Notes under the pieces: model-generated
Told to the model about the DNA's origin: nothing
Database searches by the model: none
The model's input: the letters and a program-made list of their open reading frames with translations, nothing else
Program-made: the position numbers and the translations under genes
Origin: Chryseobacterium taklimakanense
Lineage (GTDB): Bacteria > Bacteroidota > Bacteroidia > Flavobacteriales > Weeksellaceae
NCBI RefSeq assembly: GCF_900187185.1
Contig: NZ_LT906465.1
Location: 1,116,001-1,180,000, forward strand
Direction: 5' to 3'
Length of the DNA: 64,000 bases
In this document: piece by piece, positions 1-64,000 of the stretch
Layout of the letters: every line of letters begins with the position of its first letter
How positions within the stretch are numbered: position 1 is the first letter of the stretch

Positions 1-343
1 GTCTTGGACCCACCAAAGACATATCACCCTTCAGGACATTGATGAATTGCGGGATTTCATCCAAAGAAGATTTCCTGAGGAATCTGCCGAAAGGAATGGT
101 CCGTTTTTCATCGGGCAAAAGATTTCCGGATGCGTCCGTATCACCGGTCATGCTTCGGAACTTTATGATGCTGAAAATCCTTCCGTCTTTTCCCAGTCTT
201 TTCTGGATAAAAAATGGCGGGGCATTAAAAAAACAGGGCACCAACAGGATTAACAACAAAAATACAGGACTTAATACCATAAGTCCTGCCAATGAGATTA
301 AAACATCCAAAATTCTTTTTATCCCGTTTTGATACAATTTCAA
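1..343 (-). CDS. Phosphoglycosyl transferase, truncated at window edge
   Basis: N-terminal part of a bacterial sugar transferase that would attach a sugar-1-phosphate to undecaprenyl phosphate to start a glycan repeat. The visible protein has one hydrophobic membrane segment (ISLAGLMVLSPVFLLLILL), then FIQKRLGKDGR, a KFRSM box, SSLDEIPQ with the Asp-Glu pair of the family, and GDMSLVGPR running off the edge. The start is uncertain: TTG at 343 or 337 gives a natural N-terminus just ahead of the membrane segment, while the first ATG (at 283) would cut into it. It lies 128 bp downstream of a second phosphoglycosyl transferase gene on the same strand. Family assignment is firm; the sugar is unknown. 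Confidence 0.8.
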   Translation of the reverse strand, partial: MKLYQNGIKRILDVLISLAGLMVLSPVFLLLILLVPCFFNAPPFFIQKRLGKDGRIFSIIKFRSMTGDTDASGNLLPDEKRTIPFGRFLRKSSLDEIPQFINVLKGDMSLVGPR

Positions 344-471
344 CCCTGATTTTAAAGAAAATAAAAATATAAAATTTATTTAAGGTCTTCCTGTCCAAAA
401 TTTTCCTGACAGAAAATGGGAATCATGTGAATTTTACTGTCAGTGATTTTGCAAAAAAGTTTTCTAAAAAT

Positions 472-1023
472 TTATTTCACGATGCGGTCGCCCTGGCCTT
501 TTCCGCCCACTGTGGCAAAAATATATTTAAAATAATCGCTGACTGACAGGTTGCGCAGCATTTCGGCATCCATTTCGGCGAGTTTCTTTGGGGTGGACAT
601 ATCCACTTCGTTGATTTGCGCTAAGCCGGTAATGCCCGGTACGGCGCTGTAAACTCCCCTGCTATTGCGCTCTGCAATCAATTCGGTCTGATTAAAAAGA
701 TTGGGCCTCGGTCCCACCAGACTCATATCGCCTTTCAGTACATTTATCAATTGGGGCAGTTCATCGAGTTTCGATTTTCTAAGGAAGCTGCCAAATTTGG
801 TTACGGCAGAGCTGCTCGACAAATGTGTGGCTACCGATTTTGTGTTCACCTCCATTGTACGGAATTTATAAAGCTTGAACGGCTTTTTACCTTTTCCTAC
901 TCTTTTCTGTACGAAAACGGGCGAACCGGTATCGAAAAGCCCAATGATGTACAAAACCAGCATAACGGGCGAGAGGAAGAGCAGACCAAAAAACGAAAAT
1001 ATAAAATCGAAAAATCGGATCAT
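472..1023 (-). CDS. Monotopic phosphoglycosyl transferase (PglC/WcaJ-C-terminal type)
   Basis: A 183-residue enzyme that transfers a phospho-sugar from a UDP-sugar to undecaprenyl phosphate, the first membrane step of repeat-unit synthesis. It is the small form: one re-entrant hydrophobic helix (residues about 5-30), KFRTM at 53-57, the catalytic Asp-Glu pair at 87-88 within KLDELPQL, and VGPRP at 103-107. It lacks the extra N-terminal membrane helices of WcaJ/WbaP. A WbpV-like reductase lies upstream and a CapD/WbpM dehydratase is in the same locus, which suggests UDP-D-QuiNAc or UDP-D-FucNAc as substrate (inference, by analogy with PglC and WbpL). It is separated from the upstream gene by 195 bp of GGGTTATGG-type repeats. 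Confidence 0.93.
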   Translation of the reverse strand: MIRFFDFIFSFFGLLFLSPVMLVLYIIGLFDTGSPVFVQKRVGKGKKPFKLYKFRTMEVNTKSVATHLSSSSAVTKFGSFLRKSKLDELPQLINVLKGDMSLVGPRPNLFNQTELIAERNSRGVYSAVPGITGLAQINEVDMSTPKKLAEMDAEMLRNLSVSDYFKYIFATVGGKGQGDRIVK

Positions 1024-1110
1024 CTTTGGGTTATGGGGTTATGGGTTAAAAGGTTATAAAGTTATAAGGTGATGCGGTTACGGGGGTTATGGGTGATGGG
1101 GGTATATTCT
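1024..1110. repeat. Low-complexity GGGTTATGG-type repeat
   Basis: Imperfect tandem copies of a GGGTTATGGG/GGTTATAA motif fill the first half of the 195 bp gap between the phosphoglycosyl transferase and the epimerase gene. The remainder, to 1218, is AT-rich and shows no gene or clear terminator. The array begins immediately at the ATG of the downstream gene, so it forms that gene's 5' leader. Confidence 0.7.
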
Positions 1111-1218
1111 TTTCATAATTTCTTCCGAAGAAGCACTGTTGTCACCCAATATTTAATAGTCTAAGGTTATTTTTATGGTTTAAAGTTCAAGTTCAAAGCA
1201 TTTTTAAGGACTGAACCC

Positions 1219-2127
1219 TTAATCCCTTTTGCTTTTAAAAGATTTGACGGTTTTTATCAGACCTTCTTCTGCAGACAAAGGTAAGTTTTCTATTTTTAAC
1301 GCGGTTTTAATTTTTTGGTTGGAAACCGTTAAATCGCTGGTCATTTTCTTTAATCTTTTGGAGTTTAACGGAATTGGAACAAAATCTCCTACTCTTGCTA
1401 AACCTTTCACTAAAAACTTTGGAAGGCTGAGGCTGATGGTGTTTTTGTTTTCGACTTTCCTGATCACCGCAATAATCTCTTTAGTGGAAACTGCTTCATC
1501 GTCGGCAATATGGTAAATTCCACTTTGCAAATTCTCATGCTTTTCTATAATCTGTCTGATGAAGAATGCAAGATTATCTATCGAAATAAAGGAGCGCTTA
1601 TTATCGAATGCGGACAAAGGATATGGAATACCTTTAGAAATTAGATTATATAATAACCCAAGATTGCCTTGATCCCCCACACCATGCACCATTGGCGGGC
1701 GGAGGATAATCAATTTTTTGTTATCAGGCAGTTTTTGTTGCATTAACCATTCTTCCGCTTCCCGTTTGGTTTTTCCGTAATGAGAAAATGGATGGCATTG
1801 ATTTTCTTCTTTTAAAGGTTTTGAAGATTCAAATTCTTCTTGAGCCGCAATAGAACTGATGTGGATGAGCAATTTTGCATCTGATTTCAGAAATTCGTTA
1901 AATATTTTTTTTGCCAAATCTACATTGGCATCGCGAAACTCCTGCTCTTTAGCAGTTCCATTATGGTCGTGTGCTTTTCCTATGAGATTAATGATAACCC
2001 GCGCATTATAGATTTGATTTTTCCAATCCTTATTCCGTAAAGATACTCCCACAGAATTGGGGATTTTTTGAAGCAGATTTTTTCCGATGAAACCTGAGGA
2101 ACCTAAAATGACATATCTATCAAACAT
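1219..2127 (-). CDS. NAD-dependent epimerase/reductase, WbpV/WbpK-like
   Basis: A 302-residue extended short-chain dehydrogenase with a nucleotide-binding GSSGFIG at 9-15, Ser91-Ser92 and a catalytic Y117-GKT-K121. The stretch NLIGKAHDHNG resembles WbpV/WbpK-type 4-keto-sugar reductases more than GalE. In those systems the enzyme reduces UDP-4-keto-6-deoxy-GlcNAc (made by a WbpM-type dehydratase, here at 24949-26877) to UDP-D-QuiNAc or UDP-D-FucNAc, which the adjacent phosphoglycosyl transferase loads on the lipid carrier. A TTG lies just before the chosen ATG at 2127. The start overlaps the upstream glycosyltransferase by 8 bp, which suggests coupled translation. The product stereochemistry cannot be read from sequence. 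Confidence 0.88.
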   Translation of the reverse strand: MFDRYVILGSSGFIGKNLLQKIPNSVGVSLRNKDWKNQIYNARVIINLIGKAHDHNGTAKEQEFRDANVDLAKKIFNEFLKSDAKLLIHISSIAAQEEFESSKPLKEENQCHPFSHYGKTKREAEEWLMQQKLPDNKKLIILRPPMVHGVGDQGNLGLLYNLISKGIPYPLSAFDNKRSFISIDNLAFFIRQIIEKHENLQSGIYHIADDEAVSTKEIIAVIRKVENKNTISLSLPKFLVKGLARVGDFVPIPLNSKRLKKMTSDLTVSNQKIKTALKIENLPLSAEEGLIKTVKSFKSKRD

Positions 2128-3283
2128 CAAAAACTACTTTTTTTATTTTTTCCAATATAATGTCTTCTCTAAAATTGGATTGTGCTAAATTCATATTCTG
2201 GGCAGAGAATTTAACAGATTTAATGGCGTTTAACGTTTTGATCATTTTTTCTTCATCGCTCCAATCAAATGACCACCCTATATTTTGCTTATGATTAAGA
2301 ACATCGATTTCAGAGTTTTTATCCCCTACATAGAAAACGGGTTTACCTAAAGCCAGCAAGTTATAAGTTTTGGATGGTACTCCAATGCCATACATCCCTT
2401 CCGCGAGTGTAATCAGGCCAATATCGAAAGAATTAAGAAATAGATTCTGTTCATGTCTTGGTTTAGCTCCTAAAAAATAAATATTTGGTGATGCAGCCTG
2501 TTTTTTACAAATTTCCAGATTTGCTCCTTCTCCAACAATAAATAATAATAAATCAGGATTAGAAACTTTATTAAAAACAGCAATAAATCTCTCCAAGCCC
2601 TGCACTCTGCCGATATTTCCGGCAAAGCCTATAATAATCTTATTTTTCGTATCAATATTTTTATAATATTCATTCTTATTTATGGACCGAGTCTCCAAAT
2701 CATCATCATACCAATTTGGGATAACCTTTATCTTATTTTCATTTACTCCTTTTTCTGCAATGAGTTGCTTCATATCAGATCCCAAAACAATTAATTGGTC
2801 AGCCTGCCGATAAGCCCAATTATAGGCTTTAAGTAAGATTTGGTAAGTAAAGCTATTTTCATTGCTTATTGCTGCGGGAACAGTGTTTTCTGGAAATACG
2901 TCATGCACCAGCAGCGTATAATCAAATTTTTTTACTTTCTTTATAACCGCAATAATTAAGATTAGCAAAAATGGATTGGTTACAGCCAATAACTTCTCAT
3001 TCTTTTTAATATTAGAAAAAATAGATAATGAAAGAAGAAGACTATTTACAAAAGATCCCAAAGCTCTCAGTAATGTATTATTCTTATTAAACTGAACAGA
3101 AGTTTGATTAACTATATTAATTCCACTTAAATTTTCACTGCCTTCATAAACATTTGAATCATATTTCACATCCGATGTAATGACTACCACGTCTTCTTCC
3201 ATTGCCATTTTTTTTGCAATTTCAGTCATTATATAGGCAGTAGACGTCTTATTTGGATAAAATAATTCTGAAACAATTAACAT
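2120..3283 (-). CDS. GT4 glycosyltransferase, WbuB-like
   Basis: A 387-residue GT-B glycosyltransferase. The N-terminal half begins with the acceptor-side motif SELFYPNKTSTAYI, as in WbuB. The C-terminal half carries AGNIGRVQGLE (221-231) and the donor-site segment VPSKTYNLLALGKPV (302-316). WbuB-type enzymes sit beside fnlABC in E. coli O26-like loci and transfer L-FucNAc. The fnlC-type epimerase is 6 bp upstream here, so transfer of L-FucNAc or its amidino derivative to the lipid-linked first sugar is a reasonable inference. Cytoplasmic, membrane-associated. Confidence 0.88.
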   Translation of the reverse strand: MLIVSELFYPNKTSTAYIMTEIAKKMAMEEDVVVITSDVKYDSNVYEGSENLSGINIVNQTSVQFNKNNTLLRALGSFVNSLLLSLSIFSNIKKNEKLLAVTNPFLLILIIAVIKKVKKFDYTLLVHDVFPENTVPAAISNENSFTYQILLKAYNWAYRQADQLIVLGSDMKQLIAEKGVNENKIKVIPNWYDDDLETRSINKNEYYKNIDTKNKIIIGFAGNIGRVQGLERFIAVFNKVSNPDLLLFIVGEGANLEICKKQAASPNIYFLGAKPRHEQNLFLNSFDIGLITLAEGMYGIGVPSKTYNLLALGKPVFYVGDKNSEIDVLNHKQNIGWSFDWSDEEKMIKTLNAIKSVKFSAQNMNLAQSNFREDIILEKIKKVVFDV

Positions 3284-3289
3284 GCAATC

Positions 3290-4429
3290 TTAAATTTCTT
3301 CGGACCACACCACCCGTTTTACATAGTCTGTATAAGAAATAATAATCCTTACCACTTTTTCCGAAACATTGGGCATCGAGTAATCTGCTACAGGACGGAA
3401 GTTTCTTTTTTCACCCACTTCCTGACGCAGCACCTGGCTTAAGCCCTGCATAATCCTTTCCGGGGAAAGGCCCACCATCATTACGCTGGCTTCTTCCATA
3501 GCCTCGGGCCTTTCGTGCGCCTGGCGTATATTCAAAGCTCTAAAATTCAGAATGGATGACTCCTCGGAAATCGTTCCCGAATCGGACAGTACTGCATAGG
3601 CTCTTTTCTGAAGGGCGTTATAGTCGTGAAAACCGAGCGGTTTCAGAAACTGAATTTCCGGGCGCATATCGATTTGCATTTTATCGATCATGTTTCTTGT
3701 TCTCGGGTGCGTGGAAACAATAATTGGATACCTGTATTTTTCAGCAATTGCATTGAGCGAAGCCATCAGGTTTCTAAAATTCTTTTCAGAGTTGATGTTT
3801 TCTTCACGATGTGAAGACACCACAAAAAATTTGCCTTCTTCCAGATTTAATTTTTCAAGCACTTCCGATTTTTCAATCTGAGGAAGGTAATGGTTTAGCA
3901 CTTCGAACATCGGAGAGCCTGTTTTGATAACTCTGTCTGCCGGTAAACCTTCTCTTAAGAGATATTCGCGGGCAATGTCGGAATACGTCAGGTTGATGTC
4001 TGCCGTATGGTCCACAATTTTACGGTTGGTTTCTTCCGGTACTCTTTGGTCAAAACAGCGGTTCCCTGCTTCCATGTGGAAAATAGGGATGTGACGCTTT
4101 TTTGCCGGGATTGCACACAGACACGAATTGGTATCTCCCAAAACGAGAAACGCATCCGGTTTGAGTTCCTCCAGCAACGGATCAATTTTAATCAGAATAT
4201 TTCCAACGGTTTCAGTCGCTGTTTTCCCGGCGGCTTCCAGAAAATAGTCCGGCTTGCGAAGCCCGAGGTCTTCAAAAAATATCTGGTTCAGTTCATAATC
4301 GTAATTCTGTCCGGTATGGACGATGGTATGTTCAACCGCCTCAGAAGCATCTAACGCGGATAATACTCTTGACAATCTGATAATTTCAGGACGGGTTCCT
4401 ACCACCGTCATTACTTTCAATTTTTTCAT
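3290..4429 (-). CDS. fnlC: UDP-sugar 2-epimerase, FnlC/CapG/WbjD type
   Basis: A 379-residue non-hydrolysing 2-epimerase of the WecB superfamily. VGTRPEIIRL (10-19), HTGQNYDYEL, GDTNS, HMEAGNRC and VPEETNRKIVDH are all present. The beginning matches the CapG/WbjD/FnlC branch, which inverts C-2 of UDP-2-acetamido-2,6-dideoxy-L-talose to give UDP-L-FucNAc, the last step after FnlA and FnlB. It is separated from those two genes by the polymerase/ligase-like gene, whose stop codon it overlaps by 4 bp. It is the only 2-epimerase visible in the locus, so it could also have to serve the diacetamido uronic acid pathway if the final sugar is the manno form. Confidence 0.93.
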   Translation of the reverse strand: MKKLKVMTVVGTRPEIIRLSRVLSALDASEAVEHTIVHTGQNYDYELNQIFFEDLGLRKPDYFLEAAGKTATETVGNILIKIDPLLEELKPDAFLVLGDTNSCLCAIPAKKRHIPIFHMEAGNRCFDQRVPEETNRKIVDHTADINLTYSDIAREYLLREGLPADRVIKTGSPMFEVLNHYLPQIEKSEVLEKLNLEEGKFFVVSSHREENINSEKNFRNLMASLNAIAEKYRYPIIVSTHPRTRNMIDKMQIDMRPEIQFLKPLGFHDYNALQKRAYAVLSDSGTISEESSILNFRALNIRQAHERPEAMEEASVMMVGLSPERIMQGLSQVLRQEVGEKRNFRPVADYSMPNVSEKVVRIIISYTDYVKRVVWSEEI

Positions 4430-5613
4430 TTTTTATTATTTAAACTCAGTCCGATGACCACAGCACTTAAATGAATGAATTCAGGGGTTCCTATCAGGGA
4501 ATATGAAGTCATCACCAACGTCAAATACTGCAAGAACAGCAAAAAAAATACAGTATGATAATTATTTCCTCCGTTTTTGAAAAAATACTGACCTGTATCA
4601 AACAACGGGATAAATTTAGCAAAATAAAAAATAAAACCAATGATGCCGGACGACATCAGCAACTCCAAAAACAGATTGTGAGGATACATACCGTCTTCAT
4701 ACAGCACCCGACCTCCTAATAACGGATGTTCCGTGAATATTGAAACTGCCCTTTGGAAAAGAGGCGTGCGAAGCGAATTGTCGCCTTCAAAAAGCCACCT
4801 GTACACCCGTTCTGCAAAGATAAGCGTATTGCTTCCGGTTTTAACAGAAATATAAATTGCAGCAATCACCAACACTAAAAGCAAAACAAAAATCAAAATA
4901 TATTTTATTTTCCGCTTTATCACGAGAAGGACCAATGTGCATACTACCATGGCTAGAAATGGACTTCTCGCAAAACCTTCCACGATAATATAGCAGCCGA
5001 GCAAGATTCCGCAGATCCAAAGCCAACGCCACTGATTATCTTTTTTGAACAGAAGAAAAAAAAAGGAGATCAGTACCAGTGAAGTTCCCAAGTGGCCATA
5101 TGAAATATAATAAATAGAAAAAATATGGGGCATGCGTCCGTTTTCCATATTTGCCAGACCATACACGGCATTGAGCAGAAGCATGAAAAACAAAATCCGG
5201 AAACACCATAGTGCAGCCGTTTTAAGATTTACTTTAGCATAATCCATCATCACCAAAGCCACCGAAGGAAGAAATGCAATAAGCAAAATCCGAATATACG
5301 TTTCATTAACCTGACTTAAAACCTTCGGTTCATAGCTGTCATTATTAAAAGAATACCAACATTTGAAGAAATAGAGCGCCCAAAAAATAATTATGCTGGT
5401 TACCGGTAACGCTGCACTCTTTAATCGAGGAAATCCTTTAATGATAAAATATACTGAAAATAATGCAACCGCTACACGATAAGGCACCGCAAAAATTCTC
5501 GTGTTCTCAATTCCGAGCGGAATGGCGAAGCTGCTGAATAAGACATATCCGACAGTTACAAAAATTAAAAAAAATGTCTCGAATGTAAACTGACGCGTAT
5601 TCCCTACTTCCAT
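4426..5613 (-). CDS. O-antigen ligase/polymerase family membrane protein (Wzy_C type)
   Basis: A 395-residue integral membrane protein with about ten hydrophobic segments and a long periplasmic loop carrying RTPLFQRAV, HPLLGGR and PHNLFLELL, the signature of the WaaL/Wzy_C family. Such proteins either polymerise undecaprenyl-linked repeat units or ligate the finished chain to lipid A core or another acceptor. It lies inside the fnl module, with its stop overlapping fnlC by 4 bp and its start abutting the fnlB stop. Because a different polymerase-like protein is encoded at 13864-15141, this one may be the ligase; sequence alone does not decide. Confidence 0.85.
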   Translation of the reverse strand: MEVGNTRQFTFETFFLIFVTVGYVLFSSFAIPLGIENTRIFAVPYRVAVALFSVYFIIKGFPRLKSAALPVTSIIIFWALYFFKCWYSFNNDSYEPKVLSQVNETYIRILLIAFLPSVALVMMDYAKVNLKTAALWCFRILFFMLLLNAVYGLANMENGRMPHIFSIYYISYGHLGTSLVLISFFFLLFKKDNQWRWLWICGILLGCYIIVEGFARSPFLAMVVCTLVLLVIKRKIKYILIFVLLLVLVIAAIYISVKTGSNTLIFAERVYRWLFEGDNSLRTPLFQRAVSIFTEHPLLGGRVLYEDGMYPHNLFLELLMSSGIIGFIFYFAKFIPLFDTGQYFFKNGGNNYHTVFFLLFLQYLTLVMTSYSLIGTPEFIHLSAVVIGLSLNNKK

Positions 5614-6735
5614 TTACACCGTTTCAAAATAAGTATCTGCATCCTGCGGATTATATGGCTCGTTGATCCAGAAAATGGTATAAAGATCCTCTTCGCCAAT
5701 ATTTTTAATGTTGTGGGTGTACCACACCGGCATATCCACGTAGGACGGTTCGTTTCCGTCCAAATAAAAATCCAGAACTTCGTCCGTCCCGATTTTTCTA
5801 AGCTGAATAAGTGCTTTTCCTTTGATCACGGCGAACCGCTCAATTTTTCTGGTGTGAAAATGGTTTCCTCGGGTAATGCCGGGAACTGTGGTGGAAAATG
5901 AGCACTGTCCGCCGATTCCAAGCCGAATGACTTCTACAAAAGCACCGCGCGGATCTTTATGCTGGGTGAATTTAACGGGATAATGTTGCTTAATATCGAA
6001 ATAAGACCTGAACGTGTTGAACAGCTGATAATCAAAAGCGGTTTCCAAAACCGGAATTTCGCCGTTTTCGAAATAAAGATTTTTATAATTTTCAAGCTTT
6101 TCCAAAACTTCGGAAACCTTTGCCGAAGTTCGGAAAGGCACCACAAACTCCTGTTCTGTTTTGCCCTGCCGAATTTTCGTCATGATTTCTTCCACCAGAT
6201 CACCTACATAAATCAACTTCACCTCACCGTCCATATCGATTACGGGTTGTTCGCCATGCGTAAGTTTATGGCAGAAGGTGGCGATAAAGGAGTTGTATCC
6301 TGGCTTCCCAAACGGCCCGAAAACATTTGAAATAATCAAACCTGTAAAAATTCCGCCATTTTTTGCTGCTGCTCTTCCTAAAATTTCCCGGCCTTCCTTC
6401 TTGGATTTTCCGTATAAATTGTCACGTTCTTCCTGAGAAGACGATGAGAAAAGCACATGCGCTTTGGAACCGGTTCTTTCTACGGAATCAGCCAGTTTTT
6501 GGGCAAGATTTACATTGGTTTCGTAGATGAATTCCTGGCTTTCGTGGCGGTTCATCGCGGCCAAATGCACGATCACATCACACTGTTTTACGAAATCATC
6601 CAGTTTTTCGGGATTCTCAAAATAATCCCTGTGAAAACCGATTCTCTCATACTGGTCGGGATATAAACCCAAAGTATTGTACAGATGGGAACCCACAAAA
6701 CCTTTCTGCCCGGTAATTCCTATTTTCTTTTTCAT
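5614..6735 (-). CDS. fnlB: Bifunctional reductase/cupin, FnlB/CapF/WbjC
   Basis: A 373-residue two-domain enzyme of UDP-L-FucNAc synthesis. Residues 1-245 are an SDR domain starting TGQKGFVGSHL, with HLAAMNRHE. Residues about 250-373 are a cupin domain with the metal-binding GNHFHTRKIERFAVIKG and WYTHNIKN. In CapF of Staphylococcus aureus the cupin epimerises C-3 of the 4-keto intermediate and the SDR domain reduces C-4 to the L-talose compound. Both domains look intact. It lies between fnlA (114 bp upstream) and the ligase-like gene (adjacent downstream). Confidence 0.95.
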   Translation of the reverse strand: MKKKIGITGQKGFVGSHLYNTLGLYPDQYERIGFHRDYFENPEKLDDFVKQCDVIVHLAAMNRHESQEFIYETNVNLAQKLADSVERTGSKAHVLFSSSSQEERDNLYGKSKKEGREILGRAAAKNGGIFTGLIISNVFGPFGKPGYNSFIATFCHKLTHGEQPVIDMDGEVKLIYVGDLVEEIMTKIRQGKTEQEFVVPFRTSAKVSEVLEKLENYKNLYFENGEIPVLETAFDYQLFNTFRSYFDIKQHYPVKFTQHKDPRGAFVEVIRLGIGGQCSFSTTVPGITRGNHFHTRKIERFAVIKGKALIQLRKIGTDEVLDFYLDGNEPSYVDMPVWYTHNIKNIGEEDLYTIFWINEPYNPQDADTYFETV

Positions 6736-6849
6736 TACGAACTGGTAGAGATTTTTTACTAATTACACGAATTTTTTCGAATTGCACCAATTGGGGCTTG
6801 GACTACGCTCAGCCTGACACTAATTTTTCACTGGATTCCTGTAAATAAT
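6736..6849. repeat. Spacer with REP-like fragment between fnlA and fnlB
   Basis: A 114 bp non-coding gap in an otherwise tightly packed operon. Around 6751-6792 it has an imperfect inverted stretch, ATTACACGAATTTTTTCGAATTG. At 6797-6816 it has CTTGGACTACGCTCAGCCTG, a sequence type that recurs as a short dispersed repeat in many bacterial genomes. No promoter of the TAnnTTTG form was seen in it. Confidence 0.45.
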
Positions 6850-7884
6850 TCAGTCCGGGTACTGCATGATGTCTTCACCGAGAACTTCTTTGCGTATTAA
6901 AGGAAGTTTCAGCAAAAGTTTTTTCATGCCTTCAACGTCCTGCTGTGCAGTATTGTGAGAGTGGTAATCCTCAATGGCAGAAATATCGCGGTCGCCCTCG
7001 GAGAAATACTGCGCATAGTTCAAATCCCGGTTGTCCGCAGGAATTCTATAAAAATTCCCCATATCTTCAGCCTTTTCCATTTCTTCGCGGGTACAAAGCG
7101 TTTCATACAGTTTTTCGCCGTGCCGTGTCCCGATGATCTTGATTTCGTTATCTGCATTGAAGAGTTCCCTTAATGCCTGAGCCAAATCACCAATCGTTCC
7201 GGCAGGTGCCTTGTTCACGAAAAGGTCGCCCGGATTTCCATGCTCGAAAGCAAACAAAACCAAGTCTACCGCTTCTTCGAGAGACATCAAAAAACGTGTC
7301 ATTTTAGGATCTGTGATTGTGAGCGATTCCTGATTTTTAATCTGTTTCACAAAAAGCGGTATAACCGAACCACGCGAGGCCATTACATTCCCGTATCTTG
7401 TGAGGCAAACAGTGGTTTCTCCTGCATTTCTGGAAGCGGCCACCGCTACTTTTTCCATCATCGCCTTAGAGATTCCCATGGCATTAATCGGATATGCAGC
7501 CTTGTCGGTACTGAGGCAGATTACTTTAGCCACATTATTTTTCACCGCGGCCTCAATCACATTTTGGGTACCGATCACATTCGTCTGCACCGCCTGCATC
7601 GGGAAAAATTCACATGAAGGAACCTGTTTCAGGGCCGCGGCGTGAAAAATATAATCAACACCGCGCGTTGCGGGTTCAATACTGGAATATTCGCGTACAT
7701 CGCCGATATAGAACTTCAGTTTGTCGTTTTTAAACTGATTCCGCATATCGTCCTGCTTTTTCTCATCGCGCGAAAAAATGCGGATTTCCCTGAAGTGATC
7801 AGAATTAATAAATTTTCTTAAAACTGCTGTACCAAAAGAACCGGTACCGCCGGTAATGAGGAGGGTTTTGTTTTTGATTTCCAT
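6850..7884 (-). CDS. fnlA: UDP-GlcNAc 4,6-dehydratase/5-epimerase, FnlA/CapE/WbjB
   Basis: A 344-residue cytoplasmic SDR enzyme that opens UDP-L-FucNAc synthesis by converting UDP-GlcNAc to a 4-keto-6-deoxy sugar with inversion at C-5. It has TGGTGSFG (11-18), HAAALKQVP, STDKA (125-129) and NAMGISK, so the usual Tyr of YxxxK is Met136 with Lys140, the altered triad known from WbpM-type dehydratases. RHGEKLYETL near residue 255 supports the CapE branch. fnlB follows; the HisF-like gene is 8 bp upstream. Confidence 0.95.
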   Translation of the reverse strand: MEIKNKTLLITGGTGSFGTAVLRKFINSDHFREIRIFSRDEKKQDDMRNQFKNDKLKFYIGDVREYSSIEPATRGVDYIFHAAALKQVPSCEFFPMQAVQTNVIGTQNVIEAAVKNNVAKVICLSTDKAAYPINAMGISKAMMEKVAVAASRNAGETTVCLTRYGNVMASRGSVIPLFVKQIKNQESLTITDPKMTRFLMSLEEAVDLVLFAFEHGNPGDLFVNKAPAGTIGDLAQALRELFNADNEIKIIGTRHGEKLYETLCTREEMEKAEDMGNFYRIPADNRDLNYAQYFSEGDRDISAIEDYHSHNTAQQDVEGMKKLLLKLPLIRKEVLGEDIMQYPD

Positions 7885-7892
7885 TATCTGTT

Positions 7893-8672
7893 TTACTGTT
7901 TAGGAAAGAATTTTTTATTAAGCTCATCTTTTTCTCTTAAAGCAGGATAATTGATGAGTACAGCCTTCAGTTTTCCTTTAAATACGAAGAGACTTCCTGC
8001 CGCAGCACCGATAATCCCAAACTTTTTGATGAGTTCCCCGATATCATCCATAGTTCCCGCTCCTCCGGAGGCTGTAAGCGGAAGTGTTGTTGCTTTACGG
8101 GCCTTTTCCATCAGGGTAAGGTCATAACCTTTCATTACACCGTCGTTGTCGATATTGTTGATTACGATTTCCCCGGCACCAAGTTTCTGAAATTCTTCAA
8201 TAAGGTCGAAAGGATTTTTTCCTGTTCCTTTAGTTCCGTTGTGTGTGTAGACTTCATATCCGCCAAAAAGTTTTTTCTTCACATCCAAAACAATCACGAC
8301 ACTCTGGCTGCCTACTTTTTCGGCAAGTTCGGTTACGATAGACGGATTTTTGAGTGCGCCGTGGCTAATAGCTATTTTCTCAACTCCGAGCGCAAAAATT
8401 CTCTGCGCCTGTTCTGAAGTAGTAATTCCGCCACCGTAACAGAGAGGCATTCTGCATTCCTGAGCCCAGTGTTCGATCATTTCAAAATCTGGACCCCTGC
8501 CTTGCATGGTAGCATCGATATCAAGAATCATCAGTTCGTCCGCCTCTTTTTCATTAAAGATCCGCACGGCATTCATAGGATCTCCCAAATAACGTGCATC
8601 TTTAAATTTTGTGGTTTTTACCAAACCTTTGTCCCGCACCAAAAGACAGGGTATAATTCTTGGCCTTAGCAT
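7893..8672 (-). CDS. hisF: HisF-like subunit of sugar amidination system (WbuZ/WbpH type)
   Basis: A 259-residue TIM-barrel homologue of the cyclase subunit of imidazole glycerol phosphate synthase. The second catalytic Asp of HisF is present (Asp130 in VIVLDVK), but the first, normally Asp11 in CLDV, is Leu11 (PCLLVRDKG). That argues against a role in histidine synthesis. With the HisH-like gene upstream (7 bp overlap) and the sugar amidotransferase beyond it, it probably forms the channel that passes glutamine-derived ammonia to the amidotransferase, as proposed for the HisH2/HisF2/WbpG set of P. aeruginosa. Confidence 0.9.
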   Translation of the reverse strand: MLRPRIIPCLLVRDKGLVKTTKFKDARYLGDPMNAVRIFNEKEADELMILDIDATMQGRGPDFEMIEHWAQECRMPLCYGGGITTSEQAQRIFALGVEKIAISHGALKNPSIVTELAEKVGSQSVVIVLDVKKKLFGGYEVYTHNGTKGTGKNPFDLIEEFQKLGAGEIVINNIDNDGVMKGYDLTLMEKARKATTLPLTASGGAGTMDDIGELIKKFGIIGAAAGSLFVFKGKLKAVLINYPALREKDELNKKFFPKQ

Positions 8673-9283
8673 AATTCTGCAAAATTCTTAAGTAACTGAA
8701 TACCGAAATGATGACTTTTCTCCGGATGACACTGGATTCCGTAAACGTTTTCATGATTGACTGCTGCCGTAAATCTAATTCCGTATTCGGCTTCTGCAAC
8801 TGCATCTTGCGGCAACGTACATTTAAAATAATAACTGTGCAAAAAGTAAAATCGTGCATCCTGCTCCAATCCTGTGAAAAGCGGATTGTTTTTTAAGGCG
8901 TAAACGTCGTTCCAGCCCATATGTGGCAAAGGCATTTTAGCTGACCTTTGAGAATCAGAAAATTTTTCTACATGCGCATCAATCCAGCCTAAACCGGGCA
9001 ACAGCCCTTCGTCGCTGGATTTGGCCATCATCTGCATTCCTACACAAATCCCGATCACCGGTTTTTTCCCCGTTCTCACCATTTCATCCACTGTTTCGCG
9101 CATACCGGAACCGTTGAAACGCTGCATCGCATAATCGAAATGTCCAACTCCGGGAAGAATCAGTTTTTCAGCACCTTCGAGTTCGGAGGCTTTTTTCGCC
9201 GTGCGGGCGGGGATGTTGAGCTGTTTATAGATGTTCAGAAATGCGTTAATATTGCCCACGCCATAATCAATCAGTACAATCAT
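8666..9283 (-). CDS. hisH: HisH-like glutaminase subunit (WbuY type)
   Basis: A 205-residue class I glutamine amidotransferase with an intact triad: nucleophile Cys80 in PVIGICVGMQ, and His186 and Glu188 in GIQCHPEKSH. It hydrolyses glutamine to supply ammonia. It overlaps the HisF-like gene by 7 bp and is immediately downstream of the N-acetyl sugar amidotransferase gene. The three therefore form a translationally coupled ammonia-transfer unit. Its isolation from any other his gene supports a role in sugar amidination. Confidence 0.9.
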   Translation of the reverse strand: MIVLIDYGVGNINAFLNIYKQLNIPARTAKKASELEGAEKLILPGVGHFDYAMQRFNGSGMRETVDEMVRTGKKPVIGICVGMQMMAKSSDEGLLPGLGWIDAHVEKFSDSQRSAKMPLPHMGWNDVYALKNNPLFTGLEQDARFYFLHSYYFKCTLPQDAVAEAEYGIRFTAAVNHENVYGIQCHPEKSHHFGIQLLKNFAELC

Positions 9284-10432
9284 CTATTTAAAAGATCTTT
9301 TTTCCAAGCCAAGCATCTGCATCACTTTGGTTCCGGCCTGGATCAGTTTATAATTGTTTTTATAATCGTGGAAGGTTTTGTTGGGCCCGTTAAAATAGCC
9401 CATCAGTTCGTCCATCCTGAAGCCCAGTTTTTTAGCAACATATTCGGTTTCACTTTTCAATTCGTCCGCGGGAAGTTCGGGTTCCGAAACCCTTTTCAGA
9501 GCGTCTTCTCTCGACATCTGACCAGTAAGCACTAAGCTTGAAAGGTGGTTTTTTCTTTTATCAAAACCAAATTTTTCCCTGAGCCAAAATGCCTCAAACC
9601 ACCTGGTGAATCGGGATTCGTGGTGTTTGTGCTTGTAGCGCTGCCACCCGTATTCTTTTTCCAGCAGATCTTCGGCTTCTTTTTTGATGAAGCGTGTATG
9701 GTCCAGCGGCTTCACCACGCGGATACCGTTTACGAATCTGTATTGAATTTTGTATTTAAAAATATCGCAGGTGGGAAAGGTTTTTAGTTTACGTGTCCCG
9801 AATTTGCTGTGAATATCATTTACATACTTCATATCTGTCTGGTAATAAGCCCCCCAGTGCAGCGGCTCTCTTACGCATTCGGTAGAGAAGTTTCCTCCCG
9901 TAAGAATGTATTTAATTTTATTTTTTGCGCAGTAATTGTACAGTGAAGAGAAAAACACCAAGTCTTGCGGTGTGTCAATATCAGGCACCTGGGATTTAAA
10001 AAATGCCCGCTGCAAATCTTTCATTTCCTCCCAATTGATGACATCGGTGTAAAGATCAAGGCCCAATTTATCTACCAGGCAGCGGATGTTATGTGTGGAT
10101 ACATCAGAGTTCCAGCCTGCATCAACGTGGTAGAGAAGCGGGCGCATGCCCCACTTGGTAACCGCCAGATGAACCAGGTAAGAACTGTCGAGGCCTCCGG
10201 ATATGCCTATAATGCAATCGTGATCTTTATTTTTCCCTTCTTTTTTTATTTTTTCAAGTACAGGTAAAATTTTTACTTCATCAGCCTCGCTGTTGTTCCA
10301 GTTGGGAAGTATATTGTTATAGTAATTAGCACAATAATCGCATCTTCCATTTTCATCGAATTGGATGGTTTCGTCTGTACTGTCCATTATGCAGTTGGTG
10401 CAAATTTGGATGGGTTTGTTTTTTGGTTTCAT
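9284..10432 (-). CDS. N-acetyl sugar amidotransferase (WbpG/LfnA/PseA family)
   Basis: A 382-residue enzyme that turns an acetamido group of a nucleotide sugar into an acetamidino group using ammonia from the HisH/HisF pair. It has a putative zinc knuckle of four cysteines (Cys11, Cys14, Cys31, Cys34) and the ATP-pyrophosphatase loop SGGLDS at 78-83, with CIIGI before it and GLDLYTDVINWEEM after it. WbpG acts on the diacetamido mannuronic acid branch and LfnA on L-FucNAc in P. aeruginosa. Both candidate substrates are made in this locus. Direct adjacency to fnlA favours L-FucNAm, but this is inference. Confidence 0.93.
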   Translation of the reverse strand: MKPKNKPIQICTNCIMDSTDETIQFDENGRCDYCANYYNNILPNWNNSEADEVKILPVLEKIKKEGKNKDHDCIIGISGGLDSSYLVHLAVTKWGMRPLLYHVDAGWNSDVSTHNIRCLVDKLGLDLYTDVINWEEMKDLQRAFFKSQVPDIDTPQDLVFFSSLYNYCAKNKIKYILTGGNFSTECVREPLHWGAYYQTDMKYVNDIHSKFGTRKLKTFPTCDIFKYKIQYRFVNGIRVVKPLDHTRFIKKEAEDLLEKEYGWQRYKHKHHESRFTRWFEAFWLREKFGFDKRKNHLSSLVLTGQMSREDALKRVSEPELPADELKSETEYVAKKLGFRMDELMGYFNGPNKTFHDYKNNYKLIQAGTKVMQMLGLEKRSFK

Positions 10433-10465
10433 TGTGTTAAATTGAATGTCGCAAATTTAAGAAAT

Positions 10466-11914
10466 TCAGAATGTATTATATTTGATAAAGTTAGAATTTT
10501 TCTTTTCATTCCTGAAGTGTACTACTTCCCGGAATTTTTTTCTGAATGAAATTATATCGTTATTGTAGAAGGTATTGTTCCCGATAAAATTATCGGCAGT
10601 GATATTGCCGTTATTTTTTTTCGTGCCGCTGAAAAACAGCACATCGCCATCCGTGTAAAATGTATTGTTTCTGATGATGAAATTATTTCCTGTAGGTCTG
10701 TTTTTAAATCTGTCCGTCACCAGCTGAGCCTGTATGTAAGGCAGCGAAGTATGCTCAAAATAACCTTTCACAACAGTTTCCCCAATGTTTTTGAAAGTAT
10801 TGCCTTCTACAAGAGCATCGCTCATATTGATGAAATAAGCTCCGGATTTCCGTATGTTTTGAACCGTATTTTTTTGGAACTTAGAACCAAAACTGTAGTC
10901 GCTGGTAATGCCGTACATAAAAGAACCGTCGATAAAGTTTTCTTCTATAATGCTGTTCGGGCTTCCGCTTACTGAAATTGCTCCAGCCCCCAATGTTTCA
11001 GTTTGGTCTGAGTTTAGGAGCGTGTTAAAAATCCTGTTTTTACGAACGGTGGAATTATTGGACTGCATCAGATAAATTCCCATTCCTTTCACTGTTTTGT
11101 TCGGAAAATGTTCTCCGATATTTCTTACGGTATTTCCTTCGATGAAAGTATTTGAAAGGGTAGTATCAAAATATTGGGATTCGTACGCCAGAATTCCGTA
11201 ATTACGGCAGTTAGAAACCGTATTATTCTGAATAATATTGTGATGACCGTGACCTATAATGCCAATTCCTATCTTAATTCTAAAGCCTCCATCAATATCA
11301 TTGTCTTGAATAACGTTATTATTATGCTGATAGCCTTCACCGGAATAGCCCAGCATTATTGCAGCTTCGTCTCCGTTTTTTCCCAAGTCAAATGCAGGAT
11401 TACGGAAGATATTGTTTTGAATTAAATTATTGCTACAGCCTTTTGTGTTGCCACTTGGATAAAAAAGTATATTATTACCGCTGATATTTTCAAAGGTGCA
11501 GTTTTTAATAACGCAGTTTGACGCACCATTAAGCAAAACACCGTAGCCTGTGTAGAAATCTTTTGCGCTTCTGCCATTGCCTTTAATGGTTGCACCGGAA
11601 ATTGTAAAATTAGCGTGTGTGACGAGAATACCGCTATTAATTTCCGATGAAAAACGAAATACCGCACCAGGCATGCATTCTATCATTATATTTTCCCTTT
11701 TGATTCGCAAAGTGCCGCTAAACTTGTAAACGCCTTTATCAAATTTCAGCTTTAAAAACCTATCGGTTTTCGTACCGAGCAAGCGCTGAACCTTCGCAGT
11801 CTGATCTCCTGCACCAGGCACTACATTCATAACCAAAGTATCCTTAGGCTGAGCGAAAGTCAAAAGACTTTTTATTAAAAAAACGACAATAATAAAACTG
11901 TATTTTATCCGCAT
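10466..11914 (-). CDS. Exported right-handed beta-helix protein
   Basis: A 482-residue protein with a signal peptide (MRIKYSFIIVVFLIKS then LLTFAQ, likely cut after AQ). The reading frame could extend 14 codons upstream into the glycosyltransferase gene, but the ATG at 11914 starts exactly at the signal peptide. From about residue 80 to 440 it is built of repeats rich in N-x-I-x-x-N-x-F (for example NLIQNNIFRNP, NVIQDNDIDGG), typical of parallel beta-helix (PbH1) polysaccharide lyases, hydrolases and epimerases. Its place between transferase and sugar-modification genes suggests an enzyme acting on the exported polymer, such as an editing lyase or C-5 epimerase. No catalytic residues can be assigned. 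Confidence 0.85.
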   Translation of the reverse strand: MRIKYSFIIVVFLIKSLLTFAQPKDTLVMNVVPGAGDQTAKVQRLLGTKTDRFLKLKFDKGVYKFSGTLRIKRENIMIECMPGAVFRFSSEINSGILVTHANFTISGATIKGNGRSAKDFYTGYGVLLNGASNCVIKNCTFENISGNNILFYPSGNTKGCSNNLIQNNIFRNPAFDLGKNGDEAAIMLGYSGEGYQHNNNVIQDNDIDGGFRIKIGIGIIGHGHHNIIQNNTVSNCRNYGILAYESQYFDTTLSNTFIEGNTVRNIGEHFPNKTVKGMGIYLMQSNNSTVRKNRIFNTLLNSDQTETLGAGAISVSGSPNSIIEENFIDGSFMYGITSDYSFGSKFQKNTVQNIRKSGAYFINMSDALVEGNTFKNIGETVVKGYFEHTSLPYIQAQLVTDRFKNRPTGNNFIIRNNTFYTDGDVLFFSGTKKNNGNITADNFIGNNTFYNNDIISFRKKFREVVHFRNEKKNSNFIKYNTF

Positions 11915-11930
11915 TTTAATTAGAATTTTG

Positions 11931-12704
11931 TCATGCTGTTTTTTTCTTTTTATCAAGTTTAACTTGATTCAATCTATTATATTTACTGATTCTTTTTTGT
12001 AATTCAATTTGAGACTTAATGAAAATTATACGTGAATTTATTTTTTTTAAAAGTTTTCTCGACTTTAGGCTATCGTTCTCTCCATGGATTCTTCTAAAAT
12101 GCGTTCTTTCGTCGATATGTAAATTTGAGTGAAGAAGATTTGCAGCCATCGCAATCCACAAATCATGGGATTCAACGTAATCTGCAATCGGCATAATGAC
12201 ATCTTTTAATTCCTTTCGGAACGCCATTCCGCATCCATAATAGCCAGCCCTTCCTAGATAAATATCGAGGATGTTTTTACTAAAATTTTTTGAATCTAGA
12301 GTAGAAATTTCGCACATTTTAAATTCTATTCGATTGCCATATTTATTTATATAATGCGAGTTATCACTAATTAATAAAGCATCCTCTTCAAAAAAATGTT
12401 TTTTAAAAATTTCAACTTTATTGGATGACCAAATATCATCTTGATCACACATAAAGATTAATTCATTTCGACACAAAGAAATTATCCTTTCAAATGTCTT
12501 TACATGTCCCAGGTTTTTTTCGTTTGTAAAAGATTTGATCTTTTCGTCACTAAATGACTTAATAATTTCTACAGTTTTATCTTTAGAACCATCATCCACT
12601 ATGATAAGTTCATCACTATTAGATAATTGCGGCAAAATTGAATTTATTTGTTCAGCTACATAGTTCTCTCCATTATATGTAGCCATACCTATACTTACTG
12701 TCAT
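11931..12704 (-). CDS. GT2 family glycosyltransferase
   Basis: A 257-residue GT-A fold inverting transferase. The N-terminus SIGMATYNGENYVAEQI, the nucleotide-binding VDDGSKDKT and the metal-binding MCDQDDIW are in the expected order. RRIHGENDSL near residue 205 resembles rhamnosyl- and related deoxysugar transferases of this family. The C-terminal 40 residues are lysine-rich. It overlaps the upstream GT4 gene by 4 bp. Probably adds one sugar of the lipid-linked repeat unit; donor unknown. Confidence 0.9.
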   Translation of the reverse strand: MTVSIGMATYNGENYVAEQINSILPQLSNSDELIIVDDGSKDKTVEIIKSFSDEKIKSFTNEKNLGHVKTFERIISLCRNELIFMCDQDDIWSSNKVEIFKKHFFEEDALLISDNSHYINKYGNRIEFKMCEISTLDSKNFSKNILDIYLGRAGYYGCGMAFRKELKDVIMPIADYVESHDLWIAMAANLLHSNLHIDERTHFRRIHGENDSLKSRKLLKKINSRIIFIKSQIELQKRISKYNRLNQVKLDKKKKTA

Positions 12705-13867
12705 AATGCTATTGTTTTAAGTGCTAAAATTTTATAATCTAAAAACTCTTCTACTGTCTTCTTTGCGCCCTCTTTCATTAAAACAAATCGTTCTTGATCA
12801 TTTATAATACCCCAAACTGTTTTAGCGAAATACTCAGGATTGATATTCTCCACATTTACTTTTACCAAATTATTATGTCGGTTAAGATATTCCATATCCT
12901 GACCGCCAGAATCACCTGCAACAACAGGCAAACCGCACCCTATCGATTGCTGCCACAAAACAGATTGACTTGCAGGATAAACCGCAATATCACTGCATAG
13001 AAGAAGTTCGATGGTTTCTTCTAAATTAAGCCACCCTGTAAAAGAAACATTTTTTCCTTCAGTCAATTTCTGTAGATAGGCGCCAAATTCATCCGTAAAG
13101 GCTTTGCCGAATACTACTAAATGAAAATTAGAAGGCAGTTTCTCCATCATTCTAATAGCAATATCAGTCCTTTTAATTTCGGTTAGTTTACCACCTGTAG
13201 CAATTATTATTTTATTCGCCGACAATCCAAATTTTTGTCTTGACATTTTTCTATCTGTTTTATCCTTTATTTCATTAATCTTTGCTAAATCAACGCCGAG
13301 TGGAAGAAGCTCCATATTTTTTTCCGGAATGGAATAAACTTCTTTTAAAAATCTTATTCCTTCGGGAACTATGGGATATATCTTATCAATATGTTTCAAA
13401 AATTTGTGAAAATATCCCTTTCTGATTACTTTATGCAGAATGTTTATTGAAAGCCAGTTCTTCCCACTGTTAGAATAATCCGCGTGATAATCCATTATTA
13501 TTTTAAGATTTGGCTTGTATTTTTTCTTCCAATTTACAACTTCATGCATATTGAAACTTATATCATGAAAAAACACTAAATCCGGCGATATGGATTTTAA
13601 ATGTTCTGTAAGATTTGGGAAACTTTTTATTCTGTTCAGTAGATTGATTCTGTAAGGAAACCGATAAATTTTTTCTCCATTTTTACCCCTGTAAATTTTC
13701 AGCTGTTTATTTTCAATTTTTTCTTCATCAATATATTTAAACACATCCGTATTGTGGGAAGTAAAGACAAAAACTTCATGCCCCAAATCAATATATTTTT
13801 TTGCAAGAAGTGGCTCCTGATATAATTGACCATCATCGTAAAAATCGACTATAAATAAAATTTTCAT
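12701..13867 (-). CDS. GT4 family glycosyltransferase
   Basis: A 388-residue GT-B glycosyltransferase. The N-terminal domain begins KILFIVDFYDDGQLYQEP. The C-terminal donor domain has ATGGKLTEIKRTDIAI and the segment SDIAVYPASQSVLWQQSIGCGLPVV, where the usual Glu-rich site is partly replaced by Gln. It overlaps the polymerase-like gene upstream and the GT2 gene downstream, each by 4 bp, so the three are translationally coupled. Acceptor and donor cannot be assigned. Confidence 0.9.
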   Translation of the reverse strand: MKILFIVDFYDDGQLYQEPLLAKKYIDLGHEVFVFTSHNTDVFKYIDEEKIENKQLKIYRGKNGEKIYRFPYRINLLNRIKSFPNLTEHLKSISPDLVFFHDISFNMHEVVNWKKKYKPNLKIIMDYHADYSNSGKNWLSINILHKVIRKGYFHKFLKHIDKIYPIVPEGIRFLKEVYSIPEKNMELLPLGVDLAKINEIKDKTDRKMSRQKFGLSANKIIIATGGKLTEIKRTDIAIRMMEKLPSNFHLVVFGKAFTDEFGAYLQKLTEGKNVSFTGWLNLEETIELLLCSDIAVYPASQSVLWQQSIGCGLPVVAGDSGGQDMEYLNRHNNLVKVNVENINPEYFAKTVWGIINDQERFVLMKEGAKKTVEEFLDYKILALKTIAL

Positions 13868-15141
13868 TTTTTTAAATTAGCTATGGATAGGATTGATAGA
13901 AATGCTCCTCCTGACAATAATGCGGTAAAAATAGAAGTATTGAGAAACATACTTATAAATGGAAGGAATAGCAAGATGACAAATAATTTATTTTTTTTGT
14001 ATGATACTACATCCAAAATACGCAGTACTAATAACATGAACAGATTGGCCAGAATGCAGCCCAGCATTCCGGCAGCCGCAATTCCATCGGTAGCCCAGAA
14101 GCTAGCATTGGCATTTAATTTAGGATCCCAAAATGCTCCTCCAATTACTAAACCCAATTCCCTGTCGTACGGATAGGCACCCGTTAAAAGATTTACAAAA
14201 TTTATATGGCTATAATAGGTGTAAGGATTATTTTGAAAAAAAAGATCATACCAATATGTTAGCAGCCCACCATTTCCCAGCGTTCTGGCAAGAACTACAG
14301 AATTTACCCAAAAAATATTGGTATTCTCCGGATATACAGAGAATAATATCAAAAAAAGCACAGTAAAAAAGGCTAATGAGTAGACGATAAATGGGTAAAA
14401 TTTTTCTATAATATTTCGCTTTGCCAGGAAAATAAAAAACAAATATACCAGCGGGAAGAGGATTGCTATTTTTGCTCCACTTGATACATATAAAATCATG
14501 GCTATGGCTAAACCGCAGTAGATAAATAGCCTTTTTTTATTTATAATACCATACGCCAAACAGTAAGGCATGTAGAAATTAGTCAACCAAACGTTAATAT
14601 AAGCCAGAAAAGCATTCCCTGACGCAATTGCGCTATTTTGTTCGCGCAGATCATAAATATCCTCAAAAGATGCAAATTTTAAATTGTTTCTGTAAGCAAC
14701 CAGGGTGACTACACTCAATAAAACACTAAAAAACAAAATAATATCAGGGCGAAACAATATTGAGCTTAGAGTAAATTCATTTTTTGTTGGAATCTTCGCC
14801 ACATAAAAAAAGCTTATCATTCCCATAAAAAATATAAACTGCAACAAATAATTTCTAGTGTCTATTTCCTGAGGCGTAAAAGAGAAAGAAAAAATAATGG
14901 GGATATATAGTATGATATAAATAAAAAGGGCAATAAAACTTGAAATCTTCCCTTCTCTATAAAAAAGGGAAGGGATGAAACAAAGTAGAAAAATCAGCAT
15001 GTACTGTGCTAAGTTTTTATCATAAAATTCAAAACCGGCATATTTAAATATCGGGTTTAAAAATGCCGTATATGCATAATAGTATACTATTATGTATAAT
15101 ATTGTAGAGAAATAAATATGATAATTCTTCTTATTCTTCAT
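13864..15141 (-). CDS. wzy: Oligosaccharide repeat-unit polymerase (Wzy-like)
   Basis: A 425-residue, strongly hydrophobic protein with about eleven membrane segments and a large loop near residues 300-360 (YSHINFVNLLTGAYPYD, GGAFWDPK, NASFWATDG). It sits directly after the flippase, which is the usual place for wzy. It is unlike the WaaL-type protein at 4426-5613. The likely role is periplasmic polymerisation of undecaprenyl-linked repeat units. Wzy proteins diverge fast, so the assignment rests on topology, length and context. Its start overlaps the flippase gene by 11 bp. Confidence 0.78.
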   Translation of the reverse strand: MKNKKNYHIYFSTILYIIVYYYAYTAFLNPIFKYAGFEFYDKNLAQYMLIFLLCFIPSLFYREGKISSFIALFIYIILYIPIIFSFSFTPQEIDTRNYLLQFIFFMGMISFFYVAKIPTKNEFTLSSILFRPDIILFFSVLLSVVTLVAYRNNLKFASFEDIYDLREQNSAIASGNAFLAYINVWLTNFYMPYCLAYGIINKKRLFIYCGLAIAMILYVSSGAKIAILFPLVYLFFIFLAKRNIIEKFYPFIVYSLAFFTVLFLILFSVYPENTNIFWVNSVVLARTLGNGGLLTYWYDLFFQNNPYTYYSHINFVNLLTGAYPYDRELGLVIGGAFWDPKLNANASFWATDGIAAAGMLGCILANLFMLLVLRILDVVSYKKNKLFVILLFLPFISMFLNTSIFTALLSGGAFLSILSIANLKK

Positions 15142-16393
15142 TTGATAATTTCTTAGTCTTCCATAAAAATATAATATTAAATATTATTGAGCTAGCAGAA
15201 AAAAACATTAATGAGTAATAAGGGTTATTACAAAATCTATAGCCCATATAAATACCTACACCCCCAAAGAAGGTATTGAAAACCTGTAGCATCATAAACA
15301 ATTTTTGCCTGTCTCTGATATAAAAAAGAGAATTTAAAGGAGAGGCAACGAATTCGAAAAAAAGAAAAACACAAATTATCCGGGCATATACGCCTGCTTC
15401 ATACCATTCCGGACCAAATACAAATTCAAATAACCACGGAGATAAAATAAATAATAAAAAATATATCGGGAACGACATTGCGATAAGTTTCTTAAACGTA
15501 GACCAGTAAAGAGAAGTGCAATTCCCTCTTTCTCTAAAACTATCAATGGCATCATTTCTAAAAACATTTCCGATGGCAGAAGTTATAATAATATTCGGTA
15601 GACGAAGCATCCTGTTAGCCATTGAAAAAAGGCCTACAACCGTGGCTCCATAGAAAACACTAAAAACAATAGGAATAAACTGTTGACTTGCCGAAAGAGA
15701 TAGATCTGAAAATATCATATAACGAGGAAAAGAGCTATAATGGATTGCAACCTGTTTTATTTCCTTCTGTTTTAAGACTTGAGAGAAAATAGTTGTATCC
15801 CTTAATACAAAATAGAAAATAGCAGCTACTATACCCACCAAAAGCGCCCATATCATTCCGGAATGTAACCCTAACAAGCCAAAAACAATGCTTGAAAATG
15901 CGGTGCTAATTACTTGTAAACTATTTGCAATAGTAATAGATTTATATCTTTTATATCGTTGGTTCCAATAAGATAATGCAGAGTAAATAGCGATGCACAA
16001 AATATAAAAAGGTGCGATATAAGCCTCTTTATAAGAGAGAAACCCTGTTGGATCATTTATTTTGAGAACTTCCCTTAAAACAATAATGGCCAAAAAATAA
16101 AAAACAGAGACATAAGCTCCAATACAAAAAATTAGCTTAACAATTTTTTTAGCCTGATTATCGTCTTCCGGCAATCCTATTGCAAACTCATAGCGCCCTG
16201 TGGACACTACCGCTAGAAAAACTGTAAAGCTTGTAAAGATAGAAAGTGCCCCAAAATCTTCTACTGTAAACAACCGAGATAAAAGAGGGGAGACAGCAAC
16301 AACAACAATCTGACTTATTATAGTTCCGGCTGCTAATGTTGTTACATTTCGAAGAAAGTCATTCTTCGCTAAATTTCTTAGTCTTTGTCTCAA
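15131..16393 (-). CDS. wzx: Oligosaccharide flippase (Wzx-like)
   Basis: A 420-residue MATE-like polysaccharide export protein with about twelve membrane helices; TLAAGTIISQIVVVAVSPLLSRLFT is the typical first helix region and is followed by ALSIF. It should flip undecaprenyl-diphosphate-linked repeat units to the periplasm. The only plausible start is TTG at 16393, three bases after the stop of the upstream oxidoreductase, so translation is probably coupled. No ATG occurs before the first helix. Confidence 0.9.
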   Translation of the reverse strand: MRQRLRNLAKNDFLRNVTTLAAGTIISQIVVVAVSPLLSRLFTVEDFGALSIFTSFTVFLAVVSTGRYEFAIGLPEDDNQAKKIVKLIFCIGAYVSVFYFLAIIVLREVLKINDPTGFLSYKEAYIAPFYILCIAIYSALSYWNQRYKRYKSITIANSLQVISTAFSSIVFGLLGLHSGMIWALLVGIVAAIFYFVLRDTTIFSQVLKQKEIKQVAIHYSSFPRYMIFSDLSLSASQQFIPIVFSVFYGATVVGLFSMANRMLRLPNIIITSAIGNVFRNDAIDSFRERGNCTSLYWSTFKKLIAMSFPIYFLLFILSPWLFEFVFGPEWYEAGVYARIICVFLFFEFVASPLNSLFYIRDRQKLFMMLQVFNTFFGGVGIYMGYRFCNNPYYSLMFFSASSIIFNIIFLWKTKKLSNEE

Positions 16394-16396
16394 GAT

Positions 16397-17422
16397 TTAC
16401 TTCTTTGCCGAATTTTTCAATTCATATACTCTCTCAATAATATCAACAACTTTTAATCCCTCAAGGGCATTGGTAGTAATAGTATTTCTGCCCTTTAGTA
16501 CATCTACCACATTTTCAATGATATAATGGTGATTTGCCGCAGAACCTTTGTATGCGCCATAGTCATTTCCGGGATTGGTCGGCGCCAGTTCAGGCATTTC
16601 GTAATCTTTAATGTGGCAATATTCTACCTCATTCATGTACTGCCCGCCTACTTTTACAGAGCCGTTCTCAGCAATCACCGTAATACTGCTTTCCAGATTT
16701 TTATCCCAAACAGATGTGGAATAATTCAATGATCCCATGCCGCCGTTCACAAAATCGAACGATACAAAACCGGAGTCTTCAAAATCCGTTAATTTTTCAT
16801 GATTAAAATCTGCAAATTTGGCCTGTATATTCTTGATGTCGCCAAAATACCAATACATCAAATCAATAAAGTGACTAAACTGTGTGAAGAGCGTTCCTCC
16901 GTCGAGATCTCCTTTTCCATGCCAGGATTCCGGTTTGTAGTAACGGTCATCCCTGTTCCAATAACAGTTGATCTGCACCATAAAGATTTTGCCCAGTTTG
17001 CCAGACTCCAGAAGTTCTTTCAGCCAGACACTTGGAGGGGAATAGCGGTTCTGCATCACACAGAACACCTGCTTGTGTTTTTGAAGTCCTTTGAAAATTA
17101 AAGCTTCTGAATCTTTTTTATTCAGAGACATGGGTTTTTCAATCACCAAATGTCTTCCGGAATCCAAAATCTTCATCCCCTGTTCGGCATGGAAACCGTT
17201 GGGACTGGCCACATTAATCACATCAATCTCCAGATTGGAAGCCAACAGATCTTCCAGTGAACTAAAAAAAGGAACCGCGTAACTGTCGATGCCCAGTGCC
17301 GATTTATCCTTTACATCTACGAGGGCTACGAGTTCACACTCTGGATTTCTGGAAATCATTTCGGCATGCCGTTTCCCGATATGGCCGCATCCTATTACGG
17401 CAAATTTTATTTTATCAGACAT
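16397..17422 (-). CDS. wbpB: UDP-GlcNAcA 3-dehydrogenase (WbpB/WlbA)
   Basis: A 341-residue Gfo/Idh/MocA oxidoreductase. The NAD site is VIGCGHIGKRHAE; EKPMSL and QNRYSP follow. NCYWNRDDRYY, SWHGKGDLDGGTLFTQFSHF and YFGD match the WbpB/WlbA subgroup. These enzymes oxidise C-3 of UDP-GlcNAc uronic acid with a tightly held NAD, which is re-oxidised by reducing 2-oxoglutarate to 2-hydroxyglutarate. The gene overlaps the acetyltransferase gene upstream by one base (TAATG). The full set wbpA, wbpE, wbpD and wbpB is contiguous here, together with an L-2-hydroxyglutarate oxidase. Confidence 0.95.
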   Translation of the reverse strand: MSDKIKFAVIGCGHIGKRHAEMISRNPECELVALVDVKDKSALGIDSYAVPFFSSLEDLLASNLEIDVINVASPNGFHAEQGMKILDSGRHLVIEKPMSLNKKDSEALIFKGLQKHKQVFCVMQNRYSPPSVWLKELLESGKLGKIFMVQINCYWNRDDRYYKPESWHGKGDLDGGTLFTQFSHFIDLMYWYFGDIKNIQAKFADFNHEKLTDFEDSGFVSFDFVNGGMGSLNYSTSVWDKNLESSITVIAENGSVKVGGQYMNEVEYCHIKDYEMPELAPTNPGNDYGAYKGSAANHHYIIENVVDVLKGRNTITTNALEGLKVVDIIERVYELKNSAKK

Positions 17423-18003
17423 TATTGTGTTATTTTAGAAACTTTATTATTGCTTATTCTGTAGTGTTCGCCGCTTTCGGGGCACTGTGCTGTACCTTCT
17501 TCATTAAAGTCCAGTCTATGGCCGTATTCGCTCATCCAGCCCATCTGTCGCGCAGGATTTCCCACTACCAGTGCATAGGCCGGTACCTCTTTGGTCACCA
17601 CGGCACCAGCTCCTATAAAGGCAAATTCACCGATGTTGTGCCCGCAAACAATGGTGGCATTGGCGCCAATGGAAGCCCCTTTTCCCACATGGGTTTTGAG
17701 GTATTCATTTTTACGGTTCAACGCACTTCTGGGATTAATCACATTGGTAAACACCATGGAAGGCCCCAAGAAAACATCATCATCACAGGTTACACCCTCG
17801 TAAATAGAAACATTATTCTGTACCTTAACATTCTTTCCCAATACCACTTTTGGTGACACCACCACATTCTGGCCGATATTACAGTTTTCACCAATAACAC
17901 AGTTGGGCATGATGTGCGAAAAATGCCATATCCTGGTGCCATTTCCAATCTTGCAGCCTTCATCTATAACAGCGGTTTCGTGAGCGAAATAGTCTTCCAT
18001 CAT
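17422..18003 (-). CDS. wbpD: UDP-GlcNAc(3N)A N-acetyltransferase (WbpD/WlbB)
   Basis: A 193-residue acetyl-CoA-dependent transferase with left-handed beta-helix hexapeptide repeats (for example [38 protein letters not shown]) and the C-terminal cap [16 protein letters not shown]. It acetylates the 3-amino group made by WbpE, giving UDP-2,3-diacetamido-2,3-dideoxy-glucuronic acid. It lies one base downstream of the aminotransferase stop and overlaps wbpB by one base. The assignment is well supported by sequence and by the four-gene context. Confidence 0.95.
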
Positions 18004-18004
18004 T

Positions 18005-19138
18005 TTAATTTTTATTAAAAAAACTCTTTACTTCAGAAATAATATAATCCTGTACTTCCTGATCGAACTCGGTGTGCACCGGCAACGATAAGACCTCTTT
18101 ACACAGATCTTCTGTAACAGGGAGTGAAAAACCATCTTCCACATACTGTTGGAAGGCCTCCTGCCGACATAAAGGCAGTGGATAATAGATCATACTCGGA
18201 ATACCTTTTTCTTTTAAGTAAGCCTGCAAGTCATCCCTTTTTCCATTTTTAATTTTCAAAGTGTACTGGTGAAATACATGGTTACTGTCGGATGCTCTGA
18301 CAGGAATTTCAATAGCATCAATATCTTTCAGGTGTTCATCATAATAGTCTGCCATTTTATTTCTTGCAGCAGAATACTTATCCAAATGCTTTAGTTTCAC
18401 TTTTAAAACTGCTGCCTGAATGGTGTCTAAACGAGAATTACATCCCAAAACTTTATGGTAATACTTTTTTTCTTGGCCATGATTGGCAATCATTCTGATT
18501 TTTGCTGCGAGTTCATCGTCATTCGTCATTAATGCACCGCCATCCCCATAGCATCCTAAATTTTTGGAAGGGAAAAATGAAGTGCAGCCGATGTGTCCGA
18601 TGGTTCCCGTTTTTTTTGAGGTTCCATCCGCAAAAGTGTAGTCTGCTCCTATTGCCTGCGCGTTGTCTTCAATTACAAAAAGGTTATGTTTTTCAGCAAA
18701 TTTCATGACCTTCTCCATATCCGCACTTTGTCCATACAGGTGAACCGGAACAATAGCTTTAGTATTTGCTGTTACATATTTTTCTAAATTTTCAATTTCT
18801 ATATTGAATGTATCGGCATCTACATCTACCATTACCGGCTTTAAACCGAGCAATCCAATGACTTCCGCCGTTGCTACATAAGTAAATGCAGGAACGATAA
18901 CTTCGTCTCCCAGCTTCAATCCCAACGCCATCATTGCAATTTGGAGCGCGTCAGTTCCATTAGCGCAAGGAATCACGTGTTTTACCTGAAGATAGTTTTC
19001 AAAATCTCTCTGAAATTCCATTACCGCCGGACCGTTGATGAACGCCGTGGCATCAATGCAGTCCTGGATCCCCTGATTTACTTCGTCCTTTATTTTTTCG
19101 TACTGACCTTTGAGGTCAACCATTTGGATGGGTTTCAT
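18005..19138 (-). CDS. wbpE: PLP-dependent 3-keto-sugar aminotransferase (WbpE/WlbC)
   Basis: A 377-residue DegT/DnrJ/EryC1/StrS aminotransferase. [38 protein letters not shown] and the PLP-lysine segment [15 protein letters not shown] are present. It transfers the amino group of glutamate to the 3-keto sugar made by WbpB and releases 2-oxoglutarate, which WbpB can use as oxidant. It lies 2 bp downstream of the LhgO gene and 1 bp upstream of wbpD. Confidence 0.95.
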
Positions 19139-19140
19139 AT

Positions 19141-20349
19141 TTAGAACTTTCGTATTTTATTAATTTCTAATGCAAGGTTACTGATGGTTTCCCCAATTGA
19201 CAGACATGATGTCGCCGCCGGTGAGGGTGCATTTCTCACGTGTATCACATTGCCACTCTTGATGATATCGAAATCATCGATCAGGCTGCCGTCTTTCCTC
19301 AGCGCCTGTGCTCTAACGCCGGAGCCGCCCGGAACCAAATCGTCTTCCTGAATTTCCGGCATTAATTTTTGTAAGGCTTTGGTAAATGCGGCTTTCGATA
19401 AGGAACGGTATATTTCACCCAAACCTGTTTTACCGTACTTCGCTGCAATTTTCCAAAAACCGGGATAACCGAACGTGTCCAAAGTTTCAGCAAAATTAAA
19501 ATCCGAGAATTTGTAACCCTCTCTTTTAAAAGCCAGAACCGCATTCGGGCCGGCTTCGATATTTCCGTCAACCATCCGTGTAAAATGCACGCCCAGAAAA
19601 GGAAAATTCGGATCCGGAACAGGATAGATCAAATGTTTGACGAGGTGTTTTTTTTTGTCTTTAATTTTATAATATTCGCCGCGAAAAGGAACGATGATGA
19701 AATCTTTGTTGGCGGTCGTCATATTGGCAACTTTATCGGAATAAAGTCCGGCGCAGGAAATCACTTTTTTCGTCTGGAAATCGCCTTTGTCGGTTTCCAC
19801 CGTAATTTCGGTCCCATTTTTAATATTTATCACCTGATGATTAAAACCTACTTCGCCGCCGAGTTCTGTAAACAGCTCCTTGATTTTTTCTGCAACTGCC
19901 GGATAATCAATGATGCCCGTTTGCGGAACTTTAATCGCCTTAACACCTTCGCAGTGCGGTTCTATCTCTCTAAATTCTTCCCGTGACAGGTACTTTAAAT
20001 TTTGAAGTCCATTGGCGACGCCCCGATTGTAGATATTGTCGAGTAAGGGCAGTTCTTCGTCCGAGGTTGCGACAATAATTTTGCCGCAGAGATCGTACTT
20101 AATGCCGTATTTTTCGGCAAATTCGATGACAGACCGATACCCTGAAATACAGTTTTTGGCTTTCAGACTTCCCGGTTTGTAGTAAATTCCGCTGTGTATG
20201 ACGCCGCTGTTGTGTCCCGACTGATGTTGGGAAACACCACCTTCTTTTTCCAAAACCAAGACCTTGGAAGCAGGATTGTTCAGTTTAAGATGGTATGCGG
20301 TAGAAAGCCCCACTAAACCCGCACCGATAACGACGAAATCATACATCAT
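19141..20349 (-). CDS. lhgO: L-2-hydroxyglutarate oxidase (LhgO)
   Basis: A 402-residue FAD-dependent oxidoreductase with the dinucleotide-binding VVIGAGLVGLSTAYHL (residues 5-20), SQHQSGHNSGVIHSGIYYKP near 40-60, a second nucleotide-contact region ISCAGLYSDKVA, and the C-terminal GGSGVRAQAL. This is the LhgO/L2HGDH pattern. The enzyme oxidises L-2-hydroxyglutarate to 2-oxoglutarate and passes electrons to the quinone pool at the membrane. It overlaps wbpA by 4 bp and is 2 bp from wbpE, so it is co-translated with the diacetamido uronic acid pathway. There it could recycle the 2-hydroxyglutarate made by WbpB (inference). Confidence 0.93.
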   Translation of the reverse strand: MMYDFVVIGAGLVGLSTAYHLKLNNPASKVLVLEKEGGVSQHQSGHNSGVIHSGIYYKPGSLKAKNCISGYRSVIEFAEKYGIKYDLCGKIIVATSDEELPLLDNIYNRGVANGLQNLKYLSREEFREIEPHCEGVKAIKVPQTGIIDYPAVAEKIKELFTELGGEVGFNHQVINIKNGTEITVETDKGDFQTKKVISCAGLYSDKVANMTTANKDFIIVPFRGEYYKIKDKKKHLVKHLIYPVPDPNFPFLGVHFTRMVDGNIEAGPNAVLAFKREGYKFSDFNFAETLDTFGYPGFWKIAAKYGKTGLGEIYRSLSKAAFTKALQKLMPEIQEDDLVPGGSGVRAQALRKDGSLIDDFDIIKSGNVIHVRNAPSPAATSCLSIGETISNLALEINKIRKF

Positions 20350-21632
20350 AATCTTGAATCTACTAAATTTCTTTCCAGAATCGCTTTAACATCAAAAATC
20401 ACCGATTTTTCTTTTTTGAGATCATCAAAATCGAGCGCGATAAATTCGTTGTGAGCTACTGCCAAAAGAATGACATCATATTTTTTTCCGGCGGGAATTT
20501 CGGTTAAAGTCTCTACACCGTACTCGTGTTTCACTTCATCGCGGTCTGCCCATGGATCCCAGATGTCAACATTCAGCCCAAACTGTGACAGTTCATTATA
20601 AATATCCACGACCTTTGTATTGCGGACATCAGGACAGTTTTCTTTGAAGGTGACTCCCAGAATCAGGGCATCGGCCTCTTTAATTCCCATGCCTTTTTTA
20701 ATCATGAGTTTCACGAGCTTACCGGCGATAAAACTGGACATCATATCATTCACTCTTCTACCGCTCAAAATCACCTGCGGATGGTACCCGAGCTGTGTGG
20801 CTTTGTGCGCAAGATAATAAGGATCCACGGAAATACAGTGTCCGCCAACCAAGCCAGGTTTATATTTCAAGAAATTAAATTTCGTTCCGGCTGCTTCAAG
20901 AACGTCGTTGGTATCAATTCCGACGCGGTCGAAGATCAAAGCCAGCTCATTCACAAAAGAAATATTGACGTCACGCTGGGCGTTTTCAATGGCTTTGGAA
21001 GCTTCAGCAACTTTGATATTCGGTGCTTTGTGGGTTCCTGCGGTAATAATTTTTTTGTATAACTGATCCACTTCTTCCGCAATTTCGGGTGTAGAACCTG
21101 AAGTAACCTTTTTAATGGTGGTAAGGGTATTGACTTTATCGCCAGGTACAATTCTCTCCGGAGAATACCCAACGAAGAAATCGGTATTGAATTTAAGGCC
21201 GGATTCTTTTTCAAGAATCGGAACGCAGTCTTCTTCCGTACAACCCGGGTATACTGTGGATTCGTAAATGATGATGTCGCCTTTTTTGATAATTCCGCCG
21301 AGCATTTTGCTGGCTTTTACGAGCGGCCCGAGATCCGGCGCATTAAACCGGTCGATTGGTGTAGGGACAGTAACGATAAAAATATCTGCCTGTTTGATTT
21401 CATCGAGGTTATACGTTGCTTTATAGCCTTTTTCGAAATTGGTTTCTGCTGCAAGATTCAACATGGTGTTGATGACTTCCGAATCCGCTTCCAGCGTATG
21501 ATCAAGCCCCTGATTAAGCTCTTCTACCCTTTTAGGATTTATATCAAAGCCGAACACCGCGTGATGTTTGGAAAATTCCAAAGCTAAAGGCAAACCTACG
21601 TAACCCTGCCCTATAACCGCTATTTTTTTCAT
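20346..21632 (-). CDS. wbpA: UDP-GlcNAc 6-dehydrogenase (WbpA/TviB type)
   Basis: A 428-residue nucleotide sugar dehydrogenase. The N-terminal Rossmann motif is VIGQGYVGLPLALEF, the catalytic cysteine is in GLVGGHCISVDPYYL near residue 260, and the C-terminal UDP-binding domain has LGVTFKENCPDVRNTKV. WbpA-type enzymes oxidise C-6 of UDP-GlcNAc to the uronic acid using two NAD. It is the first step of the wbpA-E-D-B pathway. It lies 1 bp downstream of wzc. Confidence 0.95.
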   Translation of the reverse strand: MKKIAVIGQGYVGLPLALEFSKHHAVFGFDINPKRVEELNQGLDHTLEADSEVINTMLNLAAETNFEKGYKATYNLDEIKQADIFIVTVPTPIDRFNAPDLGPLVKASKMLGGIIKKGDIIIYESTVYPGCTEEDCVPILEKESGLKFNTDFFVGYSPERIVPGDKVNTLTTIKKVTSGSTPEIAEEVDQLYKKIITAGTHKAPNIKVAEASKAIENAQRDVNISFVNELALIFDRVGIDTNDVLEAAGTKFNFLKYKPGLVGGHCISVDPYYLAHKATQLGYHPQVILSGRRVNDMMSSFIAGKLVKLMIKKGMGIKEADALILGVTFKENCPDVRNTKVVDIYNELSQFGLNVDIWDPWADRDEVKHEYGVETLTEIPAGKKYDVILLAVAHNEFIALDFDDLKKEKSVIFDVKAILERNLVDSRL

Positions 21633-21633
21633 A

Positions 21634-24018
21634 TTATAACCTGTCTTTTATTTTCTCAAAAAAACTCTTCTCTTTAGCACTATACCCATACCCATACTTG
21701 TTGCCGTAACCGAAGTAATCCTTCTCCACATCATTGAGCACGAAGCCCACATTTCTGATTTTTTTCTGGTCGATATTCTTATTGGCAAACTCGATCAGAG
21801 CTTTCTCTGTATAGCCAGAACGGGCTACGTAAATGGTTGCATCTGCGAGATCTGCAAACAGGAAGGTATCGGTTACCAACATGAGCGGTGCCGTATCCAA
21901 AATGATATAATCGTAATCATCCCTCAGTTCATCCAAAAGTTTCTCGTACCTGCCGTTGCTGAGCAATTCGGTCGGATTCGGCGGAATACTGCCGGAGTAG
22001 ATAACATCGCAGTGCGGGTTAAAAGTGGTCTGGTGCAAAATATCAGAAACCCTGGTGGTTTCATCATAAAGATATTCAGTCAGGCCTTTCAAACCACGCC
22101 TGGCGGTATTGTATCGCTGCAGCTGTGGATTCCTGATATCTGAGCCAATGATGAGCACCTTTTTGCTTGGCGTCGCGAGGGTTAAAGCCAGGTTCACCGA
22201 AGTAAAGGTTTTCCCTTCCCCTTTCACCGTGGAGGTGACGAAGACCACTTTGGCGGTATCTTTCTTAGGGAGCATAAAGTTCATATTGGTAATGAGAATC
22301 CTGAAGGCTTCGGCCATCGGTGAGAGGTCGTTCGGTCTCACGATTTCCTCTTCGCCTTTTTCGACACGAGGAAGCTCGCCGATTACCGGGGCATGGGAGA
22401 GCTTTTCGAGGTCGTGTTTCGACTTCACCTTGTTGTCGAAGAGTTCTTTCAGGTAGATGAACGCAAACGGTAACAGAAGCCCCAACGCCAGTGCCCCCAA
22501 AAGTATAATCATTTTCTTAGGAGCCACAGGAGCAGTGGAAGCGTAAGCCTGATCAATAATCCTGGCTTTATTTCCTTTGACCGCCAGGGAAATCGCTGTT
22601 TCCTCACGTTTCTGCAATAATAGAAGATAGAGGTTTTCCTTGATCTGCTGCTGTCTTTCAATACCTCTGAACATCTTCTCGATCGCCGGAAGTTTTGAAA
22701 TTTTTCCCGATACCTGGTTCTGTTCAGACTGGTACTGGTTACGGGCCAGTTCAAGTCCGGTCCTGTTTTTCTGCAGGCTCTGGGAAATGGCACCCTTCAG
22801 GTTCGAGATCTGCTTGGTTACTTCCACCACCGCGGGATGCTGCGGCGTTGCCGACTCCAGCAAACGGTTCCTTTCCAGAACCAGGGCATTGTAGGCGCTG
22901 ATGTTGGCGGTAGCTTCAGGATTGGCCAGCCCTACATTGGAAGGCAGCACCTGATACGAACCGGAGCGGTTCACATAACTGATCAGAGCGTTCGTCAGTT
23001 CCAGCTGGGCATCGGTTTCGAGCTGCTTGGCCCTTGCTGCTGCAGAGCTTTCCAAATTAATCTTAGCTTCGGTTTCAATATCGGTGACGCGGTTGGCCGC
23101 TTTAAACCTTTCCTTCTGATTTTCCACATCGCCCAGTTCGTCCGACACTTTTGCGATCCGTTCTTCGATGAAGGCCATGGTCTGCTCGGACTCCCCTCTT
23201 TTGTCATTCAGGGCGTCGCGGTTATAGGCATCTACGAGTGTGTTCAGTATTGTTTTGGCCTTGTCGGTCTGGGGGTAGTTCATATCCAGCCCGATGACCG
23301 TTGCATCTTTGTTCACCAGACTGACATTGGTGGCTTTCTGCAGTTCATCCACGCGTCCTTCCCGGGCGCTGATGTACAGCTTCAGGTCCCCGATTTCGCC
23401 GGCTTTAACGGCATCGAATGCCGGATTCTTCACAATGATAATATTGGCATACGGCAGACTGACGGTACGGTTCACCGTGGTTTCTATCTTTTTCGGAAGT
23501 TCCTCTGAGGTCAGGATAATTTTATCGCCTTTGATTTCCAGATTTAGCGGTTCTTTTGGAAACTCTGCGTTTTTCTTTTCATTGATGACGTTCACCGTCA
23601 CGGGTGCGGTGTCGCCGTACAGTTCTTTTTCAGACAGTCCGGATTCAGACATGATGACGGTTTCGAGATGCTTCGCAGACACCACTTCGCGCATCAGCTT
23701 CTTGGATTTGAAGATTTCAATCTCGTTGTCGATGCTGTTGGTGCTCATCCCGCCGATTCCCGAAAGGTCGCGCAGGACGCCGGCTTCCATTCCGCTTCCG
23801 CCGAAATTGTTGGCTTTGGCATCTTTAATGAGCACCGTCGTCTTTACATTATAAACGGGTGTCGTAAACTTAAGGTAAAAATAAGCCAAAAGGAGTGCTG
23901 TAAGCGCACTAAGTACAAACCACGGCCATTTGCGGATGTATGGCCTGACAATTTCACTGATGTGGATTTCGGATTCTTCCGGATTTTCTGCAGGTGCAGC
24001 GACTTGGTTACTGTCCAT
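21634..24018 (-). CDS. wzc: Polysaccharide co-polymerase with tyrosine kinase domain (Wzc)
   Basis: A 794-residue inner-membrane protein. The first membrane helix ([17 protein letters not shown]) is near residues 34-50. A large periplasmic coiled-coil domain and a second helix ([20 protein letters not shown]) near 510 follow. The cytoplasmic BY-kinase domain has Walker A KGEGKT ending at 604, Walker A' [10 protein letters not shown], Walker B IILDTAP near 705, and a Tyr-rich tail ([13 protein letters not shown], about 763-775) that is the usual autophosphorylation site. It controls chain length and couples to Wza. A TTG one codon before the ATG at 24018 is ignored. No Wzb-type phosphatase is seen in the window. 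Confidence 0.95.
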
Positions 24019-24032
24019 CAAACAAATAAATC

Positions 24033-24857
24033 TTATTTTTTAAATACTGTCACCAGAAGCCCCAAGAGCCCCAGTGTTACTGATGCGATCGAGATATAAA
24101 GGCCGGTATTCGGGTTCTGCCGGGCGGCAATTTCGCGGCTTCTGTTCGGCGATACATAAATGACATCGCCCTGTTTTAAATGATAGTAAGGAGAAGTAAT
24201 GAAGGAGGCGTCCCCCAAATTGATGCGCTCCTTAGAAATGACACCGTCCACATTGCGTACGACCAAAACGTCATCCCTTTTCCCGTACATGGTGAGATCG
24301 CCGGCAAGCCCCAAAGCACTTAACAGAGTCGCCTTACCATCAGCAATGGTATATTCCCCCGGCCTGTTGACTTCACCCAGCACCGTCACTTTATAATTCG
24401 CCAGCTTCATGCTTACGGTAGGGTTAATGATGTAGCGGGTAAGCCTGCCTCTCAGTTCATTCTTAAATTCATCTATGGACTTCCCTGTCGTGCTGAGTTT
24501 ACCCAAAACCGGAAAATCGATCATGCCTTCGGAATCTACCGTGTAGGTAGGCCCTGCTGCCGGTGCAACCACCGCATTCACATTGCCTCCCGGCTGCGCA
24601 TTGGCCAGGGTTTCCCCAGAGGAATAATTCTGGTTGAACGGCTTCACCACGTCCAGATCCTTAGCCATGACGGTAATCACGAGCTGATCGCCCTGCTGGA
24701 TGGTGCTGTGTGCGGTGCGGACCGAGGTCTCCTCGGCAATCTGCTCAATATTCTTGAGATAATTGAGTTCGCTTTCAGCATCGGGCTTCTTCTGAAAAAC
24801 CGAGCAGGAACTGAATGATACCGCTAAAAACAGAAAAGAGAGAAATCTAAAATTCAT
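24033..24857 (-). CDS. wza: Outer-membrane polysaccharide export lipoprotein (Wza)
   Basis: A 274-residue lipoprotein: [18 protein letters not shown] puts the lipidated cysteine at 18. A polysaccharide export (SLBB-type) domain follows, with [20 protein letters not shown], the conserved IDFPVLGKL, and [12 protein letters not shown]; a C-terminal hydrophobic segment ([17 protein letters not shown]) ends the protein. It forms the export pore with Wzc, whose gene is 14 bp downstream. A frame extension to a TTG at 24869 is rejected because a TATATTTG promoter element sits at 24874-24881, which leaves no leader for that start. Confidence 0.93.
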
Positions 24858-24873
24858 TATGTGCTTCAAAACG

Positions 24874-24881
24874 CAAATATA
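24874..24881 (-). promoter_or_regulatory. Promoter -7 element of the wza operon
   Basis: TATATTTG on the minus strand matches the Bacteroidetes consensus TAnnTTTG and lies 16 bases before the wza ATG. No clear TTG was seen at the expected upstream distance. It implies that the polysaccharide operon from wza downward can start here, separately from capD. Confidence 0.55.
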
Positions 24882-24948
24882 TTAATTATCGCTGACAGTG
24901 AAAAAAATCCTGTCGCAGTGTGCAAATATTATTCCAAATCACTATACC

Positions 24949-26877
24949 CTAATCCAGCATTTCGTAGACGGAATTGTTGCTTTTAAATTCGGGCACGATC
25001 TTTTTCAAAATCTTCACCACTTCTACTTTGGCGGCGCCGGAGGCGGCCTCTACAATCCTGGTGACCAGCTCATCAATTTCCGCATAGCTCATGGTCGGAT
25101 CCTTAGAAATCATGATTTTCTCGTTATGTGTCGGCAGGGTTTTGGTGTTATCGCTGAGCAGTTCCTCATACAGCTTTTCTCCCGGTCGCAGGCCGGTGTA
25201 CACGATCTTCATATCCACGCCGGGCTCAAAACCTGACAGCTTGATCATCCTGCGCGCCAGGTCCACAATTTTGACCGGCTGGCCCATATCGAAGACAAAG
25301 ACTTCGCCGCCGGCGCCCATCGTACCAGCCTGAAGGACAAGTTCACACGCTTCAGGAATGGTCATAAAATATCTGACGATATCCGGATGCGTAATGGTGA
25401 GCGGCCCACCGGCTTCGATCTGCCTTTTAAACAGAGGAATGACTGAACCGTTGGATCCCAGCACATTTCCAAAACGGGTGGTGATGAATTTTGTTGTGTT
25501 GCCTTCCAGGTTCTGCAAAGACTGGACGAAGAGCTCCGCGGCCCGTTTGGTAGCCCCCATCACATTGGTAGGATTGACCGCCTTATCGGTAGAGATCATC
25601 ACAAAGCGGTTGACGTTATATTTGCTGGACAGACAGGCCACGTTCTTGCTGCCCAAAATGTTTGTAAAAATGGCTTCCTGAGGGTTGTCCTCCACCAGCG
25701 GCACGTGCTTATAAGCCGCAGCATGATAGACCATGGAGAACCTGTATTTATCAAAAAGCGGCTCCAGGCGGCTGTAATTTGCCACGTCGACCATTGCGAA
25801 CCTGAAATTGATATGGGGAAACTTCTCGCGTACCTCCAACTCAATCTCATACAGGGGTGTTTCCGCCTGATCCAAGACCACCACGAGCGAGGGGCTGAAC
25901 TGCGCCACCTGCCTCACGATCTCGCTGCCGATAGAGCCGGCCCCTCCGGTGACCAGGATATTCTTTTCAAAATGCCTTCTTTTGACCTCATCGTTTTCTA
26001 TCTTAATCGGTTTACGGTTGAGGAGGTCTTCGATCTGCAGGTTTTTGATCTGCGCATTCATATCGCCGCTTCTCAATTTCTGAACTGAAGGTGCTTTAAA
26101 TATCTGAAGGTCTTTTTCCAGAAACAGATTCACCCAGCTGTTCATCTCTTCCTTATCCAGTGCTTCCCGGATGAGCAAAACGCCCTGGATGCCCAACCTG
26201 TCTTTGCCAGTATTTTCAAGCCGGCGGCGCGAAATGATGGGTTTGCCCAGTAGTTTGGCGTTCCGCGAATCTGACCGCTGGGTGAGGAATCCCACGACCT
26301 GGTACGGCAACTGCGGATTATCGAGAACGGCTCGTGCAATGGCGATGGACTGCTGGGTGATCCCCAGCACCAAAATCCTCTTTCGCCTGGTGCTCCGGCG
26401 CAGCTCGCCCGCAATCTGAAAGAATTCCTTTACCACCAAACGAAACAGGAAGAGGGACAGAAACGATACCGTGAAGTAGATAAAGAGAACCGGCATACGG
26501 ATGAGCCTTGTGCCGTAAGTTAAAGAGGACACCACATTAACGGCCACAAGCACCATAAGTGTGCACACCCCCGCAAGCAGAAGCTTGAAGATATCCACAA
26601 ACGTGGAGTGCCGGATGATGCCGGCAAACGTTCTGAACGCAAACATAAAGCCTACATTGACCCCTACGACGAGGACACACTTCCAGGACTGGGGAATGGT
26701 CTGCAACGGCGCTACGCCCAGATTATCGAGTATAACATAAGACAGTGCAAATGAAATGACAAGAATAAGGATATCCAGCATAAGAATGACCCACCGGGGC
26801 AGATAACGGATATCCGTAAGGCTGATCATATTATCACCGGCGTACACCCTTTTCCTAAGGTCGCTAACGTTCATCAT
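24949..26877 (-). CDS. capD: Membrane-anchored UDP-GlcNAc 4,6-dehydratase (CapD/WbpM)
   Basis: A 642-residue two-part protein. Four membrane helices lie in roughly residues 25-150 (WVILMLDILILVISFALSY and three more), followed by a CoA-binding-like Rossmann domain and the catalytic SDR domain with LVTGGAGSIGSEIVRQ, YHAAAYKHVPLVE, STDKAVNPTNVMGATK. Met replaces the SDR tyrosine, the SMK triad known for WbpM. It makes UDP-4-keto-6-deoxy-GlcNAc, the precursor of UDP-QuiNAc or UDP-FucNAc. The reading frame opens at a TTG at 26928, but a promoter element covers that position, so one of the paired ATGs at 26877/26874 is chosen; ATG 26829 is another option. Confidence 0.93.
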   Translation of the reverse strand: MMNVSDLRKRVYAGDNMISLTDIRYLPRWVILMLDILILVISFALSYVILDNLGVAPLQTIPQSWKCVLVVGVNVGFMFAFRTFAGIIRHSTFVDIFKLLLAGVCTLMVLVAVNVVSSLTYGTRLIRMPVLFIYFTVSFLSLFLFRLVVKEFFQIAGELRRSTRRKRILVLGITQQSIAIARAVLDNPQLPYQVVGFLTQRSDSRNAKLLGKPIISRRRLENTGKDRLGIQGVLLIREALDKEEMNSWVNLFLEKDLQIFKAPSVQKLRSGDMNAQIKNLQIEDLLNRKPIKIENDEVKRRHFEKNILVTGGAGSIGSEIVRQVAQFSPSLVVVLDQAETPLYEIELEVREKFPHINFRFAMVDVANYSRLEPLFDKYRFSMVYHAAAYKHVPLVEDNPQEAIFTNILGSKNVACLSSKYNVNRFVMISTDKAVNPTNVMGATKRAAELFVQSLQNLEGNTTKFITTRFGNVLGSNGSVIPLFKRQIEAGGPLTITHPDIVRYFMTIPEACELVLQAGTMGAGGEVFVFDMGQPVKIVDLARRMIKLSGFEPGVDMKIVYTGLRPGEKLYEELLSDNTKTLPTHNEKIMISKDPTMSYAEIDELVTRIVEAASGAAKVEVVKILKKIVPEFKSNNSVYEMLD

Positions 26878-26925
26878 CTGTGTATTAATTATACGTAAAA
26901 AAACAGCAGCACCGCATATTACCGA

Positions 26926-26933
26926 CAAATTTA
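26926..26933 (-). promoter_or_regulatory. Promoter -7 element of capD
   Basis: TAAATTTG on the minus strand, a perfect TAnnTTTG match, 48 bases before the ATG at 26877. A second perfect match, TATTTTTG, lies at 26974-26981 on the same strand. The rest of the gap to 27173 shows no gene or repeat. Confidence 0.5.
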
Positions 26934-27173
26934 CTAAAAAAACGGCCGTGAGTGCTCAGAACCATTCTTCATGCAAAAATAATCAGTTCCCGGAAAAAAA
27001 CAATTTATTTAACATTTGATTTTAACCAATTCCCTGCTTTTCTACAAATTTTCAGCCTGACAAAGGCGCCGTGCTACGCCGACCGCCCTAATGCTTTTGA
27101 CATGTTTCTTTCATAAAGCCCATTGTATCCCCTGTGAGACCTTCCACCGCCAAAAAGAGCAGCACCCTGTATC

Positions 27174-27866
27174 TCACAGCTCCCGGCTGAAGGCCAATAA
27201 ATATTTGTCAATAAACATCTCCCTGTCCTTCGACCTGTACTGCTGGATGTACCTCGGATGTTCCAAAACGGTCATTGTCCCAAACAGTTTTTCACGGTCA
27301 TTGATTTTCTTCAGGAAAGCCGCATTTTTTACTCCCAGTACAAAAACTTCTGAGGTCTCAAGTCCCAAACTGATGTGCTTCTTCAAAGATTCCCCCATGA
27401 AATCTTCTACGCAACTGAACAGTGCTTTGTCGTCGTAATAATTGGCATTGAGGTAAACGCCGTTTTTTCCTTTTCTTGTAATTGCCAGCGGAAACGGCGA
27501 ATTGATATAAAACTGTGAATAAAATTTTTCCGCTCCGCCAAAGGCTTCAATCATATTGTAAAGAAAGACCGAAGAAACTTCGTGGGTTCGCGCGGATTTC
27601 ATTGTGATGCCGCAGTGTTTTTCGAGATTCTTGGTATCGGTGAACGGCACGCCGGTAACGCCGGCCCCATGACGGCTGGGATTGATGCCGATGAGGAATT
27701 TCCGAGTGCGGGTATCGCTGTAAAATTTGTCGTAGAACTGTTGCATCACGGTGAGAGTCTCGGGATTGTCCAGAAACGGGTTCATTACCTGGAAATCCGG
27801 GGGAAGGGCGCCGGTGTATTTCAGGTTTTTGTTGAAATGGACTACTTTTTGGCCGAAGGTTTTCAT
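27174..27866 (-). CDS. SMUG2-like uracil-DNA glycosylase family protein
   Basis: A 230-residue protein of the uracil-DNA glycosylase fold, likely a base-excision repair enzyme. The active-site-like motif is LIGINPSRHGAGVTGVPFTD near residue 65, comparable to the GxNPGP...TGVPFG of SMUG enzymes. The second motif, TVLEHPRYIQQYRS, is near residue 208 and supplies the His of the leaving-group loop. The frame is open for 26 more codons upstream, but that part is encoded by the repeat array, and ATG 27866 gives the natural N-terminus MKTFGQKVVHFN. Substrate range is not known from sequence. Confidence 0.85.
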   Translation of the reverse strand: MKTFGQKVVHFNKNLKYTGALPPDFQVMNPFLDNPETLTVMQQFYDKFYSDTRTRKFLIGINPSRHGAGVTGVPFTDTKNLEKHCGITMKSARTHEVSSVFLYNMIEAFGGAEKFYSQFYINSPFPLAITRKGKNGVYLNANYYDDKALFSCVEDFMGESLKKHISLGLETSEVFVLGVKNAAFLKKINDREKLFGTMTVLEHPRYIQQYRSKDREMFIDKYLLAFSREL

Positions 27867-27879
27867 TGTTTCACACAGG

Positions 27880-28226
27880 ATTTTTTTTTGCACTGATGTG
27901 ATGGATTTGCACTGATTAAAAATTGAAAAATTACTGTTCATCACAGTTTTTTTTTCGCACAGATCTCACAGATTTTCACAGATTTAATAAAGTGAAAATT
28001 TACTATTCAAATGTTCAACGTGTTTTTTCGCACGGATTGCACGGATTTACACAGATTTAATAAATTGAAGATTTACTGTTCAACACAGGTTTTTTTGCAC
28101 GGATTTCACGGATTTACACAGATTCAATAAATTGGAAATTTACTATTCAGGACAGTTTTTTCGCACGGATGGCACGGCGTGGCGCTGTTTATAAATTGAT
28201 AAACTACTATTTAAGATCATTGGTGT
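27880..28226. repeat. Left block of 65-75 bp dispersed repeats
   Basis: Five diverged tandem units start near 27880, 27947, 28021, 28088 and 28155. Each has a T-run, then CGCACGGATT, CACGGATTTACACAG and an AT-rich tail ending TTACTRTTCAA. The units lie between the glycosylase start and the GxxExxY stop. No coding potential of its own is credible. Confidence 0.85.
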
Positions 28227-28242
28227 AATTATGCACATGTGG

Positions 28243-28632
28243 CTAAAGATAACCGTTAACGATTCTTACGATATTCTTGTCAATTCTATTGGTATTAAAA
28301 TTAACTAAAATTCCTAGATGGCTGTTTGTAAGTTTAAGATAATTCAATAGTTGTTTATGGTGGAAAGGACTTAATTCTTCAACTGATTTCACTTCGATTA
28401 TTATTTTTTGCTCCACCAAAATGTCGATTCTAAAACCTAATCCTAAATCAGTGTCCTTATATTCAACACACAGCGGAAGTTGGCACTGCACTTCCAATCC
28501 CTGATTTTCAAGTTCTATAGCCAACGCTTTTTCATAAACATTTTCAAGCAAACCTGGACCTAGAATATTGTACACTTCAAAGATCGCCTTCCGAATCAAA
28601 TATGTAATTTCATTTTCAGTCATCATCACCAT
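28243..28632 (-). CDS. GxxExxY protein (PD-(D/E)XK nuclease-like)
   Basis: A 129-residue protein with the signature GPGLLENVYEKAL (G-x-x-E-x-x-Y near residues 22-30), CQLPLCVEYKD, and FRIDILVEQKIIIEVKSVEEL, in which Asp and the later Glu-x-Lys fit the PD-(D/E)XK nuclease core (Pfam PDDEXK_3). Its cellular role is not established. It is a lone gene in the middle of a repeat array, with five units on one side and seven on the other. A 56 bp copy of its start lies at the outer edge of the array. Confidence 0.9.
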   Translation of the reverse strand: MVMMTENEITYLIRKAIFEVYNILGPGLLENVYEKALAIELENQGLEVQCQLPLCVEYKDTDLGLGFRIDILVEQKIIIEVKSVEELSPFHHKQLLNYLKLTNSHLGILVNFNTNRIDKNIVRIVNGYL

Positions 28633-28678
28633 TTTAAAAGAAGGGGAAATCCAGCGGTAGGGCGCTGGTGTTTTTCAG

Positions 28679-29144
28679 GTTTTTGGTTATTTTTTTTTCG
28701 CACGGATTTGCATTGATTACAAAATTAAAAATTTACTTCAAAGTGTTTTTTCGCACGGATTACACAGATTTACACAGATTTAATAAAGTGAAAATTTACT
28801 ATTCAAATGTTCAACGTGTTTTTTCGAACGGATGGCACGGGTTTGCACTGATTACAAAATTAAAATATTACTGTTGAACACATTTTTTTCCCACGGATTA
28901 CACAGATTTACACAGATTTAATAAAGTGAAAAATTACTACTCAAATTTTCAACGTGTTTTTTCGAACGGATGGCACGGATTTGCACTGATTACAAAATTA
29001 AAAATTTACTTCAAAGTGTTTTTTCGCACGGATGGCACAGATTTACACAGATTTATTAAATTGAAGATTTAGTGTTCAACACATGTTTTTGACACGGATT
29101 GCGCGGATTGGTACGGATTAAAAATTCAAAGATTACTAAAAAAA
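28679..29144. repeat. Right block of 65-75 bp dispersed repeats
   Basis: Seven units start near 28680, 28744, 28819, 28883, 28957, 29019 and 29086, of the same family as the block at 27880-28226. Two subtypes alternate: one with GGATTACACAGATTTACACAG and a tail ending TTCAACGTG, the other with GGATGGCACGGATTTGCACTG. The alternation suggests that a two-unit block of about 138 bp was amplified. Confidence 0.85.
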
Positions 29145-29200
29145 ATCGCCTTCCGAATTAAATATGTAATTTCATTTTCAGTCATCATCTTTATTTTAAA
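29145..29200 (-). pseudogene. Truncated copy of GxxExxY gene start
   Basis: Fifty-six bases match 28583-28638, the leader and first codons of the GxxExxY gene, with four differences (44 of the first 45 are identical). The fragment keeps ATGATGACTGAA and runs to the Lys-Ala-Ile codons, then breaks into an A/T run at the repeat boundary. It cannot encode a functional protein. Confidence 0.8.
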
Positions 29201-29204
29201 CAAT

Positions 29205-29345
29205 GAATCAATTCAGCAATGGAACAATGTAAAAATGGAACAATGGAACAATGGAACAATGTAACAATGTAACAATGTAACAATTTGACAATTTGACAAT
29301 GTAATCATTTTTGATAAACGGGATTGGCACACTGTTACATTGATG
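29205..29345. repeat. AACAATGT/GGAACAATG short tandem repeats
   Basis: About ten copies of a 9-10 base motif (AACAATGTA, GGAACAATG, CAATTTGA) fill the gap downstream of the paaZ stop. The same motif family reappears around paaA at 37560-37650 and 38585-38700. Confidence 0.8.
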
Positions 29346-29350
29346 TATTG

Positions 29351-31840
29351 TTAGATTAAATTAAACTGCTCGAAATGATACGTGAAATGCTTCCGGTGGA
29401 ACAGCTCCCACATTTCTTTGTTGAGTTGGTGAAACAGCGGATGATTGTGCTCTGCGAGCGGATTTTCTTTATAATAAATTAAAAATTCGGTCAAACTTTC
29501 CAGGAATTTCGCTTTGGCTTCGTCCAGGTTTCTGTAGCGGAGCGGTGCGTTTTCGTTCTCAGGAAGCCCTTCGTATTTCAAGCCCTGGGAAATCGGTTTA
29601 TGTTTGTAGAGCCAGTCGCGGAGTTTCTCCAGCTGTTCTTCGTTCTGTTCGAGGAGTGGTGGCTGCGTTTTTCCGACGGAGAAATGCAGGAAATCTTCCA
29701 GATGTTCAAGCATATTTTGCGCCGTCATCAGTCCAAACTTTGGTTGGGTTTCAGGAGTGAGCCCGTTTAAAATTTTCTGAATTTCCTTTTTGTTTAAACT
29801 GATGAACGGTGATTTTTTCGCTACTAAAGTTAGAATTGTAGCCACGCAAACCACTTCCTCGCGCTGGTTTACCACTTCCACGAGCCATTTCACCACACCG
29901 GACGGAATATTCCTGCCTTTGACGCCGCGGTTGATTTTTTCTTTTGCTGTGAGGTAAACCGTAATCGTGTCTCCTGCATAAACCGGTTTGAAGAAACTCG
30001 CATTTTCGAGGCCGTAATTCGCAATCACCGGTCCTTTTTTGCCTGAAACAAACAGGCCGGCTGCTGCGGATAAAATAAAATATCCGTGCGCCACAGGCTG
30101 GTCGAAAATTGTACCTGAAAGACTGGTTGCATCGGTATGTGCATAGAAATGATCCCACGAAACATTGGAAAAATTCACGATATCGGCTTCTGTGACGGTT
30201 CTTCCCGCGGTTTCGAGGGAGTCGCCCACTTCCACTTCTTCAAAATATTGCTGGAACGGATGTTTGTCAGAATATTTTTTATCAGCGCCCTGCGTATAAA
30301 CTTTTGTAATCGCCGTGAGAATATCGGGCGAACCCTGAATTGCGGTTTTCTGTAAGAAGAAATGGAGCCCGTTAAGTCCGCCCATTTCCTCGCCGCCGCC
30401 CGCTCTTCCGGGGCCGCCGTGCATCAGCGTTGGCAAAGGTGAACCGTGACCAGTTGATTCTTTGGCATTATCACGGTTCAGAACGAAAATCCTGCCGTGT
30501 GATGAAGCCATTTTCCAGGAAGTTTCGGCAACAAATTTTTCGTCGTGTGAGATGATGGAGCCGACCAAACTTCCCTTTCCGCGCTTTGCCAAAGCCGCCG
30601 CTTCTTCCGCATCCCTGTACGGCATCATTGTGGAAACCGGACCGAACGCTTCAAGTTCGTGAGAAATATTTTTTTCAAAAGGTTTATCGTTGAAGAATAC
30701 TTTCGGCGACATAAAGGCACCGCTTTCGAAATCGGCATCCACCAGTTCGTGTTGGCCGTCGTAAACGAGTTCGGTTTCGGCTTTCAGTTTTTCTAATTTT
30801 TGGCTTAAAACTTCGAGTTCTTTTTTGCCGACGATGGAACCCATCCGGGTTTCGCGGTTCAGTGGATTTCCGATTTTGGTTTGGTCTAAAGCCTTAGACA
30901 AAGCATTCTGCACATCTCCCACCCAATTTTCGGGAACGATAATTCTGCGGATGGCGGTACATTTCTGTCCGGCTTTGGTGGTCATTTCGTTGCGGACTTC
31001 CCTGATGAACAGGTCAAATTCGGGCGTTCCGGGTTTTGCATCCAGGCCAAGAATTGAAGCATTCAAAGAGTCGGCCTCCATATTGAAACGCACGGCATTT
31101 CCGGCAATGGACGGTAAAGACTTGAGTTTTCGTCCCGTGTATGCGGAGCCTGTAAACAGCACAGAATCGCCGTCCTGTACATAATCCAAAATATTGCCAG
31201 GCTCGCCGCAGACCAGCTGAATGGCGCCTTCCGGGAGCAAACCGCTTTCAATCATATCCTGAAAAACGGCATTCGTAAGATAAGAACCCGGCGTGGCAGG
31301 TTTCACAATTCCGGGAACGCCCGCCAAAAGTGAGGTCGACAATTTCTCAAGCATTCCCCAAACCGGGAAATTGTAGGCATTAATTTGCACCGAAACACCT
31401 TCACTTGGCGTTAAAATATGTGTCCCGAGGTGCGTTCCGTTTGCTGAAATCTTCTGAACATCGCCATCTACCCAAAACGGAGTGTTGGGCAGCATTCTTT
31501 TCGCCAAGCCGGAATAGGTGAAAAACGTCCCGAAACCTCCTTCGATATCCACCCACGAATCGGAGTGGGTCGCACCGGTTTTATAAGAAAGTTCGTAGTA
31601 TTTTTTCTTTCTTTCCAGCAGGTAAAGTGCTACTTTCTTCAGCATTTCGCCACGGTCGTAGAACGTCATTTTCGACAGATTTCTGTAGCCTACCGTTCTT
31701 CCGTATTGAAGCGCCTCGTCGAAATTGATTCCATCGGTATCGGAAACTGCGACCAGTTCACCGTTAACCGCGTTGTATAGTGGAATACCTTCTCCTGTGC
31801 CTTCTATCCACTGTCCGGCGATATAGTTTTTTAGTTTCAT
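29351..31840 (-). CDS. paaZ: PaaZ oxepin-CoA hydrolase/aldehyde dehydrogenase with extra C-terminal domain
   Basis: An 829-residue fusion enzyme of aerobic phenylacetate degradation; it opens the oxepin-CoA ring and oxidises the resulting aldehyde. Residues 1-520 are an aldehyde dehydrogenase (PATPGSYLTNAVFQ, the catalytic-Cys segment KAGQKCTAIRRI, HGGPGRAGGG). Residues about 530-680 are the MaoC-like hydratase domain (DHFYAHTDAT, VAHGYFILSAAAGLFVSG). PaaZ normally ends here at about 680 residues. About 150 further residues (KFGLMTAQNMLEHLEDF, HPLFHQLNKEMWELFHRKH, HFEQFNL) resemble DUF1569/DinB-like four-helix proteins. ATG 31840 is chosen; the longer frame runs through a REP element. Confidence 0.92.
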   Translation of the reverse strand: MKLKNYIAGQWIEGTGEGIPLYNAVNGELVAVSDTDGINFDEALQYGRTVGYRNLSKMTFYDRGEMLKKVALYLLERKKKYYELSYKTGATHSDSWVDIEGGFGTFFTYSGLAKRMLPNTPFWVDGDVQKISANGTHLGTHILTPSEGVSVQINAYNFPVWGMLEKLSTSLLAGVPGIVKPATPGSYLTNAVFQDMIESGLLPEGAIQLVCGEPGNILDYVQDGDSVLFTGSAYTGRKLKSLPSIAGNAVRFNMEADSLNASILGLDAKPGTPEFDLFIREVRNEMTTKAGQKCTAIRRIIVPENWVGDVQNALSKALDQTKIGNPLNRETRMGSIVGKKELEVLSQKLEKLKAETELVYDGQHELVDADFESGAFMSPKVFFNDKPFEKNISHELEAFGPVSTMMPYRDAEEAAALAKRGKGSLVGSIISHDEKFVAETSWKMASSHGRIFVLNRDNAKESTGHGSPLPTLMHGGPGRAGGGEEMGGLNGLHFFLQKTAIQGSPDILTAITKVYTQGADKKYSDKHPFQQYFEEVEVGDSLETAGRTVTEADIVNFSNVSWDHFYAHTDATSLSGTIFDQPVAHGYFILSAAAGLFVSGKKGPVIANYGLENASFFKPVYAGDTITVYLTAKEKINRGVKGRNIPSGVVKWLVEVVNQREEVVCVATILTLVAKKSPFISLNKKEIQKILNGLTPETQPKFGLMTAQNMLEHLEDFLHFSVGKTQPPLLEQNEEQLEKLRDWLYKHKPISQGLKYEGLPENENAPLRYRNLDEAKAKFLESLTEFLIYYKENPLAEHNHPLFHQLNKEMWELFHRKHFTYHFEQFNLI

Positions 31841-31849
31841 AATTGTGTA

Positions 31850-31870
31850 GAGACGCGATTTATCGCGTTT
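31850..31870. repeat. REP palindrome downstream of the RAYT gene
   Basis: GAGACGCGAT, a TT loop and ATCGCGTTT form a near-perfect hairpin of 9-10 bp. It sits in the 5' leader of paaZ, between the paaZ ATG and the RAYT stop. It differs from the upstream copy at 32460 by one base in the stem. Confidence 0.85.
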
Positions 31871-31909
31871 AATATTTAAATTATATTTTGAATTTGTATT
31901 TTTATTCAA

Positions 31910-32455
31910 CTAAAAATGAAATTTATCCTCAACCCAATTTTTAGGATTGTTTTGGATATAATTTTCAATTCTGTTAAATGATTCTTCATTGCGGATGACA
32001 TGGTCCCAAAACCTGCTCTGCCACTCAAAATTTGGATAATTTTTCCGGATTTCAAATGTAACTCTTCCTTTATACCAACGGACAATACGGGAAATATTCT
32101 CGTTCAGCATGGGATTTTTTATTCCGGCAAAACCTCCATTTACTATTGAAACCGACTGCTTTTCAACAGTAATTTCTTTTTTCAATTTGTTAATGCAAAT
32201 AATTCCGTGAAAATGGTTCGGCATCACAACAAAACAACCTAATTCAGCGTAATTGAAATGTTCTGGAATTTCCATCCAAATTTTTTCGGCAATTTCACCG
32301 TTTTCATTCAATATCATTTTACCGTCTGAAATTTCACCGAACAATTTTTCATGATTCCGAATGCAGATCGTTACGAAATAAGGCGCATTATTTCCATAAT
32401 CCCAATTTTTCAGCCGTGCCGATCCGATACGGTATTTATTTTGAAATTTGTCCAT
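31910..32455 (-). CDS. REP-associated tyrosine transposase (RAYT, IS200-like)
   Basis: A 181-residue Y1/HUH transposase-like protein. It has YFVTICIRNHEKLFGEI at the start, the HUH metal site in VMPNHFHGIICI (His-Phe-His) near residue 98, and the probable catalytic Tyr in IENYIQNNPKNW near residue 168. RAYTs are single-copy, host-tamed relatives of IS200/IS605 transposases that act on REP palindromes. Matching palindromes of GAAACGCGAT type lie 5 bp upstream of the gene and 40 bp downstream. It separates paaI from paaZ, so it has been inserted in the phenylacetate gene cluster. Confidence 0.92.
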   Translation of the reverse strand: MDKFQNKYRIGSARLKNWDYGNNAPYFVTICIRNHEKLFGEISDGKMILNENGEIAEKIWMEIPEHFNYAELGCFVVMPNHFHGIICINKLKKEITVEKQSVSIVNGGFAGIKNPMLNENISRIVRWYKGRVTFEIRKNYPNFEWQSRFWDHVIRNEESFNRIENYIQNNPKNWVEDKFHF

Positions 32456-32459
32456 CGTA

Positions 32460-32480
32460 GAAACGCGATTTATCGCGTTT
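32460..32480. repeat. REP palindrome upstream of the RAYT gene
   Basis: GAAACGCGAT, a TT loop and ATCGCGTTT form a hairpin beginning five bases before the RAYT ATG. It is the mirror partner of the copies at 31850-31870 and 32626-32647. Confidence 0.88.
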
Positions 32481-32526
32481 AATATTTTTTATAGAATTTT
32501 TAGATATACGTTTTAATATTTTATTT

Positions 32527-32647
32527 GAAACGCGATAAATGCAATTTGGTCGTATAATTGAAACGCGATAAATGCAATTTGGTCGTATAATTGAAACGCG
32601 ATAAATGCAATTTGGTCGTATAATTGAAACGCGATAAATCGCGTTTC
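32527..32647. repeat. 33 bp tandem half-REP repeats ending in a full REP palindrome
   Basis: Three exact 33 bp units start at 32527, 32560 and 32593. Each is GAAACGCGATAAATGCAATT plus TGGTCGTATAATT, so only the left arm of the palindrome is present. A fourth start at 32626 runs into a complete palindrome (GAAACGCGAT, AA, ATCGCGTTTC) ending at 32647. The array sits in the gap between paaI and the RAYT gene. Confidence 0.9.
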
Positions 32648-32659
32648 TACACATCACGT

Positions 32660-33073
32660 TTACAAATCCGTCACTTTTTTATCAATTTTATACACTGTTC
32701 CACGGAACGTCGCCACCATTACTTTATGCTGATTGGTAACGGTAATATCGTAAACTGCGGTTTTGCGGGTATCGGCTATCAAAATGCTTTCCGCGGTCAG
32801 CGTATCACCGAGGCGAACGGCCTTCGTGAAACTGATCATGCAGTTGAGCGCCACAGAAGCATCGTTCGTATTGTTGGACGAAAACGCGAGCGCAGAATCC
32901 GCCAGAGAAAAGGTAATTCCGCCGTGAACGGTTTTCAGCCCGTTGATCATTTCTTCCTTAACCGGCATTTCAATCAAGCAATATTTTTCGCGTACTTCAA
33001 TGAGTTTGATTCCCATCCATTTTGAGAATTCGTCCTTATTGAGCATGTACTGGGCTGTTTCGAGGGGAGTCAT
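32660..33073 (-). CDS. paaI: Phenylacetate hotdog thioesterase PaaI
   Basis: A 137-residue hotdog-fold acyl-CoA thioesterase. The catalytic segment is KTVHGGITFSLADSALAFSSN near residues 47-67, with the HGG and the Asp of LAD. PaaI removes CoA from dead-end or accumulating ring-hydroxylated phenylacetyl-CoA intermediates, releasing free CoA. It lies 41 bp downstream of a small membrane-protein gene that is coupled to paaH. The spacer is AT-rich TTGAAAAT repeat. Confidence 0.92.
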   Translation of the reverse strand: MTPLETAQYMLNKDEFSKWMGIKLIEVREKYCLIEMPVKEEMINGLKTVHGGITFSLADSALAFSSNNTNDASVALNCMISFTKAVRLGDTLTAESILIADTRKTAVYDITVTNQHKVMVATFRGTVYKIDKKVTDL

Positions 33074-33114
33074 ATTTTCAGTTTGAAAATTTGAAAATGA
33101 GTTAATTTGAAAAT

Positions 33115-33357
33115 TTATTTATTTTTTTGGTTCTTAGAAAGATCTTTCCAGCTGATATCTTTTCCATTGCTGATTAGGTTGGCTGCGAAAAATATTAGAA
33201 AGAAAATTATATAATATGTTATGTTATTTGAGGTAAAAAAATGGATATTGAAAAATTTGGCAAAAACCCATTTAAAGACAACAATCAAAGCTATCGCAAA
33301 CAACGCTCTCAAAAAAGAACGGATAATATTTTGACGGGTTAAAATACTGGTTTTCAC
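33115..33357 (-). CDS. Small hypothetical membrane protein in paa cluster
   Basis: An 80-residue protein of unknown family. It has two hydrophobic segments (FLRALFAIALIVVFKWVFA and NITYYIIFFLIFFAANLIS) and a lysine-rich C-terminus, so it is probably an inner-membrane protein with two helices. The start is GTG at 33357, which overlaps the paaH stop as GTGA. Such coupling to paaH and its conserved-looking coding frame make it a real gene. No role in phenylacetate degradation is known to me. Confidence 0.75.
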   Translation of the reverse strand: MKTSILTRQNIIRSFLRALFAIALIVVFKWVFAKFFNIHFFTSNNITYYIIFFLIFFAANLISNGKDISWKDLSKNQKNK

Positions 33358-34508
33358 AGGTTAAAAGTTTTAAATTGTAATTTTAGCAATAAAGGGCTTT
33401 GCCGGTAGCGTTCTTCCTGATATTCATCGTGAAGATTTTTTAAAGTTTCGGATATTTTTGAATAACCAATTTCTTCACCCCAAGCCAGCAGTCCTTTTGG
33501 ATAATTGACGCCCTTCTGCACCGCGAGTTCCAGGTCTTCATCGGAGGCAATTTTCAAACGTTTGGCTTCTACAGCTTCGTTGATAAGCATGGAAATGATT
33601 CTCATAAAAATTTGCTGATACAGCGCCTCATTCTTTTCAGCAACAGGATTTTGAGCGTTTTCTGCATACCCGTAAAAACCTTTCCCCGTTTTTCTGCCGT
33701 GAAGTTTGGCTTCGCTCATCCTTTGCTGGAGGAGTGAAGGTTTGTATTTCGGATCGTAGAAATAATCTTTGTAAACCGTGGTGGTTACGGCAAAATTTAC
33801 GTCAACACCGATTAAATCCATCAGTTCAAACGGTCCCATTTTAAAATTGCCCAAAGTGCGCATGGCATCATCCACCTGTTCCGGCGTGGCGATATTTTCT
33901 TCGACGATTCTCAAGGCTTCGCCGTAGAAAGGTCGTGCTATCCGGTTGACGATAAAGCCGGGTATATCTTTCGCAATCACAGGAACTTTGCCCCAGGATT
34001 TCATTAAATCATAAATTTGCTGCGGTAAATTTTCCCGCGTCAAGAGCCCGGGAATCACTTCCACCAAAGGCATTAAAGGTGCAGGATTGAAAAAATGAAT
34101 TCCAATAAATCTCTCCGGTTTTTCCAAATCTGCGGAAAGCGAAGTAATGGAAATGGACGACGTATTCGATGCGATAATGCAATCATCAGAAACCGTACTT
34201 TCAACCTCAGCGAAAACGCTCTTTTTAATTTCGGCATTTTCGATGATGGCTTCGATTACCAGATCACATTTCTTAAATTCGGAAATCGATGCGCAGGAGG
34301 TGATGTTCCCGTAGATTTCTTCCGATTTTTCAGATGAAATTTTCTGTTTTTCAACGAGTTTATTCAGGGTTTTCTGAAGACCGGCAAGTGATTTCTCCGT
34401 TTGCGTGGCACTGGCATCGTATAAGAAAACTTCACAACCGGCTGCTGACGCCACCTGTGCGATGCCGATTCCCATAGTCCCGGAGCCGATGATTCCTACT
34501 TTGTTCAT
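33354..34508 (-). CDS. paaH: 3-hydroxyacyl-CoA dehydrogenase PaaH
   Basis: A 384-residue NAD-dependent dehydrogenase that oxidises 3-hydroxyadipyl-CoA to 3-oxoadipyl-CoA. GIIGSGTMGIGIAQVAS opens the Rossmann domain. IHFFNPAPLMPLVEVIPG near residue 140 carries the catalytic His of the family, and GFIVNRIARPFYGEAL with GPFELMDLIGVD marks the C-terminal domain. A second C-terminal half-domain (KGVNYPKGLLAWGEEIG) is also present. The longer frame starts with a TTG in AT-rich repeat, so ATG 34508 is used. Confidence 0.93.
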   Translation of the reverse strand: MNKVGIIGSGTMGIGIAQVASAAGCEVFLYDASATQTEKSLAGLQKTLNKLVEKQKISSEKSEEIYGNITSCASISEFKKCDLVIEAIIENAEIKKSVFAEVESTVSDDCIIASNTSSISITSLSADLEKPERFIGIHFFNPAPLMPLVEVIPGLLTRENLPQQIYDLMKSWGKVPVIAKDIPGFIVNRIARPFYGEALRIVEENIATPEQVDDAMRTLGNFKMGPFELMDLIGVDVNFAVTTTVYKDYFYDPKYKPSLLQQRMSEAKLHGRKTGKGFYGYAENAQNPVAEKNEALYQQIFMRIISMLINEAVEAKRLKIASDEDLELAVQKGVNYPKGLLAWGEEIGYSKISETLKNLHDEYQEERYRQSPLLLKLQFKTFNL

Positions 34509-34546
34509 AATTTGAGAATTTGTCAATTTGAGAATTTGAAAATGTT
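34505..34546. repeat. AT-rich TTGAGAATTTG repeat, left of four-helix gene
   Basis: Short repeats of AATTTGAGAATTTGAAAAT occupy the junction between the paaH start and the four-helix-bundle gene. A similar array in inverse orientation is at 34921-34960, so the guest gene is framed by inverted low-complexity sequence. Confidence 0.6.
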
Positions 34547-34904
34547 AACCCTGACGGGTTTTAGAACTTGAAATAATTTTAGAGAGAATCAAAATAATTT
34601 CTTTTAAATCAGAAATTAATTTTTCGGGAGGCGAATTTAGCCTTTCAGATTTTTGGCACAACAAGAGCCAATATTCGGTTTCGTCTGCCTCTTTCGCAGC
34701 AATTTTCATTTTATGGATAAAATCACTTTTGCTTTCTGCATTTTGTGCTTCCCGTACATTTGCACCTATTGATGTTCCAGCTTTGAAAATCTGATTGGCC
34801 AAAGAAAAACGATTCATATTAAAAAACACCTCTGAAAAATCAATAATTTCTAAAGCAAAGTCAAAGGTTTTTGCAACGATAATATTTTCTCTGTCGTTTC
34901 TCAT
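34545..34904 (-). CDS. Four-helix-bundle protein (S23/IVP family)
   Basis: A 119-residue protein of the S23 ribosomal intervening-sequence family. FDFALEIIDF, NQIFKAGTSIGANVREAQNAES, DFIHKMKIAAKEADETEYWL and a final helix fit its four amphipathic helices. Its function is unknown; the family is often encoded by mobile or intervening sequences, including insertions in 23S rRNA. Here it interrupts the paaG-paaH junction. The stop codon lies at the edge of a small hairpin (AACCC, GTCA, GGGTT) at 34547-34560. Confidence 0.9.
   Translation of the reverse strand: MRNDRENIIVAKTFDFALEIIDFSEVFFNMNRFSLANQIFKAGTSIGANVREAQNAESKSDFIHKMKIAAKEADETEYWLLLCQKSERLNSPPEKLISDLKEIILILSKIISSSKTRQG
34547..34560 (-). 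terminator. Small hairpin at the end of the four-helix gene
   Basis: A 5 bp stem (AACCC/GGGTT) with a four-base loop spans the last codons of the four-helix-bundle gene on the minus strand. It is too short and has no T-run, so it is at best a weak terminator or pause site. Confidence 0.3.
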
Positions 34905-34920
34905 CTCACTTTTTGCACCG

Positions 34921-34960
34921 TTATTTTCAAATTAGCACATTTTCAAATTAACAAATTATT
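34921..34960. repeat. AT-rich TTCAAATTA repeat, right of four-helix gene
   Basis: Copies of TTTTCAAATTA fill the gap between the four-helix-bundle gene and paaG. Read on the minus strand they match the AATTTGAAAATG array at 34505-34546, which makes an inverted pair around the guest gene. Confidence 0.6.
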
Positions 34961-35753
34961 TCCCTTTATAAACCGGTTGCCTTTTTTCAATAAATGCGGC
35001 GATGCCTTCGCGGAAATCTGAGGTTTCGGCGGCTTCCTGCTGAAGAATGCCTTCGTGTTCCAGCTGTTTTTCGAGCGAGTTGTCGTAGGACATTGCAAAG
35101 GCTTTTTTGGTTAGTGCCAGGGCTTTTGTCGGCATATTCGCGATCTGAGCGAGAATTTCAAGAGATTTACCGTTAAATTCTTCATCAGCAAAAACTTCGG
35201 CGATCAGACCGAGATTTTTCGCTTCCTGCGCAGAAAGTTTTTTTCCTGTGAACGCCAGATAATGCGCCAGCTGACGGCCCAGAAGTTTCGGTAAAAAATA
35301 AGTTCCCGCGGTATCCGGAATTAAACCAATGTTGGAGAATGCCTGAGAAAAATACGAGCTTTCCGTGGCCACCGCAAAATCACAAATCAGTGCCAGCATG
35401 GCTCCGGCACCCACTGCAGGACCATTGACGAGCGCCACGACCGGCTTGCTGCAGTTGGTGATCTCCAAAACGAGCGGATTGTAATAATCGGTCACCATTT
35501 TCTGGATCACTTTTTGGTTTCCACCGGTTTCCATAGCAAGCGCATCTTTCAGGTTCTGTCCGGAGCAGAAGGCTTTTCCCCGGCCTGAAACCGCGATGCA
35601 ACGTACATTTTCATCTGCATTAAACGCTGAAATTTTCCCGCGGAGTTCTTTCAGTAAATCTGCATTTAAACTGTTAAAGGATTCGGGACGGTTGAGGTAA
35701 ATTATCTGCAGCTTGCCATCAAGCTTACTTTCAATATCCAACTGGCTGTTCAT
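34956..35753 (-). CDS. paaG: Ring 1,2-epoxyphenylacetyl-CoA isomerase PaaG
   Basis: A 265-residue crotonase-fold enzyme that rearranges the 1,2-epoxide of phenylacetyl-CoA to oxepin-CoA. The oxyanion-hole motifs are GKAFCSGQNL (near 60) and NGPAVGAGAMLALICD (near 110). IGLIPDTAGTYFLP carries the single catalytic Asp expected of PaaG (near residue 137) instead of the two Glu of hydratases. It lies between paaD and the four-helix insertion. No separate PaaF hydratase is seen in the window. Confidence 0.92.
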   Translation of the reverse strand: MNSQLDIESKLDGKLQIIYLNRPESFNSLNADLLKELRGKISAFNADENVRCIAVSGRGKAFCSGQNLKDALAMETGGNQKVIQKMVTDYYNPLVLEITNCSKPVVALVNGPAVGAGAMLALICDFAVATESSYFSQAFSNIGLIPDTAGTYFLPKLLGRQLAHYLAFTGKKLSAQEAKNLGLIAEVFADEEFNGKSLEILAQIANMPTKALALTKKAFAMSYDNSLEKQLEHEGILQQEAAETSDFREGIAAFIEKRQPVYKGK

Positions 35754-35822
35754 TTTATAAAATTTTAAAGTATAAACTATTGCTTGTTAAACAGATACAC
35801 TGTTCATTTGGTAAATTTAATC

Positions 35823-36293
35823 TTAATGGCATTTAAAATAATCAAAAGGCTCCAGACAGTCGCTGCACTGGTAACTTGCCTTGCAAAGCGTGGAACCGAA
35901 TCTTGAAATCTGCCGTGTATTTTCCGAGCCGCAGCGCGGACATTTTTTTGGAATGTTCAGATGATCCTCATCAGCGCCTATTTCGGGCGGTGCGATGCCG
36001 TAATTTCTCAGTTTTTCGCGGGCTTCACCGGTAATCCAATCGGTTGTCCAAACGGGAAACATCTGCGTTGTAACTTTTGCCTGAATTCCGTTTTCTTTGA
36101 ATAAATTAATGATGTCTTCCTCAATATTATACATCGCCGGACAGGCAGAGTACGTGGGTGTGACGGTGATCTCTGCTTCGTTTTCCGAAACCATTCTGGC
36201 ATCCCGAACCATGCCGAGTTCCACAATGTTGATCACGGGAATTTCGGGATCCGGGATTTGCTTAAGCAATGTAAAAATTTGAAAATCTTCCAA
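35823..36293 (-). CDS. paaD: Phenylacetyl-CoA epoxidase accessory subunit PaaD
   Basis: A 156-residue DUF59-type protein needed to mature the phenylacetyl-CoA epoxidase, probably for its iron centre. The conserved KQIPDPEIPVINIVELGMVRD opens the MIP18-like domain. VTPTYSACPAMYNIEEDI carries the conserved Cys, and the C-terminus has a zinc-ribbon-like set (CPRCGSENTR, CKASYQCSDC). No ATG exists in the right place: TTG at 36293 gives the family's usual N-terminal length, and TTG at 36314 is an alternative in AT-rich repeat. It follows paaC by 80 bp. Confidence 0.88.
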   Translation of the reverse strand: MEDFQIFTLLKQIPDPEIPVINIVELGMVRDARMVSENEAEITVTPTYSACPAMYNIEEDIINLFKENGIQAKVTTQMFPVWTTDWITGEAREKLRNYGIAPPEIGADEDHLNIPKKCPRCGSENTRQISRFGSTLCKASYQCSDCLEPFDYFKCH

Positions 36294-36373
36294 TTTGAAA
36301 ATTATTAAAGACAATTTAAAATTTAGGATTATTCATTTCCAAATTTTCAAATTATCTCATTAACACATTATTT

Positions 36374-37114
36374 CTACCATTCACAGCCGGGATACGCTCT
36401 CTGCATATATTGCAGTTCGCAGAGGATGTAGCCGAAATACTCGGTGTGAACGCCTTTTCTGCTGCCCTTCTGCATAAATTCTGATTCAGGAATCTCTATT
36501 CCGAATTTTTCAAAATCTTCTGAAACCAAATTTTTCCAGTCTGCATAAAGCGTTTTGGAATCCGGAATCAGCTCCAGTTTTACCAAATCCGTTTCGCCAT
36601 CAACCTCATCAAACAAACCGCCGGTATACTCCCAGAGATTACTGAGTGCATTCTGGAGGCGCGTACTGCTTTCTTCAGTTCCCTGAGCAAACATCTTTAC
36701 CCAGGTTGAGGCATGCGTGTAATGGTATTTAACTTCTTTCAGGGATTTTTGAGCCAATGCGGAAAGCTGCTCATCACTGCTGGCAGAGAGCCTTTCATAA
36801 AGAAGCTTTTGGTAAGCGGCAAAAAAATACACCTTGAGGATCGTCTGCGCATAATCTCCGTTTGGAAATTCAACCAGTTGCGCATTCAGGTACTCGTGTT
36901 CGTAGCGCAGGAATGCAAGGTCATCTTCAGATTTCCCTTCACCCTGGAGCTGCGCGGCGTATTTATAAAAGTTTGAACTTTGCCCCAGATAATCCAGCGC
37001 AATATTGGTGAGCGCAATATCTTCTTCCAGATAAGGCCCTTTTCCGCACCATTCAGCCAGTCGCTGCCCCATGATCAGGGTATCGTCGGCAAGTTTCAGG
37101 AGGTAGTTTTTCAT
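36374..37114 (-). CDS. paaC: Phenylacetyl-CoA epoxidase structural subunit PaaC
   Basis: A 246-residue ferritin-like four-helix protein, the non-catalytic partner of PaaA in the multicomponent epoxidase. LADDTLIMGQRLAEWCGKGP and DIALTNIALDYLGQS at the start, FLRYEHEYLNAQLVEFPNGD near 70-90 and YHYTHASTWVKMFAQGTEES near 130 match PaaC. It lies between paaB and paaD, separated from paaB by an 84 bp spacer of TGTAC-rich repeat. Confidence 0.93.
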   Translation of the reverse strand: MKNYLLKLADDTLIMGQRLAEWCGKGPYLEEDIALTNIALDYLGQSSNFYKYAAQLQGEGKSEDDLAFLRYEHEYLNAQLVEFPNGDYAQTILKVYFFAAYQKLLYERLSASSDEQLSALAQKSLKEVKYHYTHASTWVKMFAQGTEESSTRLQNALSNLWEYTGGLFDEVDGETDLVKLELIPDSKTLYADWKNLVSEDFEKFGIEIPESEFMQKGSRKGVHTEYFGYILCELQYMQRAYPGCEW

Positions 37115-37198
37115 TGTATGTAAAATGTACGGTGTACAGGGTACAAAGTACAGTTAATGGTTTTGATTCATTTTACATTGTACATTTGAGGTACAAGA
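37115..37198. repeat. TGTACA-rich low-complexity spacer between paaB and paaC
   Basis: The gap contains TGTACGGTGTACAGGGTACAAAG and, further on, TTTTACATTGTACATTTGAGG with related GTAC-containing words. It can fold into several weak hairpins. No promoter or gene was recognised. Confidence 0.55.
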
Positions 37199-37480
37199 CT
37201 ACATATTTTTCACATCATTAGGGATCTGATAAAAGGTCGGGTGGCGGTAGAGTTTGTCATCTGCCGGATCAAAGAACGCTTCCTTGTCCATCCCTTCACT
37301 TGTTACCACATATTTGCTGGGTATCACCCAAATCGACGTACCTTCCATTCTTCGGGTGTAAACATCACGGGCATTCTGCAGCGCCATTTCTGCGGTTGCT
37401 GCCTGCACTGTTCCGGCGTGCTTATGGGAAAGCCCCGGTTTGGTCTGGATGAAAACTTCCCACATATCTAAATTACTCAT
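37199..37480 (-). CDS. paaB: Phenylacetyl-CoA epoxidase subunit PaaB
   Basis: A 93-residue small subunit of the ring epoxidase that bridges the PaaA-PaaC pairs. MWEVFIQTKPGLSHKHAGTV at the start, DVYTRRMEGTSIWVIPSKYV in the middle and the C-terminal ADDKLYRHPTFYQIPNDV match the family closely. It lies downstream of paaA with 155 bp of tandem repeat between, an unusual gap for subunits of one complex. Confidence 0.95.
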   Translation of the reverse strand: MSNLDMWEVFIQTKPGLSHKHAGTVQAATAEMALQNARDVYTRRMEGTSIWVIPSKYVVTSEGMDKEAFFDPADDKLYRHPTFYQIPNDVKNM

Positions 37481-37494
37481 ATTTCAAAAATTAC

Positions 37495-37650
37495 GGGATT
37501 TTATTAATGTAACAATTTATCAATGTATCAATTTACCAATAGACCAATTTATCAATTTACCAATCTGACTGTTACATTGTTACATTGTTATATTATTACA
37601 TTGTTACATTATTACATTGTTACATTGTTACATTGTTACGTGGTTACATT
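37495..37650. repeat. CAATTTATCAATTTACC and TTACATTGT repeats between paaB and paaA
   Basis: Two motif types are joined here: CAATTTAYCAATTTACCAATA (37505-37565) and nine or so copies of TTACATTGT (37570-37650). The second runs into the last codons of paaA. The array includes the left 34 bp arm (37544-37577) of an inverted pair. Confidence 0.9.
37544..37577. repeat. Left arm of perfect 34 bp inverted repeat around paaA
   Basis: The 34 bases beginning CCAATTTATCAATTTACCAA are the exact reverse complement of 38719-38752. Imperfect similarity extends about 20 bases outward on each side. The arms enclose paaA and about 1.14 kb. Confidence 0.92.
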
Positions 37651-38574
37651 TTTAAACTTCTCCGCGTACGCTACGGCAGCTTCCTTTACCCAGGCGTTTT
37701 CCTTCTGGGCGTTTATTTTGGTTTGCAGGCGTTTTTTATTGGCAGGACCGTTTCCTTTCAGCCCTTCCATAAATTCGTCCCAAGGCAAATCTCCAAAATC
37801 GTAGTGGCCGCGTTCTTCGTTCCATTTCAGGTTTTCGTCGGGAATTTTGAGACCTAAAAATTCAGCCTGAGGAACGGTAACATCCACAAAACGCTGGCGC
37901 AGGGAATCGTTGCTTTCCCTTTTCACGCGATAGTTCATTGACTTTTGAGAATTGGGCGAGGCATCGTCATTGGGCCCGAACATCATGAGTGCCGGCCACC
38001 AAAAGCGGTTCAGCGCCTGCTGCGCCATTTCTTTCTGCTGTTTTGTACCGCGGCAGAGTGTCATCAGGATTTCATAACCCTGGCGCTGGTGGAAAGATTC
38101 TTCTTTACAAATCCTTACCATCGCCCGGGCATAAGGGCCGTAAGAATTCCCCATCAGCATAACCTGATTCATGATCGCAGCACCATCCACCAGCCAGCCA
38201 ATCGCACCGATATCTGCCCAGCTCAAAGTGGGATAATTGAAAATACTGGAATATTTTGCTTTCCCGGCAAGCATATCACTGTATGCAGAATCCCGGTCAG
38301 CATTGACGGTGCCGTCATTCAAAGTTTCGGTAGCGGCATAAAGGTAAAGCCCGTGCCCGGCCTCATCCTGAATTTTGGCTAAAAGTGCCATCTTTCTGCG
38401 CAAAGACGGTGCCCTGGTAATCCAGTTGGCTTCCGGCAGCATCCCGACCACCTCAGAATGCGCATGCTGAGAAATCTGCCTTACCAAAAGTTTGCGGTAA
38501 TCTTCCGGCATCATATCCTTTGGCTCCACTTTGTTTTCGGCCTGTACGTATTCTAAAAATTTATTATGATCCAT
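37636..38574 (-). CDS. paaA: Phenylacetyl-CoA epoxidase catalytic subunit PaaA
   Basis: A 312-residue di-iron monooxygenase subunit that epoxidises the ring of phenylacetyl-CoA. Iron ligands lie in ferritin-like helices: the Glu and His of [18 protein letters not shown] near residue 85 and [13 protein letters not shown] near 170. [20 protein letters not shown] and ISAW-like N-terminal features fit the family. ATG 38574 is used because the longer frame is encoded by TGTAACAATG repeats. The last codons (Asn-Val-Thr-Thr) are written by the TTACATTGT array that follows. Confidence 0.94.
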
Positions 38575-38584
38575 AATTTCAATG

Positions 38585-38789
38585 CAGCAATTTAATAATG
38601 TAACAGTGTAGCAGTGTAGCAATGTAACAGTGTAACAATATAACAATATAACAATCTAACAATCTAATAATATAACAATGTAACCATGTAGCAGCGTAAA
38701 CCTGTAACCATTATAACCATGTAACAGTCAGATTGGTAAATTGATAAATTGGTTCATTGGTAAATTAATAAATTAGGTACATTTTTACA
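38585..38789. repeat. TGTAACAATG repeats upstream of paaA
   Basis: About fifteen copies of a 9-10 base motif (AATGTAACAG, TATAACAATC) fill 38585-38715. They are followed by the right 34 bp inverted arm and more GGTAAATTGATAAATT sequence. It is the mirror image in composition of the array at 37495-37650. Confidence 0.9.
38719..38752. repeat. Right arm of perfect 34 bp inverted repeat around paaA
   Basis: The 34 bases beginning ATGTAACAGTCAGATTGGTA are the exact reverse complement of 37544-37577. Confidence 0.92.
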
Positions 38790-39104
38790 TTATAAGTTTT
38801 TATCTCTCAAGTCATCTTTAAGGTAAATCCCGATTTGTCCGTTGATGAACTCTCCGGCAACGAAATTGACCTTTTTTTCAGGCGTTTCAATGCAGTATTC
38901 CTTAAAATAATAAACCTGGCCTTCGAAAGGTCCTTTCACCTCCACTTTTCTGTCGGAGCAGTGCCAGTAATGGTTCCAGATGTTGAGGCCTTCCACTCTG
39001 TATTCCTTATCGACCTTGATAAAAGAATCAAATTTCCAGTCGGTCATAGCGTTTGGTTTTAGTTTCTGAGATGTTGTTTTTATTTTCCCAATTTTAATTT
39101 TCAT
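38790..39104 (-). CDS. Conserved-looking hypothetical protein between paaE and paaA
   Basis: A 104-residue soluble protein that I do not recognise. It is rich in aromatic residues and beta-prone stretches (WKFDSFIKVDKEYRVEGLNIW, YWHCSDRKVEVKGPFEGQVYY, FVAGEFINGQIGIYL). It has no signal peptide or membrane segment. ATG 39104 is 17 bp after the paaE stop; a second ATG at 39047 (MTDWKFDSF) may be the true start, as the first 19 residues are Lys-rich and low in complexity. Its position in the operon suggests a link to the epoxidase or its reductase, without direct evidence. Confidence 0.75.
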   Translation of the reverse strand: MKIKIGKIKTTSQKLKPNAMTDWKFDSFIKVDKEYRVEGLNIWNHYWHCSDRKVEVKGPFEGQVYYFKEYCIETPEKKVNFVAGEFINGQIGIYLKDDLRDKNL

Positions 39105-39121
39105 AACCAGCGGTCCTGAAA

Positions 39122-40210
39122 TTAAACATCATAATTCAGCATCACAATATTGGTCGTGGGATGGCACTGGCATGTGAGTACAAAACCGCGCTCCACCTCA
39201 TCTTCCGTAAGTGCGAAGTTTTTTTCCATAAACACCTCACCTTCCATCACCTGGGCTTTGCAGGTACAGCACACGCCGCCTTTGCAGGCAAAGGGCACAG
39301 GCAGGTTATCTTTTAGAGCCTTATCTAAGATGCTTTCTTTTTTTGAATTTAAATGAATATTGTATTCATCATCATCAATGATTAAAGTTACAAAACTTTC
39401 AATATTGGGAATCGCTTTGAATTCTTCGCTCATTTCGCGGCTTTCCTCATCATCCGGTGCGGAGTAATATTCGTACATGACCTGAAGCGAAGGCACTTTT
39501 TTGTCCTTTTTGAGATATTCTGAAACATCCTTGATCATTTCAGAAGGTCCGCAAATGAAAAATGTGGTTTCCGCAGGATCAATTTCGGGAAACCGCGTAA
39601 AAAGCTGTTCAAGCTTACCGGCGCAGATTCGCCCTTCAAAAAGTTCGTCCTCAAAATGTTTTTCTCTGGACAAAAGATAAATCACCTTCAGTCTTCCCTC
39701 AAATTTTTCAGCCAGCGCATCGATTTCTTTTCTGAAGATTATATTTTCAAACGACCGGTTGCTGAAAAAAAGATATGCCGTTGATTTCGGTTCCTGGTAC
39801 AGCGCCTCCTTGATGTTCGACAAAACCGGGGAAATTCCGCTTCCGGCAGCCAGTCCCACGTAAGTTTTCACGTTGGAGGGGTGATAACTGGTGTAAAAGT
39901 GTCCCGCCGGTTCCAGCACCTCCAGTTCGTCACCGAGCTGAACCTCATCATTAAGGAATCTGGAAACACGCCCGTCATCCATCCTTTTTACCAGGATTTC
40001 AATTTCCGCAATTCCCTCCGAAGGGGCATTGACAATAGAATACGACCGGCGCAAATCCTCACCACCGATCATCCGGCGCACGTTGATATACTGCCCCTGT
40101 CTGAATTTGAAATTATGTTTAAGGTGCTCAGGAATTTCAAAAGCAATATTGATACAGTCGTTGGTTTCCTTACTAACTTTAGAAGTCTTTAAAATATGAA
40201 AATGATGCAT
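39122..40210 (-). CDS. paaE: Phenylacetyl-CoA epoxidase reductase PaaE
   Basis: A 362-residue flavin and 2Fe-2S reductase that feeds NADPH electrons to PaaA. The FAD-binding domain has RQGQYINVRR and RRSYSIVNAPSEG. The nucleotide domain has VGLAAGSGISPVLSNIKEAL. The C-terminal plant-type ferredoxin domain has PFACKGGVCCTCKAQV, with cysteines spaced C-x4-C-x2-C, and the fourth in VLTCQCHP. ATG 40210 starts the conserved MHHFHILK; 26 upstream codons are disregarded. It is the first gene of the paa run, divergent from clpB. Confidence 0.95.
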   Translation of the reverse strand: MHHFHILKTSKVSKETNDCINIAFEIPEHLKHNFKFRQGQYINVRRMIGGEDLRRSYSIVNAPSEGIAEIEILVKRMDDGRVSRFLNDEVQLGDELEVLEPAGHFYTSYHPSNVKTYVGLAAGSGISPVLSNIKEALYQEPKSTAYLFFSNRSFENIIFRKEIDALAEKFEGRLKVIYLLSREKHFEDELFEGRICAGKLEQLFTRFPEIDPAETTFFICGPSEMIKDVSEYLKKDKKVPSLQVMYEYYSAPDDEESREMSEEFKAIPNIESFVTLIIDDDEYNIHLNSKKESILDKALKDNLPVPFACKGGVCCTCKAQVMEGEVFMEKNFALTEDEVERGFVLTCQCHPTTNIVMLNYDV

Positions 40211-40375
40211 TTCTAGGTTTAAATTATCACAGGATGTGATTTCAACAAATATAATTAATTTAAGAGAATTCAAAAACCGACTTAACACCTTTATTCAAAA
40301 AACTGAAAAAGTGAAATTTTGTCTTATAATCCCCTGAAAACAACAGAATTATCGGAAAATATGTCTTAATTTTTG

Positions 40376-40409
40376 TTTTTCAGCAGTGAAGAATACTTTT
40401 TGCTGAAAA
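40376..40409. promoter_or_regulatory. Inverted repeat upstream of clpB
   Basis: TTTTTCAGCA (40376-40385) and TGCTGAAAA (40401-40409) form a 9 bp inverted repeat with a 15 bp spacer, 36 bases before the clpB ATG. It could be an operator or an mRNA leader hairpin. It does not match CIRCE. No perfect TAnnTTTG was found near it; TAATTTTTG at 40367-40375 is one base longer in the spacer. Confidence 0.4.
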
Positions 40410-40445
40410 CGAATCAACAACAAATACATTAACCAAAATCATAAT

Positions 40446-43049
40446 ATGAACTTAAACCAATTTACCGTAAAATCACAGGAAGCCATCCAGAAAGCGCAAC
40501 AGGTTGCGATGGAATTCGGCAACCAGAGTATAGAGCCGCAGCATCTTCTGGAAGGAATTTTCCAGAGTGATGAAAATATCTCAAAATTTCTGCTGAAAAA
40601 ATCTGAAGCCGACGAGAACCTCGTGCGCGCACGCAACCGCGAAAGCCTGGAAACCCTTCCGAAAGTGGAAGGCGGAAACATATATCTAAGCCAAAGTGCA
40701 AATAAAGTATTGCTGGAAGCGCCGAATATTGCCAAGAAAATGGGTGATGAATATGTGACCATCGAACATTTATGGCTGGCTTTAATCGACGTTAATTCCC
40801 CGGTTTCCACCATGCTGAAAGACATGGGCGTTACCAAATCGCTTTTGGAGGGCGGCATTAAAGAACTTCGCAAAGGCTCCAGAGCAACGTCAGCAAGTTC
40901 CGAGGAAACCTATCAGTCATTAAATAAATACGCGAAAAATTTCAACGAGCTCGCGGCAGAGGGAAAACTGGATCCCGTGATCGGGCGCGATGAGGAAATT
41001 CGCCGTGTATTGCAGATTTTATCGAGAAGAACGAAGAACAATCCTATCCTAATCGGTGAGCCGGGTGTAGGGAAAACCGCGATTGCTGAAGGCATTGCCC
41101 ACCGGATTATTTCCGGCGACGTCCCGGAAAACCTGATGGACAAAACGCTTTATTCACTGGATATGGGCGCACTGATTGCCGGTGCCAAATACAAAGGCGA
41201 ATTTGAAGAACGGCTGAAATCCGTAGTGAACGAAGTGATAAAAAGCGACGGCCAAATCATCCTGTTCATCGACGAGATCCACACTTTGGTAGGAGCAGGC
41301 GGCGGTGAGGGCGCGATGGACGCAGCCAACATCCTGAAGCCGGCTTTGGCAAGAGGTGAACTTCGTGCAGTGGGCGCAACGACTTTAAATGAATATCAAA
41401 AATATTTCGAGAAAGACAAGGCGCTGGAAAGACGTTTCCAAAAGGTGATGGTGGAAGAACCGGATACCGAATCGGCGATCTCGATACTGCGCGGAATTAA
41501 GGATAAATACGAAGCGCATCACAAAGTGCGCATCAAAGACGAGGCGATCATTGCCGCGGTAGAACTGTCGCAGCGTTATATATCAGACCGTTTTTTACCG
41601 GATAAAGCGATTGACCTCATCGATGAAGCCTCAGCAAAACTCAGGATGGAAATCAATTCCAAGCCGGAAGAACTCGATGTTCTGGACCGAAGACTGATGC
41701 AGATGGAGATTGAACTTGCAGCAATTTCCCGGGAAGGAAATCAGACGAAGATCGACCACTTAAAAGAAGACATTGCGAAAGTGACCGAACAGCGCAACGA
41801 AATCAATGCAAAATGGCTCGCTGAAAAACAGAAATCGGAGGATTTAACGAATATTAAAAAAGAAATTGAAGCGCTGAAATTAGAAGCCGAACGCGCTTCC
41901 AGAGTTGGGGATTACGCGAAAGTTGCTGAAATCCAGTACGGGAAACTGCGTGAAAAAGAGGACGAACTGCAAAAACTGGAACTCGAAATGCAGAACCATG
42001 AAAACGAGCTGATTAAAGAAGAGGTGACGGCAGAAAATATTTCGGAAGTCATCTCGAAATGGACCGGAATACCGGTGACAAAACTGCTCCAAAGCGAAAG
42101 GGAAAAACTGCTTCACCTCGAAGAAGAGCTCCACAAACGGGTGGTGGGCCAGGAAGAAGCCATCACCGCCGTTGCCAATGCCATCCGCAGAAACCGCGCC
42201 GGCCTGAACGATGAGAAAAAACCGATCGGAAGTTTCCTTTTCCTGGGAACCACCGGTGTCGGAAAAACCGAACTGGCAAAGGCGCTCGCCGAATTCCTGT
42301 TCGATGATGAGAACAATATGACCAGAATTGATATGAGTGAATATCAGGAAAGGCATTCGGTATCGCGACTGGTCGGGGCGCCTCCCGGATATGTAGGTTA
42401 CGACGAAGGCGGACAATTGACCGAAGCCGTGAGAAGAAGACCTTATTCTGTGGTACTTTTGGATGAAATTGAAAAAGCGCATCCCGATGTTTTCAACACC
42501 TTATTACAGGTCTTGGACGACGGAAGGCTGACCGACAACAAAGGGCGTGTGGTGAATTTTAAGAATTCGATCATCATTATGACCTCCAATCTTGGTTCGC
42601 CGATCATTCAGGAACGTTTTGATGCGGCAACACGCGACGCAGAAGACCGTATTGATCCTTTTGTAATTGAGGAAACCAAAAACGAAGTTTTCAATTTATT
42701 AAAGCAGACCCTGAGGCCGGAATTCCTGAACCGTATCGACGAGGTGGTTATTTTCCAACCACTGAGCAAAAAAGAAATCGGAAAAATTGTACAGTATCAG
42801 TTGAGAGGATTCAACAAGATGCTGGAGAAAAAAGGTATTATGATGACCGCTACTGAAGATGCCCTAAACTATATTACGCAGAAAGGTTACGACCCGGCAT
42901 TCGGAGCAAGACCACTGAAAAGGGTGCTGCAGCAGGAAGTTTTAAATAAACTTTCAAAAGAAATTTTGGCGGGGAATATAGAAGACAACCAGAGAATTAT
43001 ACTCGATTACTTTGAAGAAAGCGGTTTGGTCTTCAGACCTGTCGAGTAA
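40446..43049 (+). CDS. clpB: ATP-dependent disaggregase ClpB
   Basis: An 867-residue Hsp100 chaperone that, with DnaK, extracts proteins from aggregates in the cytoplasm. The N-domain (about 1-145) is followed by NBD1 with Walker [14 protein letters not shown] near 205 and Walker [13 protein letters not shown] near 275. A long coiled-coil M domain (about 410-525) distinguishes ClpB from ClpA. NBD2 has [17 protein letters not shown] near 605 and [14 protein letters not shown] near 675. The end [21 protein letters not shown] is the usual sensor-2 region. Full length, a single-gene unit closed by a strong terminator at 43118. Confidence 0.98.
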
Positions 43050-43077
43050 ATTATTTCGAGCATAAAAATATTTACCT

Positions 43078-43085
43078 TATATTTG
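43078..43085 (+). promoter_or_regulatory. TAnnTTTG element just before the clpB terminator
   Basis: TATATTTG is an exact consensus match 29 bases after the clpB stop and 33 bases before the terminator hairpin. If used, it would make a transcript of about 55 nucleotides. No TTG was found at the usual upstream distance, so it may be fortuitous. Confidence 0.3.
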
Positions 43086-43117
43086 CATGAAATTTTTTTT
43101 CATCATTTGTGTTTTTG

Positions 43118-43148
43118 CGGGCGTTCCACTTTTGGAACGCCCGTTTTT
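43118..43148 (+). terminator. Intrinsic terminator of clpB
   Basis: An 11 bp perfect stem (CGGGCGTTCCA/TGGAACGCCCG, loop CTTT) is followed by TTTTTAT. It lies 68 bases after the clpB stop. Confidence 0.9.
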
Positions 43149-43364
43149 ATTTCATCAAATTTATACTTTCACGAAAGCATTCACACAATCAGTGCATTAA
43201 ATTTAAATTATACTGCAAAACCATTAATACAATTTAAATTTAAATGATATTTTCTTTTTATACAAACCAGTATTACTCACCTAAAACAATAAATTTTATA
43301 CAACAAAAGCCAAATAATATTAATCACCTCTCATCTTTTTTACGGAAAAATTTTCATTCAGGTA

Positions 43365-43395
43365 TTGTGTATTAATTTTCATTAATATAAATTCG
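43365..43395 (+). promoter_or_regulatory. Probable promoter of the M43 protease gene
   Basis: TTG at 43365-43367 and TAAATTCG at 43388-43395 are separated by 20 bases, the spacing of flavobacterial -33/-7 promoters. The -7 element differs from TAnnTTTG at one position. The protease ATG is 33 bases further on. Confidence 0.5.
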
Positions 43396-43428
43396 CCTTC
43401 GTTAATCATTCAAAAAAAATGTTTGTCT

Positions 43429-44412
43429 ATGAAAAAAATGTTATTTGGAGCTTTTGCCCTTGCAATGGCTACAGCGTGTACCAGTGACAACGCAGTGACT
43501 GAAACTCAGGATCCGCAAGGGGGAGATTTCGCCGTTGCGGAAAGAAGAAGCTGTCCTTCAGAAGAAATCAGAGATGAAATGCTCGCAAACGATCCTGCAG
43601 CAAGAGCCAGGGCAGCAGATATCGAGAACAGCACTGCGAGGTTTATCCAGGATAAAACTTTGGGCAGAGTTTTGGCAGATGGCACGGTGGAAATTCCTGT
43701 AGTGGTAAACGTACTTTACAGAACGAGTGCTGAAAATATTTCTGATGCGCAGATCCAGTCACAAATTGATGTACTGAACGCTGATTACTCGGGAACCAAT
43801 GCTGATGCCACTAAAATCCCAACAGAATTCAAATCGGTATCTGCAGGCAATACAGGAATTAAATTCCGTCTGGTAAAAACTGTAAGAAAAGCTACAAAAA
43901 CAAGGTCATGGAGAACGAATGATGCGATGAAGAAATCCTCACAGGGCGGCATTGATGCTACGAACCCATCACAATACCTGAATATGTGGGTGGTTGGCGA
44001 CATGGGAAGCATCCTGGGCTATGCCACTTTTCCTGAATCTGCCGGGCTTTGGAACGACGGTGTCGTGATGGCGAAAAATTACTTCGGCAAAACATCTGCA
44101 GCACCATACAACCTTGGGCGTACAACCACCCACGAAGTTGGTCACTACCTTAACCTTCGCCACATTTGGGGCGACGGCACCTGCGCAACAGATTATGTAG
44201 ATGACACCCCTACGCAGGCTTCCAATAATTACGGAACGCCTTCTTATCCGCAGATGGACGTTTGTGGCGGCGTATCACGCTCCATAATGTTCATGAATTA
44301 TATGGATTATGTTGATGATGCAGCAATGTACATGTTTTCTGCAGGCCAGAAAGCAAGAATGCAGGCTATCGTTGCAGCCAGCGGCGTAAGAGCCGGACTT
44401 AGAAACCTCTAA
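43429..44412 (+). CDS. M43-family zinc metalloprotease, lipoprotein
   Basis: A 327-residue exported protease of the pappalysin/cytophagalysin group. MKKMLFGAFALAMATAC gives a lipobox with Cys17. A propeptide-like region runs to about 85. The catalytic motif HEVGHYLNLRH is at 235-245, with His235, His239 and His245 as zinc ligands and Glu236 as base; the Met-turn is in FMNYMDYVDD near 290. It is likely attached to the outer membrane or released. ATG 43429 is preferred over TTG 43423. Flanked by its own promoter and terminator, so monocistronic. Confidence 0.93.
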   Translation: MKKMLFGAFALAMATACTSDNAVTETQDPQGGDFAVAERRSCPSEEIRDEMLANDPAARARAADIENSTARFIQDKTLGRVLADGTVEIPVVVNVLYRTSAENISDAQIQSQIDVLNADYSGTNADATKIPTEFKSVSAGNTGIKFRLVKTVRKATKTRSWRTNDAMKKSSQGGIDATNPSQYLNMWVVGDMGSILGYATFPESAGLWNDGVVMAKNYFGKTSAAPYNLGRTTTHEVGHYLNLRHIWGDGTCATDYVDDTPTQASNNYGTPSYPQMDVCGGVSRSIMFMNYMDYVDDAAMYMFSAGQKARMQAIVAASGVRAGLRNL

Positions 44413-44437
44413 GAAAATCTTTAAAATTATTTTATAA

Positions 44438-44469
44438 AAAATCCCGTGAATGTATTTTCACGGGATTTT
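44438..44469. terminator. Bidirectional terminator between M43 and M1 genes
   Basis: A 13 bp perfect stem (AAAATCCCGTGAA/TTCACGGGATTTT) with a 6-base loop lies between the convergent stop codons. The A-run on one arm and T-run on the other allow it to work in both directions. Confidence 0.88.
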
Positions 44470-44488
44470 GTTATGGTAACTGTCCGTC

Positions 44489-46708
44489 TTATTCTTTTGT
44501 GAATTTAAAACTTTGCCCGCCCTGGTTCAGCGTAAATCCTTTTTTGTCTTTATTGAACGCCACTTCGATCTGCGCCAGTTCGAAGACAAATTTATCTTCG
44601 CCGTCATATTCCAGCGGGAACGGCTGCTGTCCTGTGGCCTGCGCAGTGAGCTTACCGTTCTCAACCTTCGTAACAATTTTTAAGGGAACATCTTTGCTGG
44701 AAAAAGTACCCTGATACGCTTTCAAATCTACATTTTCTGCCACAGCGGAGGTAAATTTAAAGGTATTGTTGGACGGGTCGGCATCCGGCAGCGTCCCTTT
44801 AGGATCAAGTTTTACGGAAGCAATCTCTTTACTGGTGGGAAGTTCAAAAGTCCATTCAGTATTCCTTTTCCAAACCTCAACCGGCAGCGCAAACTCCTGT
44901 TTGCTGCCGTCTTTAAAGGTGATTTCGCCTTTCACCGGCATGGGCAACTGCCCGATATTTTCAAGTTTGATAACGGACCCGGATTTATAATCGTTGTTTT
45001 TATATTTCACGCTTTTCACAGCCTGGTCAATTTTCCATTTGTTCTGGAACCAGCCTCTCCAGAAATAACTCAAATCTTCGCCGGAAACATTTTCCATCGT
45101 GCGGAAAAAATCATCAGGAGCAGGATGTTTAAAGGCCCATCTCTTAATGTACTCGCGGAATGCCTTGTCGAAACGCTCTTCACCCAGAATATTCTCGCGC
45201 AGCATCTGAAGTCCTGCACCGGGTTTGTAGTAAGCCAGGAAGCCAAGATTCATTTCCTTCATATTGTCGGGAGCCGTCATCACCGGTTCCATTTTGTCAT
45301 TGTTGAAGAAAAAGGCCATACTGGAGAGCGGTTTCGGCTGGTAATATTCGCCGTTGTTGAAATCTTTTTCAGAAATATTATTGATAAAAGTATTGAACCC
45401 CTCGTCCATCCAGGCATGGAGCCGCTCATTAGAACCCACGATCATCGGGAACCAGATGTGCCCGAATTCATGGTCTGTAACACCCCAAAGATCATAACCT
45501 TTGGAATCCATATGGCAGAAAACGATTCCCGGGTACTCCATTCCGCCCTCATTTCCTGCGACATTCACAGCGGCGGGATACGGATATTCGTACCATCTTT
45601 TTGAGTAATTTTCAATGGAAGCCTTTGTGTATTCGGTAGATCTTCCCCATGCGCCCTGCCCGTCACTCTCTACAGGATACGCCGAAACTGCGAGGGCTTT
45701 TTTGCCGCTCGGAAGGTTGATTCGGGCACCGTCCAGAATAAAGGCCGGCGATGATGCCCAGGCAAAATCGCGCGTATTTTCAATTTTAAATTTCCAGGTT
45801 TTGGTTGAATTTGACGACTTTGCTGCGGCATTGGCTTCAGCCGCAGAACGGATGATGACCGTTTTGTCGGATTTCCTGGCCTCGTCCCACTTTCTGTTCT
45901 GTTCAGAAGTATAAACATCCTTAGGGTTAAGCAGCTCACCCGACGCCACTACATAATGGTGTGCAGGTACCGTTATATTCGCCGTAACATCACCATATTC
46001 CAGATAGAATTCGCCTGCACCAAGGTAAGGCAGCGTATTCCATCCTGAGATATCATCATATACAGCCATTCTCGGAAACCACTGCGCCACCGTGAAAATT
46101 TTACCGTTTTTGGTATCCTCCACTCCCATCCTGTCTGAACCGTAATCCGGAGACACAAAAGCGTAATCAATTTTAAATTTTACCACTCCACCTTTCGCTT
46201 TCAGCTCCTGTGGAAGGTCGATTTGCATCCGGGAATCGGTAATAAAATACCTGGGAGCCACCTTCATATTTTTGCCATTTGTAGAGATAATTTCCACATT
46301 TTTTATGGTGTAGCCCCCGTCAAACTCCTGTCCTTTGGCTCCGTTACGGCTGCCGGACAGCGGGATGATGGCATTTCCGCGGGAATCTTTCTTGAAAAGG
46401 TTCTGGTCCAGCTGCAGCCAAAGGAATTCCAGGTTATCAAAACTGTTATTGGTATAGGTGATTTCCGCACTGCCGGTAATTTCTTTTTTGGCTTCGTTCA
46501 AAGTAGCGTTCAGGATGTAATCGGCACGGTTCTGCCAGTAATTGTGGCCGGGTTTGCCGCTTGCAGATCGGGTTTCTGTACCGTTATTTTTGTAGAAAAA
46601 CGGATTGAATGCTGCATTGTAATCGTACTTTGGAGCATCCTGGGCAGTCATACTTACCGAGATAACCGTGAGCGCAGCGGCTATCATTTTTGGAAATTTG
46701 AAATTCAT
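44489..46708 (-). CDS. M1-family exported aminopeptidase
   Basis: A 739-residue secreted metallopeptidase. The signal peptide [20 protein letters not shown] ends near TAQ (about residue 23). A beta-rich N-terminal domain precedes the catalytic domain. The N-terminus-binding motif is GGMEYPG (388-394) and the zinc site is HEFGH (His413, His417) with Glu436 in WMDEGFN, exactly the HExxH-x18-E spacing of M1. The C-terminal part has beta-sandwich character. Probably periplasmic or surface-associated and used in peptide nutrition. Confidence 0.93.
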
Positions 46709-46737
46709 TGGATCAGATTTGGTGAATAAGTATAAAA

Positions 46738-46767
46738 AAAACTCATTTTCGTTACAAAATGAGTTTT
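46738..46767 (-). terminator. Terminator of fabV
   Basis: A 12 bp perfect stem (AAAACTCATTTT/AAAATGAGTTTT, 6-base loop) lies 12 bases after the fabV stop, with a run of eight T on the minus strand. It also lies just upstream of the M1 peptidase start. Confidence 0.85.
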
Positions 46768-46779
46768 TAAGTTGAATTT

Positions 46780-47982
46780 TTAGCCGGCGATACTTGGAAC
46801 TTTCACATCTTCATTAGTATCTTTTTCATAATCCACACCATCGATCTCGAAACCGAAGAGGTTGAAGAAATCTCTCCTGTAGCCTTCAATATCGCTGATT
46901 TCTGAAAGATTTTCTGTCGTCACTTTATCCCAGTTTTTAGCTACTTCCGCCTGAACGTCTTCCGCCATTTCCCAGTCGTCGATACGGATTCTGCCGTTTT
47001 CGTCGAGCGGAACATTTTCATCTTCAGTGTAAAGCCGTTCTGCAAATAATCTCTGCATCTGCTCGATGGTACCTTCGTGCGTTCCTTTTTCCTTCATCGC
47101 TTTAAATAGGAGTGAAATATAAAGCGGAACCACCGGAATCGCCGAACTGGACTGTGTTACAAGGGCCTTGTTTACTGAAACGTAGGCTTTCCCGTTCAGG
47201 TCTTTCAGCATTTCGTTGATGTGTTTAACGGATTCTTCCAGGTCATTTTTTGCCTGACCGATTGTTCCGTTTCTGTAAATCGGGAACGTCAGTTCAGGGC
47301 CGATGTACGAGTATGCAACGGTTTTTACACCATCAGCCAAAACTCCGGCATTTTTAAGATCTTCCATCCAGAATTTCCAGTCTTCACCACCCATCACCGC
47401 AACGGTATTGGAAATATCATCGTCATTTTCAACCGGGGCAATGGTTATGTCAGTCACTGCTCCTGTATGAAAATCTACGGTTTTATTGGTAAAAGGTGCG
47501 CCAATCGGCTTTAAAACAGATGCGTGTGCCACTCCGGTTTTAGGGTGTGTTCTTCGCGGCGAAGCCAGGCTGTACACCACCAAATCCACCTGTCCCAAAT
47601 CTTTCTGGATTAAATCTATGGTTTGCTGCTTAATTTCATCAGAAAACGCATCGCCGTTGATGCTTTTGGCGTAAAGCCCGGCTTTGTGTGCTTCCTGCTC
47701 GAACGCGGCAGAATTGTACCAGCCTGCAGTTCCCAACTTTCCTTCAGACGAAGGTTTTTCGAAGAAAACACCGATGGTTGCAGCATCCGAACCGAAAGCG
47801 GCGGCAATTCTGGAAGCAATTCCGAAACCGGTAGAAGCACCGATCACCAAAACTTTTTTTGGCCCGTTGGCAATTTTACCTTTTGATTTTATGTATTCTA
47901 TCTGATTTTTAACAGTTTGCAAAGCACCTTCCGGATGCGCAGTCAAACAGATGAATCCTCTTGTTCTGGGTTGAATAATCAT
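46780..47982 (-). CDS. fabV: Enoyl-ACP/trans-2-enoyl-CoA reductase FabV
   Basis: A 400-residue NADH-dependent reductase for the last step of fatty acid elongation. [18 protein letters not shown] is the family's N-terminus and [21 protein letters not shown] the cofactor site. [20 protein letters not shown] then K contains the catalytic Tyr and Lys spaced by eight residues, which distinguishes FabV from FabI. FabV enzymes resist triclosan. It is a single-gene unit with its own terminator. Confidence 0.96.
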
Positions 47983-48098
47983 TGTTCAGTATTATTTAAA
48001 GCATTGCAAATTAAGGAAAATTTACAATGAAATCAAAGTTTTGAAATGGTGGCGCGAGCGCAGCGAGCGCCGATGATCCACATTTTTAATCCGTACTT

Positions 48099-48977
48099 TT
48101 AATTCGATTTCTTTGCCTTAATCATCTGTTCGAGCATATCCCACATTTCCTGCGGAATTGCTTCCAGCATGTTGAACTCTCCGGCGCCCTGCAGCCATTC
48201 GCCACCGTCGATGGTTACCACTTCCCCGTTCATGTACGCTGAAAAATCGGAAACCAGATACGCTGCAAGGTTTGCCAGCTCCTGATGTTCGCCTACCCTG
48301 CGCAGCGGCACTTTCTTTCTCATATCGAACTTTTCAGCCAAATCGCCCGGTAAAAGTCTTTCCCAGGCGCCTTTGGTTGGGAAAGGCCCTGGAGCAATGG
48401 CGTTGAAGCGGATGTTGTATTTCGCCCATTCTACAGCAAGGGAGCGCGTCATTGCAAGAACTCCGGCTTTGGCGCAGGCGGAAGGAACGACGTAAGCAGA
48501 GCCTGTCCAGGAATAAGTGGTGACGATATTCAGAACTGTTCCCGGGATTTTATTATCAATCCAATATTTTCCGACGGAAAGTGTACAGTTTTTGGTGCCT
48601 TTTAAAACAATATCCAATATGGAATCGAAAGCGGAATGCGTCAGTCTTTCTGTCGGTGAAATAAAGTTTCCGGCCGCGTTGTTCAGCAAAATGTCGATTT
48701 TTCCAAATTCTTTGATGGCCGCTTCCTTCATGGCTTCCACCTCGTCCCAATTTCTGACGTCGCAGGCCACAGCGAGGACTTTTCCGCCGGTTTCTGCCTC
48801 TAATTCTTTTGCGGTTGCCTGTAATTTTTCCAGATTTCGCGAGGTGATGACGACTTTTGCGCCCAGTTGCAGAAAATATTTGGTCATTGCTTTTCCAAGT
48901 CCGCTTCCGCCACCGGTTATGATGGCTACCTTATCTTTCAGTGCGTCTTCGCGCAGCATTCCTTCAGTGTATTTCAT
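48099..48977 (-). CDS. SDR oxidoreductase, 2,4-dienoyl-CoA reductase-like
   Basis: A 292-residue classical short-chain dehydrogenase. VAIITGGGSGLGKAM binds the cofactor and NNAAGNFISP is typical of peroxisomal-type dienoyl-CoA reductases. TTYSWTGSAYVVPSACAKAGV holds the active-site region, where the usual YxxxK tyrosine is replaced in sequence by Ser-Ala-Cys-Ala-Lys, again as in dienoyl-CoA reductases. IDGGEWLQGAGEFNML ends the fold. A role in breaking down unsaturated fatty acids is likely; substrate is not proved. Confidence 0.85.
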   Translation of the reverse strand: MKYTEGMLREDALKDKVAIITGGGSGLGKAMTKYFLQLGAKVVITSRNLEKLQATAKELEAETGGKVLAVACDVRNWDEVEAMKEAAIKEFGKIDILLNNAAGNFISPTERLTHSAFDSILDIVLKGTKNCTLSVGKYWIDNKIPGTVLNIVTTYSWTGSAYVVPSACAKAGVLAMTRSLAVEWAKYNIRFNAIAPGPFPTKGAWERLLPGDLAEKFDMRKKVPLRRVGEHQELANLAAYLVSDFSAYMNGEVVTIDGGEWLQGAGEFNMLEAIPQEMWDMLEQMIKAKKSN

Positions 48978-49030
48978 AGTATTGAGATTTCAGATGTCAG
49001 ATGTTAGATGACAGATGTCAGACGTTGATT
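48978..49030. repeat. CAGATGT low-complexity repeat
   Basis: Six to seven copies of a CAGATGTCAGATGTTAGATG-type motif lie immediately upstream of the SDR gene start. The rest of the gap to 49134 is AT-rich with no recognised feature. Confidence 0.7.
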
Positions 49031-49134
49031 AAAGGTTTAAAGTTAAGGATTTTGAAGGAAGCGTTGAGGATTTTTGGTATTTGATGAATAGCAAAGAAAA
49101 GCGAAGTGATTACTCCGCTTATTATTTAGTTTGA

Positions 49135-49413
49135 TTATTTATAATCGTAATGTCCCCAAAAAGACAATACCAAAACGACCACTTTTTCATCCTGAATTCT
49201 GTAAACCAATCTGTGCTTACCACTTATTCTTCGCGACCATGTTGGAATTTTGTAATGTTTCAATTTCTCCGGCTTTCCTGTTCCTGTGGTGGGATTTTCA
49301 CGAAGTTCGTTTAACAAAGTGTCGATTTTCTGAAGTAATTTTTTGTCGCCGGATTTTTTGTGTTTTTCAATGTCTGCCACTGCATCCTCTGAAAGTTCGA
49401 TTTCATAAATCAT
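49135..49413 (-). CDS. Txe/YoeB-family mRNA interferase toxin
   Basis: A 92-residue RelE-superfamily toxin that would cleave mRNA in the ribosomal A site. GTGKPEKLKHY (44-54), SRRISGKHRLVYRI (60-73) and the C-terminal FWGHYDYK with His88-Tyr89 match YoeB, whose catalytic pair is the penultimate His-Tyr. It overlaps the antitoxin gene upstream by 4 bp, the usual coupling in this family. All key residues appear present, so the toxin is probably active. Confidence 0.92.
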   Translation of the reverse strand: MIYEIELSEDAVADIEKHKKSGDKKLLQKIDTLLNELRENPTTGTGKPEKLKHYKIPTWSRRISGKHRLVYRIQDEKVVVLVLSFWGHYDYK

Positions 49414-49634
49414 AAGCCCAAAAATTCTTTCTGCTTATCTTTTAGCAGAATCTTGGTTTTTCCGGCTTCAGCACTTTTTGCAGATTTGTCAATTTTCGCA
49501 TAGAATTCTTCTTCTGAAAGCAAGACATCTTCCTCATTTTCAGCAATTACAAAACGAACCTTCAACTCCTCAAGCAGAGACTTCAGCAGTGATTTTTGTT
49601 TTTCGTTTTTTGGATATACGGTTATACTTTCCAT
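49410..49634 (-). CDS. Antitoxin partner of YoeB-like toxin
   Basis: A 74-residue protein (MESITVYPKNEKQKSLLKSLL...) with an N-terminal beta-alpha segment, an acidic middle (ENEEDVLLSEEEFYAKID) and a lysine-rich C-terminus (KTKILLKDKQKEFLGL) that likely wraps the toxin. DUF2683-like or other small flavobacterial antitoxins are possible families; I cannot name it with certainty. A longer frame to 49799 runs through a structured non-coding element and is rejected. Autoregulation is expected from the family but no operator was identified. Confidence 0.82.
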   Translation of the reverse strand: MESITVYPKNEKQKSLLKSLLEELKVRFVIAENEEDVLLSEEEFYAKIDKSAKSAEAGKTKILLKDKQKEFLGL

Positions 49635-49685
49635 TTTAATGAATTGACTTTTACAAATATATACAAAATTTGATTCAAATATTGT

Positions 49686-49816
49686 GCTGAACTGCTCTCG
49701 CGCGAGGGATGGAAGTGAAAATCCCGCAGTAAGCGAAGGGAAATGCAGCGGGACGAGGAATTGTAACGTACAGCCCGGTCCCGTTATCATTGCAGACAAT
49801 GGTGACGGGACGCGCC
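49686..49816. ncRNA. Structured GC-rich intergenic element, possible small RNA or dispersed repeat
   Basis: A 130-base block of higher GC content than its surroundings begins TGCTCTCGCGCGAGGGATGG, contains AAGTGAAAATCCCGC and GCGGGACGAGG, and ends in AGCCCGGTCCCG. A strong hairpin at 49778-49811 (15 bp stem including two G-U type pairs, loop CAGA) closes it. Elements with GCGAGGGAT...AGCCCGGxCC recur between genes in flavobacterial genomes as far as I recall. Whether it is transcribed, and in which direction, is not known. Confidence 0.45.
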
Positions 49817-49821
49817 CAAAT

Positions 49822-49849
49822 AAAAAAGACTGCCTGAAAACAGACAGCC
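49822..49849 (-). terminator. Terminator of the M16 peptidase gene
   Basis: On the minus strand GGCTGTCTG, TTTT, CAGGCAGTC forms a 9 bp stem (two G-U pairs) followed by six T. It lies 61 bases after the M16 stop codon. Confidence 0.75.
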
Positions 49850-49909
49850 TTTTATTGTACCCGCGGATTACGGGGATTTGTCCAGATTTTTTTCTGCAAA
49901 TATGAATTT

Positions 49910-52834
49910 TTAGTATCCGAAAAGCTCTTCCAGAGAAATTTTCTTCACTTCGCCGATTTTTTTCAAATCATCCATGTTTACCTTCTTCTCGCTGGCCACC
50001 AGCGCATATGTGTATGGTTTGCCGGCAAGATTTGCAGCATGGAATGCCTTCACATCATCCATAGTGATTTTATCGACGCTGGCGTATGTTTGCTTACGGA
50101 TGTCATCCTTTAGACCAAGCTGTTTCGCGGCAAGATAACGGAAAATGATATCATCCTGCATGATGCGCTCCGTCTGGATGTCTTTTTTGACCTGAGTTTT
50201 AGCCAGAACGAGATTCTCCGGAAGTTCAGGCATCTTTGTAAGGAGCTGATTCATAGCGCCTACCGCATCATTAAACTTATCAGCCTGTGAACCCACATAA
50301 CTCATCATATAGTAACTGTCCTCCTTTTTCTGCGGTTGTACATAGTATCCGAAAGTACTGTAAGCCAACGCTTTACTCTCACGGATGGTCTGGAAGATGA
50401 TCGAGCCCATTCCGCCTCCAAAATAATTGTTGAATACACTGACCATCGTGGTATTTGCAGGGTTATAAGCGTCGGTGTTGCGGATCCAGCGGGTTTCTGC
50501 CTGCACCATATCGTAATCGGTGAACAGTACCTGATTTTGAGTCTGTTTCTGCTGGGCGAACTTTTTAAGCGGGGCTGCCACGGCAAAGTTTGCCGGAATT
50601 TTGTGAAGTTGTCCCAGTTTTGCAGTGAGGTTTTTCAAAGATTCCGGGCCGTAGTAAATAACCGTCTGTTCGTAACTGTTCAGGTTTCTCATTCTGTCAA
50701 CCAGTTCCTGAGCGGTAAGCGCATTGATTTCAGCATCCGAAAGCGTGTTGTTGAATTTATTTTTCGGGCCGTAAAGTGCGTAGTTCGTCAGCCCGTTGAG
50801 AATTGCGCCTTTGTTGGCTTTGGCATCTTTCCGTGATTTTGCCAGTCTTGCCTTCAGGGCTTTCAGAGCATCTTCATTTGGTTTTGCATTTAATACCAAA
50901 TCTTCGTAAAGTTTAACTGCCTGGTCGAAATTTTCCTGTAAACCTTCAATCGTCACCGTAGTATATTCCTCACCCGTAGAAACATTGAAACTTGATGCGA
51001 TTTTGTAAAATTCTTTGGAAATGTCTTCCGCAGATTTTTTGTCGGTGCCCAGGAACTGAATGTACTGTGCTGCTAAAGGCTGTTTAAGGTCATTCAAAGA
51101 ACCGATTTTGTACCGGTATCTCAATCTGTAAAGCTGATTTTCGGTATTCGGAACGTAAAGCACTTCTGCTTTGCCAAGTTTCGATTTCTGAATATCCTTA
51201 TCAAAATCCAAAAATACAGGCTGTGACGGCGTATTCGGCATATCGTTCACCATTTTCACGAAAGCCGACTGCTTGTCCGCATTGGTTTCCACCGGCGTGA
51301 TGGCAGGTTTTTCAATTTTTTGCGGGTTTTTATTTTCACCCTTTCTTTTCAGCACTGCCACGTAATTGTTGCCCAGATATTTATTGGCAAAAGCCACCAC
51401 ATCTTCTTTTTTGATTTTTGAAAGACTGTTGACATAAGCCACCTGATCTCTCCAGTCCAGCTCAGCATTGAAGGCCCGCTGAAGCATCGAAGCACGGTCG
51501 CTGTACTTTTCAGTTTCCTGAATTTTTTCTTTTTTGATATTGTTTACGATTGAAGGCAGCAAATCCGCATCGAAATTTCCTTTTTTAAGGTTTTCAATTT
51601 CATTTAAAACCAAAGCCTGCACTTCCTCCAAAGACTGTCCGCTGGTTGGCGCTGCATTAAGCCAAAGCACTCCGTGGTCCTGTAAAATATATGTAAATGC
51701 ACCGGCTCTCAGAAGTTTCTGCTTTTTAACAAGATTAAGATCTAGCAGGCCGGCTTTTCCGTTGGTTAGAATAGAACCTACCAAATCCGCCAGAAGCGCA
51801 TCTTTATCTTTATTCCCCGGCAATCTGAAACCGATTGCCACACTTTCTGCATCCGGGCCCACCACTTCCTTTACGACCGGCGTTGTGAGCGGAACTTCAG
51901 GCTGGAAGCTATATTTCTGAACGGGCTTATTCTGCATGTACGCGAACGCTTTGTCGATTTTTGCAATTGCCTCGTCCGGATTGAAATCGCCGGACATAAT
52001 TATGCCCATGTTGTTGGGAACATAATAGGTATTGAAGTACTTGCGGATTTCGACCAGGGAAGGGTTCTTAAGGTGCTCCACCGTTCCGATCGTGGTTTGC
52101 TTTCCGTAGTTGTGATTTTGAAAAAGCGTAGAGAAAAGCGTCTCGAAAACTTTGCTGTTGTCGCTGTCTAAACTTCGGTTTTTCTCTTCATAAACCGCTT
52201 CAAGTTCCGTATGGAAAATCCTCAAAACCGGATTTCTGAACCGCTCCGCCTGCACTGTAAGATATTTATCCAAAGCGCTTGCCGGCACGTCGTCTGTGTA
52301 AACGGTTTCCTCAAAACTCGTCCAGGCATTGGTACCCTGCGCTCCCATTGCCGACATCATTTTGTCATATTCATTGGCGATGGCAAACTTTGAAGCAACA
52401 CCGGAAATGGAGTCGATTTTTTTGTAGATGGTCTTGCGCTGGAGCTCATCATTGGATTTGTTGTACTGCTCATAAAGCGCATCAATTTTGTCGAGTTCCG
52501 CCTTTTCTTTAGCCCAGTCCAGTGAGCCGTATTTATCGGTCCCTTTGAAAAGCATGTGTTCCAGATAATGCGCCAAACCTGTATTGGTTGCCGGATCGGT
52601 CTTGCTGCCGGCCTTCGTCGCCACATACGCCTGTATCCTCGGGTCTTTTTTCGTTGGGCTTAAAATTACAGTAAGTCCGTTTTTCAACGTGTAAAATCTT
52701 GCCTGCGTGGGGTCATTGGTTACATACTTATAGGTGTAACCGCCACTTTTTGCTTCTTTCCACTGGTAGTCCTGCGCCTGGGCAGAGAACATCACCGCAG
52801 CAGCAAAAAGCATAAGAATCTTTTTCTTAAACAT
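49910..52834 (-). CDS. M16-family zinc peptidase, exported
   Basis: A 974-residue pitrilysin-type peptidase with two halves, each made of two M16 domains. A signal peptide (MFKKKILMLFAAAVMFSAQA) is followed by the inverted zinc motif HYLEH (His89, Glu92, His93) in GLAHYLEHMLFKGTDKYG. The distal Glu ligand lies in AVYEEKNRSLD near residue 210. The second half (from about 560) lacks HxxEH and is the substrate-clamping, inactive half, as is usual. Likely periplasmic peptide degradation. It is a single-gene unit. Confidence 0.93.
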   Translation of the reverse strand: MFKKKILMLFAAAVMFSAQAQDYQWKEAKSGGYTYKYVTNDPTQARFYTLKNGLTVILSPTKKDPRIQAYVATKAGSKTDPATNTGLAHYLEHMLFKGTDKYGSLDWAKEKAELDKIDALYEQYNKSNDELQRKTIYKKIDSISGVASKFAIANEYDKMMSAMGAQGTNAWTSFEETVYTDDVPASALDKYLTVQAERFRNPVLRIFHTELEAVYEEKNRSLDSDNSKVFETLFSTLFQNHNYGKQTTIGTVEHLKNPSLVEIRKYFNTYYVPNNMGIIMSGDFNPDEAIAKIDKAFAYMQNKPVQKYSFQPEVPLTTPVVKEVVGPDAESVAIGFRLPGNKDKDALLADLVGSILTNGKAGLLDLNLVKKQKLLRAGAFTYILQDHGVLWLNAAPTSGQSLEEVQALVLNEIENLKKGNFDADLLPSIVNNIKKEKIQETEKYSDRASMLQRAFNAELDWRDQVAYVNSLSKIKKEDVVAFANKYLGNNYVAVLKRKGENKNPQKIEKPAITPVETNADKQSAFVKMVNDMPNTPSQPVFLDFDKDIQKSKLGKAEVLYVPNTENQLYRLRYRYKIGSLNDLKQPLAAQYIQFLGTDKKSAEDISKEFYKIASSFNVSTGEEYTTVTIEGLQENFDQAVKLYEDLVLNAKPNEDALKALKARLAKSRKDAKANKGAILNGLTNYALYGPKNKFNNTLSDAEINALTAQELVDRMRNLNSYEQTVIYYGPESLKNLTAKLGQLHKIPANFAVAAPLKKFAQQKQTQNQVLFTDYDMVQAETRWIRNTDAYNPANTTMVSVFNNYFGGGMGSIIFQTIRESKALAYSTFGYYVQPQKKEDSYYMMSYVGSQADKFNDAVGAMNQLLTKMPELPENLVLAKTQVKKDIQTERIMQDDIIFRYLAAKQLGLKDDIRKQTYASVDKITMDDVKAFHAANLAGKPYTYALVASEKKVNMDDLKKIGEVKKISLEELFGY

Positions 52835-52869
52835 ATCTATTATGGTTTTATGGTTATTAGACGAAGTTT

Positions 52870-53580
52870 TTAGTGAATTGTTTCAGTGAACTTCATTTTT
52901 TTTGAATTTGAAAGCAATCCTTTCACTAAAAACCATTGGGCTGAAATGTAAGTCATCATCACGATCATGCTTAAGACTGTTGTTTTCTTTACAAATAAAT
53001 TTATTGCAAGAACGGAATCTGAAATTACAAAAAGAACCGCTCCAAGAATAAGGTTTTTATTAGTAGTGCGCACAGCAAAATATAACATTGCCGCAATCAC
53101 TACACCATAAATAATTACCGGGATTTTCATTTCTTTTAAATAAGGAAAAAGATAGAAAATCAGTACTGTAACGTAAACCAAAAGCCCCGCTGCCAAAATC
53201 GGAAGATGTTTTCTGACCGTCAATTTTGTGAAACAGAAAATATAAAAAAAATGGGCTAAAAGAAAACTTCCCAATCCCGGCAGAAAACCCCAACTGAAAA
53301 GCAAAAAAAAGTCTCCGAAGAAACTGAACATCAAACCCGTCAGGAATAAGTAATTGAATGGCTGCGTTTTTGAATGGCTGAGTGGTTTTGTTTCGAGTAG
53401 ACAAATCAGGATTAATAATGGCACAAGCAGGGTTTTTGTGAAAAAACGTGGCGCAGTTTGATTTTGATAAACGAAAAAAAGATCGGCTGTAAATGCGATG
53501 AGCAGAAGTATCTTCGGAATGTGTATTTTCAATTTTTGTGTCAACAGGTTTATTTTATTAATCTGCAGAAGCAGCGACAA
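52870..53580 (-). CDS. YhhN family membrane protein (lysoplasmalogenase-like)
   Basis: A 236-residue integral membrane protein with about eight hydrophobic helices. LLLIAFTADLFFVY, MFSFFGDFFLLF and the late ILGAVLFVISDSVLAINLF with conserved Asp residues in helices are typical of YhhN/TMEM86 proteins, some of which hydrolyse the vinyl-ether bond of lysoplasmalogens. The activity in this organism is not established. The start is TTG at 53580, two bases after the dihydroorotase stop codon; later TTG codons at 53544 or 53532 are possible. No ATG occurs before the first helix. Confidence 0.82.
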   Translation of the reverse strand: MSLLLQINKINLLTQKLKIHIPKILLLIAFTADLFFVYQNQTAPRFFTKTLLVPLLILICLLETKPLSHSKTQPFNYLFLTGLMFSFFGDFFLLFSWGFLPGLGSFLLAHFFYIFCFTKLTVRKHLPILAAGLLVYVTVLIFYLFPYLKEMKIPVIIYGVVIAAMLYFAVRTTNKNLILGAVLFVISDSVLAINLFVKKTTVLSMIVMMTYISAQWFLVKGLLSNSKKMKFTETIH

Positions 53581-53582
53581 TC

Positions 53583-54917
53583 CTATCTTTCAAACAACAA
53601 CCTTTCACCATGTTTTTCCTTTGAAATCTTTCCGTTATCCCACGCCAAATGCCCGTTAACAAAAGTGTGCGTCACTTTGGCCGAAAACTGTGTTCCTTCC
53701 AGCGGCGACCAGCCGCATTTGTAAAGGATATTTTCCCTGGAAACCGTCCATTTGCCATTCAAATCCACCAAAACCAGATCGGCTTTATAACCTTCCCTAA
53801 TAAATCCCCGCTGCTCAATATCAAATAAAATGGCAGGATTGTGACACATTTTTTCAACGATTTTTTCGAGTGAAATTTTTCCTTTTTTGAAATATTCGAG
53901 CATCACGATCAGAGAATGCTGCACAAGCGGCGCGCCGGAAGGGCATTTCGTGTAAACATTATCTTTTTCCTCCCACGTATGCGGCGCGTGGTCGGTGGCA
54001 ATCACATCAATCCGGTCATCGAGAAGTGCTTCCCAAAGACCGTCTTTGTCGTTCTGGGTTTTCACCGCAGGATTCCATTTGATCAGAGTTCCTTTGGTTT
54101 CATAATCTTCATTCGTAAAATGCAAGTGATGGGCACAAACTTCTGCCGTAATTTTCTTGTCTTTTAACGGAATATCATTTTGGAAAAGCTGCATTTCTTT
54201 TGCCGTCGAAAGGTGATAAATATGAAGCCGCGCTCCGGTTTTCTTTGCCAGCTCAACGGCTTTTGATGAGGAAATATAGCATGCTTCTTCGCTGCGAATC
54301 AGGTGATGAAATTTCACCGGAATATCGTCGCCATACTGCTTTTGATACTTCTCAGTATTTTCACGGATGGTTTTTTCGTCCTCGCAGTGCACGCAAATCG
54401 GCATTTTCACCTTGCTGAAAATTTCCTCCAAAGTTTCGGGATTGTCCACCAGCATATTCCCTGTAGAAGAACCGAGGAAAAGTTTGACGGCCGCTACATT
54501 TCGGGGATTGGTTTTTAGAACTTCTTCCAGATTATCATTCGTGCCGCCCATGGAAAATGAATAATTGGCAAAGGATTTTTCTGCAGCAATTTGATATTTT
54601 TCTTCCAAAAGTTCCTGGGTTACGGCATTGGGAACCGTGTTTGGCTGCTCGATAAATGAGGTCACGCCACCGGCAATTGCAGCGCGGCTTTCACTTTCGA
54701 TATCGCCTTTATGCGTGAGCCCCGGTTCGCGGAAATGCACCTGATCATCAATCACGCCGGGAAGCAGATATTTCCCGCTGGCATCAATAATTTTGTCAAT
54801 ATTCTCTTCTGAGATATTTTTTGAAATTTTTAAAATTAAATCATTTTCAATGAGCAGATCGCTTTCAAAAATCTGATTTTCATTGACGATTGTGGCGTTT
54901 TTGATGAAGGTTTTCAT
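53583..54917 (-). CDS. pyrC: Dihydroorotase-type amidohydrolase
   Basis: A 444-residue cyclic amidohydrolase, probably the dihydroorotase of pyrimidine synthesis. PGVIDDQVHFREPGLTHKGD (near 55-75) is the metal-site strand, but the first His of the DxHxH motif is Gln here. SRAAIAGGVTSFIEQPNT, AVKLFLGSSTG (with Lys likely carboxylated), PICVHCEDE, LHIYHLST and VIATDHAPHTWEEK complete the site. It forms a two-gene unit with the YhhN gene. An allantoinase or hydantoinase role is less likely. Confidence 0.9.
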   Translation of the reverse strand: MKTFIKNATIVNENQIFESDLLIENDLILKISKNISEENIDKIIDASGKYLLPGVIDDQVHFREPGLTHKGDIESESRAAIAGGVTSFIEQPNTVPNAVTQELLEEKYQIAAEKSFANYSFSMGGTNDNLEEVLKTNPRNVAAVKLFLGSSTGNMLVDNPETLEEIFSKVKMPICVHCEDEKTIRENTEKYQKQYGDDIPVKFHHLIRSEEACYISSSKAVELAKKTGARLHIYHLSTAKEMQLFQNDIPLKDKKITAEVCAHHLHFTNEDYETKGTLIKWNPAVKTQNDKDGLWEALLDDRIDVIATDHAPHTWEEKDNVYTKCPSGAPLVQHSLIVMLEYFKKGKISLEKIVEKMCHNPAILFDIEQRGFIREGYKADLVLVDLNGKWTVSRENILYKCGWSPLEGTQFSAKVTHTFVNGHLAWDNGKISKEKHGERLLFER

Positions 54918-55060
54918 TTAACAGGAAGATTTTAGATTTCAGACAAAAGATTTCAGACTTTTGGAGTCCTTCTTTACCTACAAATTTAACTGAAGTTTTC
55001 CTGAAGCCAAAATTTAGCTGGTTTAAGATTGAATCCGACAAATATCTGACCTCTGAAATC
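54918..55060. repeat. AGATTTCAGAC low-complexity sequence
   Basis: The 190 bp gap between the divergent dihydroorotase and flippase genes has imperfect copies of AGATTTCAGAC near the dihydroorotase start and TGACCTCTGAAATCTTAC on the other side, which together make a loose inverted arrangement. The remainder holds the flippase promoter. Confidence 0.5.
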
Positions 55061-55082
55061 TTACTTCTAAAAGCTAATTCTT

Positions 55083-55090
55083 TACCTTTG
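55083..55090 (+). promoter_or_regulatory. Promoter -7 element of the flippase-dut operon
   Basis: TACCTTTG is an exact TAnnTTTG match 17 bases before the TTG start codon. The short predicted leader supports the TTG as the true start. No TTG box was found at the -33 distance. Confidence 0.55.
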
Positions 55091-55107
55091 CCAAAAATTT
55101 TCGGGAA

Positions 55108-56526
55108 TTGAAGAAACTTTTAAGCGAAACGATTATTTATGGTATTGGCGCAATATTGCCAAGAATTATCATATTCATCCTCAATCCGTTATACATCAAA
55201 TTTATCGACAAGGACGAGTTTGCGCAGTTTACCAATCTCTACGCCATTGTTTCCTTCATCAACATTCTGCTGACTTTCGGTTTCGAAACAGCTTATTTCA
55301 GATTTTCCGCTGAAAAAGGCAATGAACAGAAAACATTTAACACCTCATTTTGGTTTTTGTTCGGACTTTCCGCTGTATTTTTAGCTTCAACATTACTCTT
55401 TTCCCAACCCATTTCAAACTTCCTGGGCTATTCCAACACCCCGGAATTCATCCGATGGTTTGCCTGGATTGCCTTTCTGGACACCATTTGTGTAATTCCG
55501 TTTGCGTGGCTGCGGTTTAACAACAAACCCATTAAATATTCTGCAATCAGGGTAGCGCAATCGTTCATCCAAACGGTTTTGGTGGTGGCTCTTTTCATCT
55601 GGATTCCGGGAGAAATTTCCGAAAAAATGGGGATGAAACAGAAAGTTTCCTACACCTTCTGGAGCAATATGATGGGAAGTGTTGCCGGAGTTCTGATGCT
55701 CCTACCTGTGATTCTGAAAGTAAAATTTGAATTTGTTAAAGAACTCTTCTTCAGAATGATAAAATATTCGTGGCCGGTGATGATTGCAGGTTTTGCGTTT
55801 ATGGTGAACGAAAATTTCGACAAAGCCGTTCAGATTCATTTTATTTCCGACGGCGATGCCGGTGCTTACGGTGGCTGCTACAAACTTGCAGTGCTGATGA
55901 CGCTTTTTGTAACCGCCTACAGGATGGGAATTGAGCCCTATTTCTTCAAACAGATGAACAGTGAAAACGCGAAAAACACCTACGCAAAAGTCACTGAATA
56001 TTTTACGCTTTTTGCTTCGCTCGTTGCGATGGGAATTATCGCGAATATCTCGTGGCTGAAGATGATTTTCATTCCCAATAAATCTTACTGGACAGCGATT
56101 GACATCATCCCAATTATCGTCATTGCCAACCTTTGTTTCGGGATTTATTACAATCTTTCAACGTGGTATAAAGTGACCGACCGCACAAAAATGGGGACGT
56201 TAATATCGTGGATTGGCGCCGCGCTCACCATCGTTCTTAACCTCGTTTTGCTGAAAGAATACGGCTTTATGGTTTCGGCGTGGGTTACCTTGCTGGCCTA
56301 TTTCACCATGATGGTGCTGTCTTATTTTCTTGGTCAAAAATATTATCCAATACCCTACCGGGTGGGAAAAATCGCAATGATCCTGATACTTTTGGCTGTA
56401 TTCAGTTTCGCTTCTTATCAATTATTTAATGCAAACATTTGGACAGGAAATTTATTATTCATCATATTTGCCGGAATTGTTTTTTACACGGAGAAAGATT
56501 TTGTCCTCAAAAAAATTAGAAAATGA
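55108..56526 (+). CDS. Polysaccharide/lipid II flippase-like MATE protein
   Basis: A 472-residue membrane protein with about twelve to fourteen helices, of the oligosaccharide flippase family. [26 protein letters not shown] is the first helix region and [26 protein letters not shown] follows. It begins with TTG at 55108 (LKKLLSETI), as no ATG is available. It is the first gene of an operon with dut and a sugar nucleotidyltransferase, outside the polysaccharide locus. In Bacteroidetes this setting suggests a general envelope role, such as lipid-linked precursor transport; the substrate is unknown. Confidence 0.85.
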
Positions 56527-56954
56527 AAGTAAAAATCATCAATAAATCAAAGCACGAACTGCCCAAATACCAAACGCCGTGCGCAGCAGGAATGGATTTG
56601 TATGCCCATCTTGAAATGCCGGTTACGCTGCAGCCTTTGCAGAGAAAACTGGTTTCTACCGGGATTTTTATTGAACTTCCCGAAGGTTATGAAGCCCAAA
56701 TCCGCCCCAGAAGCGGCTTGGCACTGAAAAATGGAATCACCGTTCTCAACACCCCCGGAACGATCGATGCGGATTACAGAGGTGAAATCGGCGTAATTTT
56801 AATAAATTTGTCAGATACCGAATTCACGGTAAATGACGGCGACAGAATTGCGCAAATGGTCATCGCGAAGCACGAATGCGCAGTTTGGGAAGAAGTTGCA
56901 GAAATTTCAGAAACCGACCGTGGCAAAGGTGGTTTTGGAAGCACATCACACTGA
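56523..56954 (+). CDS. dut: dUTP diphosphatase
   Basis: A 143-residue trimeric dUTPase that removes dUTP and makes dUMP for thymidylate synthesis. All five motifs are visible: [43 protein letters not shown] and the P-loop-like [11 protein letters not shown]. It overlaps the flippase gene by 4 bp and is 38 bp upstream of the nucleotidyltransferase gene. Confidence 0.97.
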
Positions 56955-56992
56955 CGTTTTAAAATATTAATGCATAAAAGCACAAACAGATT

Positions 56993-58009
56993 ATGAAAAT
57001 TATTGTACCAATGGCCGGAAGAGGCTCAAGATTACGGCCTCACACCCTTACAGTTCCAAAACCCCTGATTCCGATTGCAGGAAAACCTATTGTACAAAGG
57101 CTGGTTGAGGACATCGCAAAAGTAGCCAATGAAAAAATTGATGAAATTGCCTTCATTATCGGTGATTTTGGGCCTGAAGTTGAAGAATCCCTGCTGAAGA
57201 TTGCCGAAAAACTGGGTGCCAAAGGAAGCATTTATACACAGGATGAACCTCTGGGAACTGCACACGCGATCAAATGTGCCGAAGACTCCATGCAGGGCGA
57301 TGTTGTGGTGGCCTTCGCCGATACACTTTTCCGGGCAGATTTTAATCTGGATAAAAACTCGGACGGTGTAATCTGGGTGAAAAAAGTAGAAGATCCTTCT
57401 GCGTTTGGCGTGGTAAAACTTGATGATTACGGCTTCATCACCGATTTTGTTGAGAAACCAAAGGAATTCGTTTCAGACCTGGCGATTATTGGGATTTATT
57501 ATTTCAAATCGGCAGAAAAACTGATGGATGAGATCAACTATATTATGTCCAACGACATTAAGCAGGGCGGCGAATATCAGTTGACCACGGCCTTGGAAAA
57601 CCTGCGTGCGAAAGGAGGAAAATTCTCACTCGGAAAAGTGGATGACTGGATGGACTGCGGAAATAAGAACGCTACCGTGGAAACCAACGGAAAAATCCTG
57701 AACTACGAAAAGGAGGAATTTGCAAATTTCCCGGCTTCGGCACAAATTGAAAACTCCATGATCATCCCGCCGTGCTTCATTGGTGAAAATGTGGAAGTGA
57801 TCAATTCTAAAATAGGACCTAATGTATCTCTGGGAAACAACACAAGCATCGTGAATTCCAACATCGACAATTCCCTCATCCAGGAGAAAACGGTCATCAA
57901 TCACGGTAACCTGAGCAATTCAATGATTGGTAACAATGCGCAATATTTCGGTGTTGCCCGCGAAATTTCTCTGGGAGATTATTCTGTACTGGATTTTCTT
58001 TCAAAATAA
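56993..58009 (+). CDS. Sugar-1-phosphate nucleotidyltransferase with beta-helix tail
   Basis: A 338-residue nucleotidyltransferase. The N-terminal signature is PMAGRGSRLRPHTLTVPKPLIPIAGKPI, with YTQDEPLGTAHAI, VAFADTLF and FVEKPKEF downstream. From about 250 it has hexapeptide-like repeats (IGENVEVINSKIGPNVSLG). It resembles RmlA/GlmU-like enzymes that make NDP-sugars, but the exact sugar is not readable. It sits in an envelope operon and ends before a strong hairpin at 58034. Confidence 0.88.
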   Translation: MKIIVPMAGRGSRLRPHTLTVPKPLIPIAGKPIVQRLVEDIAKVANEKIDEIAFIIGDFGPEVEESLLKIAEKLGAKGSIYTQDEPLGTAHAIKCAEDSMQGDVVVAFADTLFRADFNLDKNSDGVIWVKKVEDPSAFGVVKLDDYGFITDFVEKPKEFVSDLAIIGIYYFKSAEKLMDEINYIMSNDIKQGGEYQLTTALENLRAKGGKFSLGKVDDWMDCGNKNATVETNGKILNYEKEEFANFPASAQIENSMIIPPCFIGENVEVINSKIGPNVSLGNNTSIVNSNIDNSLIQEKTVINHGNLSNSMIGNNAQYFGVAREISLGDYSVLDFLSK

Positions 58010-58033
58010 TTTTAAAATTTAAAATACTGCTAC

Positions 58034-58065
58034 CCAAAACACACAAAGCAATTTGTGTGTTTTGG
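58034..58065 (+). terminator. Hairpin after the nucleotidyltransferase gene
   Basis: A perfect 14 bp stem (CCAAAACACACAAA/TTTGTGTGTTTTGG, loop GCAA) starts 25 bases after the stop codon and is followed by CTTTAATATT. A transcriptional terminator is likely, though the T-tract is poor. Confidence 0.65.
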
Positions 58066-58107
58066 CTTTAATATTGCAAGTTTTCACCAAATTAAAATTT
58101 AAGGACA

Positions 58108-58902
58108 ATGAAAAAATATATTTTAGCAGCCTTCTCATCTTTGTTGCTACTGTCGTGCAAAACTCAGCCATCAGTTGAAAAAAAACCTGTGGATGTGAAA
58201 GCTCCGGTTTCCAGTTCTGCGTTCATCAGCACGGTGACCAAAAAATCCGGATTTAATCAGGTGAAAATTAACAGTAAAGTTGATGTGCAGACCGGAAATT
58301 TTATTCCAACCATCGATGCTACCATTTACATTGAAAATGGCAACAAAGTATGGATGAACATGACGGCAGTTTTGTTCAATGTCGCGCGCGGAATCGCCAC
58401 ACCATCCGGAATTAAGGGGTATGAAAAATGGAACAAGACTTATATTGAATCTGATTTTACTTACCTGAACAATCTTTTAAACGTCAATTTCCTGAACTAC
58501 AATTCGTTCCAGAATTTACTTACGGGAAAAACTTTTGTTCCTGTTAATGAGCAAGATTTTGTCCTGAACAAAAATATGCAGGGATATGCGCTCAACTCAT
58601 CAAAAAATCAAAAGGTTACTGTAAACGGCAAAACGACGGAATATAAAATTAATTTGGATTACGCTTCCAATTTCGATTTAAATAAAGTATTATTGCAGGA
58701 AATTAACAGCAGTAACAGCCTTGAAGTCCAGTATTCTAACTGGAATGTGTTTGGAACAGAGCGTTTCCCTCAAAATGTTAAAATAATTATAAAAGGAGAA
58801 AAAAACGGACAGGTGTTGATTGAAAATACGAAATTTGATTTCTCAACCATTCAGACACCGTATTCAGTTCCAAGCGGTTATACTAAAGTAAATATTAGAT
58901 GA
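58108..58902 (+). CDS. DUF4292 lipoprotein
   Basis: A 264-residue lipoprotein: MKKYILAAFSSLLLLSC gives a lipobox with Cys17. The body is rich in beta-strands (TVTKKSGFNQVKINSKVDVQ, FIPTIDATIYIENGNKVWMN, YTLKIN-like strands), consistent with the LolB/LolA-like fold suggested for DUF4292. It is probably anchored in the outer or inner membrane. It overlaps the EnvC-like gene by 4 bp (ATGA), a pairing that suggests a shared role in the envelope. Function unknown. Confidence 0.88.
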   Translation: MKKYILAAFSSLLLLSCKTQPSVEKKPVDVKAPVSSSAFISTVTKKSGFNQVKINSKVDVQTGNFIPTIDATIYIENGNKVWMNMTAVLFNVARGIATPSGIKGYEKWNKTYIESDFTYLNNLLNVNFLNYNSFQNLLTGKTFVPVNEQDFVLNKNMQGYALNSSKNQKVTVNGKTTEYKINLDYASNFDLNKVLLQEINSSNSLEVQYSNWNVFGTERFPQNVKIIIKGEKNGQVLIENTKFDFSTIQTPYSVPSGYTKVNIR

Positions 58903-60482
58903 CAGAAAAGAGAGTTTATTTATTTTTAGCAATTGTAACTTTTTGCTTAAGCTTTGGGCAGACCAAAACCCAGCTCCAGCAGCAAAACAACGAACTCAAA
59001 AAACAAATAGCCACCATCAATGCCAATTTAGCCAAGACAAAAAATGAGGCTAAACTTTCTGTAGCTTACCTGGCCGAGGTACAAAAGAAAATCGCCCTTC
59101 GCGAAAAGGTTTACAACAATACCCAAAAGGAAAAGAAACTTATTGAGGACGACATTTACCTGAAGCAGCTCGAAATCAACCGTCAGAAAAAGGAGCTTGC
59201 CCTGCTCAGGAAAAATTACGCGAATGTTTTGGTAAAAGCCTACAAAAATAAAGGCGTCCAGAACAAGGTAACTTTTATCCTCTCCTCAGGAAATCTGGGT
59301 GAAGCCATCCGAAGAGTTCAGTATCTGAAAAGCTATTCTGATTATCAGGACAGAAAGGCTGCTGAAATCATGGGTGTTGCCACAAAAATTCAAAAAAACA
59401 TCGCTTCCCGGCAAAAATCGGTTAATGATAAAAACAATATCCTCGTTTCCCAGAAAAAAGAATTAACGGCGATAGATGCTGAGCGCAAACAAAGGGAAAT
59501 TCTCCTGGCTAATTTCAAGAAAAATGAAGCACAGCTCACTACGGAATTACAGCAGAAGCAAACGGAATCCAGAAATCTGGAAGCAAAAATCCGGGCGATT
59601 ATTGCGGAAGAAATCCTTATCGCAAAAGCTAAAGAGGAAGCAGAACGAAAAGAGCGTGAAGAGAAGGAAAGAATTGCAAGAATCGCTGCAGAGAAAGAAA
59701 AAGCGAGAATAGAAGCAGAAAACCGCGCAAGAATAGCTGCAGCTGCCGAAGCGAAAAGAAAAGCCGATGAAGAGGCAAGAAAACTGAAAGAAATTGCAGA
59801 CAGAAAAGCAGCCGAAGAAGCGGAACGGGCACGGCTTGCCGCGGCTGCGGAGGCTAAAAGGCTTGAAGATGCCAAAAATGCTGCCGAAGCTGAAAGAGCT
59901 GAAGCCAGAAGAATAGCCGCCGCAAAAGACGCTGCCGAGGCCGCTGCAAGAGCCAAAGCTGCTGCTGATAAGGCTGCTGCTGCACGGGCTGCCGAAGCCG
60001 ACTTAGCTAAAAGAAATGAGGATGCAAAAAAAGCAGCAGAAGCTAGAACCATGACTGATTTTGGCGTAGGTGCCACCTCAGCCGGAAATTTTGCAGCCAA
60101 CCGCGGGAACCTTGCGATGCCGGTGTACGGCACTATCACCCACAGATTCGGGAGACAGCCGCACCCGGTTTTTAAAAATATCGTTGAAGAAAATACCGGA
60201 ATTAAAATCGCCGTAGCCCGCGGAACAGTCGCTAAATGCGTGTATCCTGGCGAAGTGACAAGAGTATTTGTAGATGGCGGTACGAAAACCGTTGTAGTGC
60301 GCCACGGAAGCTACTTTACCATTTACTCAAACCTGGAATCCACTTCAGTTTCACCAAACCAGAAAGTCTCTGCCGGAACGCCGGTTGGCTCTGTGGGCGC
60401 AGATTTCGACGGATCATACACGCTTGATTTTCAGATTTGGAACGGCACCACGCCAGTGGATCCTTTAGGTTGGTTGAGATAA
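58899..60482 (+). CDS. EnvC-like murein hydrolase activator with degenerate LytM domain
   Basis: A 527-residue exported protein. A signal peptide (VYLFLAIVTFCLSFG) is followed by coiled coil from about 22 to 250 (QLQQQNNELKKQIATINANL) and a very Ala/Glu/Lys/Arg-rich helix to about 385. A C-terminal M23/LytM domain spans 405-527. The metal-binding residues look lost: the expected H-x-G-x-D is NTGIKI, and the final H-x-H strand reads LDFQIW. As in E. coli EnvC, it is therefore probably an activator of amidases for cell separation, not an enzyme. Coupled to the DUF4292 gene. Confidence 0.9.
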   Translation: MTEKRVYLFLAIVTFCLSFGQTKTQLQQQNNELKKQIATINANLAKTKNEAKLSVAYLAEVQKKIALREKVYNNTQKEKKLIEDDIYLKQLEINRQKKELALLRKNYANVLVKAYKNKGVQNKVTFILSSGNLGEAIRRVQYLKSYSDYQDRKAAEIMGVATKIQKNIASRQKSVNDKNNILVSQKKELTAIDAERKQREILLANFKKNEAQLTTELQQKQTESRNLEAKIRAIIAEEILIAKAKEEAERKEREEKERIARIAAEKEKARIEAENRARIAAAAEAKRKADEEARKLKEIADRKAAEEAERARLAAAAEAKRLEDAKNAAEAERAEARRIAAAKDAAEAAARAKAAADKAAAARAAEADLAKRNEDAKKAAEARTMTDFGVGATSAGNFAANRGNLAMPVYGTITHRFGRQPHPVFKNIVEENTGIKIAVARGTVAKCVYPGEVTRVFVDGGTKTVVVRHGSYFTIYSNLESTSVSPNQKVSAGTPVGSVGADFDGSYTLDFQIWNGTTPVDPLGWLR

Positions 60483-60502
60483 GAAAAAAAGAAATAAATT
60501 TG
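60474..60502 (+). promoter_or_regulatory. Promoter of tatA
   Basis: TTG (60474-60476), an 18-base spacer and TAAATTTG (60495-60502) form the best-matching flavobacterial promoter in the window. It overlaps the end of the EnvC-like gene. The tatA ATG is 21 bases further on. Confidence 0.72.
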
Positions 60503-60523
60503 CACAAAAATATTTAAGTAACA

Positions 60524-60703
60524 ATGGGACCATTCGGATTTAAAGAAATATTGATAATAGCCCTTATCATCATCGTACTATTCGGGGCAAAGAGAATTCC
60601 TGAACTTTTCAGAGGCGTAGGGTCTGGGATCAAGGAATTCAAAGACGCTGTAAAAGACGACGAAAAACCAAAAGAGCATCATAAGGACAACAGCGCAAAC
60701 TAG
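60524..60703 (+). CDS. tatA: Twin-arginine translocase subunit TatA/TatE
   Basis: A 59-residue protein with a short N-terminal membrane helix (FKEILIIALIIIVLFG, residues 6-21), the hinge KRIPELFRG and an amphipathic helix (GSGIKEFKDAVKDDEK), then a charged tail. This is the TatA/E architecture, which forms the pore for folded proteins with twin-arginine signals. The N-terminus lacks TatB features. It has its own promoter and is 7 bp upstream of the DUF4254 gene. No tatC is seen in the window. Confidence 0.93.
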   Translation: MGPFGFKEILIIALIIIVLFGAKRIPELFRGVGSGIKEFKDAVKDDEKPKEHHKDNSAN

Positions 60704-60710
60704 TTTTATT

Positions 60711-61322
60711 ATGTCCTTTACAGAGCTTGCCTGGTCGATTTTCAACAAATCAATCAGCGATTACCATATCACCGATCATGTAGATGCTGCCGAACCAAAC
60801 CCGTACGAAAATGCGAGTTTGGAACGGCTTTTGTATGCAAAGAACTGGATTGATACCGTTCAGTGGCATTTGGAGGATATTATCAGAGATGAAAATATTG
60901 ACCCTTCCGAAGCATTACAACTAAAGAGAAGAATTGATAAATCAAACCAGCAGCGTACAGATTTAGTAGAATTTATTGACAGCTGGTTTCACCAGAGATA
61001 CAGCAGTATTACACCTAATGCTGCAGCTACGATCAATACTGAAACTCCGGCGTGGGCTGTGGACAGGCTTTCGATACTGGCACTTAAAGTTTACCACATG
61101 AATCTGGAAGCCAACCGTGAATCTGCTTCCGAAGAACACAGGTCAAACTGCCAGAGCAAGCTGAATGTCCTGCTGGAACAGAAAGAAGATCTCTGCAACG
61201 CCATAGATCAGCTCCTCGATGATATTGAGAACGGTAACGTTAAGATGAAAGTGTACAAGCAAATGAAGATGTATAATGATGAAAATCTTAACCCGATCCT
61301 TTATCATAAGATGAGAAAGTAA
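60711..61322 (+). CDS. DUF4254 domain protein
   Basis: A 203-residue, mostly helical cytoplasmic protein of a Bacteroidetes family with unknown role. LAWSIFNKSISDYHITD at the start, YENASLERLLYAKNWIDTVQWHLEDIIRD near 40-65, the charged RRIDKSNQQRTDLVEFIDSW and the C-terminal MKVYKQMKMYNDENLNP match DUF4254. No signal peptide. It lies between tatA and a small lipoprotein gene and shares the tatA promoter, which suggests an envelope or secretion link. Confidence 0.88.
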   Translation: MSFTELAWSIFNKSISDYHITDHVDAAEPNPYENASLERLLYAKNWIDTVQWHLEDIIRDENIDPSEALQLKRRIDKSNQQRTDLVEFIDSWFHQRYSSITPNAAATINTETPAWAVDRLSILALKVYHMNLEANRESASEEHRSNCQSKLNVLLEQKEDLCNAIDQLLDDIENGNVKMKVYKQMKMYNDENLNPILYHKMRK

Positions 61323-61783
61323 TGAAGTTATTGAAATTTTTGGGTATCTTGCTGGCAGTCTCCTCCTGCTCAACGGAGAAGCTGTCACTGTCCCCGATTT
61401 CAGAAAGTATAAACGATTCCAAAGCAATTCCTGTAAACATCAACACTTTTCCAGGCACGTTCACTGCCAAAACAGGAATAGATTTTTACTCTGCGGAGTT
61501 AAGCAACCAAATTTCCACATTTCCCAGGTTCCAGAATTCTGCTCTCAATGCTGAGGTCAGCAAGCTGAAATTTAATGTAAAGGAATATGTGTATGCAGTG
61601 CAGTCATTCAATCTTGTAGGGCAGGAAAACGCTTTATTCAACATCGAAAAATCCTATAAGAAGATTCAGCAGCTCAGAAAATACCTCAGCACCCCTGAGG
61701 ATGAAGTCATTAACCGATATCTCGTAAGGATCAAAAGCAATATTTCCCAGCTTGAATCTTTAAAGAAAGATACTATCAGATAA
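61322..61783 (+). CDS. Small hypothetical lipoprotein
   Basis: A 153-residue protein starting MKLLKFLGILLAVSSCSTEK, so the lipobox Cys is at 16. The rest is soluble and helical (FRFQNSALNAEVSKL-like segments, YAVQSFNLVGQENALFNIEKSYKKIQQLRKYL). It overlaps the DUF4254 stop by one base (TAATG) and is likely co-translated. I do not recognise the family. Probably anchored to a membrane facing the periplasm. Confidence 0.82.
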   Translation: MKLLKFLGILLAVSSCSTEKLSLSPISESINDSKAIPVNINTFPGTFTAKTGIDFYSAELSNQISTFPRFQNSALNAEVSKLKFNVKEYVYAVQSFNLVGQENALFNIEKSYKKIQQLRKYLSTPEDEVINRYLVRIKSNISQLESLKKDTIR

Positions 61784-61814
61784 AAAATTTTTAATTTCGC
61801 TACCATAATCTTTC

Positions 61815-62420
61815 ATGATGATTAAAAAACAAGCGGAATCTAATGTTCCGACCGATTTTGGCATCTTCAAAATGATCGCCTATTCTGAGGATGAAACCAA
61901 CTGGATGCCGCATATCGCGCTAATTTCCCCAAAAACAGATTTCTCAAAACCTGTCAATGTCCGTTTTCATTCAGAATGTATTACCGGTGAAGTGTTCCAT
62001 TCCAGAAAATGCGAGTGTGGGCAGCAACTGGATTACGCGATGAGCTACATCAACGATCATGGCGGTATCATCATTTATTTGCGGCAGGAAGGCCGCAACA
62101 TCGGCATCATTAATAAACTCCGGGCGTATGCTCTGCAGGAGAAAGGTCTGGATACGGTACAGGCTAATTTGCAGCTGGGTTTACCGGCAGATGACCGTGA
62201 TTTTTCTGTAGCGATTGAAATTTTAAAAGATCTGGGCGTGAAGGAAGTTAATCTTCTTACCAATAACCCGGATAAAATGAAATACGTTGAGGAGAGCGGG
62301 ATCATCCTGAATTCCAGAATTCCTCTGCAGATCGAAGCTACGGATGAAAGCCGCGATTATCTAAAAGTTAAGAAAACGTACTTTGGTCACCTTTTAAATT
62401 CAAATCAGGAAAATTCTTAA
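61815..62420 (+). CDS. ribA: GTP cyclohydrolase II
   Basis: A 201-residue enzyme that starts riboflavin synthesis by converting GTP to a diaminopyrimidine. The zinc-binding Cys are in HSECITGEVFHSRKCECGQQ, and YLRQEGRNIGIINKLRAYALQ binds GTP. VQANLQLGLPADDRDFSVAIE and LLTNNPDKM complete the domain. It is a stand-alone GCHII with no RibB fusion. A second ATG follows the first directly. It overlaps deoD convergently by 4 bp. Confidence 0.96.
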   Translation: MMIKKQAESNVPTDFGIFKMIAYSEDETNWMPHIALISPKTDFSKPVNVRFHSECITGEVFHSRKCECGQQLDYAMSYINDHGGIIIYLRQEGRNIGIINKLRAYALQEKGLDTVQANLQLGLPADDRDFSVAIEILKDLGVKEVNLLTNNPDKMKYVEESGIILNSRIPLQIEATDESRDYLKVKKTYFGHLLNSNQENS

Positions 62421-63124
62421 AACCTCAGTGCAGATTCCAGGGCGAGTTCCATCATTGTTCTCAGCGCACGTTCCCTTTCATCGGCAGAAATTTGTTCACG
62501 CGTTGGGATAATATCAGAAACTGTAAGTATTGTGGCCGCATTTTTCCCAAGGAACTGGGCATTGGCAAACAAAGCGAAAGCTTCCATTTCCACCGCAAGG
62601 CAGCTGTATTTTGTGGCAATTTGCGGCACCTCAGCACTTTTTCTGTAAAAAATATCGCTGGTGTGAATATTTGTTGGAATTGTTTTTAAACTTAATTCTT
62701 TCGCGGTATGACTGATGACGTCAAACAGATTGCCCTGGTTTGAGATGATTTCCTCATCAATCTCCCAGGCGAATTTAGCGTAAGTACTTTCACTGGCAGC
62801 ATTTTCAACATTAAGAATATCAAACAGTTTTAGCTCCGGCGTATAAGCACCGCAGGTGCCGATTCTTACTATATTTTCAACTTCATATTCAGTATAAAGT
62901 TCATAAGAGTAGATGCCAATACTCGGAACGCCCATTCCGCTGGCGCCCACGGTGATTTCCTGTCCTTTGTACAGACCTGTATAGTAAAAAATATTCCTGG
63001 TCGTGCTTACTAGTTTTGCATCAGTAAGGTAATGATCTGCTATGAATTTTGCTCTCAAAGGATCTCCCGGCTGAAGTACTGTTTTGGCGATTTCCTCTTT
63101 CTTGGCACTGATGTGAACGCTCAT
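62417..63124 (-). CDS. deoD: Purine-nucleoside phosphorylase, DeoD type
   Basis: A 235-residue hexameric nucleoside phosphorylase for purine salvage. VLQPGDPLRAKFIADHYL at the start binds phosphate. VSTTRNIFYYTGLYKG, GVPSIGIYSYEL, RIGTCGAYTPE, and YSCLAVEMEAFALFA with the catalytic LTVSDIIP match DeoD. It is a single-gene unit with a promoter at 63147-63174. Confidence 0.96.
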   Translation of the reverse strand: MSVHISAKKEEIAKTVLQPGDPLRAKFIADHYLTDAKLVSTTRNIFYYTGLYKGQEITVGASGMGVPSIGIYSYELYTEYEVENIVRIGTCGAYTPELKLFDILNVENAASESTYAKFAWEIDEEIISNQGNLFDVISHTAKELSLKTIPTNIHTSDIFYRKSAEVPQIATKYSCLAVEMEAFALFANAQFLGKNAATILTVSDIIPTREQISADERERALRTMMELALESALRF

Positions 63125-63146
63125 ATCTTTTATTTAAAATTCATAT

Positions 63147-63174
63147 CAAAGATAAGAAAATACCTTAGGAACAA
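63147..63174 (-). promoter_or_regulatory. Promoter of deoD
   Basis: On the minus strand TTG (63172-63174), a 17-base spacer and TATCTTTG (63147-63154) form a complete -33/-7 promoter, 22 bases before the ATG. The TTG box shares bases with the T-run of the terminator of the gene upstream. Confidence 0.7.
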
Positions 63175-63177
63175 AAA

Positions 63178-63197
63178 ATCCCGCTGTTACGCGGGAT
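63178..63197 (-). terminator. Terminator of the lipoprotein gene
   Basis: A 7 bp perfect stem (ATCCCGC/GCGGGAT, loop GTAACA on the minus strand) is followed by TTTTTTG. It lies 21 bases after the lipoprotein stop. Confidence 0.8.
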
Positions 63198-63218
63198 CGA
63201 TATTTAAATGATTTTTGG

Positions 63219-63731
63219 TTAAAGTTTTCCAACCTTAGAATCGTCGATGTTGTAATATTTAATCACTTCTTCATAGTTTGAATAATCTACATTTGCCCTG
63301 CCCGTCGCAGCTGCCGGAACAAACACCACTCTGAAAGTCTGGTTATTCAGATAAGAATTCTTGAATGCCGCATTCTGCGCTGCAATATCAATATTTCCAC
63401 CGGCATAGATTGCAAAATCCTGTCTCGTGAAATCAAAGTCATAATCCAATTCGCCTTCCGGGAGAAATAAAGTTCTTGGTATCTGCTGCCAAACTGCATT
63501 GGCTCCATCAACACCGGATTTTCTGTATACCAAAATAACATCGGTGGACGGGATTGCATTGAACGACTTGCTGATGACATACTTGCCATTAACACTCTGG
63601 AAGCTCGCCGTAAGGTCATATACTAAAGGATAGGTATCATTATCTGGGGAATCATCTCTGCTATCAGAAGTACAGCTTACAACCAGGAATCCCACCAACG
63701 CTATCATTAAAAAGGAAAACAGTTTTTTCAT
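63219..63731 (-). CDS. Hypothetical lipoprotein
   Basis: A 170-residue lipoprotein: MKKLFSFLMIALVGFLVVSC gives a lipobox Cys20. A short acidic linker (TSDSRDDSPDND) follows and the rest is beta-rich (YDLTASFQSVNGKYVISKSF, VILVYRKSGVDGANAVWQQI, FRVVFVP). No domain recognised. The frame is open further upstream to 63776, but ATG 63731 begins exactly at the signal peptide. Single-gene unit with a terminator. Likely surface or outer-membrane lipoprotein of Flavobacteriia. Confidence 0.85.
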   Translation of the reverse strand: MKKLFSFLMIALVGFLVVSCTSDSRDDSPDNDTYPLVYDLTASFQSVNGKYVISKSFNAIPSTDVILVYRKSGVDGANAVWQQIPRTLFLPEGELDYDFDFTRQDFAIYAGGNIDIAAQNAAFKNSYLNNQTFRVVFVPAAATGRANVDYSNYEEVIKYYNIDDSKVGKL

Positions 63732-63824
63732 TGTTACAAAATTTAGATTGTTAGTACCGGCAATTATCCAAAACAAGTGCCAAAGATTAAGATAAGTTAA
63801 GAGCCGACAAATCTTTAAATATTG

Positions 63825-63832
63825 TATTTTTG
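63825..63832 (+). promoter_or_regulatory. Promoter -7 element of the gene at the right edge
   Basis: TATTTTTG matches TAnnTTTG and lies 22 bases before the ATG at 63855. No TTG at the expected upstream spacing was found. Confidence 0.5.
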
Positions 63833-63854
63833 TTCAAAGGACAAAATTTAAAAT

Positions 63855-64000
63855 ATGAGATTAAAAATGTCAGTGCTGGTTTTAATTTTATCCATAGGAT
63901 TAAAATCAGCTCTTTACGCACAATACAAACCCAACAACCTGACTGCTGAAGATGAAAGAAAAGCACAGGCATGGGTAAGCAAAACTTACAGTTCTCTTTC
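63855..64000 (+). CDS. Exported glycoside hydrolase-like protein, truncated at window edge
   Basis: The first 48 codons of a gene cut by the window end. A signal peptide (MRLKMSVLVLILSIGL, cut near ALYAQ) is followed by LTAEDERKAQAWVSKTYSSL. This resembles the start of flavobacterial GH3 beta-N-acetylhexosaminidases, in which a short linker precedes EEKIGQLF-type sequence. Only the start is visible, so the family call is tentative. Confidence 0.55.
   Translation, partial: MRLKMSVLVLILSIGLKSALYAQYKPNNLTAEDERKAQAWVSKTYSSL

Follow-up and report, generated by a model that had tools for sequence, protein, structure and literature searches.

Several traits of the locus described here recall RAYT/REP systems, in which, according to two reports, a lone nuclease gene lies between two inverted repeats that co-diversify with it, several diverged single copies of the gene occur per genome, and the repeats are both dispersed and tandemly clustered (PMC2817692, PMC3116915). 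Like RAYT/REP (REPIN, BIME), the GxxExxY family presents as a lone nuclease-type gene with two inverted repeats, these repeats co-diversify with the protein, the gene occurs as diverged single copies, and the repeats are found both dispersed and clustered; in contrast to RAYT/REP, the enzyme is of the PD-(D/E)XK and not the HUH/Y1 type, the arms consist of phased 7-bp words whose spacers do not match, repeat abundance did not follow gene presence significantly (7 vs 44 genomes), and the copy in our window has no inverted pair. IS elements and MITEs share with the GxxExxY family the inverted termini around one gene and the arm-only derivatives; they differ in that GxxExxY genes have no known transposase domain and no recognised target duplication, and inverted termini of the DNA transposon/IS kind are found in the family but not at the window copy. 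The S23/IVP genes (rRNA intervening sequence ORFs) are likewise small, multicopy and present in the same genomes, and at 25 of 38 loci they too have short-period repeats in inverted orientation on both sides, but they encode an unrelated protein and have another repeat class. Among the full texts searched, two papers name GxxExxY, in passing (PMC8934634, PMC12085832), and one matches PF13366, PDDEXK_3 or TIGR04256 (PMC9756366); the arm word strings occurred in none with a title pointing to bacterial repeats.

The window, a 64,000-nucleotide stretch of the Chryseobacterium taklimakanense genome, holds an array of twelve units of ~53–73 bp, five to the left and seven to the right of an intact GxxExxY gene (Table 1). 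This array had been reported in an initial annotation made from the sequence, and it is real: with up to three mismatches the word pair CACRGATTNNCACRGATT has 13 matches in the window, 11 of them inside the array, vs a mean of 1.86 and a maximum of 7 in 100 shuffles of the window. The left units start at ~27883, 27950, 28023, 28090 and 28156 (spacing 66–73), and the right units at ~28690, 28746, 28819, 28884, 28957, 29019 and 29085 (spacing ~53–73). The two subtypes said to alternate in the right block were recovered as a 138-bp dimer, successive dimers being 85–88% alike, and the gene fragment to the right of the array was likewise recovered.

Table 1. Features of the GxxExxY locus and its neighbours (positions within the window)
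Feature	Position	Strand	Evidence
Uracil-DNA-glycosylase-superfamily gene, left neighbour	27174..27866	-	PF03167 57 bits
Source of duplicated piece, 5' part of left neighbour	27791..27831	.	88% identical to 28645-28685
Left repeat block, five units; putative expanded 3' arm of GxxExxY element	27883..28193	+	
Intact GxxExxY gene, predicted PD-(D/E)XK nuclease fold	28243..28632	-	Profile matches, predicted fold
41-bp duplicated piece of left neighbour	28645..28685	.	88% identical to 27791-27831
Right repeat block of seven units; 138-bp dimer in which two subtypes alternate	28690..29122	+	
Second GxxExxY gene, fragment (5' part)	29141..29200	-	92% identical to 28579-28638
Period-8 AACAATGT array, at place expected for 5' arm	29199..29304	+	
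Aldehyde dehydrogenase + MaoC gene, right neighbour (PaaZ-like)	29351..31840	-	PF00171 and PF01575

The array had been taken as split by the gene, and this part of the annotation we would replace: the layout of five and seven units together with the gene fragment stems from a tandem duplication of a segment made up of the glycosylase 5' end, the repeats and the GxxExxY gene, after which most of the second gene was deleted. We draw this from the recurrence of the 41-bp glycosylase piece (alignment score 57, where up to 3000 randomly chosen places in the window scored no higher than 24), from the gene fragment, and from the left and right blocks, which are 80% alike over 329 columns. From left to right the locus comprises the glycosylase gene, a repeat block, the intact gene, the glycosylase piece, the other repeat block and the gene piece. 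Repeats in the same orientation on either side of the gene would also be expected had a GxxExxY gene jumped into an existing array and split it; as a tandem duplication is marked by the glycosylase piece that recurs, by the partial second gene and by the similarity of the blocks, and as match positions in another genome (G025) give the order glycosylase, repeats, gene, PaaZ-like gene with a single repeat block only, we rejected such an insertion and regard it as highly improbable. In our reading, an element situated between the glycosylase and PaaZ-like genes had its 3' arm grow into an array, the segment was duplicated, the second gene was mostly lost, and no 5' arm is left; within the right block the 138-bp dimer was amplified. 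The arm words expected on the 5' side are absent within 300 bp of the window copy, and its repeats have one orientation on both sides.

A tie between the exact repeat and GxxExxY genes did not survive a wider search. This 2.76-Mb single-contig genome holds 69 strict pairs (57 forward, 12 reverse), of which the 10 in the window all lie in the array and the other 59 lie elsewhere in the genome; the exact repeat flanks one of its two GxxExxY genes, the second (1745401–1745748) having none. Further arrays, at ~735.5–737.0, 739.3–739.5, 741.7–742.7 and 888.4–890.9 kb and, on a smaller scale, at 768 kb, stand apart from both genes. Of 197 genomes in the bacterial family 112 contain the strict pattern; the reversed one has a single match among those listed. 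Forty sampled family loci (~793 kb) gave no strict match, and the exact CACRGATT family was thus rejected as a general GxxExxY partner; with one mismatch, 6 of these loci have a match within 300 bp vs 3 loci at 3–10 kb, three of the six being orthologues whose match falls within the end of the coding sequence. Genomes with a CACNGAT-armed gene did not hold significantly more dispersed copies (p=0.16; 7 vs 44 genomes, with part of the gene copies read). At least two CACNGAT words were present in 5 of 27 loci in high-repeat vs 2 of 26 in zero-repeat genomes, and 4 of 10 vs 2 of 13 genomes had such loci, a contrast that is partly circular (51 and 49 listed matches, 30 each with loci; 29 and 27 loci entered, four partial matches being left out, and 27 and 26 usable). 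Arrays of the same words, with units of ~121, 185 and 88 bp, were seen in this genome at L021:5400–7060, L021:11700–12800 and L023:5350–7900.

What does recur around GxxExxY genes, more frequently than chance, is a class of short repeats arranged in inverted arms. In 40 family loci (every fourth row among the first 149 listed, giving 38, plus two added rows) the similarity of the inverted flanks reached at least 99% of a position-shifted null (n=4433) at 27 loci, vs 15 of 40 in direct orientation, and at 16 of 22 with orthologues removed. An inverted flank score of at least 26 was found for 20 of 25 GxxExxY genes, compared with 14 of the 232 other genes in those regions (10 of 14 GxxExxY genes with orthologues removed), in a comparison for which 38 of the 40 genes could be called, both gaps had to be at least 40 bp, and 13 genes with a shorter gap were dropped; the top two scorers among the other genes include a Y1-like transposase, named by reading its sequence. 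Among 80 loci from named genomes, mostly Bacteroidota but in part assigned to Melioribacter, Planctomycetota, Treponema, Tolypothrix and others (for metagenome bins such assignments may be in error), three were too short, and 58 of the remaining 77 passed in inverted vs 21 in direct orientation, orthologues still included. A score of at least 27 was reached by 120 of 173 unique elements.

These arms often start with TTAACC and are built of CRCARAG words, whose spacings peak at 9, 10–12 and 21–22 bp. In the expected orientation the 80 loci contain 171 such words upstream (forward) and 169 downstream (reverse), densities of 7.2 and 7.3 per kb, and in the opposite orientation 55 and 52. Far flanks totalling 438 kb have 95 and 105, or 0.22 and 0.24 per kb, so that the enrichment in the expected orientation is ~30-fold. 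At least two words per arm were present at 36 of the 80 loci and, counting any orientation, at only 3 of the 40 family loci, where the word density is nonetheless 3.0 per kb in near vs 0.31 per kb in far flanks; the flanks of 30 S23 loci have 0.3–0.6 per kb, and none has two words on both sides. Given that flanking by this short-repeat class is far above chance, the gene and its repeats form a recurring unit, ~0.48 and 0.58 kb long in two cases with readable boundaries, and present in several phyla. In the bacterial family, GxxExxY is found in 143 of 197 genomes at a patchy 0–11 copies. Strict CRCARAG pairs number 147 in 20 family genomes, vs 9 for the reversed pair pattern. A count by eye placed only one of the 147 no more than 500 bp from a GxxExxY gene, and in this family the class is therefore mostly distant from the gene. 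The proposal of a self-spreading or repeat-maintained element thus holds in part: gene and repeat class recur together, while the exact repeat is mostly elsewhere. A lack of association in other genomes, which would have counted against the proposal, is not what we see once the repeats are taken as a class in inverted arms. Separately, we observed 17 CGCAAAG word pairs, mostly at ~96-bp spacing and with no GxxExxY gene nearby, at G080:C1:53834–55588.

The window protein is a clear member of the GxxExxY family (TIGR04256, 141.5 bits vs a cut-off of 35; PF13366, 142.6 bits vs a cut-off of 22), which bears out the earlier naming of its gene. No relative of solved structure was found by sequence. 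An AlphaFold2 model built from 66 sequences (pLDDT 93.8, pTM 0.88) matched best to 4ic1 (SSO0001), which we take to be a Cas4 (Z 10.1 over 99 residues, rmsd 3.1), followed by 3ijm (Z 8.2) and 4r5q, titled Cas4 (Z 6.8); Foldseek gave a best E-value of 0.0079 and none at 0.001 or better. By sequence there was a faint match to a Cas4 profile (E 0.0033), and significant E-values in the profile search were confined to PD-(D/E)XK models. Cas4 proteins have a PD-(D/E)XK core with a QxxxY motif, and four conserved cysteines for an iron-sulphur cluster. Such a core with QxxxY is seen in the residues and predicted fold of GxxExxY, D70, E80, K82, Q94 and Y98 being invariant in the alignment, whereas of the four-cysteine set only C36 is among the columns at least 90% conserved in the 66 sequences; the features of an HUH/Y1 tyrosine transposase were not found. 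The predicted fold is accordingly closest to Cas4-type nucleases, and we infer nuclease activity from this fold and these residues. GxxExxY proteins thus share with Cas4/RecB-type nucleases the predicted fold and the D, ExK, Q and Y residues; they differ from Cas4 in having at most one nearly invariant Cys column, and the window gene stands alone between its arms.

The two arms of an element resemble each other, matching in 40 of 53 usable loci (of 56), vs 7 of 84 comparisons between arms of different copies within one genome. Between non-orthologous loci, arm similarity climbs with protein identity, from a median score of 14 below 45% identity to 24–26 at 70% or above (13 of 202 candidates dropped, duplicate genes still included). 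Both arms hold a 9-bp word pair at 25 of 80 loci; there, an element's own arms have the word variant in common (0.44 vs 0.17; reached by none of 5000 permutations) but not the 2-nt spacers (0.30 vs 0.29; reached by 2438 of 5000). As a paired stem requires matching spacers and a protein that reads words does not, the spacer mismatch favours a protein, and we consider that a protein therefore probably reads the arm words.

A column scan over 58 typed loci of the 80 picked out one C-terminal position (mutual information 0.465 vs a 99% maximum-null value of 0.298), equivalent, by an alignment made by eye, to residue 125 of the window protein. The residue there covaries with base 2 of the word: of 48 unique strict elements, 46 have either Ile and CAC (20) or Val/Ala and CGC (26), and the two exceptions both have Val and CAC. 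Starting from 202, this set was reached by omitting 10 without the motif and 16 duplicates (176 left), then 106 with fewer than three heptamers and 15 without the C-terminal motif (55 typed), and lastly 7 of mixed type. With duplicate genes removed, disjoint nearest pairs gave 20 as predicted, none opposite and two that do not differ. Of the independent pairs, the best tree has 9 of 10 as predicted and none opposite; over 200 bootstrap trees the mean is 8.8 of 10.0, and no tree has an opposite pair. Well-supported branches alone gave two independent pairs, counted with duplicates still in, which are too few for significance. A GC bias behind the rule was rejected, as CAC-type loci have the higher GC, which is the wrong direction. 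The rule is weaker in the CRCNGAT class, to which the words of the window array belong: CAC is found with Ile in 15 rows and with Val in 5, and CGC with Val/Ala in 7 and with Ile in 1, counts that include orthologues, repeated genes, doubtful rows and misread residues at L114 and L323, with four rows unassigned; the window gene itself has Val with CAC words, against the rule, as do four others of the 20 CAC-type rows. With its own inverted word arms and a residue that tracks one base, which suggests that the protein reads the words, GxxExxY becomes a directly testable candidate for a DNA-recognition system.

Evidence that the unit moves comes chiefly from one site. The ~581-bp element L112, behind a PdxA gene in its own genome (G159), was compared with equivalent sites in 36 genomes of the genus; 29 sites of others were read and none has its arms, single CRCARAG words being present at two of them (L372 and L398), from which we infer one clean gain. 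The L109 element or its like has the same flanks in 10 genomes of the genus, its own included, and 20 further sites chosen as empty comprised several without trace, several with a one-arm scar and one with a gene remnant; because several retain such a scar, loss by deletion appears to be common. No target-site duplication was recognised at the L109 and L112 sites, which are too diverged. Copies within one genome have a median identity of 39% and a maximum of 56% (42 pairs), which argues against recent movement. GxxExxY was found in 8 of 72,556 plasmid records and gave no match in phages. At the emptied sites L299, L300, L301, L302 and L303, a leftover TCTGTG arm end seems to give the downstream gene its GTG start.

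Taken together, these data suggest that the gene and its repeats belong to a single selfish element; the most likely account is a unit of the RAYT/REP kind whose enzyme resembles Cas4. With somewhat better than even confidence, we propose that a small element, made of a Cas4/RecB-like PD-(D/E)XK nuclease gene between inverted arms of 7-bp words (CRCARAG and relatives; CACRGAT in the window), encodes a protein that would bind the words of the arms, probably in dimeric or multimeric form, and cut there; that cutting would let the element, rarely, be copied or moved; and that arm-only derivatives would spread as dispersed and tandem repeats, the window copy having been duplicated and damaged. The most serious challenge to this proposal holds that a resident host protein uses the arms as operators or targets, in a unit that is inherited and lost and does not move itself, GxxExxY binding either controlling its own gene or acting on incoming or damaged DNA. 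The old and diverged copies, the numerous syntenic orthologues and the losses by deletion all suit such a protein, and the coupling between protein and word would suit an operator equally well; the inversion of the arms on both sides, the clean gain, the arm-only arrays elsewhere and the patchy copy number of 0–11 fit it poorly, and we consider it rather unlikely.

Gene and repeats might also simply gather in the same permissive intergenic DNA without a functional link, as the distance of most dispersed word pairs from the gene, and the inverted flanks that S23 and Y1 genes likewise have, could be taken to indicate. Such DNA would account poorly for the 30-fold, orientation-specific excess of a single word class beside GxxExxY genes, which S23 genes lack, for the covariation of word and residue, or for the rarity of inverted arms at other genes with intergenic flanks, and we hold this to be improbable. 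It is very improbable that the arms are kept for stem pairing, as RNA or single-stranded DNA, in the manner of rRNA intervening sequences or hairpin-ended elements: inverted arms do match each other, and one dispersed unit of this genome (from the L021:5400–7060 array) folds as a single-stranded DNA hairpin (z -3.1), but spacers match equally within and between loci, and a single L109 arm and two window units folded as DNA no better than shuffles; in a search for known RNAs in Rfam the sole match was sub-threshold (E 0.7). Returning to the selfish element with a Cas4-like nuclease, we put at a little under even the broader and more tentative claim that it belongs to an unrecognised class, spanning several phyla, with a residue-base code (Ile for CAC, Val/Ala for CGC), rare self-movement and arms that have seeded arm-only repeats and arrays. 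A RAYT/REP-like lifestyle would then have, in GxxExxY, another enzyme unrelated to the first, and the arms could account for a class of dispersed intergenic repeats.

The S23/IVP genes are another family that carries its own arms, and these are built from a different class of repeat: inverted flanks reached at least 99% of the shifted null at 17 of 30 loci in the bacterial family, and at all eight tested in this genome among 11 matches listed. In the window, an S23/IVP four-helix-bundle gene (34545–34904, minus strand) has inverted period-8 AATTTGAG arms near 34507–34543 and 34923–34959. Inverted period-8 TGTTACAT / CAATGTAA arrays (37500–37654 and 38580–38783) surround an ordinary PaaA_PaaC-type gene, and the AACAATGT array beside the GxxExxY fragment is related to them. 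A Y1/RAYT-like gene (31910–32455) adjoins a 33-bp repeat present in 3.5 perfect copies (32525–32639), and the 852-residue ORF at 29351–31909 seems to have been called with too long a start, in repeat-derived sequence, 31840 being likelier.
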